Below are positions 1 to 42,487 of a DNA stretch of 42,487 bases, in pieces. Origin of the DNA: Chlorobiaceae bacterium (lineage in GTDB: Bacteria; Bacteroidota; Chlorobiia; Chlorobiales; Chlorobiaceae); assembly GCA_013334485.1 (NCBI GenBank), contig JAAXXL010000018.1:1-42487 (forward strand), written 5' to 3'. Numbering within the stretch: position 1 is the stretch's first letter; each line of letters starts with the position of its first letter. The translations under genes were made by a program, and so were the position numbers. Below the pieces are notes generated by a model that did no database searches, was not told where the DNA came from, and saw only the letters and a program-made list of their open reading frames with translations.

Positions 1-144
1 AACTTCCGTTTTTCAGAGAGCACGGAGCTGATCGAATCGTTTGCAGAAGACGAGGTCACGGTGTTCTGTGAGCTTGGTGTTGTTTCGTCTGTAGCCATTG
101 ATACCAGATTTTATGTGTTGAAAAAAAGAGTATACCCCCGTTAA
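1..144 (+). CDS. C-terminal end of an unrecognised protein (5' part outside window)
   Basis: Frame 1 is open from the first base to a TAA at 142-144 and gives 47 residues ending in LKKRVYPR. The piece has alternating hydrophobic and acidic residues (for example TVFCELGVVSSVAIDTRFYV), which suggests beta strands. I do not recognise the family and assign no function. It converges on leuS. The 141-bp gap between them holds only a weak 5-bp hairpin (CTGCC 248-252 with GGCAG 263-267), which could terminate leuS. Coding status rests on the open frame reaching the window edge and on normal-looking composition. Confidence 0.55.
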   Translation, partial: NFRFSESTELIESFAEDEVTVFCELGVVSSVAIDTRFYVLKKRVYPR

Positions 145-285
145 AGGTATGTCATGAACATGGAAAATAACCGGTTAAAGTGGAGAATAAAAAGCCGTAT
201 GACGAGTTTTTCGATTTCACGCTGAATTCTACATAAAAATTTTATTCCTGCCAATATATCCCGGCAGTTCACTTTCTGTGCTGGT

Positions 286-2703
286 TTATTTTACCGCAAA
301 ATTGACCAGTTTGTCAGGGACGATAATTTCCCGAATAATACTCTTTCCTTCAAGAAATTTAATGACCGATTCAACCTTAAGAGCCTCTTCAAGGAGTAAC
401 TCTTTCGGGCTTTTGGCCGGAGCGGTAAAGGTTCCCCTCAGTTTCCCGTTGATCTGCACGGCAATGGTCAAAATCGAGTCTTCAACAAGCTCCGGCAGGA
501 ATAGAGGAAATGGTGCTATGCTGATTGAGGAGCTGTGACCAATAGCTTCCCATAGCTCTTCAGTAATATGAGGTGCGTAAGGGGCAAGCAGGATGAGCAG
601 CGTTTCTACCGCTTCGCGGTTACGGCATCCGGCTTTGTGCAGCTCGTTGACAAAGACCATCATTTCGGATATGGCGGTATTGAACTTGAGGTTTTCCGTA
701 TCCTCGCCCACTTTTTTGATGGTTTTATGCATTTTTCTCAGCAGCTCATCAGACAAGCTTTCACAGGTAAGCGATGTTGCTGCATCTTCATCCCCCGAAT
801 AGACAAGCCGCCAGACTTTGGCGAGAAAACGGCTGATCCCTTCGATGCCGTTGGTGTTCCATGGTTTTACCTGCTCAAGTGGCCCGAGAAACATCTCGTA
901 GAGGCGGACGGCATCGGCACCGTAGCGTTCAAGAACATGGTCGGCCGGAATAACGTTACCGCGCGATTTTGACATCTTCTCATTGTCTTCACCAAGGATC
1001 ATTCCCTGGTTGAAGAGCTTTTTGAAGGGTTCACGGGTAGTGACGACACCGAGATCAAAGAGCACCTTGTGCCAGAATCGTGCATAGAGGAGGTGAAGTA
1101 CGGCATGTTCTGCTCCGCCAATGTAGAGATCGACATTCATCCAGTACTCTTCCTTTGCCGGGTCGATCAGTTTTTCCCTGTTTTCAGGGTCAATGAAGCG
1201 CAGGTAGTACCAGCAGCTTCCGGCCCACTGGGGCATGGTGTTTGTCTCACGCCGGAACGTGCCGTGTTCATCGTTGCCCAGAAGCCACTCAGCTATATTG
1301 GCAAGGGGCGATTCACCGGTCGAAGAGGGGTGATAGGCTTCAACTTCGGGAAGCATGAGCGGAAGCATCGTTTCAGTACGAAGTGTACCATCTTCATAAT
1401 GCTTGATCGGGATAGGTTCACCCCAGTAGCGCTGGCGGCTGAATATCCAGTCGCGAAGTTTGTAGTTGACTTTTCGTGAGCCAACGTTTTTTGATTCAAG
1501 CCATTTTGCCATGCGTTCAAATGCCTCCGGGAACGGGAGGCCGTCGAGAGATAGTTCGCTGTTGGAGGAGTTGACCGAGATGCTGTTTTTTTCGTCAAAT
1601 ACCTTTTCCTCAACATCATGCGGGCTTTTGATCACCTCAATGATGGGGAGGTTATACTGTTTGGCAAACTCCCAGTCCCTCTGGTCATGAGCCGGTACCG
1701 ACATGATTGCCCCGGTACCGTAACTGATAAGGACAAAGTCGGATATCCAGACAGGGAGAGGCTCGCCGGTTGCCGGATTAATGGCATAGGAACCGGTAAA
1801 GACGCCGGTTTTCTCTTTTTGCAGCCCGGTGCGTTCGAGTTCTGTTTTAAGTTTGGCCTGCCGGATATACTCTTTTACCGCAAGAAGCTGTGGCGCAGTG
1901 GCCAGCTTCTCTGCAAGCTGGTGCTCAGGAGAGATGACCAGATAGGTTGCTCCGAAAAGGGTATCGGGACGGGTGGTATAGACCTTAAGTCTTGTTTTGT
2001 GGCACCGGAGTTCAAAATCAATCTCGACACCTTCAGATCGACCGATCCAGTTGCGCTGCATCTGTTTGACGTTTTCCGGCCAATTCACTTCGTCGAGATC
2101 GGCGATCAGCCGTTCAGCGTAAGCGGTAATTTTAAGCACCCACTGACGCAGGGGGCGGCGGATGACGGTGTAGCCATCGGCAATTTTTTCTTCAACCTCT
2201 TCGTTGGCAAGAACGGTTTTGAGCTCTTCGCACCAGTTGACGTCAACTTCGGACATGTAGGCAAGCCCCATCTCGTAGAGACGGAGAAAAATCCACTGTG
2301 TCCATTTGAAGTATCCCGGATCGGTCGTATTGATTTCGCGTGTCCAGTCGTAGGAAAAACCCATTGCCTGCAGGGTCTCTTTGAAGCTTTTTATGTTTTG
2401 TTCAGTGGTGATTCTCGGGTGAGTGCCGGTCTTGATGGCAAACTGTTCTGCCGGCAGACCGAAAGCGTCCCATCCCATCGGGTGCAGAACATTGAAGCCG
2501 CAGCTCCGTTTGTAGCGAGCGGTTATATCCGAGGCGGTGTATCCTTCCAGATGACCGACATGGAGCCCTGAACCGCTGGGGTAGGGAAACATGTCGAGTA
2601 CATAGTATTTTGGTTTGTCAGCATTTTCAGCGGTTTTAAAGCTTTCGTGCTGCTGCCAGTAGGCCTGCCATTTCTTTTCTGTTTTTGAAAAATCGTACTT
2701 CAT
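286..2703 (-). CDS. leuS: Leucyl-tRNA synthetase
   Basis: LeuS is a cytoplasmic class I aminoacyl-tRNA synthetase that charges tRNA-Leu. The 805-residue length is normal for bacterial LeuS. The HIGH-type motif GLHVGH lies at residues 46-51, after DMFPYPSGS. The KMSKS loop (EKMSKSRGN) starts at residue 576. Between them is the inserted CP1 editing domain, with the TTRPDTLFGAT threonine-rich segment. The anticodon-binding helical domain and a C-terminal domain follow (APYAPHITEELWE, then AVQINGKLRG). The start is the ATG giving MKYDFSKTEKKWQ, which matches usual LeuS N-termini. pnp lies upstream on the same strand but is separated by a strong terminator, so leuS probably has its own promoter. 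Identification is secure. Confidence 0.98.
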   Translation of the reverse strand: MKYDFSKTEKKWQAYWQQHESFKTAENADKPKYYVLDMFPYPSGSGLHVGHLEGYTASDITARYKRSCGFNVLHPMGWDAFGLPAEQFAIKTGTHPRITTEQNIKSFKETLQAMGFSYDWTREINTTDPGYFKWTQWIFLRLYEMGLAYMSEVDVNWCEELKTVLANEEVEEKIADGYTVIRRPLRQWVLKITAYAERLIADLDEVNWPENVKQMQRNWIGRSEGVEIDFELRCHKTRLKVYTTRPDTLFGATYLVISPEHQLAEKLATAPQLLAVKEYIRQAKLKTELERTGLQKEKTGVFTGSYAINPATGEPLPVWISDFVLISYGTGAIMSVPAHDQRDWEFAKQYNLPIIEVIKSPHDVEEKVFDEKNSISVNSSNSELSLDGLPFPEAFERMAKWLESKNVGSRKVNYKLRDWIFSRQRYWGEPIPIKHYEDGTLRTETMLPLMLPEVEAYHPSSTGESPLANIAEWLLGNDEHGTFRRETNTMPQWAGSCWYYLRFIDPENREKLIDPAKEEYWMNVDLYIGGAEHAVLHLLYARFWHKVLFDLGVVTTREPFKKLFNQGMILGEDNEKMSKSRGNVIPADHVLERYGADAVRLYEMFLGPLEQVKPWNTNGIEGISRFLAKVWRLVYSGDEDAATSLTCESLSDELLRKMHKTIKKVGEDTENLKFNTAISEMMVFVNELHKAGCRNREAVETLLILLAPYAPHITEELWEAIGHSSSISIAPFPLFLPELVEDSILTIAVQINGKLRGTFTAPAKSPKELLLEEALKVESVIKFLEGKSIIREIIVPDKLVNFAVK

Positions 2704-2735
2704 GGTGTTCTATAAATCACGTTCAAGCTCTGTTT

Positions 2736-2764
2736 TCGATAAACTGAGGCGCCCAGAGGTCAAT
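2736..2764 (-). promoter_or_regulatory. Candidate promoter for leuS
   Basis: On the minus strand, TTGACC (2764-2759) is followed after 17 bp by TATCGA (2741-2736), about 33 nt upstream of the leuS ATG. It lies downstream of the pnp terminator, where a new promoter is expected. The -10 match is imperfect, so this is only a candidate. Confidence 0.3.
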
Positions 2765-2800
2765 AAAGAGAACTCTCGGCTATAGAATGCCGGGAGGGAT

Positions 2801-2837
2801 AAAAAAAAGCAGTGCAGGTTGATCTGCACTGCTTTTT
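2801..2837 (-). terminator. Rho-independent terminator after pnp
   Basis: A perfect 9-bp stem (GCAGTGCAG at 2809-2817 with CTGCACTGC at 2824-2832) is flanked by A8 and T5. Read on the minus strand it ends in a run of eight T. It begins 15 bp beyond the pnp stop codon, so it terminates pnp before leuS. Confidence 0.9.
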
Positions 2838-2851
2838 CAGTGTTATACGGT

Positions 2852-5047
2852 TCAGTCGTTTGCGACGACAGGCTCTTGAGTCGCTTCCGGTTCGTTCTCT
2901 ACGGCTTTAATCGAGAGTGCAAAGCGGGTCTTTCCTGTGCGGGGGTCTTTGCGTACATCAACCAGTTTGACCTTGATCTTGTCACCGATATTCAGGTGGT
3001 CGCTGACTTTGTTGACCCGCTCGGTTGCCGATATCTCCGAGATGTGGACCAGTCCATCGGTTTTTGGCAGGAACTCTACAAAGGCGCCGAGTTCGTCACG
3101 GATGTCGCGCACCTTGCCGAGGTATACCGTGCCGACTTCGGGTTTGGCAAGCAGGGTTTTGATGGTGGCAAGAGCTGCGTTTGTGCCCTCTACGCTTGTG
3201 CAGGCAATAGTGACGGTTCCGTCATCATCAATGTTGATCTGTGCTCCGGTCTCTTCGGTGATGCTGCGAATGGTCTCTCCACCCTTGCCGATAATCATGC
3301 CGATTGATTCAACCGGTACCTTGATGGTCGTAAGGCGCGGTGCGAACTGAGCCAGCTCAACGCGTGATTCCGGAATAGCGGCATCCATTTTGTCGAGAAT
3401 GTGCAGTCGGCCACTTCGTGCCTGCTCAAGGGCGGTTTCGAGAACGTGGTAGTCGAGTCCGTCGATTTTGATGTCCATCTGGCATGCAGTGATGCCATCT
3501 CTGGTGCCTGTGACCTTGAAATCCATGTCGCCAAGGTGATCTTCGTTGCCGAGAATGTCGGAGAGGATGGCATAGGATGACCCTTCCTTGATGAGTCCCA
3601 TGGCAATACCGGATACCGGTTTTCTGATTGGAACACCACCGTCCATCAGAGCAAGCGTTCCGCCACAAACTGATGCCATTGATGATGAACCGTTGGATTC
3701 AAGGATGTCAGAAACAATACGGATGGTGTAGGGGAACTCCTGCTCGGAGGGTGCAACCATTTTGATGGCGCGCTCTGCAAGGTTACCGTGGCCGATCTCG
3801 CGGCGTCCGGTGCTTCCGATTCTTCCTGTTTCACCGACCGAGAATGGCGGGAAGTTGTAGTGAAGCATGAACTTTTTGTCGGCGCTGTTTGTCAGGTTGT
3901 CGACCGACTGTGCATCTTTTTTGGTGCCGAGCGTGATGGTGACCAGTGCCTGGGTTTCGCCTCTGGTGAAGAGTGCAGAACCGTGGGCTCTTGGAATAAT
4001 GCCGAGTTCAATGGTTATCGGGCGGACCTCATCAAGGGTTCTTCCATCAAGGCGTTTGGAGTCGTCAAGAATCATGTGACGCATGACCTTCTTCTCAACC
4101 GAGTGGATCTCCTCTTCAATGATATGCTCGTTCAGGCAGAGTGCTTTTGCCGGGTCGGCCTGGATATCTTCACTGCTGATTGCGGCTTTGAACTGGCCTG
4201 CAACGCTTGTTATGGTTTCGCGGTAGATGAGAGCGGTCTGATCGGCGCGCTCTTCCTTTTTGAGCGGGGTGTAGGCAAGCTCTTTCAGGCGGGTTTCGCA
4301 TGCCGAGCGCACAGATTCGGTAAGTTCTGCTGGTATTTTGGCAGGCGCAAACGGACGGTCCGGTTTTCCGACAGCCGCAGCAAGTTCATCCTGGAGTGAG
4401 CAGAGTCTCTTGATTGCTTCGTGACCGAATTTGATGGCGTCAAGCATTTCAGCTTCTGAAATCTCCTGCATCTCACCCTCAAGCATGCAGATGGTATCTT
4501 TCGTGCCGCCGATACAGATGTCAAGGTCGCTCTCGGCAAGTTCGTTTACGTCAGGGTTGATGATGAATTTGCCGTTGATTCTGCCTACACGCACTTCACT
4601 CATCGCGTTGCGGAATGGGATATCGGAGACCATTATGGCTGCTGATGCGGCAATACCGCCGAGTACATCGCCGTCATTGATCTGGTCGGATGAGATGACT
4701 GTTATGATGATCTGTGTTTCGTAGAGGTAGCCATCAGGAAAGAGGGGTCTGAGAGCGCGGTCAATAAGCCGTGCAGAGAGTACCTCTTTTTCGGACGGGC
4801 GGGTTTCGCGTTTGAAAAAGCCGCCGGGAAATTTGCCTGCAGCAGAATATTTTTCGCGGTATTCAACCTGAAGAGGGAAGTAGTCCTGGTTTGGAGGAGG
4901 TGTTTTTTTGCTTGAGACAACCGTTGCAAGCACCATTGTGTCGCCAAGGCGGACAACGGTTGCTCCGTCGGCCTGCTTGGCCATTTTACCGGTTTCGATA
5001 GAGAGTATCTTTCCCAGGCCGAGATCAATTTCTTTGTTGATAATCAT
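2852..5047 (-). CDS. pnp: Polyribonucleotide nucleotidyltransferase (PNPase)
   Basis: PNPase is a trimeric 3'-5' phosphorolytic exoribonuclease that degrades mRNA and adds heteropolymeric tails. At 731 residues it has the usual length. Two RNase PH domains are joined by an alpha-helical linker; the second contains [16 protein letters not shown] and the catalytic-region stretch [23 protein letters not shown] domain follows from about residue 577, with the GxxG loop GKGG at 587-590. An S1 domain (about 637-716; [21 protein letters not shown]) completes the order. The start [10 protein letters not shown] is typical. Upstream are 206 bp and then panC on the same strand. The usual neighbour rpsO is not present. 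A strong terminator follows the gene. Confidence 0.98.
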
Positions 5048-5253
5048 GTGGATCGTTTGATAGTAGTGAAAAAAAATCTGTCCGGATAGTTCATATGGGG
5101 CTCATCACGATTTATGGAGGGGCCTTGTATGGAGTTGTTCTTTCCCGGTCGTTCTCAGTGCAGACTTCATTTTTTTATTGAAGGCTGATCAATGAATGCG
5201 TTTCGAAATATAGCACAAAAAAGTTGTTTCCGGTAACGATGAAGAGTGCTCTC

Positions 5254-6105
5254 TTATACCTGGATTCTTCCGTTGTCAATGAGGCGGACAGTTCCTGCCC
5301 ATGCGGCAAGCAACAGCCGGTACTCTCTTCCCGCTTCAGCCGTTTTCCGGGGTTCAAAGCTCTCTTCATCAACAAATTCGACATAATCCGCACGGAATCC
5401 GGGGGTTGAAGAGATCATCGCCCTGATCTCTTCGGCGATGTTGAAGAGATCTCTCTGGCCTTCAGCAATGCGCTTTTCTGCGTGGAGGATTCCCCGGTAG
5501 AGAACCGAGGCATCAAGGTGTTCCTGGCTTGTCAGGTAGATGTTTCTGGAGCTTACCGCCACTCCGTTGTTCTCCCTGACTATCGGGGCGCCGACAATGT
5601 TGATATCAAGATTGAGATCATTGACCACCTTTTTTATAATGGCGAGTTGCTGAGCATCCTTTTCACCGAATATGGCAACATGCGGTTTTGTGATATGGAA
5701 GAGTTTTGTGACAACCGTAGCGACACCGTTGAAATGGCCCGGTCGCTGTGCGCCTTCAAACCGTTCAGCAAGCAATCCGCATTGAACGGTTGTTTGATAG
5801 TTTTCAGGGTAGATTGTTTCCGGTTCCGGAGCAAAGAGGTAGTCTACTCCGGCGGATCTGGCAAGCGCAACATCCTGTTCGAATGGTCGCGGGTAGCGGT
5901 GAAGGTCTTCGTTCACTCCAAACTGACGGGGGTTGACGAAAATGGTGAGAATGACGGTTCCTGCGCTCTCTTGCGCCAGCTTCACCAGGCTCAGATGTCC
6001 TTCATGCAGTGCGCCCATGGTCATGACAACTCCAACAAGCTGGCGGTTGAGGCGCAGCTTTTCGGCTATGATTTGCATTTGACGGGGTTCAGTAACGATC
6101 TGCAT
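5254..6105 (-). CDS. panC: Pantothenate synthetase
   Basis: PanC makes pantothenate from pantoate, beta-alanine and ATP through a pantoyl-adenylate, the last step of vitamin B5 synthesis for CoA. I chose the ATG at 6105, giving [10 protein letters not shown] and 283 residues, because that is the family length. A longer in-frame reading from 6165 adds 20 residues that lie inside rsmI. The nucleotide-binding HIGH-like motif MGALHEGH is at 30-37, GEKDAQQ at 147-153, and the KMSKS-like SSRN at 185-188. The start codon lies inside the end of rsmI (17-bp overlap), so translation is probably coupled. It lies between rsmI and pnp on the same strand. Confidence 0.97.
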
Positions 6106-6823
6106 GGTGCTCTTCTGATTTGTTGTGTTTGCTGTCAGCAGGGTGAACAATAACGACAAATTCACCCCGTCTTTTTGCTTCTGTAAGGTGAAGACGGAGA
6201 TCTTGAATGGTTCCAGTTACATACTCTTCATGGATTTTTGTCATCTCCCGGCCGATAAATATCTGAGCCGTCGGCATGTGATTTTCAAGTTCGTCAAGCA
6301 GCTTCATGATTCTGAAGGGGGACTCATAGAGGACAATCGAAACATGGAGTGCCGCAAGCTGTTCAAGACGGGTTTTTCGCCCTTTTTTATGCGGAAGAAA
6401 ACCTGCGAAAAAAAAGTTGTTGACCGGAAGCGGGCATACCGAGAGAGCAGCAGTCACAGCGCTTGGGCCGGGAATCGGGATGACCTTGAACCCTCGCTGG
6501 TGTAGGGCTTGCAGCATGGCGTATCCGGGGTCGCTGATGACGGGGGTGCCGGCATCGGTGGTGAGTGCAACATCGGTTCCCTCTTCAAGCAGGGCTATAA
6601 TTTGCCCTATTGCTCTCGGCTCATTATAGTTATGGTAACTGATGAGCTTTTTTCCGGGAATTTCGAGATGTTTGAGAAGAATGGAGGCCCGGCGTGTATC
6701 TTCACAGGCGATGGCTTCGCACTGCTGAAGGGTTTTGATTGCTCTCAGGGTAATGTCTTCAAGATTTCCGAGAGGCGTTGCAACAACGTAGAGTGTTCCG
6801 CTATGTGGCTGTTCAGATTGCAA
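6089..6823 (-). CDS. rsmI: 16S rRNA (cytidine1402-2'-O)-methyltransferase RsmI
   Basis: RsmI 2'-O-methylates C1402 in the decoding centre of 16S rRNA using SAM. The 244-residue protein has the tetrapyrrole-methylase fold signatures of the family. These are [17 protein letters not shown] near the N-terminus, [11 protein letters not shown] at about 40, [12 protein letters not shown] at about 90, and the [17 protein letters not shown] stretch that distinguishes RsmI. The C-terminal [17 protein letters not shown] is also typical. Its end overlaps the panC start by 17 bp. It is divergent from the oppF-type gene across a 133-bp spacer. There is no sign of damage. Confidence 0.96.
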
Positions 6824-6956
6824 GGGCAGAGAAGCTTGAGTAGAAGGGTTTTTATTGTTATAGATCGCTCACATTATAATAGAAGCGCTCATTGTGGTAG
6901 ATTCACCTTGCTTTTAGTATAATAATAAAAATACGATAAACAGCGTCCAGTCACAG
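6824..6956. promoter_or_regulatory. Divergent promoter region between rsmI and the oppF-type gene
   Basis: This 133-bp spacer must start transcription in both directions. It contains two TATAAT hexamers, at 6875-6880 (within the palindrome ATTATAAT, so readable on either strand) and at 6918-6923 (plus strand, about 35 bp before the oppF-type ATG). No convincing -35 box sits at 16-18 bp from either, so the exact promoters are uncertain. Confidence 0.35.
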
Positions 6957-7940
6957 ATGAAGCTTCAACAGCGGTTACTTTCGGTCAGCGACCTGCGGGT
7001 TCAATTTTTTCAGAGCCAGAGCGGGGGTTTTGGTAAGCCCCTCTCGATTAAGGTGGTTAACGGGGTCTCTTTTGATGTGTTTGAGGGTGAGACGCTTGGT
7101 CTGGTTGGTGAGTCCGGTTGTGGTAAAACAACGCTTGGCAGAGCCCTGATAAGGCTCGGTCATCCTGAGGTGTCGGGAAAGATTGTTTTTGATGGCAGGG
7201 AGATCTCCTCAATCAGTAACCGGGAGTTCCGGAGGCTGCGCAAGGAGATCCAGATGATTTTTCAGGATCCCTTTGGATCGCTTAATCCTCGTTTGACGGT
7301 CGGGCAAATGCTTGGTGAGGTTCTCTCTGTCCATAACATTGCCCGTGGAGAGAGCGCCCGAAAACGTATTGAAGAGCTGCTGGATGTTGTTGGTCTCAAC
7401 AGGGAGTATTTTAATCGCTATCCGCATGAGTTTTCAGGCGGGCAGCGTCAGCGGATCGGTATAGCCAGAGCGCTTGCAGTGAATCCGAAATTTATTATCT
7501 GTGATGAGCCTGTCTCTGCGCTTGATGTTTCCATTCAGTCGCAGATCATCAATCTGCTTAAAGATTTGCAGCGTGAGCTGGGGCTGACCTATCTCTTTAT
7601 TGCGCATGATCTTTCGGTTGTTGAGTATATCTCCGACAGGGTTGCGGTGATGTATCTCGGAGAGATAGTTGAAATTGCGCGATCCGCAGACCTCTATACC
7701 AATCCGAAGCACCCCTATACCCGTGCGCTTCTTTCGGCAATTCCCTCCCCTGAACTCGGAGAGAAAAATGAGCGGATTATTCTGAAGGGTGATTTGCCAG
7801 GCCCGATGAATATTCCTTCAGGATGCAGTTTTCATTCGCGTTGTCCCGTTGCCATGCCGGAGTGCAGCAAGCGGGAACCTCGCCTCAAGGTGCTCGATAA
7901 CAGTGAAGGTCATCAGGTAAGCTGTCTCCTCTATGAATAA
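6957..7940 (+). CDS. Oligopeptide/dipeptide ABC transporter ATP-binding protein (OppF/DppF type)
   Basis: This cytoplasmic ABC ATPase would energise peptide or nickel-type import. Of its 327 residues, Walker A GESGCGKT is at 51-58, the Q-loop is in IFQDPFGSLNPR, the signature FSGGQ is at 159-163, Walker B FIICDEP at 179-185 and the switch histidine in AHD at 217. The C-terminal oligo_HPY region carries the paired cysteines of CSFHSRCP that mark the OppD/OppF/DppD/DppF group. The N-terminal extension and the 'FQDPFGSLNPR' form favour F over D. No permease or binding-protein gene is adjacent; a matching lipoprotein and DppB-type permease lie 14 kb away at 21330-24098. The last 8 bp overlap sppA. 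Substrate is unknown. Confidence 0.93.
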   Translation: MKLQQRLLSVSDLRVQFFQSQSGGFGKPLSIKVVNGVSFDVFEGETLGLVGESGCGKTTLGRALIRLGHPEVSGKIVFDGREISSISNREFRRLRKEIQMIFQDPFGSLNPRLTVGQMLGEVLSVHNIARGESARKRIEELLDVVGLNREYFNRYPHEFSGGQRQRIGIARALAVNPKFIICDEPVSALDVSIQSQIINLLKDLQRELGLTYLFIAHDLSVVEYISDRVAVMYLGEIVEIARSADLYTNPKHPYTRALLSAIPSPELGEKNERIILKGDLPGPMNIPSGCSFHSRCPVAMPECSKREPRLKVLDNSEGHQVSCLLYE

Positions 7941-9741
7941 ATTACTCAATACAAAGAAGGGGTGCAGGAGTAAAAGCTGCCTTGTCATCACGTTGGTGCC
8001 AGTGCTGCTTGTTGCTCTGCTTTGTCTCGTTTTGCGTCCGTCACATGCCCTGCCGGATCGTTTTGTGCTCAATATCAAGCTATCGGGTGATCTCAGTGAA
8101 ATTCGTGATGAACAGAGCTCTCTTCCGTTTCTCTCCTCAAGTGCACCGCTTTCGCTGCAGGATCTGCTCTTTATCCTTGATAACGCAGCTTCTGACAAAC
8201 GGGTGAGTGAGGTGCTGCTTGAAATAGGTGGATTGCATACCTCACCTTCAAAAATCAGCGAGTTGCGAAGTGCGATTGAAAAAGTACGCTCGAAGGGGAA
8301 AAAAGTTACCGCTTTTCTGAGCTCGGCCGAAGACAGTGATTACCTTCTGGCAACTGCATGCGACTCGCTTGTTATCGAGCGCGGGGGGTATCTGCTGCTT
8401 GACGGATTGAAAGCGGAAACACTTTTTTATACCTCTCCGCTGGCAAAGATCGGGGTTACGTTTCAGGCGGCCCAGTGGAAGCAGTACAAGAGCGGAATCG
8501 AACCTTTTGTGAGAACCGGGGCGAGCCGGGAATATGTTGAGCAGATCGGTACACTGCTTGCTGAGGTTTACGACGATTATCTCGGATATGCATCGAAGCG
8601 GCGCGGGATGAGTCGCGATTCACTCAGTGGTATTATTGACCGGATTGCCCTTGTTTCTGCTTCGAGAGCCAAATCACTCGGACTGGTTGACGGTGTGGCT
8701 TCGAGCTGGGAGTTGAAACGCGCATTCAACAGAAAAATAACGGGAAAGAAGCCGACAGGAGAGAATGATGCATTGGTTTCCGGTGCTGAGTATCGTGCCG
8801 CTGTTGAGTGGCCGCAGAAGAGTGATGGTGATGAGCGCATTGCCCTGATAACCCTTTCCGGGCCAATTGTGAACTCGGCTGAAGAGAGCGCGCTTGGTAT
8901 GGGAGAGGGGGTAGATGTGGCAAGCCTGAGGCGCTCTCTTGAACGGGCTCTTGATGAGAAGAAGGTCAAGGCTCTGGTGCTGCGCATCGACAGTCCGGGC
9001 GGCGATGCACTTGCATCGGCAGAGATGCTCCAGATGCTTGACTCTGCTGCTGTAAAAAAACCTCTTGTGGTCTCCATGTCGGGTGTTGCCGCTTCCGGCG
9101 GCTATATGGCTGCTCTTGCGGGTAAAACGCTTTTTGCCTCACCGCTTACTATTACCGGTTCGATTGGTGTCTACTCTTTGAAGCCCGAGATCAGTGGCCT
9201 TGTTGCCAAAACAGGCCTTAGTCGTCAAGTGGTTACCAGGGGCCGGCTGGCTGACGCCAATACACCGTTCAAACCGCTTGACACGGAAGCCTACAAGAAA
9301 TTTGTTACAGCTTCAGGCGAGATCTATGATGACTTTGTCGGAAAGGTTGCGGTATCAAGAAAGATGGATGTGACTGCGGTTGACGCTGTTGCCGGTGGAA
9401 GGGTCTGGAGCGGCAGCAGAGCGCTCAAGGCGGGTCTTGTTGACCGGACCGGTGGACTGTTTGATGCCATTCATGCCGCCAAGCTGCTTGCAAAGATGGA
9501 TATGAGTAAAACTCCGGGGATCATGCTTTTCCCTGAAGAGAAGAGCTGGCTGGAGATGCTTTTCCAGGGCAATCAAGCTGATCTGGCCGGCAGGATAAGT
9601 GCGGCACTCAAAAAGCAGCTTATGCAGGAGCTTTTTCCTGTCCGGAAGCTCTCCTCTATGGCGGCTTTCTACGAGAGGTTGATGATCTCTGGCAGGGTGC
9701 GGATGATGGCTATGATGCCGGAAGAGATTGTTATTGAATGA
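7933..9741 (+). CDS. sppA: Signal peptide peptidase SppA, 67-kDa type
   Basis: SppA is a membrane-anchored serine protease that cleaves signal peptides left after secretion. This 602-residue protein is the long, duplicated form. An N-terminal anchor (about 17-35) precedes an N-terminal half with the catalytic lysine K186 in QYKSGIEPF. The C-terminal half has the nucleophile S388 in GVAASGGYM, with the oxyanion segment RIDSPGGDALAS at about 351-362. This matches the Ser/Lys dyad split between halves in the E. coli enzyme. The ATG lies within the end of the oppF-type gene (8-bp overlap), implying coupled translation. The start is supported by the basic n-region before the hydrophobic anchor. 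Confidence 0.95.
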   Translation: MNKLLNTKKGCRSKSCLVITLVPVLLVALLCLVLRPSHALPDRFVLNIKLSGDLSEIRDEQSSLPFLSSSAPLSLQDLLFILDNAASDKRVSEVLLEIGGLHTSPSKISELRSAIEKVRSKGKKVTAFLSSAEDSDYLLATACDSLVIERGGYLLLDGLKAETLFYTSPLAKIGVTFQAAQWKQYKSGIEPFVRTGASREYVEQIGTLLAEVYDDYLGYASKRRGMSRDSLSGIIDRIALVSASRAKSLGLVDGVASSWELKRAFNRKITGKKPTGENDALVSGAEYRAAVEWPQKSDGDERIALITLSGPIVNSAEESALGMGEGVDVASLRRSLERALDEKKVKALVLRIDSPGGDALASAEMLQMLDSAAVKKPLVVSMSGVAASGGYMAALAGKTLFASPLTITGSIGVYSLKPEISGLVAKTGLSRQVVTRGRLADANTPFKPLDTEAYKKFVTASGEIYDDFVGKVAVSRKMDVTAVDAVAGGRVWSGSRALKAGLVDRTGGLFDAIHAAKLLAKMDMSKTPGIMLFPEEKSWLEMLFQGNQADLAGRISAALKKQLMQELFPVRKLSSMAAFYERLMISGRVRMMAMMPEEIVIE

Positions 9742-9804
9742 GGAAGGTAAGGAAGAGTCGCTCCAGACAAGCAATAGCGAGGCGTTGGGCGAAGGGAGCG
9801 TCAA

Positions 9805-9840
9805 GGACTTAAAGGACTTCAGGGACTTCAAGGACAAGAA
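9805..9840. repeat. Short tandem array, 9-bp period (GGACTTnAn)
   Basis: GGAC occurs at 9805, 9814, 9823 and 9832, exactly 9 bp apart. The units are GGACTTAAA, GGACTTCAG, GGACTTCAA and a partial GGACAAG. The array starts 64 bp after the sppA stop codon and sits just before a hairpin. It is not within a supported gene. On the other strand it reads as GTCCTTGAA-type units, like the array at 26975. Confidence 0.85.
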
Positions 9841-9850
9841 TAAGATGCAG

Positions 9851-9876
9851 CAAAGGCGGGGTGTTCCCGCCCTTTG
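9851..9876. terminator. Hairpin between sppA and porin genes, probable bidirectional terminator
   Basis: CAAAGGCGGG (9851-9860) pairs with CCCGCCCTTTG (9866-9876) around a 5-nt loop, with one bulged C. It lies between two convergent genes. No T-run follows on either strand, so it may be a weak terminator or an mRNA-end stabiliser. Confidence 0.55.
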
Positions 9877-9913
9877 AATTGAGTGTGGCCGTCCTGAAAA
9901 ATGCGATTTCCGG

Positions 9914-11263
9914 CTAAAATTTGTAGGTCAGGGAGCTTTGTGCACGGAGGGCTTCGGCTGTTGTTGAGTTTTTGTAGCCTGTTCTCCACTCCGAGAGCTG
10001 GAGGCCGAGGATAAGGTTGGGTGTGATTTTGTTGATCACATTGGCGAAGATAGTCCGGTTAACAGTTCGGGCAGTTGCAAGTGCGGGAAGGTCACTGTCC
10101 CGGGGGTCGTCAATGCCACCTCCAAAACTGATTGTGGTTGTGGGGGAGCTTGTGTAGCGTAACGCTGCCCATCCTCCGCTGGAACGGATTTCCCTTAGTG
10201 TTGTGGTGTTGACTCCCTGTCCGATGCCGCCGAGCGAGTCGTCAAGGTTGGTGCCGTTAAAATATTCTCCGGCGAGGAGAAGCTTTTGGTGAAGCGGCAT
10301 GGAGAGTTCAACATTACAGGACCATGAGTCAAGTGTTGTATAATTTCCTGAGGTATTGGTATCCCACTCCTCTTGAGCGTAATGACCTGACAGGGCAATG
10401 GTTGCCGGCTGGTTGTTCACCAACAGGGGGGCAGACCATGCAATGCGACCCTGGAGTGTGGGGATAGCGGCATCCTTTCCGGGATCGGTATTCCATGAGT
10501 CAGCGAAGCTGTTTGTTTCTCCGATGGTTCTTTCTGCTGCTGCGGAAAGTTCAACACGACCTTTTTCTCCGCTTGAAAATCCTTTGGTCAGGCGCAACTG
10601 GGGATGACGGGAGCCGATGTTGCCTGCGTTCCACATCAGGGCTGGATCATCGACAAAAGGTATCAGTGGCGAGTGGAGATCCCATGTCTGGCCAGCAAGA
10701 ATGGTAAAATCAGAGGCAGGCCAGTATGCTTTCATATAGCCGTGACGGAGGCGTGGATTCTGGTTGTTTTCCGTCCCTCCCCCAAAAAAGTCCATTTCAA
10801 TATTGCCCATAATTTTTATCCGATCTGTGTCCGGACCGCTCAGGTTGATGCCGATCCGTGTTGCTCCGGCGGTCATATTCCACTCGGCGTCATTGTTGTT
10901 GAGATTTTCGGGACGAACCCACATTGCGGTATTGCCGGGGTTGATTTTTCCGGAATCGTATGCACCGTCAAGCCGGGCAAAGCCGTAGAGCTGAACCGTT
11001 GCTCCGGAGCCTATGGATACCGTAAGGGGATTGCCGTTTCCAGGTTTGTCTGACGGTGTAGTCGCTGCCCGAGGAGCTGTTGGCGCTGAAGAGGCAGCAT
11101 TGCTTTTGACGAGTGCTTTCAGCTCGGAAAGTTCACGCTCAAGATGGCTGATGCGGGCCTCTATTGCCGTTGTACTTCCGGATGGTTCTGCGGCAAGGCC
11201 GGGTGCAGAGGTAAAAAGTATGCCGGAAAGCAGAGTGTACCGGAGTGTTCCCCGTGCATTCAT
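9914..11263 (-). CDS. Outer-membrane porin
   Basis: This is a predicted outer-membrane beta-barrel channel of 449 residues. A signal peptide (SGILFTSAPGLAA, cut near residue 25) is followed by a short coiled coil (IEARISHLERELSELKALVKS, split here for reading) and a Pro/Ala/Thr-rich linker. A long series of amphipathic strands comes next, starting at VQLYGFARLDGAYDSG. The protein ends in SLTYKF, the terminal aromatic residue recognised by the BAM machinery. Coiled coil plus barrel resembles DcaP-like and related Gram-negative porins. The start MNARGTLRYTLL gives a normal n-region. It is last in the ppc-comM-porin minus-strand series, 109 bp after comM. Its substrate cannot be read from the sequence. 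Confidence 0.85.
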   Translation of the reverse strand: MNARGTLRYTLLSGILFTSAPGLAAEPSGSTTAIEARISHLERELSELKALVKSNAASSAPTAPRAATTPSDKPGNGNPLTVSIGSGATVQLYGFARLDGAYDSGKINPGNTAMWVRPENLNNNDAEWNMTAGATRIGINLSGPDTDRIKIMGNIEMDFFGGGTENNQNPRLRHGYMKAYWPASDFTILAGQTWDLHSPLIPFVDDPALMWNAGNIGSRHPQLRLTKGFSSGEKGRVELSAAAERTIGETNSFADSWNTDPGKDAAIPTLQGRIAWSAPLLVNNQPATIALSGHYAQEEWDTNTSGNYTTLDSWSCNVELSMPLHQKLLLAGEYFNGTNLDDSLGGIGQGVNTTTLREIRSSGGWAALRYTSSPTTTISFGGGIDDPRDSDLPALATARTVNRTIFANVINKITPNLILGLQLSEWRTGYKNSTTAEALRAQSSLTYKF

Positions 11264-11348
11264 GATAATGTGAGGTTAGGGTGTGAAATGGGTCTTTATT
11301 GAAGCGGTAATATAGAGAGCGGGGCGGCAATAATCAATTGTGGATAGG

Positions 11349-11383
11349 GGAGCTGATTCAGGCTGGATGGAATCAGAAGCTCC
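11349..11383 (-). terminator. Hairpin overlapping the comM stop codon
   Basis: GGAGCTGATTC (11349-11359) pairs with GAATCAGAAGCTCC (11370-11383) with a small bulge. It spans the comM stop codon (11373-11375). There is no T-run on the minus strand, so termination is uncertain; it may partially separate comM from the porin gene. Confidence 0.35.
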
Positions 11384-12923
11384 AGAAATCTCGGTCGAGG
11401 TTGCGGTATTGTATGCCTTGAATGAGATGTTTCATCTCTATTTTTTCGGATTGGTCAAGGTCAGCGATGGTGCGGCTTACTTTCAGAATCCTGTCGTGAG
11501 CCCTTGCCGAGAGGTTGAGGCGGTTCATGGCATCCATGAGCTTTTGTGAGCTTTCTGCGTCGAGGCGACAGAAGAGTTTGATCATTTTCGCATTCATCTG
11601 TGCATTGGTATAGATGTTCGCTGAATGGCTGAACCGTTCAAGCTGGATCTTTCTTGCCGCTATGACCCGTTTGCGGATTGTTTGCGAGTTTTCCGCTGCC
11701 GATTCTGAAAAGAGCTCGGTGTTTTCAACTTTCGGAACATCAATATGAATGTCGATGCGGTCAAGCAGCGGGCCGGATATTTTTGAGAGATAGCGCTGGA
11801 TCTGCGGTGGAGTAGCGGTCAGGTTTCCGTCACGGTCTTTGAGTGCTCCTGCGGGACTTGGATTCATGGCTGCAATCAGCATAAATCCTGCCGGATAGCG
11901 GGTGGTGATGGAGATTCTTGAGACGGTTACCTCCCGGTCTTCAAGCGGCTGGCGAAGTACCTCAAGGGCGTTGCGGGTGAACTCGGGAAGTTCGTCAAGA
12001 AAAAGTATGCCGTTATGGGCCAAACTCACCTCTCCAGGTTTTGCATTTGAGCCGCCGCCGATCAGGGCGATATTGCTTGTGGTGTGGTGGGGACTGCGGA
12101 AGGGGCGGGTGACCATGAGCGGGCGTTGCAGCTCCAGCAGGTTGGCGACTGAATAGATTTTAGTAGTCTCAAGGGACTCTTCAAAACTGAGCGGTGGCAG
12201 AATTCCCGGCAACCCTTTGGCCAGCATGGTTTTGCCGCTCCCCGGGGGGCCGATCATGATGACGTTATGGCCACCGGCAGCGGCTATTTCAAGGGCTTTT
12301 TTTGCCGCACCCTGCCCCTTGATATCGGCAAAATCGACAGGGTATTCCGGTTCCCTGTCGAACAGTTTAGCAATATTGACTGTAACCGGGGCCTGTTCAC
12401 TTTTGCCGTTTATGAGAGCGACGGTGCCGTTAAGGCTCTCTACACCGTAAACCTTTATATCTGAATTTGATGCCGAGACTGCGACTGCTGCTTCAGCAGC
12501 GTTCGGCTGCGGCACGATCAGCCGCTTTATCTTCTCTTTTCCGGCCATGATTGCAACCGGCAGCGCTCCGTTGACCCTTCGTACCGAGCCGTCGAGCGCA
12601 AGTTCGCCGAGGATCAGCGTATCTTCGAAGCGGTGGCTCATGAGATTGAGAGAACCGAGCAGGCCGATGGCAATCGGCAGATCAAAGGCGGTACCCTCTT
12701 TTTTGATGTCAGCCGGGGCGAGATTGACTGTGATCTTTTTCGGTGGTATGTCGAAGCCGGAGTTTCTGATTGCGGTGAGTATTCTCTCCCTGCTCTCCCT
12801 GATGGCATTGTCCGGGAGTCCCACGACGGTAAATGAGGGAATCCCTCCGGTTACATTGGTCTCAACCGCCACCTTTATGGCGTCGATCCCTATCAGTGCC
12901 GCAGCGTTGAGGGTTGAGAGCAT
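11373..12923 (-). CDS. comM: YifB/ComM family Mg chelatase-like AAA+ ATPase
   Basis: ComM is a hexameric AAA+ helicase that promotes branch migration during natural transformation; in non-competent bacteria the role of YifB homologues is less clear. The 516 residues have the full order. The N-terminal Lon-protease-like ChlI domain (about 1-170; VETNVTGGIPSFTVVGLPD) comes first. The AAA core follows with Walker A GPPGSGKT at 225-232, SFRSPHHTTS-type sensor sequence and Walker B ILFLDELPEF. The C-terminal Mg_chelatase_C domain ends the protein (LSARAHDRILKVSRTIADL). It lies 122 bp after ppc on the same strand; a 9-bp-period array sits in that gap. Confidence 0.94.
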   Translation of the reverse strand: MLSTLNAAALIGIDAIKVAVETNVTGGIPSFTVVGLPDNAIRESRERILTAIRNSGFDIPPKKITVNLAPADIKKEGTAFDLPIAIGLLGSLNLMSHRFEDTLILGELALDGSVRRVNGALPVAIMAGKEKIKRLIVPQPNAAEAAVAVSASNSDIKVYGVESLNGTVALINGKSEQAPVTVNIAKLFDREPEYPVDFADIKGQGAAKKALEIAAAGGHNVIMIGPPGSGKTMLAKGLPGILPPLSFEESLETTKIYSVANLLELQRPLMVTRPFRSPHHTTSNIALIGGGSNAKPGEVSLAHNGILFLDELPEFTRNALEVLRQPLEDREVTVSRISITTRYPAGFMLIAAMNPSPAGALKDRDGNLTATPPQIQRYLSKISGPLLDRIDIHIDVPKVENTELFSESAAENSQTIRKRVIAARKIQLERFSHSANIYTNAQMNAKMIKLFCRLDAESSQKLMDAMNRLNLSARAHDRILKVSRTIADLDQSEKIEMKHLIQGIQYRNLDRDFWSF

Positions 12924-13004
12924 CAGAGTTGGCCGTTGATCGTTTTGGGTTTCTGAGTATCAGCGTAAAAATAGGTAAAATTAGCCGCAATTCCGCGTTT
13001 TTTT

Positions 13005-13040
13005 GACAGATCGGACGGATCCGACGGATCCGACAGATCT
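13005..13040. repeat. Short tandem array, 9-bp period (GACGGATCC)
   Basis: GAC recurs at 13005, 13014, 13023 and 13032. The units are GACAGATCG, GACGGATCC, GACGGATCC and GACAGATC. The array fills much of the gap between the ppc stop and the comM start. Because GGATCC is palindromic, it can also fold into small hairpins. Confidence 0.85.
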
Positions 13041-13045
13041 TACCA

Positions 13046-15802
13046 TTACCCCGTAGTCCGCAGCCCTCCCGAAATTGCATTCACCGTCAGGAAGAGTTCG
13101 GGGAGCATGCTCTCTGCCTCCTCTTCTTTTCCGGATTGCTTCAGCTCTCTCCATTGCCGGAGCATCCGGATCTGCTGGCGGTGCAGAATTTCGAGCCCTT
13201 CACGGCGCTGTGCAATGAAGCGGTCAACATTGATTCGCTGGGTTGCGAGCGGTTCGGCGTAAAGGAGGTCGATATATTTTTTTGTCCGGTTGTACTCTCT
13301 TTCAATCATGTCGAGAAACTTTGCTCTGATGGCGCGATCACTGACCAGTGAGGAGTACTGTGTCATGATTTGCAGGTCAGCGGCACAGAGGCTTGTGTCG
13401 GCATTGCTGATGATGTAGCGCAGCGGCGGCCAGGCATGGCTGCGCTGGATGATCTCTTCAAAGGTTTCAGGATTGCTCTCGTAGAGGTGCTCAAGTGCTG
13501 TTCCAATACCGTACCAGCCGGAAAGCGAGAAGCGGGCCTGATTCCAACTGAAGACCCACGGAATTGCCCGGAGGTCTTCAAGGCTGTTTTTTCCGCTTCT
13601 TCTTGATGGTCGGGATCCTATTCTTGTTGATTCGATGATGTCAATCGGTGTTGCCTGACGGAAAAAGGTGAGAAAGCCCTCTGCGGCGATCAGCTCCCGG
13701 TATGCAGCATAGCTTTTTTCGGAAAGCATGTCCATCATAGCTTCAAGCGGGTGAGGGCGGTGTTCGCTCTGCTGCTGTTTACCAAGTGCTCCGGTAACTC
13801 CGGCCATGAAGAGCTCAAGATTGTAGACGGCGCTGATACGGTTGGCATATTTCTGCGCGATGGTTTCGCCCTGTTCGGTAAAGCACATTCCGGCATTGAA
13901 TGATCCATAGGGTTGTGCCTTGATGAAGCGGTGTGTCGGACCCGCTCCCCGGCTGATACTTCCGCCCCGGCCATGGAAAAAAAGAATATCGGTACCGCTC
14001 TCTTTTCCTGCGGCAATCAGTGATTCCTGTGCACGGTAGAGTGTCCAGGTGCTGGTGAAAATACCGCCATCCTTGTTACTGTCGCTGTAGCCGATCATTG
14101 CCTGTTGAACTTTGTTCGGTTTTCCGGAAGATTGTCTCCGGTACTCAAGGCTTCTTCGGGTTACCGGATGGAGGAGGAATTCAGAGAGAATCGCCGGGCT
14201 TTTTTTAAGATCATCAATGGTTTCAAAGAGGGGTACAACAGGGAGCAGGCAGGCGTCACCCTCTTCGGTCGGAGTCATCAGGCCGACTTCACGGGCAAAG
14301 ATATAGACAATGAGCAGGTCGGAGACGTTTCTGGTCATGCTGACTATAAGGGAGCCGAGTGCGCCGGTGCCATATTTTTTGCTGTGGTTCAGGAGCACCT
14401 TGTAACAGGAGAGAACCGCTTCAGCTTCTGCTCCTGCAGTCATATCAGGATGGGTGAAGGGGCGGGGAGAGAGCAGTTCGCGATCAAGGAAGGCTCTTCT
14501 TGCCGATTCATCCCATTCAAGGAATTTGCTGCCATCAAGTCCTGCTGCCGTCATGAGCTGGGAGAGTGCAAGCTCATGAATATGGCTGTTCTGGCGTATA
14601 TCGAGGGTGCCGAGGTGGAAGCCGAAGGTCTGAACAATCCGGTAGACAGGTGAGACCTCCATGTCGGCAAGGTGCTGTGCGCCAACAGCAAGCAGTGAGT
14701 GGCGAAGGAGCGAAAGATCTTCAAGGAGTTCGTCAGAGGTGGTGTAGCCGCAATGTTTGCTCTCTGTCAAGCTCTCTGTTTGGGGAGGAAGGGCCGCGAT
14801 GACAAGGTTAAGAAACTGGCGCCATGGCTCATGGCGGTTTTTGCGGAGTGCGTCACTTCCTCTCTTTCCAAGCATTTTTTTCAGACTCTCTATGCGTAAC
14901 GCAAGCGGTTTGCCCGGAGTTTGGTGCCGGTCGGAGAGGCTCAGTTTTGATGCAAGTTCATAGAGATGGTTGCCGATCAGTTTCAGTGCGCTTTGCCGCA
15001 TCTCGGCAAGGGTCTCTTCGGTTACTTTTGCGGTGACAAGCGGATGGCCATCGCGATCGCCGCCTACCCAGCTTCCAAAGATCAGACGGGGGAGTGAACG
15101 GGGGTCAGAGAGATGAGCGGGATTAAATCCCGTGTCGCGCCACGCCTGCTGGAGACGTTTGTCGAGCATGGGCAGGGCTTCCGGAAAAATATTATAGAGG
15201 TAGTGAATGACATTGCGCCGTTCATCGTCAATACCGGGTTTTTCGTAGAGTATCTCTCCTGTTCTCCAGAGTCGTTCAAGAACAACCTTGATTTCACTCT
15301 TGATTTCAAGCTGTTCGAGCGGGGTCCACATCTGGTTTTCGCGTTTGACGAGAAGTAGATAGAGCTGACGATGCTGTTCAAGTACGGTTTTTCGTTTTGC
15401 CTCAGTCGGGTGGGCGGTCAGTACGGTGTTGATCACAACATCAGGTAGCAGGTGGCAGATCTCCTCCTCCGGGATTTCCCGTTCACGAAATCGCTGTAGT
15501 GTTCTGCCCCAGAGGCCGGTGAGATGGGATAACCCCTTGTCGGCTTCAAGAGCCCGCCGGTTTTGTGCGGCGGAGTTCTCCTCTGCCATATTGAGCAGTT
15601 GAAAAACAATGGAAAAGGCTTGTACAGCGCGCTCTGTATCAGGGTAGCTCTCAAGTGGGAGGCTTGCATTGCGGCAGGGGAGGTGCTCTGCAAGTTTTTT
15701 CTCTCCAAGCTCCCGGAGAACCTCCTGAAAACAGTTGAAGAGAAAGTTGAAATCGCGTTCTGCCTTTTCGAAATCGATGACATTGCTTGTAGTATTGAGC
15801 AT
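13046..15802 (-). CDS. ppc: Phosphoenolpyruvate carboxylase
   Basis: Ppc makes oxaloacetate from PEP and bicarbonate. In green sulfur bacteria it replenishes the reductive TCA cycle, downstream of pyruvate made by NifJ (27074-30637). The 918 residues are the normal bacterial length. The catalytic histidine is H131 in NTVLTAHPTEAKRKT. The second signature is IGYSDSNKDGGIFTS, and the mobile loop FFHGRGGSISRGAGP is intact. The C-terminus ends in LTVNAISGGLRTTG, the usual family ending that reaches the allosteric site. It is divergent from pscC across a 233-bp spacer. Start MLNTTSNVIDFEKAERD was accepted as the only plausible ATG near the upstream edge. Confidence 0.98.
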   Translation of the reverse strand: MLNTTSNVIDFEKAERDFNFLFNCFQEVLRELGEKKLAEHLPCRNASLPLESYPDTERAVQAFSIVFQLLNMAEENSAAQNRRALEADKGLSHLTGLWGRTLQRFREREIPEEEICHLLPDVVINTVLTAHPTEAKRKTVLEQHRQLYLLLVKRENQMWTPLEQLEIKSEIKVVLERLWRTGEILYEKPGIDDERRNVIHYLYNIFPEALPMLDKRLQQAWRDTGFNPAHLSDPRSLPRLIFGSWVGGDRDGHPLVTAKVTEETLAEMRQSALKLIGNHLYELASKLSLSDRHQTPGKPLALRIESLKKMLGKRGSDALRKNRHEPWRQFLNLVIAALPPQTESLTESKHCGYTTSDELLEDLSLLRHSLLAVGAQHLADMEVSPVYRIVQTFGFHLGTLDIRQNSHIHELALSQLMTAAGLDGSKFLEWDESARRAFLDRELLSPRPFTHPDMTAGAEAEAVLSCYKVLLNHSKKYGTGALGSLIVSMTRNVSDLLIVYIFAREVGLMTPTEEGDACLLPVVPLFETIDDLKKSPAILSEFLLHPVTRRSLEYRRQSSGKPNKVQQAMIGYSDSNKDGGIFTSTWTLYRAQESLIAAGKESGTDILFFHGRGGSISRGAGPTHRFIKAQPYGSFNAGMCFTEQGETIAQKYANRISAVYNLELFMAGVTGALGKQQQSEHRPHPLEAMMDMLSEKSYAAYRELIAAEGFLTFFRQATPIDIIESTRIGSRPSRRSGKNSLEDLRAIPWVFSWNQARFSLSGWYGIGTALEHLYESNPETFEEIIQRSHAWPPLRYIISNADTSLCAADLQIMTQYSSLVSDRAIRAKFLDMIEREYNRTKKYIDLLYAEPLATQRINVDRFIAQRREGLEILHRQQIRMLRQWRELKQSGKEEEAESMLPELFLTVNAISGGLRTTG

Positions 15803-15965
15803 GAGAAACGATGAACGGGTTTCGGAGATAAAGCGATACGGATTAATTTTTTGCAGTATTCGAAAAAAAAGATTCAGTTACAAGTGATGTTTTTTTTGCA
15901 TGATGCTCTATTCTGGTTAACACACGAAGGTAAAGCACAGCTTTTTAAGGTTTCTGTTTGTCGTC

Positions 15966-15996
15966 TTTACTATTTATGCTTATCTTGATCTATAAT
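15966..15996 (+). promoter_or_regulatory. Candidate promoter for pscC
   Basis: A perfect -10 hexamer TATAAT (15991-15996) lies 39 bp before the pscC ATG, with a weak -35-like TTTACT (15966-15971) 19 bp upstream of it. Reactive position and the -10 match are good; the spacing is long. Confidence 0.35.
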
Positions 15997-16035
15997 TTTT
16001 GGGTTAAGCCACTAACACCTAATTCATTACCTGAC

Positions 16036-16686
16036 ATGGACAACAAATCTAATGGTAAGCTTGCTGCCCTGGCAGTAGGGGGAGCTGTCTTAATGGGGTC
16101 GTTGCTTTTCGGGTTGTCATTTTTGACCGGCTACAAGCTTCCGGCTGACAATCTTTCACCCATTCTGACTCCTTTGCGCTCCTTTGCGGGATGGTTTGCT
16201 CTGATCTGTTTTGCCTCGCTCACCATCATGGGACTTGGCAAGATGTCGTCGAGAATAAGTACCAAGTGGTTTTTGAGCTTTCCGCTTACCATTGTTGCCA
16301 TTGTTGCCTTGATGTTTGCTTCCCTCTGGCTGAGACCATCCGGGATTTTGATGTCTGGTACCGGACGCACCATGTTAACGGATGGCTCAACCATCCGTTC
16401 GGTTAATGAACTGAAAGCCTATCTTGAAAAACCGGTTCTCTCCCCCAACGTTCCCCTTGCACCTCCCGGATTTGATTTTGTTGCGGCCAAGTCACTTTGG
16501 ACAGCCAAGTGCAACATCTGCCATTCGCAGCTTTCAACCATGGATGCACTGAAGAGCAAATACAAAAAGAGAGGCACGATTGATGTGATTGTCAAGCGTA
16601 TGGAAGCGTCGGCTGGAGGTATGATTACCCCGGATGAGGCTACAAAAATCATGCAGTTCCTCAACGAGGGTCTTGATAAATATTGA
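16036..16686 (+). CDS. pscC: Photosynthetic reaction-centre cytochrome c-551 (PscC)
   Basis: PscC (cytochrome cz) carries electrons from menaquinol:cytochrome c oxidoreductase to P840 of the type I green-sulfur reaction centre. I chose the ATG at 16036 because MDNKSNGKLAALAVGGAVLM closely matches the N-terminus of Chlorobium PscC as I remember it; the longer reading from 15958 adds 26 residues unlike the family. Three membrane helices are visible (about 10-30, 47-67 and 78-97). A periplasmic domain follows with a single haem site CNICH at 159-163. Met 190 and Met 196 are candidate axial ligands. The 216 residues are slightly longer than I recall for C. tepidum. No strong ribosome-binding site is visible. 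This gene is the best taxonomic marker in the window. Confidence 0.95.
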   Translation: MDNKSNGKLAALAVGGAVLMGSLLFGLSFLTGYKLPADNLSPILTPLRSFAGWFALICFASLTIMGLGKMSSRISTKWFLSFPLTIVAIVALMFASLWLRPSGILMSGTGRTMLTDGSTIRSVNELKAYLEKPVLSPNVPLAPPGFDFVAAKSLWTAKCNICHSQLSTMDALKSKYKKRGTIDVIVKRMEASAGGMITPDEATKIMQFLNEGLDKY

Positions 16687-16718
16687 TTCAAAGTAGTTCG
16701 GAAAATCAATAAGGTGTT

Positions 16719-16753
16719 AAAAAAGCCTCAGAGTGCTCCTCTGAGGCTTTTTT
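16719..16753. terminator. Bidirectional rho-independent terminator between pscC and queF
   Basis: A perfect 15-bp inverted repeat (16719-16733 with 16739-16753) surrounds a 5-nt loop. The core is GCCTCAGAG/CTCTGAGGC with A6 on one side and T6 on the other, so it works in both directions. It lies between convergent genes. Confidence 0.95.
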
Positions 16754-16765
16754 GTTGTGATGAGA

Positions 16766-17116
16766 TTATTTGCTTGCCGTGTAGTTGACACTGACGGTTT
16801 CGGTTATTCCTCCTCTTGCTTTCCATTCGGTTATGACAGAGAGCGAGCGGGGCTGCATGACACTGACCAGGTCGTCGAGAATGGTGTTGGTGATGTTCTC
16901 GTAAAAGATTCCTGCGTTACGGAATTCGAGAAAATAGTATTTCAGCGACTTCAGCTCGACACAGCTTTTCAGAGGTATATAGCGGATCGTAATGGTTCCG
17001 AAATCCGGCAGTCCGGTTTTCGGGCAGACTGAAGTGAACTCGGGGTTGACAATTTCAATGGTGTACTCCCTGTCGGGGTAGCTGTTGCTGAAGACTTCAA
17101 GGATCTCTTTTTTCAT
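16766..17116 (-). CDS. queF: NADPH-dependent 7-cyano-7-deazaguanine reductase
   Basis: QueF reduces preQ0 to preQ1 in queuosine biosynthesis. It is a type I (single-domain, T-fold) enzyme; 116 residues is near the lower end of that group. The nucleophilic cysteine is C31 in EFTSVCPKTGLPDFG, and the catalytic aspartate is D38. The NADPH-binding QueF motif is ELKSLKYY at about 54-61, followed by FLEFRNAGIFYENI. The start MKKEILEVFSNSYP is typical. No preQ1 riboswitch could be recognised upstream, and no other queuosine gene is adjacent. Confidence 0.97.
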   Translation of the reverse strand: MKKEILEVFSNSYPDREYTIEIVNPEFTSVCPKTGLPDFGTITIRYIPLKSCVELKSLKYYFLEFRNAGIFYENITNTILDDLVSVMQPRSLSVITEWKARGGITETVSVNYTASK

Positions 17117-17294
17117 CGTGTGTATTGTTGGGTGAAGGTATATCGTCTGGTTCGGACTGTTTGAACCAAAATAGAAATCCGGACCGATTTTTCGGTAAAT
17201 TCAGTTGAATTTTTTTATCCCGGAATGAGTTGAGATGCCCTTCTTCCTGCCAGGGCTCTATCCGGATTTATTGAAGAAAAAAAAGTGCCCAATC

Positions 17295-17999
17295 ATGCTT
17301 TTATCAAAAGAGGGGGAGGCGTTACAGCAACTGCGCGTGGAGCTTGCCGGAGAGTATGAGCTTGATGAAAAGCTCTATACCTTTGCCGGTCACTCGTTCA
17401 GTTTTCTCTGTGTGCTTGACAGTTATGCACTTCTTGACAGAATATCACCCGAAGAGTTTGTCAAGGATGAACAGATGCCATACTGGGCTGAAATCTGGCC
17501 CTCTGCGATCACCCTCTCTACCTTTATAGCAGATGAGCTCTCACTGGAGGGGAAGCGCATTATTGAGATCGGAGCGGGAGTGGGTATGGCTTCAGTTGTC
17601 GCTGCCTGGAAAGGGGCAAGTGTACTTGCTACAGACTATTCGGTGGAGGCGCTTCGTTTTATCCGCTATAATGCCTTGAAAAACAGGGTTGAAATAGATG
17701 CTGATCGGCTCGACTGGCGGTTGGTGCAGTGCAGTGAAAAGTTTGACCTGCTTTTTGCCGCCGATGTGCTCTACGAGCGGGTGAATCTGCTTCCGATTGT
17801 TTATGCGATTGATAAACTGCTCAAGCCCGGAGGCGCAGCATATATTTCTGATCCCCGAAGAAGGCTGGCCGAACAGTTTCTTGAGCTTGCCGGGGAGAAT
17901 GGTTTTTCAGTTACTCCATTGGTCAGGGAGTATCGAAGCGGTACCCAGTCAGTTTCAGTCAATATTTACCGATTGATGAGGAGCCAGGAAGCGTTATGA
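17295..17999 (+). CDS. SAM-dependent methyltransferase, Methyltransf_16-like
   Basis: The 234-residue protein has a Rossmann methyltransferase fold with motif I IIEIGAGVGMAS (about 89-100), the acidic end of strand 2 in LATDYS and the post-motif FDLLFAADVLYE. The preceding segment DEQMPYWAEIWPSA is characteristic of the METTL21/Methyltransf_16 group, several of which methylate protein lysines. The substrate here is unknown. I prefer the ATG at 17295 (MLLSKEGEAL) over the one at 17235, because the extra 20 residues (proline-rich then poly-lysine) look non-coding. The gene ends with a 4-bp overlap (ATGA) with the next gene, so the two are probably co-translated. Confidence 0.8.
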   Translation: MLLSKEGEALQQLRVELAGEYELDEKLYTFAGHSFSFLCVLDSYALLDRISPEEFVKDEQMPYWAEIWPSAITLSTFIADELSLEGKRIIEIGAGVGMASVVAAWKGASVLATDYSVEALRFIRYNALKNRVEIDADRLDWRLVQCSEKFDLLFAADVLYERVNLLPIVYAIDKLLKPGGAAYISDPRRRLAEQFLELAGENGFSVTPLVREYRSGTQSVSVNIYRLMRSQEAL

Positions 18000-18859
18000 A
18001 GAGCATTCAGGAACAGCTTCGGGTTAGCTGGAGCTACAGTGCAGGGCCAGGCGCACTCATCTGGCAGTTTATGTTTACCGGAAGGGGTGACCTGGTTGGT
18101 CAGAAGCGGTTTCCTGCGAGACGTCAGGCCTTTTTTTTCAGCCTTGATACAGAGAGCGGAAGACCTTTTCTTGATAATTATCTTCTGACGGATAGCGAGA
18201 ATTCTGTGGCCGAAGCAGAGGGGTGGTTTACCGGTTTTGAAACAACTTCCCGGGATCTGGTCTACTGCCACCTCTATCAACAGCATAGTCCGGAGCATCA
18301 GGGTATATGGGCTTTTGATTCGAGGAGCGGAGACGTTGTATGGTCACGCAGAGATCTTATTTTTGCAGCGAATCTTGAGCATGAGTTTCTCGCCTACCGG
18401 CTTTCCTCTTTTGCCGGTTTTCCGGAGCGGCATTTTATGCTTGTTGATCCCATGAGTGGTAAAGAGCTTCGCCATCTCGGCACTGAGAGCCTCTCTGTCA
18501 ATGAGATCAGGGCCCAGCTTGTTCCGGAGGAGGAGCGGCAGCAGGTTATTCTTCCCGAGTTTGTTTCGGACGGTATGGTTGCTGAACATCTTGCGCTTCA
18601 GCGGGCGGGTGTTTCCGACAGGGTACGCTGTGAGTGTCTTGTGCTGGGCGAGTTTACGGTTGCTGCACTGCATGAGGAGGGTGATCGCCCCGGATTATGG
18701 AACTCCCGGATTATGGTGTGGCGGGATGACCGGCTGGTCTACACTGATTTGATGGAAGAGGGGGTCGATAAACCCGGATTGAACAATTATCTGATTCGCG
18801 GTGTTCGTTTGTATTACATTAAAAATAAAGAGCAACTTCTCTGTGTGGTACTTTCATGA
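17996..18859 (+). CDS. Conserved hypothetical protein, DUF4905-like
   Basis: This cytoplasmic protein of 287 residues has no signal peptide or membrane segment. It is rich in W, F and Y. It contains repeated beta-strand pairs such as [21 protein letters not shown] and [14 protein letters not shown], which resemble blades of a quinoprotein/PQQ-like propeller (x-D-x-x-(S/T)-G-x-x-x-W). I believe this is the DUF4905 group found in Bacteroidetes and Chlorobi, but that is from memory. It overlaps the methyltransferase (4 bp) and xerD (4 bp, ATGA) genes, so the three form a translationally coupled unit. No function can be stated. Confidence 0.7.
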
Positions 18860-19866
18860 ATGATTCATCACCATCATGGCATATCTCTCCGATTGCTGAG
18901 AACTACGAGCTTGTCACTGACTTTCTCAGCAGTCTCAGGAGCAGAAAGAACCTCTCGCCCAATACAGTCAAAGCTTATAGAACTGATCTGATCCAATTTT
19001 TTTCTTTTCTCCTGTACCATTTCAGGCTTGAGACTCTTAAAGGTTTTGACCTGGAAAAGGTAGAGCCGGTTGATGTCAGGCTGTTTATGGGGGCACTTAT
19101 CGAGAGGGGCGTTCAGCCGCGTTCAATTGCAAGAAAACTTGCTTCGGTCAAAAGCTTCTACCGCTATCATCAGGAGAGGGGAACAATTACAAGCTCCGTT
19201 TTTTCTTACATCGCAACTCCACGCTTTCTGAAGCGGGTTCCTGCATTTTTAACTGAACAGCAGACCGAGAAGCTTTTTAATGAGGTGCTTCCTTCCTGTT
19301 CTGGTGCACACCCGGCGCAACAGAAGAGCCCGATTGAGGAGGATTTTATTGCCATGCGAGACCGTAGCATTCTTGAACTGCTTTACAGTTGTGGTCTCCG
19401 GGTGTCAGAACTTACCGGATTGACAACTGATCGACTTGATCTTGATGGCGGATATGTGAAGCTGACGGGCAAAGGCAACAAACAGCGGATTGTTCCGGTC
19501 GGAAGGGATGCCGTGGAGGCCCTTAAAAAATATTTTGAAGTCCGGCGAAACTTCTTTAGAATACCTCTCGGCGGGAGCGCGGAATCTTTAAACTATGTAT
19601 TTGTAACCAAAAAGGGTAAACGGCTCTATCCCATGCTTCTCCAGCGACTGACCAAAAAATATCTTGTTTCGGTTACCGAGCAGAAACAGAAGAATCCACA
19701 CATACTGCGTCATAGTTTTGCTACTCACCTGCTGAACAGCGGAGCTGATCTTTCGTGTGTGAGTGAAATGCTCGGTCACAGTAATTTGTCGACAACTGAA
19801 ATTTATACCCATGTGACCTTTGATCGCCTGAAGGATGTATACCGCAAGGCGCATCCAAAGGCATAG
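18856..19866 (+). CDS. xerD: Tyrosine recombinase XerC/XerD
   Basis: XerC/D recombinases resolve chromosome dimers at dif during division. The 336-residue protein has the N-terminal core-binding SAM-like domain (about 15-120; [15 protein letters not shown]). The catalytic domain has every active-site residue: R182 (GLRVSEL), K206 (KGNK), H282 and R285 ([12 protein letters not shown]), H308 (LGHSN) and Y317 (EIYTHV). Compared with E. coli there is an insert at about 148-165 ([16 protein letters not shown]). Whether it acts as XerC, XerD or a single XerH-like enzyme cannot be told without the rest of the genome. No dif-like site was recognised nearby, so a chromosomal housekeeping role is more likely than a mobile integrase. 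Confidence 0.9.
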
Positions 19867-19945
19867 AGTTTATTGGCTCCGGGTTGCTTAAACGACCGGG
19901 GTTGTGTTCCTTCATTACGTTCACCATATTTCAACGGAGGTTGTT

Positions 19946-20266
19946 ATGACAAAAGTTGTTGCCAATGAACCGCTTAATGTTAAGGTTACCCTGCGCCATT
20001 CCAATAATCATACCACTATAGAGGAGTATGCCCGTAATGCCGTGGAGCCTCTTGCACGGATCTATCCGGGTATCATCAGTTGCCATGTTATTCTGGATCA
20101 TCAGAAAAACGATTTTGAGAAGAACAAGATTGCCGAGATAACGGTGAATGTTCCGCAGCATGTGCTTGTTGCAAAGGATGCCGGAGTTGCCTACGAGCAG
20201 AGTATCGATAACTGTGTGGAGGCAATGAGCCGTCAGCTTCTCAAATACAAGGAAAAACTGCAATAA
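19946..20266 (+). CDS. hpf: Ribosome hibernation promoting factor, short form
   Basis: HPF/YfiA proteins bind the 30S decoding centre and silence ribosomes in slow growth. I chose the ATG at 19946 because it follows a clear ribosome-binding site (GGAGG, 19936-19940) at 5 bp. The longer reading from 19904 adds 14 residues without a site. The product has 106 residues with the S30AE pattern: NVKVTLRHSNNHTTIEEYARN, then SCHVILDHQK and AEITVNVPQHVLVAKDAG. There is no C-terminal dimerisation domain, so it is the short type. It lies just upstream of hprK, separated by a strong terminator. Confidence 0.93.
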   Translation: MTKVVANEPLNVKVTLRHSNNHTTIEEYARNAVEPLARIYPGIISCHVILDHQKNDFEKNKIAEITVNVPQHVLVAKDAGVAYEQSIDNCVEAMSRQLLKYKEKLQ

Positions 20267-20282
20267 CTTTATGCTTTGGACT

Positions 20283-20320
20283 CTGCGGGGCCATCGGTGA
20301 AAAGCCCCGCAGTTTTTTTT
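20283..20320 (+). terminator. Rho-independent terminator after hpf
   Basis: A 9-bp stem CTGCGGGGC (20283-20291) with GCCCCGCAG (20304-20312) encloses a 12-nt loop and is followed by eight T (20313-20320). It begins 16 bp after the hpf stop and ends 21 bp before the hprK start. Confidence 0.93.
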
Positions 20321-20341
20321 CACACCTCTATTGCATAACCC

Positions 20342-21337
20342 ATGAATCTTGATCAGAAAGGATTAAAAAAGCGATCAATAACGGTCGCCTATTTTTTTAA
20401 TACCATCGGCAAGAAGCACGATATCAAATTACGGCGCCTGAACAATGTGGATGAAGAGAAACGCCGGATTTTTGAGCGTGATCTACATCGCCCAGGGCTT
20501 GCCCTCGCGGGTTTTACTAATTTGTTTACCTATAAGCGGGTTCAGATTCTCGGTAATACTGAGACGCGGTTTCTCAATCATCTTGAGGAGGATGAGCGGA
20601 AACGGGTTTTTGCTAATCTTGTGCGATTCAAGATGCCCTGCATTATTCTGACCAGTAACAACAAGCTCTCTCCGGAACTGCTCAGTCTGGCTACCAAAGC
20701 AGGGATACCGGTATACATTACCCGCCACTCTTCTACAAAAACCATCTATCTGGTTACCGGTTTTCTTGATGACCAGTTTTCGCTCTATCAGCAGTATCAC
20801 GGATCAATGGTTGATGTTTATGGTGTGGGTGTTCTGTTGATCGGAAAGAGCGGCCTTGGTAAATCTGAAATAGCTCTTGACCTTATTGAGCGGGGTCACG
20901 GGCTGGTTGCTGATGATGTCGTTGTTATTCATCGAAAAGGTGAGTCGATGATGCTGAGTGCTAAAAGAAACGATATTGTTGACCATTTCATGGAGATCAG
21001 GGGGCTCGGTGTGGTTGATGTGAAGGCGACCTTCGGAATCCGGGCTATCCGTGATGTCAAGGAGGTGCTGGTTGTCGTTGAGCTGCTGGAGTGGAACAAG
21101 GAGATGGGCTATGAAAGGCTCGGTCTTGATACGAAATTCACTAAAATTCTCGGGGTTGATGTTCCGCTGGTACAATTGCCTATATTTCCGGGTAAAAATA
21201 TTACCGTTATCATTGAGGTTGTGGCTCTTAATTTCCTTCTGAAGCGATACTCAAATTATGTTGCGGCTGAAGCCCTGACCGAGCGGATCAAAAATGTCAT
21301 CAATAATGATAAATCACAGGAAGATTTTGATGAGTGA
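20342..21337 (+). CDS. hprK: HPr kinase/phosphorylase
   Basis: HprK phosphorylates and dephosphorylates a serine of HPr-like proteins, linking energy state to regulation. The 331 residues have the N-terminal HPr_kinase_N domain (about 12-135). The catalytic domain has active-site H153 in YHGSMVDVYG, P-loop GKSGLGKS at 168-175, ADDVV at about 190-194, and the family signature MEIRGLGVVDV at 217-227. Length and motifs are all normal, so the enzyme should be active. No ptsH, ptsI or ptsN is in the window. The end overlaps the next gene by 8 bp, which ties it to the peptide-binding lipoprotein. The ATG start lies 21 bp after the hpf terminator T-run, which leaves little room for a promoter of its own. 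Confidence 0.96.
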   Translation: MNLDQKGLKKRSITVAYFFNTIGKKHDIKLRRLNNVDEEKRRIFERDLHRPGLALAGFTNLFTYKRVQILGNTETRFLNHLEEDERKRVFANLVRFKMPCIILTSNNKLSPELLSLATKAGIPVYITRHSSTKTIYLVTGFLDDQFSLYQQYHGSMVDVYGVGVLLIGKSGLGKSEIALDLIERGHGLVADDVVVIHRKGESMMLSAKRNDIVDHFMEIRGLGVVDVKATFGIRAIRDVKEVLVVVELLEWNKEMGYERLGLDTKFTKILGVDVPLVQLPIFPGKNITVIIEVVALNFLLKRYSNYVAAEALTERIKNVINNDKSQEDFDE

Positions 21338-23126
21338 ACGGTGGGGGAGGCGGACTTTCGCCGTACCGGCGGGCGCGTTTTACCTGCTTTTTGCCTTTCT
21401 CGTTTTTGGTATCAGCGGTTGCAGCAAGGGTGGTTCTGATCGCTCGGCTATGGGCCAGGCGGCCATGGATTCGACCCTTGTTATTGCCATGCTTGGAGAT
21501 GCTGATTATCTGAATCCGGTGCTTGGCAGTACGGTTACTTCTGGCAATATCATGGGGTTGATCTATCCGTCGCTCCTGCAGAGTGAGTTTGATACGGAGA
21601 CAGGACTGCTGAACTATATGGCGCTCGAAAAAAAGTTGCGCGATGTGGCGCTCGGTAAGGTTAAAAAAACACCTGAAGCCGCAGTTGCCCGTACATGGCA
21701 GATGTCGGCTGATCATAAATCCATAACCTACATTCTCAGAGACGATGCATACTGGAATGACGGAAAGCGGATAGTTTCTGGCGATTTCAAGTTTTCCTAT
21801 ACACTCTATGGTAATCCGGTAATCGCCAGTGCCCGTCAGCAGTATCTTGCTGAGCTGGTCGGTGCCGACAAGGGGAGGATAGATTTTGACAGGGCCATTG
21901 AGACCCCGAATGATACGACGCTGATTTTCAGGTTTTACAAGCCTGTTGCGGAGCATCTTGCCCTTTATCATACATCGTTGACCCCTCTTCCAATGCATCG
22001 CTGGAAAGATGTAAAGCCTGAAGAGTTCCGCCACTCTCCGCTCAATCTGGATCCTCTTGGTGCAGGCCCCTACAGGCTGAAGAGATGGCAGCAGCAGCAG
22101 GAGCTGATACTGGTTTCAAGCCGCAGCTCCAATCTCCCCAAACCGGGTACTATTCCGGCTATTGCTTTCAGAGTGGTGCCAGATTACACCGTGAGACTGA
22201 CACAACTTCAGACTGGTGCGGTTGATGTTGTTGAAAATGTGAAACCTGAGGATTTTACAGCTCTTATGAAGGCAAACCGCAATATTGATATCAAGACGGT
22301 TGGACTGAGAGCCTATGACTATGTGGGATGGTCGAATATTGACCAGCAGGAGTATCGCAAAAGCGGTAAAGTGAAGCCTCATCCGCTGTTTGGTTCTCCC
22401 AGAGTCCGCCTTGCCCTTACCCAGGCGATTGATCGTGAGTCTATCATCGATGGCTACCTCAAGGAGTACGGGATTCTCTGCAATACCGATATCTCGCCCT
22501 CGTTGAAATGGGCGTATAACAATAAGATCACTCCGCATGTTTTTGATCCTGCCAAAGCTGCTGCTCTTCTCAGGGCTGAGGGGTGGGTTCCCGGTCCGGA
22601 CGGTATTTTGCAGAAAGAGGGACGGCGATTCAGTTTTGTGCTCTATACCAATGCCGGTAATGCGAGACGAAACTATGCTACTATTATCATTCAGCAGAAT
22701 CTTCGCGCAATCGGCATTGAGTGCAAGCTTGATGTTCAGGAGTCTAATGTCTTTTTCGAGAATCTTCAGGAGAGAAAGCTTGATGCGTGGATGGCTGGCT
22801 GGTCGATTGGTCTGGAGATAGATCCGCTTGATGTATGGGGTTCGGATCTTAAAAAGAGCCGCTTTAATTTTACCGGTTACCGCAATCCTCGTATTGACCA
22901 GCTCAGTGAACTTGCCAAAGCGAAAATGGATCCAACCGGGGCAAAAGCCTACTGGCAGGAGTACCAGGAGATTCTTCATCGGGATCAGCCGATCACCTTT
23001 CTCTACTGGATCAAGGAGACCCAGGGGTTCAGCAAGCGGATTAAGGGAGAAGAACTCAATATTTCCGGAACCTTTTACAATCTTGACGACTGGAAGCTCA
23101 GCTCTTCAGCAACGGTTACACCATAG
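21330..23126 (+). CDS. Peptide ABC transporter substrate-binding lipoprotein (SBP family 5)
   Basis: This is a predicted periplasmic lipoprotein of 598 residues that delivers oligopeptides to an ABC importer. The start at 21330 (MSERWGRRTF) overlaps hprK by 8 bp; the longer reading from 21294 is deep inside hprK. The signal peptide has a hydrophobic core (AGAFYLLFAFLVFGISG) and a lipobox ending at C31. Family 5 features include DADYLNPVLGSTVTSGNIMGLIYPSL near the N-terminus, DAYWNDGKRIVSGDFKFSY at about 150-170 and RLALTQAIDRESIIDGYLK. It is followed after 6 bp by a DppB-type permease, so they are likely one transporter. No second permease or ATPase gene follows. Confidence 0.93.
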   Translation: MSERWGRRTFAVPAGAFYLLFAFLVFGISGCSKGGSDRSAMGQAAMDSTLVIAMLGDADYLNPVLGSTVTSGNIMGLIYPSLLQSEFDTETGLLNYMALEKKLRDVALGKVKKTPEAAVARTWQMSADHKSITYILRDDAYWNDGKRIVSGDFKFSYTLYGNPVIASARQQYLAELVGADKGRIDFDRAIETPNDTTLIFRFYKPVAEHLALYHTSLTPLPMHRWKDVKPEEFRHSPLNLDPLGAGPYRLKRWQQQQELILVSSRSSNLPKPGTIPAIAFRVVPDYTVRLTQLQTGAVDVVENVKPEDFTALMKANRNIDIKTVGLRAYDYVGWSNIDQQEYRKSGKVKPHPLFGSPRVRLALTQAIDRESIIDGYLKEYGILCNTDISPSLKWAYNNKITPHVFDPAKAAALLRAEGWVPGPDGILQKEGRRFSFVLYTNAGNARRNYATIIIQQNLRAIGIECKLDVQESNVFFENLQERKLDAWMAGWSIGLEIDPLDVWGSDLKKSRFNFTGYRNPRIDQLSELAKAKMDPTGAKAYWQEYQEILHRDQPITFLYWIKETQGFSKRIKGEELNISGTFYNLDDWKLSSSATVTP

Positions 23127-23132
23127 GAATTT

Positions 23133-24098
23133 ATGCTGATCTATATTCTCAAACGGATTCTTATAGCCGTTCCGCTCATATTCGGCGTGCTGACCCTGAC
23201 GTTTTTTATTACAAGGCTTGCTCCCGGTGATCCGGCCGCTTTGTTTATACAGCCGGGGATCAGTCCCAATGTTGCCGAGCAGATCAGGGCGCAGTTCGGT
23301 CTTAACGATCCCCTTCCGGTTCAGTATGTCAAGTGGCTCGGCAATGTTTTGCAGGGTGATTTCGGACGCAGCTTCAGTCGTGCCCAGCAGCCTGTTTTCG
23401 ATGTTATTGCCGAAGCGTTGCCAATTACAGTGACGATTGCAGCGCTTACCCTTGTGGCAAATTTCACATTCGGTATTCTTATCGGTATTGTGTCAGCGGT
23501 TCGCCAGAACAGTTTTCTTGACCGCTTTCTGACTGTGACGGGACTCTTTTTTTATTCGATGCCTGAGTTCTGGTTTGCCCTGATGATGATTATTCTCTTT
23601 GCCCTGAAGTTTCCTCTTTTTCCCGCTTCAGGCCTGAACGAGATTGGTGCGGAGAGTTTCGGTTTTGTTGGCTTTGTGATGGATCGGATCTGGCATCTCG
23701 TTATTCCTGTTACGGTGCTGAGTGTAAATGGCGCGGCAGGTATTGCCCGTTATGTGAGAGGGAGCATGCTTGAGGTGATTCGTCAGGACTATATCCGTAC
23801 GGCAAGGGCCAAGGGGTTGCCGGAAAATGTGGTTATTTTCAAGCATGCGCTTCGCAACGCCCTTCTTCCGGTTGTTACCCTTATGGGAAGCTCGCTGCCC
23901 TTTATTTTCAGCGGAGCTTTGTTTATCGAGGTGATCTTTGCTTTTCCCGGGATGGGAAGGGTTACGGTTGATGCGATTTTTGCTCGCGATTATCCGCTGA
24001 TTATTGCCAATACTTTTATATCCGGCTCCCTTATCGTGCTTGGTAATCTTGTTGCTGATGTGCTCTATGCAGTTGTTGATCCACGCATAAAGCTTTGA
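23133..24098 (+). CDS. Peptide ABC transporter permease, DppB/OppB type
   Basis: This inner-membrane permease has 321 residues and six predicted membrane helices. It begins with the typical MLIYILKRILIAVPLIFGVL helix and the RLAPGDPAA loop of the DppB/OppB group. The cytoplasmic EAA loop, which contacts the ATPase, is ARAKGLPENVVIFKHALRNA at about 226-245. It pairs with the lipoprotein gene just upstream (6-bp gap). ruvB starts 34 bp later. The usual partner DppC/OppC is absent, so the second permease subunit must be encoded elsewhere, or the protein forms a homodimer. The ATPase at 6957-7940 is a possible partner. Confidence 0.93.
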   Translation: MLIYILKRILIAVPLIFGVLTLTFFITRLAPGDPAALFIQPGISPNVAEQIRAQFGLNDPLPVQYVKWLGNVLQGDFGRSFSRAQQPVFDVIAEALPITVTIAALTLVANFTFGILIGIVSAVRQNSFLDRFLTVTGLFFYSMPEFWFALMMIILFALKFPLFPASGLNEIGAESFGFVGFVMDRIWHLVIPVTVLSVNGAAGIARYVRGSMLEVIRQDYIRTARAKGLPENVVIFKHALRNALLPVVTLMGSSLPFIFSGALFIEVIFAFPGMGRVTVDAIFARDYPLIIANTFISGSLIVLGNLVADVLYAVVDPRIKL

Positions 24099-24132
24099 GG
24101 GTGCTCATGATTAATCTGAAACAGGCTCTCTT

Positions 24133-25158
24133 GTGAGAATAGAACTGCTCAATACTCCCCCTGACGCCGTTGAAACAAGGTTCGAGGAACAGATACGCCC
24201 GCTCAGGATGGAGGATTTTGCCGGACAGCAGCGTTTGACCGATAATCTGAAGGTCTTTATCTCTGCAGCAAGAATGCGGGGAGATGCACTTGACCATGTT
24301 CTACTTTCGGGCCCTCCGGGTCTTGGCAAAACGACTCTTGCCTATATTATTGCCTCAGAAATGGGAGGAAGCATCAAGTCAACCTCCGGTCCGCTTCTTG
24401 ACAAGGCGGGAAATCTTGCCGGTCTTCTGACCGGTCTGCAGAAGGGTGATGTGCTCTTTATTGATGAAATTCATCGAATGCCTCCGGCTGTTGAAGAGTA
24501 CCTTTACTCTGCCATGGAGGATTTCCGGATTGACATCATGCTTGATAGTGGTCCTTCTGCACGGGCGGTACAACTGCGAATTGAGCCTTTTACGCTTGTC
24601 GGGGCTACAACCCGCTCCGGTCTTCTGACCTCTCCGCTCAGGGCACGCTTTGGCATCAACAGTCGGTTTGACTACTATTCACCTGAACTGCTTGAAAAAA
24701 TTATCATCAGGGCTTCCGGTATTCTCGGTATTGGTATTGACGATGATGCTGCCAAAGAGATTGCCGGACGCTCCCGGGGAACCCCCCGTATTGCCAACAG
24801 GCTGCTCCGGCGGGCCAGGGATTTTGCCCAGGTTGATGCCGAACCGGTGATTAACCGCCCTATTGCTATGAAGACTCTTGAGTGTCTGGAAATAGACGAG
24901 GAGGGGCTTGATGATATGGATAAAAAGATCATGGAGACCATTGTCAACAAGTTTAATGGCGGCCCTGTCGGTGTTGCTTCACTTGCCGTATCGGTCGGGG
25001 AGGAGCAGGATACGATTGAAGAGGTTTATGAACCATACCTTATCCAGGCGGGTTATCTGACAAGAACACCGAGAGGAAGAGTCGCGACACTCCTGGCTCA
25101 TGTAAGGTTTTCAACAGGAGAGGAGAAGAGGAACGAGGGCCCCCTTTTCCATGCGTAG
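24133..25158 (+). CDS. ruvB: Holliday junction DNA helicase RuvB
   Basis: RuvB is the hexameric AAA+ motor that, with RuvA, drives branch migration of Holliday junctions. The 341-residue length is normal. Walker A GPPGLGKT is at about 60-67, Walker B DVLFIDEIHRM at about 105-115, sensor 1 LVGATTRSGLL and sensor 2 SRGTPRIANRLLRR. The C-terminal winged helix has YLIQAGYLTRTPRGR. The start is a GTG (24133) giving MRIELLNTPPD, which fits the family; the nearby ATG at 24108 runs out of frame. No clear Shine-Dalgarno site is seen. ruvA and ruvC are not in the window. The end overlaps the TPR lipoprotein gene by 8 bp. Confidence 0.97.
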   Translation: MRIELLNTPPDAVETRFEEQIRPLRMEDFAGQQRLTDNLKVFISAARMRGDALDHVLLSGPPGLGKTTLAYIIASEMGGSIKSTSGPLLDKAGNLAGLLTGLQKGDVLFIDEIHRMPPAVEEYLYSAMEDFRIDIMLDSGPSARAVQLRIEPFTLVGATTRSGLLTSPLRARFGINSRFDYYSPELLEKIIIRASGILGIGIDDDAAKEIAGRSRGTPRIANRLLRRARDFAQVDAEPVINRPIAMKTLECLEIDEEGLDDMDKKIMETIVNKFNGGPVGVASLAVSVGEEQDTIEEVYEPYLIQAGYLTRTPRGRVATLLAHVRFSTGEEKRNEGPLFHA

Positions 25159-26872
25159 CTGGCGCAAAGCTTTAGCCGCAGGGCGGTGCGCCCTCAATCC
25201 AGTGCTGCTGGTTACAGCGCTTTTTGCGCTTGCGCTTTCAGGTTGTTCTTCCAGCCAGGTTACTGCGGGCAGCTCCGTCGCGCTTGATTCTCTTTCCGAA
25301 TCGAACAGAAGGGAGTTTGTTTCTGCACTGCTGCTGAATGTTAAAGGGCATCACCGGGAGGCTGTTGAGCGCTATCGTTCTCTTTTGCAGCGCAACTCTT
25401 CAAGTGCGGCCATTAATTATGCTTTTTCCCGCTCTTTTCGAGGCATCGGGGTTTCTGATTCAGCCCGGTTTTACAGCGAAAAAAGCGTTCAGCTCGATTC
25501 CACCAATACCTATTATCTGCGCTATCTTGCAGAGCTCTCCCATCAGATGACCGATTACCCTCGTGCAACTGAACTCTACAGGCGTCTCGTCAATCTTGAA
25601 CCCGGACGTCCGGAGAATCTCTCTCTGCTTGCGCTCGAATATCTTTCAGCCGATCAGCCGGAAAAAGCTCTTGGGGTATTTCAGGAGATTCTTCGTATTG
25701 ACCCCATGAATGAAACAACCCAGGCACAGGTGCTGTTGCTTGAAATAAAGCTTCGCCATTACCAGAATGCTATTGGAACCCTGAGGGAGTTGATTGAACA
25801 GGGCGACGGCAAGGAGAAGCTTCGCCTCACCCTTGGCGAGCTCTATATGCAGACCGGTCAATATGACTCTGCATTCAAGTCGGTGCGGGCGGTTATCAGT
25901 GAAAATCCTCTTTTTGTTCCGGCATGGCTTGCTCTTTTTGAGGTTTCCGTTCAGTCCCGTAATCGACAGACTTTTCTTCAGGATCTGCACCAATTTCATA
26001 TGGTCAGTCGTATTGGAGTTGATCAACGGATTGGCATTACCCGTCTTTTTCTTGTTCGATCGCTGAGAGACCCTGCTTACGAAGAGCCCGCACGAGTAAT
26101 GATTGCAGAGCTGGAGCGCCTTTATCCCTCAAATAGCGGAGTTTATCTTCTTTGTGGCCAGGCACGTATGCAGCGGCAGGAGGTGCCGGGAGCTGTGCGC
26201 TATTTCCGTAGAGCCCACCGGCTCTCCCCTGGGAATATGGTGATTCGTGAATCGCTTGTGACTGCCTATATCATGCAGCAGGAGTACCGTCAGGCAATGG
26301 CGTTGATAGTGGATACTAAACAGCGATTTCCGTCAATGAAGCTGCGGTTCCAGGTGATGGAGGGGGATCTCCTTTTTCAGCAGGGCAAGCTACTGCGCTC
26401 TGTGGTGCTGCTTGAAAACGTGTTGCAGTCAATCAATGTTACAACCGATAAAGAGCTCTACCTTCACGCTGCAGGTATTCTTGCGCTGTGCTATGATAAA
26501 CAGGGGCTCGCGGATAAAAGCATCAGGCTCTATGAGGAGGTTCTTGAGCTTGATCCTGCAAATGCTCTTGTTATGAATAATATTGCTTATATGCTCGCCG
26601 AGAAGAAGAGAGATCTGCCGAGAGCCAGGGCTCTTTCCATGAAGGCTGTGGCTCTTGATTCTGGAAGTGCGAGTTATCTTGATACGCTTGGCTGGATACT
26701 GTTCAGGATGGGCGAGTTTGAAAAATCACTGGAGTACCTTGAAAAAGCCGCCACCATTGATCCAAGAGCAACAGAAATACTTGATCACCTTGCTCAGGTG
26801 TATGATAAACTCGGTAATCATCAGAAGGCGGAAGAAACCCGTGCAAAAATCAGGAAGCTTAACGGGAAGTAG
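25151..26872 (+). CDS. TPR-repeat lipoprotein
   Basis: The 573-residue protein has an N-terminal signal peptide with lipobox LALSGC (C32), so it should be a membrane-anchored lipoprotein. The rest is almost entirely helix pairs of the tetratricopeptide type, spaced about 34 residues apart. Examples are YPRATELYRRLVNLEPG, PEKALGVFQEILRIDP, SIRLYEEVLELDPANALV and SLEYLEKAATIDPRATEI. Such proteins are scaffolds for outer-membrane or secretion complexes, but the partner is unknown. The C-terminal three repeats are the most regular, ending with the ILDHLAQVYDKLGNHQKAEE pattern. It overlaps ruvB by 8 bp. The 3' side holds two 9-bp-period arrays and a terminator. Confidence 0.88.
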   Translation: MRSWRKALAAGRCALNPVLLVTALFALALSGCSSSQVTAGSSVALDSLSESNRREFVSALLLNVKGHHREAVERYRSLLQRNSSSAAINYAFSRSFRGIGVSDSARFYSEKSVQLDSTNTYYLRYLAELSHQMTDYPRATELYRRLVNLEPGRPENLSLLALEYLSADQPEKALGVFQEILRIDPMNETTQAQVLLLEIKLRHYQNAIGTLRELIEQGDGKEKLRLTLGELYMQTGQYDSAFKSVRAVISENPLFVPAWLALFEVSVQSRNRQTFLQDLHQFHMVSRIGVDQRIGITRLFLVRSLRDPAYEEPARVMIAELERLYPSNSGVYLLCGQARMQRQEVPGAVRYFRRAHRLSPGNMVIRESLVTAYIMQQEYRQAMALIVDTKQRFPSMKLRFQVMEGDLLFQQGKLLRSVVLLENVLQSINVTTDKELYLHAAGILALCYDKQGLADKSIRLYEEVLELDPANALVMNNIAYMLAEKKRDLPRARALSMKAVALDSGSASYLDTLGWILFRMGEFEKSLEYLEKAATIDPRATEILDHLAQVYDKLGNHQKAEETRAKIRKLNGK

Positions 26873-26910
26873 AGGACGAACAGTGCTCAGGGATGAGAAC
26901 ATTTTGAACC

Positions 26911-26940
26911 ACGAAATACACGAAAAGGCTCGAAACGAAG
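26911..26940. repeat. CGAAA-type short repeat in the 3' spacer after the TPR gene
   Basis: CGAAA occurs at 26912, 26921 and 26931, with CGAAG at 26936, preceded by TTTTGAACCA. The spacing is 9 then 10 bp. This wording (AACCACGAAATACACGAAA) resembles a short intergenic repeat I have seen in several unrelated bacterial genomes. Confidence 0.6.
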
Positions 26941-26974
26941 AGGTTAAAGATATTTTGCCCTGCAATTCATATTC

Positions 26975-27010
26975 GTCGTTGCCGTCCTTGATGTCCTTGT
27001 GGTCTTTTTC
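26975..27010. repeat. Short tandem array, 9-bp period (GTCCTTGAT)
   Basis: GTC recurs at 26975, 26984, 26993 and 27002. The units are GTCGTTGCC, GTCCTTGAT, GTCCTTGTG and GTCTTTTTC. It is the reverse complement type of the array at 9805, and it is followed after 4 bp by a terminator. Confidence 0.8.
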
Positions 27011-27014
27011 TTGA

Positions 27015-27052
27015 AATAAAAAACGGCGGTATGCTACCCGCCGTTTTTTATT
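27015..27052. terminator. Bidirectional terminator between the TPR gene and nifJ
   Basis: AATAAAAAACGGCGG (27015-27029) pairs with CCGCCGTTTTTTATT (27038-27052) around an 8-nt loop. A-rich and T-rich arms give a T-run in both directions. It separates convergent genes. Confidence 0.93.
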
Positions 27053-27073
27053 GTTATCTCTTGAGTAGGCTTC

Positions 27074-30637
<3,564 letters not shown>

Positions 30638-30885
30638 ACTGGCAGTCAATGAATTTGTATTGATGAAAGGTATGTACAGAGCACGATCTGAGAACCCCGA
30701 AGGAGCTGAAAACGTAATGATCGTATAAAATGCATTAAAATCGAGGCGGTTGGAAAGATATTAAAAAAAACGATTTTTGATAAATTTAATTACATTCTTC
30801 TTTGACTTTTGACGGTGTTGCCGGGCGCTCTCAAGCGGGATCCGGAGCCTAACTTATTAACCTGCAAGAGAGAGTACCACCCGAT

Positions 30886-31632
30886 ATGGATGTCGAACAT
30901 TCAGAAAATATTGTCTATGGTCGCAATGCTGTTCTTGAGTTGCTCCAGCAGAAGCCCGAGAGCATCGAGAAAATCTATTTCCAGTTCAATACTACGCACC
31001 CGAAGCTCAAGGAGATCATCATCGGAGCAAGGCGGCAGAAGATTGTAACCGGCAAGGCAAGGCTTGAAAAACTCTCCCTCATTGCTGGTACGACCAAGCA
31101 CCAGGGCGTTTGTGCACTTATCAGTACGGTTACCTATTACTCTCTGGAGGAGGTGCTCGCCACTCCCCGGAACAGTGCTCCTTTTCTTGTTGTACTTCAG
31201 GGGCTTGATGACCCGCATAATGTCGGCGCTATCATCAGGACGGCTGAAGCCGTTGCTGCTGATGCGGTTGTGCTTGTTGAAGGAAAGGGTTCGCCGGTCA
31301 ATGCTGTGGTTCACAAGGCTTCTGCCGGAGCGCTCTCCCATATGCGGATCTGCAAGGTAAAGAGCCTCGTTCGAGCTCTTGAGTATCTGCACGAAAAGAA
31401 TGTCCAGGTGATTGCTGCCGATATGGATGCTGAACTCAACTACACTGATGCGGATCTGAAAAAAGCAACAGCTATAGTGCTTGGTATGGAGGGGAGCGGG
31501 ATTGCTCCAGAGGCGCTCAAGTTCTGTGATCATGTTGTCCGCATTCCCATGGCAGGTTGTGTTGAATCGCTGAATGTGAGCGTGACGGCAGGAGTGCTGC
31601 TCTATGAGTCTATGCGCCAGCGTCTTTTATAG
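30886..31632 (+). CDS. rlmB: 23S rRNA (guanosine2251-2'-O)-methyltransferase RlmB, TrmH/SpoU family
   Basis: RlmB 2'-O-methylates a guanosine in the peptidyl-transferase region of 23S rRNA using SAM. The 248 residues have the N-terminal substrate-binding domain (VYGRNAVLELLQQKPESIEKIYF) and the trefoil-knot SPOUT domain. SPOUT motif 1 is LDDPHNVGAIIRTAEA (about 105-120), motif 2 is IVLGMEGSGIAPE (about 196-208) and motif 3 is IPMAGCVESLNVSVTAGVLL. The start follows a purine-rich GAGAGAG at about 9 bp. Upstream are 248 bp to nifJ on the other strand, so it must have its own promoter. An alternative is another TrmH-family rRNA or tRNA enzyme, but the N-terminal domain favours RlmB. Confidence 0.92.
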   Translation: MDVEHSENIVYGRNAVLELLQQKPESIEKIYFQFNTTHPKLKEIIIGARRQKIVTGKARLEKLSLIAGTTKHQGVCALISTVTYYSLEEVLATPRNSAPFLVVLQGLDDPHNVGAIIRTAEAVAADAVVLVEGKGSPVNAVVHKASAGALSHMRICKVKSLVRALEYLHEKNVQVIAADMDAELNYTDADLKKATAIVLGMEGSGIAPEALKFCDHVVRIPMAGCVESLNVSVTAGVLLYESMRQRLL

Positions 31633-31672
31633 GAGTTCCTATAAATCTATTCTGCGATTTGATTACTTCGCT

Positions 31673-31692
31673 ATCCCGATGAGAGTCGGGAT
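31673..31692 (+). terminator. Hairpin downstream of rlmB
   Basis: ATCCCGA (31673-31679) pairs with TCGGGAT (31686-31692) around a 6-nt loop, 41 bp after the rlmB stop. A second possible stem, TTTTCCC (31699-31705) with GGGAAAA (31721-31727), follows. Neither has a strict T-run behind it. No glycine riboswitch was recognised in this 237-bp leader to gcvH. Confidence 0.4.
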
Positions 31693-31869
31693 CGAAACTT
31701 TTCCCCGATTTTTTCACGATGGGAAAAAAATCCTGAAACATGTTTTTTTGATTGATTTAACGTGATTCTTTTCCCGCGTTCTTTCAGCACTTTCAAAAAA
31801 ATATTACCTTGCTGGTCATATACAGCTACTGCTCCTGAAAAATCCAACAACCTCTCATACGCTTCTATC

Positions 31870-32253
31870 ATGACTATTCCTGAAGATCTCCGTTATACCA
31901 AAGACCATGAATGGATCAAACTGCTTGCAGATGGCACTACGGCAGTTGTCGGTATTACTGATTTTGCCCAGCACGAACTTGGCGATATTGTTTTTGTAGA
32001 GCTGAAATCTCAGGGAACGGTACTCAAGCAGCATGAGGTGTTTGGTACTGTTGAAGCGGTAAAGACTGTTGCTGATCTTTTTGCTCCGGTTGCCGGAGAG
32101 ATTCTTGAACTGAATCCTGCGCTTGAGAATGCGGAAATTGTTAATCAGGATGCTTACGGAGAGGGTTGGCTGATCAAGCTGAAAGTTGCCGGTCCGGCGG
32201 CCCTTGAGGAACTCCTTGATGCGGCTGCATACCGTCAGTTGACAGGAGAGTAA
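31870..32253 (+). CDS. gcvH: Glycine cleavage system H protein
   Basis: GcvH carries the lipoyl arm that shuttles the aminomethyl group between the P, T and L proteins of the glycine cleavage system. I chose the ATG at 31870 ([15 protein letters not shown]), giving 127 residues, the normal length. The longer reading from 31762 adds 36 residues unlike the family. The lipoylated lysine is K65 in [12 protein letters not shown]. The C-terminal [20 protein letters not shown] is typical. gcvPA follows after 2 bp, so they are one operon. Confidence 0.97.
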
Positions 32254-32255
32254 TC

Positions 32256-33593
32256 ATGCCTTTCATTATCAATACTCCCGAAGAGAGAGCGGAGATGCTT
32301 CAGGCTATCGGTGCATCCTGCTTTGAGGATCTTGTTGAGGATATCCCTGAAGAGATCCGCCTGAAAAAAACTCTTGATCTTTTCCCTGCTCTTGATGAAC
32401 CGCAGGTACGAAAACTGCTTGAAGGTCTTGCTTCAACTAACCAGAGTACATCTGATTATGTGAGTTTTCTTGGCGGTGGAGCATACGATCATTTTATTCC
32501 TGCTGCGATCAAGACTATTGTTTCACGTAGCGAGTTCTATACGGCCTACACCCCCTATCAGGCAGAGGTTTCTCAGGGTACCTTGCAGGCAATCTATGAG
32601 TACCAGAGTCTCGTTTGCCGTCTCTATGAGATGGACGTTGCCAATGCCTCCATGTATGACGGAGCTACTGCACTGGCCGAAGCTGTACTGATGGCTATGA
32701 ATGTTACCGGCCGCTCACAGGTTGTTGTTGCCGGCAAGCTTCATCCCTATAACAGCTCTGTTCTGAAAACCTATCTTGAGGCTTCCGGACACAATGCGGT
32801 TATACAGAATGAACTTGCAGATGGTGTCGGCTCCCTCACTTCACTTGGCGCGATTGTCAATGAGAGTGTTGCGGCGGTTGTTGTTCAACAGCCGAACTTT
32901 TACGGTTGTCTTGAAGAGGTTGAGGCGATCCGGGATATTGCACATGCAAAAGGGGCACTCTTTATTGTTTCAGCCGATCCGCTTTCACTTGGCGTGCTTG
33001 CTGCTCCCGGCAGTTACGGCGCCGATATCGCAGTTGGAGAGGGTCAGCCGCTCGGTAACCCGCAGAATTTCGGCGGGCCATATCTTGGTATCTTTTCGGT
33101 CAAGCAGGAGCTTGTCCGCAAGATACCCGGACGCCTTGTCGGTATGACAAAAGACCGCGATGGCGAGGATGGCTTTATTCTTACCCTTCAGACCCGTGAG
33201 CAGCATATCCGCCGCGAAAAGGCCACATCGAATATCTGTAGTAACCAGGCGCTCAATGCTCTGCAGGCCGCAGTTTACCTTTCTCTACTCGGAAAGCAGG
33301 GGATCCAACATGTTGCCGCTCAATCTACAAGAAATGCTCACTATCTGGCAGCGAAAATTGATGCACTGCCAGGCTTTTCCTTGAAGTACAGTGCGCCATT
33401 TTTCAAGGAGTTCGTTGTTGAAACTCCGCTCCCGGCGGCTGAAATCATCAGCGCTATGCTTGAAAAGAGGGTGTTTGCCGGCTATGACCTTGCTGCTCAC
33501 CATGAGACAGGTCTGTTGATAGCGGTAACCGAAAAGCGGACTCAGGAGGAGCTTGACAGCTTTGTGGATAACCTTGAGGCGTTTATTGCGTAG
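32256..33593 (+). CDS. gcvPA: Glycine dehydrogenase (decarboxylating) subunit 1
   Basis: This is the N-terminal-half subunit of the split glycine decarboxylase (P protein), which removes CO2 from glycine with PLP and passes the aminomethyl group to GcvH. The 445-residue length and the start [19 protein letters not shown] are standard for GcvPA. Typical stretches include [46 protein letters not shown] and [15 protein letters not shown]. The PLP lysine is in the other subunit, GcvPB. No gcvPB follows here; dapA faces it on the other strand. The subunit must therefore be encoded elsewhere. Confidence 0.97.
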
Positions 33594-33613
33594 GAGTTCG
33601 GGGGAAAGGAGTT

Positions 33614-33645
33614 ATAGGACAGATAGGGCGAATAGGACGTATAAG
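33614..33645. repeat. Short tandem array, 9-bp period (ATAGGACnn)
   Basis: ATA recurs at 33614, 33623, 33632 and 33641. The units are ATAGGACAG, ATAGGGCGA, ATAGGACGT and a partial ATAAG. It starts 20 bp after the gcvPA stop and runs directly into a long perfect hairpin. Confidence 0.85.
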
Positions 33646-33681
33646 CAAATTCAGTTACCGGGTTGCCGGTAACTGAATTTG
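33646..33681. terminator. Perfect 16-bp hairpin between gcvPA and dapA
   Basis: Positions 33646-33661 and 33666-33681 are perfect reverse complements with a GTTG loop; the core is CAGTTACCGG/CCGGTAACTG. It lies between convergent genes, so it is probably a bidirectional terminator. There is no real T-run, only the AAATT/AATTT arms. Confidence 0.75.
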
Positions 33682-33695
33682 TTGTGAAGAACCTT

Positions 33696-34586
33696 CTATA
33701 TGAGGCCGAGTGAGGCTAACTCCGCATCCATTGTCAGCTTGTTTTCTGCTGTCATCGGGACAAGGGGGAGGCGATAGATCTCTTCAATCATTCCCATCCG
33801 GTAGAGGGCATATTTTACCGGTACCGGGTTGCTCTCAATAAAGTTCAGTTTGAAGAGCTTTCTGTAGGCACTGTTCAGTGAGCGAGCCTCATCAAGATTC
33901 CCATCTTTTACCGCATTGACCAGGCGTTTTACCTGAACAGGAACCTGATTAGCTGCGACAGAAATAACACCGTCTCCTCCCATGGCAATAAAAGGGAGTA
34001 TCATCGAGTCCTCTCCTGTCAGAACTGATAAATGCTGAGGGCGCTCCTCAATCAGCTCCATAATCTGGCCGATATTTTCCGACGCTTCCTTGACCGCCGT
34101 GATGTTGCCGAACTCGCGTGCCAAGCGGAGTATGGTTGATGCCGCCACATTGCATCCGGTTCTTCCGGGAACATTGTAAATAATAATCGGTACAGAGACT
34201 GCCTGCGCTATATGACGGTAGTGCTGATAGATTCCCTCCTGCGAAGGCTTGTTGTAATAGGGTGCAACGGAGAGAATTGCTTCAGCACCCGCCTTTTCGG
34301 CGTGTTGTGCAAGCTCAACAGCATGCTCGGTTGAGTTGGTGCCTGCACCAGCAGCGACAATAATCTTTCCGTCAGCCTCTTCTTTTACTGTGCGAATGAT
34401 TGCAAACTGCTCTGCCCCTGAAAGGGTCGGTGACTCACCGGTTGTGCCGCAGGGGATGACAATATCGGTTCCAGCCGCAATATGAAACTGCACAAGCCGC
34501 CTTAAAGCATCGGTATCGACCGATCTGTCGTGGCGGAAAGGTGTGACCAGCGCAACGGCAGATCCTGAAAGGTATCGTGTAGACAT
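33696..34586 (-). CDS. dapA: 4-hydroxy-tetrahydrodipicolinate synthase
   Basis: DapA condenses pyruvate with aspartate semialdehyde in the diaminopimelate/lysine pathway. I chose the ATG at 34586 ([17 protein letters not shown]), giving 296 residues, the family length; the reading from 34607 adds only seven. It is a TIM-barrel Schiff-base aldolase. The motif [11 protein letters not shown] is at about 46-56 and [11 protein letters not shown] at 108-118. The catalytic tyrosine is Y138 in [11 protein letters not shown] and the Schiff-base lysine is K166 in [10 protein letters not shown]. It stands alone; no other lysine gene is near. It is the last housekeeping gene before the AT-rich island. 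Confidence 0.97.
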
Positions 34587-35100
34587 ACAGTACTGTTTAA
34601 CTCCCAAATTTTTTGGTCTGATGTTTGATTTGCGCCAGTTGACTCTTTATTTTATTAATATTTACAGTCGAATAAAGGCTGAAAACCGTATTGATGCTCT
34701 TTGCGCGTTTAACAGGCAATACCTCTTGCATGCCCTGGATTTTTTAGTTCACAAAAAAAAGAAGATAAAGAAAGAAACCAAATTTGTCTTAGCTGAAATA
34801 GTAACTTAATATTTTATCTCTTTGAGACGGTGGAGCTGTAGGTATTCTGTAGTATACCCCATAATCGGCCTAAATCTGTCTTTTTTTTTAAGGAGCTGTC
34901 GACCTTATGTTTTTTTTGTATACTTCTTGGAGTGCTGCTATACGTATTTCACGTGTGTATACTTTTAAATTGATTATAGATAACTTTTCATAGTTATAAA
35001 CAGTCAAAACCCTTTATTTCTACTCGGAGATCTTCCTGATCTGCTCTTTAATCCTTAATGTCACTATGGATGATTGAGTAAGAAATCCTCCTGATAGGGT
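34587..35100. other. AT-rich intergenic region between dapA and the IS3 element
   Basis: No convincing gene is present. It must hold the dapA promoter on the minus strand, but no clear boxes stand out. It contains several copies of GTATAC or near copies (about 34851, 34918 and 34964) and long T-runs at 34880-34888 and 34911-34917. An open stretch on the plus strand (34543-34809) is mostly antisense to dapA and poly-lysine, so I do not call it. The base composition changes here from that of the genes to the left to clearly more AT. Confidence 0.6.
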
Positions 35101-35130
35101 GGAGGTAGCCCCCTAAAGCTGTAATACTTG
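35101..35130 (+). repeat. Left terminal inverted repeat of the IS3 element
   Basis: It begins GGAGGTAGCCCC and ends CTGTAATACTTG (35119-35130). The reverse complement of 36271-36300 begins CGGAGTTTGCCCC region-wise and has the same final 12 bases. With a one-base gap the outer 12 match at 10 positions. Confidence 0.75.
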
Positions 35131-35177
35131 GATGTAGAAGAAATGATTTATAAACTCATCCAAGGAGGAAACACAGC

Positions 35178-35444
35178 ATGAAAACAACCCGATTCACAAC
35201 CGAACAGATTATTGGCATTCTGAAAGAAGCAGATGCCGGTATGCCAATCCAAGAACTCTGTCGTAAATATGGCATGAGCGATGTAACACTGTACAATTGG
35301 AAAGCCAAGTATGGCGGTATGGCTGTCAGTGAAGCCCGCAGGCTGAAGGATCTTGAAGATGAAAACCGAAGGCTGAAAAAGCTTGTAGCCGATCAGGCCC
35401 TTGATATTCAAATGCTTAAGGAGATCACCACAAAAAAGTGGTAA
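35178..35444 (+). CDS. IS3-family transposase OrfA
   Basis: The 88-residue protein has an N-terminal helix-turn-helix (about 5-45; IPIQELCRKYGMSDVTLYNW in outline), which binds the terminal repeats. A leucine-zipper-like helix follows (LKDLEDENRRLKKLVADQAL), used for multimerisation. The start follows a strong ribosome-binding site (AAGGAGG at 35161-35167). It ends in TTKKW and TAA just after the A-rich slippery run, and the last bases overlap orfB by 7 bp. On its own OrfA usually acts as a regulator; the OrfAB fusion is the transposase. Confidence 0.95.
   Translation: MKTTRFTTEQIIGILKEADAGMPIQELCRKYGMSDVTLYNWKAKYGGMAVSEARRLKDLEDENRRLKKLVADQALDIQMLKEITTKKW
35432..35438 (+). promoter_or_regulatory. 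Programmed -1 ribosomal frameshift site A_AAA_AAG
   Basis: The heptamer A AAA AAG lies in the exact register needed: in the orfA frame the codons are AAA (35433-35435) and AAG (35436-35438). Slipping back by one base joins orfA to orfB, which opens at 35438. It is embedded in the small palindrome ACCAC-A6-GTGGT, and orfA stops four bases after the site. Confidence 0.9.
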
Positions 35445-36286
35445 CGCCCGAAGCGAAACGCATGGCAGTAAAGCATTTGCAGGAACGTTTCGGGCAGAGT
35501 CGACGGAGAATCTGCAGACTGATCGGTTTATCGACATCAACCTGGCATTATAAAACGAAGCCAAATGAGAACCCACATATACGGGAACGGTTACGCGACA
35601 TAGCCGGAGAAAGACGCCGCTGGGGCTATCGGCAAATACATGAGGTTCTGAGACGAGAAGGCATCATCATCAACCATAAACGAACGGAGAGACTCTATCG
35701 GGAAGAAAGCTTGCAGATACAGATCAAAAGACGCAGGAAAACAGCAGCAACGCTTCGAGTACCGTTGACTTATCCAGAGCAGGCAAACCAGCGTTGGGCA
35801 ATGGATTTCATGAGTGATAATCTTGCTGATGGCAGAAAGATCAGGTTACTGAACATTCTGGAAGTCTTTACGAAAGAAAGTCTGGCAATGGTTGTCGATA
35901 CATCGATAAACGGTACACGGATCAGTCACGTGCTTGACAGGATCGGATGGATGAAAGGATTACCGGACGTCATTACGGTAGATAACGGACCTGAATTCAC
36001 CGGAAAAGTCTTGGATAGCTGGGCCTATAGAAACGATGTTAAACTTGAATTCAGCAGACCCGGAAAACCTTTAAACAATGCATTTATCGAGAGTTTTAAC
36101 CGTACGGTACGAGACGAGTGCTTGAATGATAACTGGTTTTTAAGCCTGGAACATGCCCGGATACTCATAGAAAAATGGAGGGTTGATTACAATACGAACC
36201 GTCCTCACAGTGCTTTGGGCGGGTTAACATCGGCAGAATTTGCCGCTCAGTTTGAGGAGAATTTCCAAGAACAAGTATTACAGTAA
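35438..36286 (+). CDS. IS3-family transposase OrfB (DDE integrase domain)
   Basis: OrfB supplies the catalytic core and is made as an OrfAB fusion by -1 frameshifting. The 282 residues begin with an HTH_21-like segment (RERRRWGYRQIHEVLRREG in outline), followed by the rve integrase fold. The catalytic triad is D in WAMDFMSD, D in TVDNGPEFTG and E in NAFIESFNRTVRDECL. The C-terminal RVDYNTNRPHSALGGLTSAEFA is the classic IS3-family ending. The frame is intact. A GTG at 35438 is the first codon, but independent initiation is doubtful. Confidence 0.95.
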   Translation: MVTPEAKRMAVKHLQERFGQSRRRICRLIGLSTSTWHYKTKPNENPHIRERLRDIAGERRRWGYRQIHEVLRREGIIINHKRTERLYREESLQIQIKRRRKTAATLRVPLTYPEQANQRWAMDFMSDNLADGRKIRLLNILEVFTKESLAMVVDTSINGTRISHVLDRIGWMKGLPDVITVDNGPEFTGKVLDSWAYRNDVKLEFSRPGKPLNNAFIESFNRTVRDECLNDNWFLSLEHARILIEKWRVDYNTNRPHSALGGLTSAEFAAQFEENFQEQVLQ

Positions 36287-36300
36287 ACGGGGCAAACTCC
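36271..36300 (-). repeat. Right terminal inverted repeat of the IS3 element
   Basis: CAAGTATTACAG (36272-36283) is the exact reverse complement of 35119-35130, and GGGGCAAACTCC closes the element at 36300. The orfB stop codon lies within the repeat, as is common in this group. Confidence 0.75.
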
Positions 36301-36640
36301 GGATTAAGTGAAATTTCGGATGTGACTGAAAAGTGCGAAGCTATGTATTTATTTGGAAGGCAGCTCTCTGGTATCCTGAAATTCATAAGGATTGTCATAC
36401 AAACTTTTATAACTTTCATTCTATATTCTGTTTGTCGAGCAAAACAGATCCACTCAATTTTTTTATTACTGCTTAGCAGATTTCTGACATCTTGTCGGAT
36501 TATGCAAAAAGAAAAAATAAATAAAATAACCGCAAATCTATTTATACCTATAAGTTAAGTTGTATGTCGCTTGTGTAATTATCGCTTGAATTGCTCACTT
36601 ACATGCAATGCATTAAGGTTTTCTTACAGCTTTTTGAGAG
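36301..36640. other. AT-rich intergenic sequence right of the IS3 element
   Basis: No gene, RNA or strong repeat could be supported. The open stretch at 36322-36558 encodes a hydrophobic, low-information peptide without a ribosome-binding site and is not called. The sequence leads into a transposase relic, so this is probably decaying mobile-element DNA. Confidence 0.5.
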
Positions 36641-36644
36641 TCAC

Positions 36645-36915
36645 TCGATTTTTTGCCATCATCGTTTCAGGGGCTGACTGTCAGACGATCATTTCCTGCG
36701 TTATGTTGTTGAGTTTCTTGCGCAGCTTTATTTTACGTCATTGAGAGATGCCTATGCGGGTAGAGGTTATAAAGCCTGTGATCCTGAAAATCATATTTGT
36801 AACTGTTACATCACAGGGCCTTTTTAAAGCAAGAAGCTGAAACTTGCAACTTATGACTCTGTAGAAAATTTCAGGAAACGCTTTATCGTAGAACTGAAAC
36901 CATTGTTTTTATTAT
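36645..36915 (+). pseudogene. Relic of an IS1182-like transposase (5' part, internally deleted)
   Basis: In one frame from 36681 the DNA reads SDDHFLRYVVEFLAQLYF, then SLRDAYAGRGYKACDP, then ITGPF, a TAA stop at 36825, and SKKLKLATYDSVENF and RKRFIVELKPLFLL, ending at TAG 36913-36915. This follows the IS1182-family order I know: DHLxRFVVEVVEQLDL, AYAGRGSKAYHP, YGYATGVFSSRKLELATYDSV, then TIATFRKRFLxEL. About 25 residues are missing between ATYDSV and FRKRF. FLPSS of the expected N-terminus is present in another frame at 36653-36664, so there is a frameshift before 36681. It is not functional. The recognition is from memory of the family, not from a search. Confidence 0.72.
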
Positions 36916-37051
36916 AGTTTCAGAAGAGGGTGGCTCATTGTTGACAAGACAAATATAGATATTTCAAAGACAAAACAGGAGTTTATCTGTATTACAATTG
37001 AATCTGTGATGTTACATTTCCCTAAGATCTTATTTGTTAAAAAGGAACAAA

Positions 37052-37490
37052 ATGAGTAAATGCATAGACAAAAATCATAACATGTCGGTATTGTTTTGCC
37101 ATTTTGTCAGCCTATCCAATTTCTGACGAGTGTTTTTTTTGAAGCTGTCAATGAGAGTCTGAAACTCATACGCAATGAAATTTCATACCTGTATGAGATT
37201 GAGTTTATCTACACAGGAACAGATAAAGATCATGTTGATGTCATGATTCAGCGCGCAATGACAAATAATCCAAAAAACCATCATACAGATGATAAAAAGT
37301 ATTACAGCCAAAGAGCACATTAAAAAAATATCCTGAAATCAAAAAACAACTTAAAGGCCGAGAGTGCTGGGGGATGAGTTTATATGTCAATGCTGTAGGG
37401 ATGTAGGGGTATGAAAATACGCTTCGTTACCATGTTCAGGGTTCAGGTAGTAAAAAGGAATATGTAAAGTTGCGTTTACACACATTGTGA
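37052..37490 (+). pseudogene. Relic of an IS200/IS605-family transposase TnpA (three frameshifts and one stop)
   Basis: Four consecutive frames together give a nearly complete TnpA (Y1 transposase). From ATG 37052 with an upstream AAAGGAA: MSKCIDKNHNMSVLFCHFV. Next frame: QPIQFLTSVFFEAVNESLKL, then RNEISYLYEIEFIYTGTDKD, then HVDVMIQRAMTNNP. Next frame: KTIIQMIKSITAKEHIKKIS. Last frame: PEIKKQLKGRECWGMSLYVN, AVGM, a TAG stop, then GYENTLRYHVQGSGSKKEYV, ending at TGA 37488-37490. This matches the TnpA order KSHN(V)xVLLYHxV, YEIEFLEIGTDKDHVHFLVQ, IVxTIKSITAREIF, PEVKKQLWGGEFWxDGY. The HVH (HUH) motif has become HVD and the catalytic tyrosine region is shifted, so it is dead. Confidence 0.82.
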
Positions 37491-37728
37491 CTCTATTAAT
37501 GCTTCAAGGATCAAGAGCGAGGATTCATAATTCTAATGAACTGTATGTGTTATTCCTGAATATTATAAAGGTACTATTTACCTGTTATAGAGAAAATATT
37601 TGGTGATAATCTTATACAGTTTCAATAATAAGGTGCTTTTGTTTATTGCAAATAAATTGATATTTTTGCCTAAAAAATCAATTACTACAGGCTGCTGAAA
37701 TTATTTCAACTTAAATAGAGATATTCCT

Positions 37729-38226
37729 ATGCGTCTTTTGAAAAAAAATACCGTTTTAATGATTTTATTTCAACTCATTATTTCTTATACCACTGTATTT
37801 GCTGAAACCGCACCAGCTTCAGTACCAAATTATCCAATTGTCCAGAATTCATATTTTACTGATGATTCTGGTAATATACTTATGTTTATTAATGTACTTG
37901 GTGAAGTCAATCATCCGGGTCAGATTGTTGTTCGTGAAAATGCAGATTTTGCGACTCTTTTTTCTCTTACTGGGGGCTTGAAGCCGACAGCTAATCTTAA
38001 AAAAGTTCTCATCTCAAGACAAAATCCTGAAGATAATGGAAATCAGGTTTATAAAATCAATCTAAAGAACTTTTATGGAGAAGGTGACCGCAGTTCTTTT
38101 ATAGCTTTGAAACCTAACGATACGATCATTATTCCGGAAAATAAAGGACTTAATCTTGCTTCTATTTCCAGAATTGCCGCTGTTTTTTTATCAGGAGTAA
38201 GTATCTATAAGATTGTCTCTAAATAA
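37729..38226 (+). CDS. Exported SLBB-domain protein, polysaccharide-export related
   Basis: The 165-residue protein has a signal peptide (cut after VFA, about residue 25). A single SLBB beta-grasp domain follows (about 52-137), with the usual GEVNHPGQIVVRENADFATL and LTGGLKPTANLKKVLISR. A hydrophobic C-terminal helix (about 143-160) ends the protein. SLBB domains are found in Wza-type capsule exporters, but the Poly_export domain that forms most of Wza is missing, so this is not a full exporter. It starts 69 bp before the Wzc-like kinase gene on the same strand, so the two are likely co-transcribed and work at the same envelope complex. Composition is AT-rich. Confidence 0.78.
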   Translation: MRLLKKNTVLMILFQLIISYTTVFAETAPASVPNYPIVQNSYFTDDSGNILMFINVLGEVNHPGQIVVRENADFATLFSLTGGLKPTANLKKVLISRQNPEDNGNQVYKINLKNFYGEGDRSSFIALKPNDTIIIPENKGLNLASISRIAAVFLSGVSIYKIVSK

Positions 38227-38294
38227 CATATTTATACGTTATTATGTTGCATGTTATGCGGCTGGTATTGTAAATATTTTCTGGAATTTATTTT

Positions 38295-40622
38295 ATGCGT
38301 AATAATCATGACATAACATTAGAAGAAATATTTTCGATTATCCTTCGACGGAAGTACGGTATTCTTTTGATTCTATTTGTATTTCTTTCGGCATCGCTGT
38401 TTTATCATTATCGTCAAACACCGGAATACCGTGCTGTCTCAATAATGATGATTAATTCAACAAAGGGACAGGGGGATCTACTTTCTTCAGTTATCGGTAT
38501 TTCGGAGGCAGACAATAAAGCGGTTAGAAAGGATGTTGAATTACTCAAATCGATGCCAATAGCTCAACTTGTGGTGAAGGAACTTTATAATAGTAGTATT
38601 AAGGATTCACTTGAGTTTTTCGGAAAAAGACGTTATATCTCTCCAGTCGATCGCAAAATTGGAAAGTTTTTATTCATCAAAAAGGATAAAGAAAAAACTA
38701 AAAATAAACTTGCTTTTGATGATGAGTTACGTGGTTATGCGGTTAAGCTAAATCACAGAATAATTGTGGAAAGTATTAGAGAAACTAATATTTTGAAAGT
38801 ATCAGTTTTAAGCCCTTTTCCTGATGAAGCAACATTTTTAACAAATACGCTTTGTCGTGTTTATAAAGAAGCTGATATAGCTCGCAACTCAGAAAAGTAC
38901 TCTCAAGCTCGTAAAATTATTGCGGATATGCTTGAAGATCAGAAAAAAAAGGTTGTTGTAGCAGATGATGAACTATCAAAATATATGGAGTTGCATAAAA
39001 TCTATGAGATGTCGGGAAATATGCAACAGCTTCTTGAGAAGGTTATTACAACTGATGCAAAATATAACGATATTCTTGTTGAATATAATATTGCAAAAAA
39101 TCACCTTGATTTCCTTGAAAAAAAACTCTCGGAATCAGATAAGGCCATCAGTATGCGTATCGCTGAGAGCGCCAATGCGCAACTTGGTTCCATTATTGAT
39201 GAAATGCGTAAACGTGAGCGGGAATATGTCAATTTTGCTCGTGAAAAAGGGTTTAATAATTCTGAAGTCAAGGCAATGCGTCAACGATTGGATGTTATAA
39301 AAACAAGATATGAACATTTATATCGCAGTAAAATAGCAGGGGAAATTGGCTATGCCGGACGCACTCAAAAGTACGGCTTCAACTTAATATCAGAAAAGTT
39401 ACAGTTTGAGCAGAAACTGAATGACTTGAGCTTTACATCAAAAGAGTATGGTCGTTTGAAACAATACTATGAAAGCCAGTTACTTACACTTCCCCGAAAA
39501 CAGCAGGATTATGCAAAACTCTTGCGTGAGCGTGAAGTTGTAAATAAAACCTATTTTTATCTTAAGGAAAAATACGATGAAACTCGACTACTTCTTGGTT
39601 CTGAAGTTGGTAGTATATCACTTGTCGGGACTGCCTTCCGTCCTTTTTCACCTGATAAGCCGGACATAAGCAAAAGTTTTATGACAGGATTTATTCTTGG
39701 TTGTATATTTGCCGGGATCTATTCTGTTATCGCAGAAAAACTGGACGATAGTATAAAGGATAAACGGTTTTTCAAGGATTTAGAGTTAAGAGTGCTTGCG
39801 GTTATTCCATTATTGCCAAATAATGGAGATGGTAGTTTTTCTGGTAATATACGAGCGCATTTGAATCGTATTATCAATTTAAAAAATGGTGTTTTAGGTA
39901 AGAGAATATTTAACAAAATATTTTATAGTAATCATTATGATGGTAAACGGGACGACAGGTCTTTCATTCCGAAGATAACAGATCAAATGTCCTCAGTGTT
40001 TTCTGAGAGTTTTCGAACCCTTCGAACAGCCCTTGATTATTCTAAAGTAGACTCCCCCCTAAAATCAATAGTCATTTCCGGGGCGGCGATGTCTGAAGGA
40101 AAGTCAACTGTTTGTGCCAATCTTGGTATGGCTATTGCCATTACCGGAAAGAAAACACTTATTATTGATTGTGATCTTCGACGAGCATCACAGCATGAAA
40201 TATTCAATTGCTCACGTCAGGATGGGCTGACAGATTATTTGTTTAGTCAACATCAAATGATTGGGGATTTATATATCAAACCTACTCATGTAGAGCACCT
40301 TTTTCTGCTTACTGCTGGTAATAAAATTCCAAATGGAAATGATATTCTAAGTTCACCTAAAATGTTTAAACTGATCAAAGAGTTTGAATCAAGATTTGAC
40401 ATGATACTGATTGACAGTCCACCATTTTTTTTAAGCGATGTAGCCATGCTGCTTCGATCTGTTGACGGTGTTCTTTTGTCTGCTCGCCTTTATTTTACCA
40501 GCCGGAAGCACTTTGAAGAGTTTGTTGCGGATTCATTTATCAGGGAGCATTTACTTGGAGTTGCACTTGTCGCATCTAATGAACATGCCCTTGATTCTTA
40601 TAGTGCCTATGACGAGTATTGA
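38295..40622 (+). CDS. Wzz/Wzc-type polysaccharide co-polymerase with tyrosine-kinase domain
   Basis: This inner-membrane protein (775 residues) would control the assembly and chain length of a surface polysaccharide. The N-terminal Wzz domain has TM1 at about 20-38. A long periplasmic coiled-coil region follows, and TM2 lies at 461-480 after the GNVR-type LVGTAFRPFSPDKPD segment. The cytoplasmic BY-kinase has Walker A GAAMSEGKST at 596-605, Walker A' LIIDCDLRRA at 622-631 and Walker B MILIDSPP at 703-710. The tyrosine tail is short: Y769, Y772 and Y775 in DSYSAYDEY. No phosphatase, flippase, polymerase or glycosyltransferase gene is in the window. The gene is AT-rich like its surroundings. 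Confidence 0.92.
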   Translation: MRNNHDITLEEIFSIILRRKYGILLILFVFLSASLFYHYRQTPEYRAVSIMMINSTKGQGDLLSSVIGISEADNKAVRKDVELLKSMPIAQLVVKELYNSSIKDSLEFFGKRRYISPVDRKIGKFLFIKKDKEKTKNKLAFDDELRGYAVKLNHRIIVESIRETNILKVSVLSPFPDEATFLTNTLCRVYKEADIARNSEKYSQARKIIADMLEDQKKKVVVADDELSKYMELHKIYEMSGNMQQLLEKVITTDAKYNDILVEYNIAKNHLDFLEKKLSESDKAISMRIAESANAQLGSIIDEMRKREREYVNFAREKGFNNSEVKAMRQRLDVIKTRYEHLYRSKIAGEIGYAGRTQKYGFNLISEKLQFEQKLNDLSFTSKEYGRLKQYYESQLLTLPRKQQDYAKLLREREVVNKTYFYLKEKYDETRLLLGSEVGSISLVGTAFRPFSPDKPDISKSFMTGFILGCIFAGIYSVIAEKLDDSIKDKRFFKDLELRVLAVIPLLPNNGDGSFSGNIRAHLNRIINLKNGVLGKRIFNKIFYSNHYDGKRDDRSFIPKITDQMSSVFSESFRTLRTALDYSKVDSPLKSIVISGAAMSEGKSTVCANLGMAIAITGKKTLIIDCDLRRASQHEIFNCSRQDGLTDYLFSQHQMIGDLYIKPTHVEHLFLLTAGNKIPNGNDILSSPKMFKLIKEFESRFDMILIDSPPFFLSDVAMLLRSVDGVLLSARLYFTSRKHFEEFVADSFIREHLLGVALVASNEHALDSYSAYDEY

Positions 40623-41144
40623 AATATAATTGTCCATTTCTCAAAGCTTTGGTTCATTTATACAGAAAAAATTGACTGACTATTTAAAAAAACTATAATC
40701 TGTCAGCACTGTTATAAATTATTTTATCCCATCGAAATACAAATGGGTGTATTATTTTATGAGCTGTTAATTAGGTAGTGAAAAGATATGTATTGAGAAT
40801 TTATACAGGTATGACATTGAGCAGATCTAAAATAGAACTAAAAAGATCATTTTAAATTCGTGATACAGAGCTTTCAAAAAATAGCTGATATACGTTTCAC
40901 AGCAAAGAAAATCCTTAGAAACAACATAAGAAGTTAAAAGCGGTTTTAAGGAGGGCGATTCTGAAGGATAGTTGTTTAATTCAATACCGTAGGGCGGCAC
41001 GGTATTGAAAACATGATCCGAGACATTGTTACTATTTCTTAAAAATTAAGATGTAATGCATCTTCCACAGATAGCACGTTTTTTTTATTACTCTAAAGCT
41101 CTAAAGTAAGCATTCATTATTAAAAAATATAATAAATATTCTAT
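40623..41144. other. AT-rich 522-bp spacer between the kinase gene and an exported-protein gene
   Basis: No gene is supported. It holds a perfect 11-bp hairpin (40980-41009, listed separately), a second small hairpin AAGATG-TAATG-CATCTT (41048-41064), and the 8-bp tandem pair CTCTAAAG x2 (41091-41106). A TATAAT at 41128-41133 lies only 11 bp before the next ATG, so it is an unlikely promoter unless the transcript is nearly leaderless. Confidence 0.6.
40980..41009. repeat. Perfect inverted repeat with GC-rich loop
   Basis: TTCAATACCGT (40980-40990) and ACGGTATTGAA (40999-41009) are exact reverse complements around the 8-nt loop AGGGCGGC. No T-run follows. It stands alone in AT-rich DNA, 136 bp before the next gene, so it could be a structured leader, a site for a protein, or a mobile-element remnant. 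Confidence 0.7.
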
Positions 41145-42002
41145 ATGAAGTTATTTGTTTATGTTATCTCTTTATTCGTTATCGGACTACAATCCATGAG
41201 CCCTCAGGTTATCTTGGCTTCTGATAACACGTCTAAAACATATTTAAATGAGATGTATGAATGGATAAAAAAGGATGCTGATTCCAATGTATCCACAACA
41301 GCTATAACTCCCGCGTATATTCTCAATAGTCATAGTAAATCAATAAGCGTACCGACGGCATGGGGTGCGTCAAATAACTATATTTTCTTCGGTGGTGGTG
41401 GAAGTATACCTGCACCGTATATGTCAGGGCCAGATGGAGCAATGGAGTTAGGGGTTGGCGTCGGTGATTCACAAAAAACAGTTGGAACTCAAATAACTTT
41501 AGTTTCGTTAGATCTTTCTGGTTGGAAACGATATGCACTCTATCTGCATCTATCAAAAGATATAAGTGATGTTGCCGCACTTGGTGCTGGTGTGGAGAAT
41601 GTCTCTCTTACTGGAGGCTCTGATTCAGATAAAAACTTTTATGTAGTTTACAGCCAAGCTTTAAAGAGTGAGCCTTTTATCAATGATAATACTGGTCAGT
41701 CTAAATTTTATTTCACAGTTGGTGCTGGTTCTAATAGGTTTGGAAAGAAAAGTCCCTCAGATATTCAATCTGGAAAAGGAGCTCACGGTACCTATGTATT
41801 TGGCAGCGTTGCTTATGAGGTGGCCGGAGCCTGTAACATTATAGCTGCCTGGAATGGAATAAATCTCAGCACGGGTATATCGAAAACATTCTGGATCAAC
41901 GACATACCGATTTCGACAATCCTTGGTGCAGCGGATCTTACATCTAACTCGGGAAGTGGAGTCCGTTGTACATTCGGTTTTGGAACTGGTTTCCCGTTTT
42001 AA
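41145..42002 (+). CDS. Exported protein of unknown family, probably an outer-membrane beta structure
   Basis: The 285-residue protein has a signal peptide (hydrophobic 4-19, likely cut after VILA at about 25). The mature part is rich in G, S and aromatic residues and shows alternating beta-strand patterns, such as VGTQITLVSLDLSGWKRYAL, ALYLHLSKDISD and TYVFGSVAYEV. The C-terminus GFGTGFPF ends in an aromatic residue after a strand, as in outer-membrane proteins. Two cysteines (ACNIIAAW and VRCTFGF) could pair. I do not recognise the family. The start is the first ATG; no ribosome-binding site is visible, which is odd. It is 227 bp upstream of another exported-protein gene. Confidence 0.72.
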   Translation: MKLFVYVISLFVIGLQSMSPQVILASDNTSKTYLNEMYEWIKKDADSNVSTTAITPAYILNSHSKSISVPTAWGASNNYIFFGGGGSIPAPYMSGPDGAMELGVGVGDSQKTVGTQITLVSLDLSGWKRYALYLHLSKDISDVAALGAGVENVSLTGGSDSDKNFYVVYSQALKSEPFINDNTGQSKFYFTVGAGSNRFGKKSPSDIQSGKGAHGTYVFGSVAYEVAGACNIIAAWNGINLSTGISKTFWINDIPISTILGAADLTSNSGSGVRCTFGFGTGFPF

Positions 42003-42088
42003 GGATTTTTGGATATTTCCAAAATGCTTTGTATGATGAACGAGGATAGATAAAAATATTAAATTGAAACTCAGTTGTTTACTCTGAT

Positions 42089-42118
42089 TTGTATTCCATG
42101 CATATAATCAGATAAATT
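42089..42118 (+). promoter_or_regulatory. Candidate promoter for the Gly-rich protein gene
   Basis: TTGTAT (42089-42094), an 18-bp spacer and a perfect TATAAT (42113-42118) form a reasonable sigma-70-type promoter. It lies 111 bp upstream of the ATG at 42230. Confidence 0.45.
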
Positions 42119-42229
42119 TATGAGCAATCTCAGGCATCATTATCACGAATAACGTGTACGTCAAATTCAGAAATCTGCCTGGATACTACCTAACTATTTA
42201 ACAAATATACCCTAACTGACGGAGCAAAT

Positions 42230-42487
42230 ATGAAAAAAAGTATTATAAGAGTTGTTTTTTATACGTTAATAGCATCTGGATACTCAGCACCTTTGCTTGG
42301 TGCCTATAATCATGGGAACATGTCTGATTCTCACTGTGGCGGAGGTTCCGGTCATGGTAACGGGCATCACGATGGGGGTGGTCATCATGATGGTGGAAAC
42401 AACGGCGGCGGCGGAAACCACGGCGGCGGCGGAAACAACGGCGGTGGCGGAAACAATGGCGGTGGCGGAAACAACGGCGGCGGCGGA
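42230..42487 (+). CDS. Secreted Gly/Asn/His-rich repeat protein (3' end outside window)
   Basis: The ATG at 42230 follows a good ribosome-binding site (GGAG at 42221-42224), and the frame is open to the window edge (86 codons). A signal peptide comes first (MKKSIIRVVFYTLIASGYSA, cut near residue 20-25). A His- and Gly-rich stretch follows (SHCGGGSGHGNGHHDGGG, HHDGG). Five perfect or near-perfect six-residue units NNGGGG (one is NHGGGG) run to the edge. Such glycine-rich repeats form flexible or fibre-like surface material; the histidines could bind metals. I do not recognise a named family. The repeat is GC-rich, unlike the AT-rich flanks, because glycine codons are GGC/GGT/GGA. Confidence 0.8.
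   Translation, partial: MKKSIIRVVFYTLIASGYSAPLLGAYNHGNMSDSHCGGGSGHGNGHHDGGGHHDGGNNGGGGNHGGGGNNGGGGNNGGGGNNGGGG
42398..42487 (+). repeat. 18-bp coding tandem repeat (five units, continues past the edge)
   Basis: Units start at 42398, 42416, 42434, 42452 and 42470. The consensus is AACAACGGCGGCGGCGGA, with only CAC for AAC, AAT for AAC and GGT for GGC changes. Changes are in frame-neutral 18-bp steps, so loss or gain of units alters protein length without a frameshift. Confidence 0.92.

Follow-up and report, generated by a model that had tools for sequence, protein, structure and literature searches.

What is the role of the short secreted protein with a tandem repeat that is encoded at the very end of this Chlorobiaceae contig, and with which other proteins might it act? 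The window analysed here (42,487 bases) is the entire contig G000:C93 of an assembly of 130 contigs and 2.59 Mb. On its forward strand, an open frame at 42230-42487 begins with an ATG, preceded by GGAG five bases upstream, and runs for 86 aa without a stop. Its translation consists, in this order, of a signal peptide (approximately residues 1-25, 42230-42304, with an approximate cleavage site placed by eye and by alignment), the stretch YNHGNMSD, a His/Gly/Asp-rich stretch (residues 34-56, 42329-42397) and the units NNGGGG, NHGGGG and three further copies of NNGGGG, which form a tandem array of five 18-bp units up to the contig end (42398-42487). TRF places the 18-bp array at 42395-42487 with 5.2 copies, 92% matches and a score of 158. 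Codons six positions apart are identical in 18 of 24 pairs, compared to 12.2 expected from shuffles within amino acids (p = 0.001). Since synonymous codons keep the six-codon phase above chance, the units arose by DNA duplication and not by convergence at the amino acid level. An earlier note on this DNA had placed and described the frame correctly (signal peptide, His/Gly stretch, NNGGGG-type units); its view of a secreted low-complexity product is supported for the window protein by signal peptide and repeat tail, and its reading of the near-identical DNA units as duplications is borne out by the codon phase.

As the window is a whole contig, the gene is cut by an assembly break inside the repeat and not by the window edge. 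The repeat was found nowhere else in the 130 contigs outside the window's own locus, and a search of the same genome for its other side (with the repeat pattern, the 488-bp end, the L003 partner and a WbpM-like next gene) likewise returned only the window locus. Because no other contig carries the repeat, the C-terminus of the protein is missing from the assembly. The closest relative, locus L054 (= L014), encodes a complete protein of 113 aa with the same GHHGG/NNGGG tail, which ends in GGGGGGRGGR without any further domain; the C-terminal domain that the earlier note had expected thus has no counterpart in this relative.

The gene is preceded by an outer-membrane beta-barrel gene (41145-42002, forward strand) coding for 285 aa without a Pfam or NCBIfam match. 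The barrel of L054 has an N-terminal insertion similar to that of the window barrel (YLxxMYxWIxKD, by eye). Further upstream on the same strand, we found genes for a Wzc-like polysaccharide co-polymerase/tyrosine autokinase (38295-40622; Wzz, GNVR and AAA_31 domains) and a short Wza-like SLBB-domain polysaccharide export protein (37729-38226). The gene order is repeated in G001 around a relative of the window gene, with the C-terminus of Wzc, a 260-aa homologue of the barrel, the small secreted protein and a gene named WbpM-like by eye. A transposase frame (rve, HTH_21; 35438-36286, forward strand) separates the exopolysaccharide genes of the window from metabolic genes, and a DcaP-like outer-membrane protein is encoded at 9914-11263 on the reverse strand (PF19577, E = 1.4e-6). 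Through its upstream barrel, its exopolysaccharide neighbours and a short N-terminal NxSD tag, all absent from the earlier note, the window protein is part of a family that spans three bacterial lineages.

With 19 barrel homologues as queries, we retrieved 33 records of Chlorobium or other Chlorobiaceae, mostly lake metagenome assemblies, and six of Rhodobacteraceae. The window itself probably stems from a green sulfur bacterium of the genus Chlorobium. Overall, relatives of the barrel occupy 59 non-redundant loci, which belong to Chlorobiaceae, another Bacteroidota family (f6) and Rhodobacteraceae, and at 58 of these a tagged secreted partner is the next gene after the barrel (Chlorobiaceae 39/40, f6 13/13, Rhodobacteraceae 6/6). 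The sole miss is L070, where a barrel scoring 228 bits stands without a partner. These loci, mostly from metagenome bins with one genome per species, comprise a set of 47 (the window, L038-L076, L034, L095-L098, L103 and L107; 46 paired) and those of 13 f6 genomes, one of which (L095) was already in the set. Redundant copies (e.g. L099 = L061, L080 = L042, L106 = L070, L147 = L095) and the contig-end barrel fragments of G077, G085 and G086:C53 were excluded; in G077 and G086:C53 a tagged partner adjoins the fragment. Of the 43 loci measured, 42 have a gap of -50 to +34 bp between barrel and partner, with start codons chosen by script; the gap of 227 bp in the window (42003-42229) is unusually long. 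Within the window's genus, the barrel family (260-285 aa) is present in 30 of 65 genomes, and with only one carrier among 395 genomes of the class of G157 it has to be regarded as patchy. A plasmid search with a Rhodobacteraceae barrel gave no match. In Candidatus Chlorobium antarcticum (L069 = L021, 543-1325), an in-frame TAA interrupts the barrel gene and the tagged partner is open. The pair is thus patchily shared by the three lineages, and in Chlorobiaceae it lies mostly at exopolysaccharide loci.

What do the partners have in common? Besides the signal peptide, the only part conserved across them is a tag immediately behind it, which reads N-M-S-D in the window protein (residues 30-33, 42317-42328). 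The pattern [N/R]-x-S-[D/N] directly follows the signal peptide in 51 of 58 partners, and S or T followed by D or N occurs at this position in all 58; the six Rhodobacteraceae partners all read RDSDG. As a control, [NR].S[DN] was found near the signal peptide in only 3 of 147 other signal-peptide-like ORFs of the same loci, one of the three (in L034) being part of the barrel/partner module itself. For the partners, signal peptides were called with a simple rule on hydrophobicity and by visual inspection, for the control ORFs by script alone. In the 47-locus set, automatic detection found the motif in 39 of 46 partners, or in 41 with L044 and L107, whose hydrophobic core was misplaced by the script and which were read by eye. 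Eleven tags in total were assigned by eye, including those of L034 and L074, for which the script had picked an earlier SD; the partners of L051 and L056 were also read in this way. When the 65 genomes of the window's genus were searched with a profile of signal peptide and tag, 30 matches appeared, of which 29 adjoin a barrel or a fragment of one. The remaining match is weak (E = 0.0014) and belongs to a 694-aa frame that by eye resembles a processing protease; four barrel-bearing genomes gave no profile match and their partners were readable by eye. The same profile had no matches in 301 f6 genomes, which is uninformative on this family as the profile was built from signal peptides of Chlorobium and lacked an f6 positive control.

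Beyond the tag, the partners have almost nothing in common. Over 171 pairs, mean identity is 58% for the barrel, compared to 39% for the partner's head and 18% for its tail, and between species the tails differ widely in both length and type. Most Bacteroidota partners carry a low-complexity tail, which may be collagen-like GATGQT, PPAPVA, APT, PT, GGQGQ, GGSVGG or NNGGGG, or built of PPIP repeats in f6. Non-repetitive partners also exist, e.g. those of L008, with a coiled-coil-like end, and L022, and the Rhodobacteraceae partners are not of low complexity. At L026 and L027 the barrels are 86% identical, and the tails show 24% identity and different repeat types; judged from such sequence comparisons, Bacteroidota tails can change completely between close relatives. 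The 26 partners searched against Pfam and NCBIfam shared no family, and their scattered weak matches (GltJ, TonB etc.) track low complexity. The collagen family PF01391 was matched by one of the 26 (E = 3.8e-13), which also matches the SclA, SclB and Lcl adhesins in NCBIfam; since this is not the window protein, we rejected its assignment to collagen-like (Gly-X-Y) surface proteins. A structural model of the Rhodobacteraceae partner (A4, 6 sequences) reached a pLDDT of 52 and a pTM of 0.41 and is too poor for use. In f6, the partners of L141, L144 and L146 carry long (IPPVPP)n or (IPTPPP)n tails after NxSDW.

We modelled the barrel on a relative of 47% identity to the window barrel (L010) with AlphaFold2. 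The model, built from a shallow alignment of 19 sequences, shows 12 strands after the signal helix (pLDDT 73, pTM 0.68). Among the VIA matches listed, the best are FapF (Z 17.2), the NalP translocator (Z 17.1) and KdgM (4pr7; Z 16.6, rmsd 2.2 over 158 residues); with NanC and VhGalP, KdgM belongs to a group of porins with Z 15.8-16.6, and Foldseek ranks VhGalP first. These fold matches, all of them outer-membrane barrels, are at approximately 6-11% identity, and since porins and autotransporter translocators share the fold, it cannot choose between export and porin function. In a Pfam scan of the 19 barrels at E <= 1, no POTRA, porin or other transporter family was matched, and the 19 have no Pfam family in common.

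The closest working analogy is the Fap system. PMC5557850 describes FapF/FapC as an outer-membrane barrel with a dedicated Sec-exported substrate. Here, too, a 12-stranded outer-membrane barrel, similar to FapF at the level of fold only, would be combined with such a substrate, although no family relation is detectable and the two-gene pair differs in the N-terminal NxSD tag and the non-conserved tail of the partner. Moreover, the first strand of the L010 model lies at residue 54 and is separated from the signal helix by nothing but low-confidence residues (20-45); the stretch of about 30 residues that the Chlorobium barrel has here, behind its signal peptide, is too short to accommodate FapF's coiled coil and helical plug. 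Lacking this N-terminal periplasmic part, the pair cannot be identified with the Fap system. As regards a FapC-type amyloid substrate, the 26 partners scanned share no Pfam family, one of them matching collagen. The translocator of NalP likewise has a 12-stranded barrel of similar fold, but in our pair barrel and secreted polypeptide are encoded by separate genes, barrel first, at all 58 paired loci, and the L054 partner ends without a barrel, so that a type V autotransporter was rejected. In two-partner secretion, TpsB has POTRA domains and a 16-stranded barrel. The 12 strands of the model and the absence of POTRA matches in the 19 barrels (Pfam, E <= 1) led us to reject this system as well. 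Porins of the KdgM/NanC type resemble the barrel in small size and 12-stranded fold, but the 19 barrels match no porin family at E <= 1 and have a nearly obligate tagged partner. In the open-licence PMC literature, searched by title or abstract start, we found no paper on the barrel/partner pair, and neither protein has a name in Pfam or NCBIfam (for the barrel, NCBIfam was run with the window protein alone).

The window pair follows SLBB and Wzc-like genes as known from Wza/Wzc exopolysaccharide export loci, and a homologue of Wzc, SLBB, Wza, WecA, WbpM or CpsB lies in the flank of 25 of 39 Chlorobiaceae loci, or 28 of 39 when looser sugar-metabolism seeds are added; some of the seeds were taken from these very loci, and several contigs are short. 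With Wzz-domain genes numbering 0 to 4 per genome in the window's genus, such clustering is not expected by chance. No seed matched in the first 34 kb of the window. In contrast to known export loci, of which neither barrel nor partner is a component to our knowledge, the barrel is lacking in 35 of the 65 genomes examined from the genus, and elsewhere the pair exists without exopolysaccharide genes: none of the six Rhodobacteraceae loci and L095, which constitute the check outside Chlorobiaceae, has a clear exopolysaccharide neighbour, the sole seed match in these seven being a 26% match to AMP-ligase in the flank of L074. The exopolysaccharide link is therefore a habit of Chlorobiaceae and not of the pair as such. 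The named carriers at L042, L047, L051, L056, L061, L065 and L067 include Chlorobium of lakes L227, L304 and L442 and strain N1, which belong to iron-rich-lake or iron-oxidising lineages.

Following this argumentation, we propose that the window gene encodes the secreted member of an outer-membrane pair, in which the tag docks the partner to its barrel for export or display, a reading to which we assign a probability of roughly 50%. Gene 1 (41145-42002) would yield the barrel, with 12 strands as predicted from its relative, and gene 2 (from 42230 onward) a putatively Sec-exported polypeptide whose mature form starts with the [N/R]-x-S-[D/N] tag and continues, in Chlorobium, into a mostly disordered low-complexity tail. 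In the periplasm, the tag would be recognised by its own barrel; such recognition would account for a barrel that almost never occurs without its partner and for a partner whose tag alone is kept. The barrel might then pass the unfolded tail through to the cell exterior, in the manner of FapF with FapC, or it might hold the tag while the tail projects from the surface; the freedom of the tail fits either passage of an unfolded chain or display. If only the tag must be kept, repeat slippage could alter the tail freely. In Chlorobiaceae, where the pair usually sits among Wza/Wzc-type genes, the tail would thus probably come to lie within or beneath the polysaccharide coat, where it would form a protein brush or part of the matrix. 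Pairing, tag, predicted fold, locus setting and tail turnover come directly from the data, whereas binding between the two proteins, passage of the tail across the outer membrane and a matrix role are what we infer. Points against export or display are the 227-bp gap in the window, the unpaired barrel of L070, the Rhodobacteraceae partners without low complexity and the lack of a general exopolysaccharide link.

But could the barrel serve the polysaccharide instead of the partner? It might be a sugar-passing or sugar-binding protein of the exopolysaccharide system, similar to KdgM/NanC or Wzi, with the tagged protein as a small regulator whose tag enters the barrel to gate or plug it and whose tail merely prevents escape. 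KdgM, NanC and VhGalP among the best fold matches, the neighbours of 25/39 Chlorobiaceae loci and the conservation of the tag but not of the tail would all agree with this; Wzi is absent from the best 50 fold matches listed. We nevertheless regard it as unlikely, as no clear exopolysaccharide neighbour occurs in 7/7 loci outside Chlorobiaceae and a plug would neither need tails of up to approximately 200 aa nor be expected to tolerate their full replacement.

The tag itself could also be read as a modification site. N-x-S is a sequon and is present in 45 of 58 partners, so that these might be glycoproteins linked to the exopolysaccharide of the Chlorobiaceae loci via a glycosylation or polymer-attachment site, with the barrel as a mere operon neighbour. 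However, the Rhodobacteraceae tags (RDSD in 6/6) contain no Asn and still adjoin a barrel, and S (57/58) followed by D (54/58) is better kept than N. We therefore consider this improbable, although a variant with O-linked Ser might hold.

A further option is provided by the sulfur globules of green sulfur bacteria, on which the partner might act as a coat protein, standing in for the Gly-rich Sgp of purple sulfur bacteria. According to PMC6398422, the globules of Chlorobaculum tepidum have a coat of protein and polysaccharide, and no SGP homologues are known in this organism; secreted Gly/Asn-rich proteins at exopolysaccharide loci would fit. We give little credence to this idea, since just 30 of the genus's 65 genomes possess the barrel and the pair is also found in f6 and Rhodobacteraceae. 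The NCBIfam matches of 26 partners include no Sgp family. Very improbable, finally, is the suggestion of the earlier note that His clusters make this a metal-binding secreted protein or fibre: the GHHDGG clusters and the His/Gly/Asp-rich stretch are common only to the window and L054, which alone among 46 partners have at least four tail His, so that metal binding was rejected as a general function of the family and would at most be a speciality of this subclade.

If the tag indeed targets the partner to the barrel, this combination of one barrel and one tag would rank among the simplest display systems known at the outer membrane. It is a more tentative proposal, and somewhat doubtful in so specific a form, that the pair represents an undescribed export or display system, in which a single small barrel recognises its substrate by a four-residue tag alone and the disordered cargo (collagen-like, Pro-rich or Gly/Asn-rich) is swappable. 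As evolution has already swapped the tails many times, such a system, if true, would lend itself readily to testing and might find use in surface display. The extracellular sulfur globules and the consortia of green sulfur bacteria depend on surface chemistry, and the partners would be concrete candidates for surface proteins of these organisms. Even with a different mechanism, a pair that is conserved across three lineages and for which the searched libraries contain no family model merits a name.

Two loci depart from the arrangement of one barrel and one singly tagged partner. At L034 (1523-2125, forward strand; genome G073), barrel and partner are followed by a second tagged gene, coding for 201 aa with signal peptide and SNISD; its product has no Pfam match at 0.001, and its SWGCIN stretch presumably resembles L,D-transpeptidases. 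The partner of L042 (approximately 8802-9404, forward strand) repeats the tag four times in a 12-aa unit, SNMSDASSTGTL, which suggests several tags in one chain.
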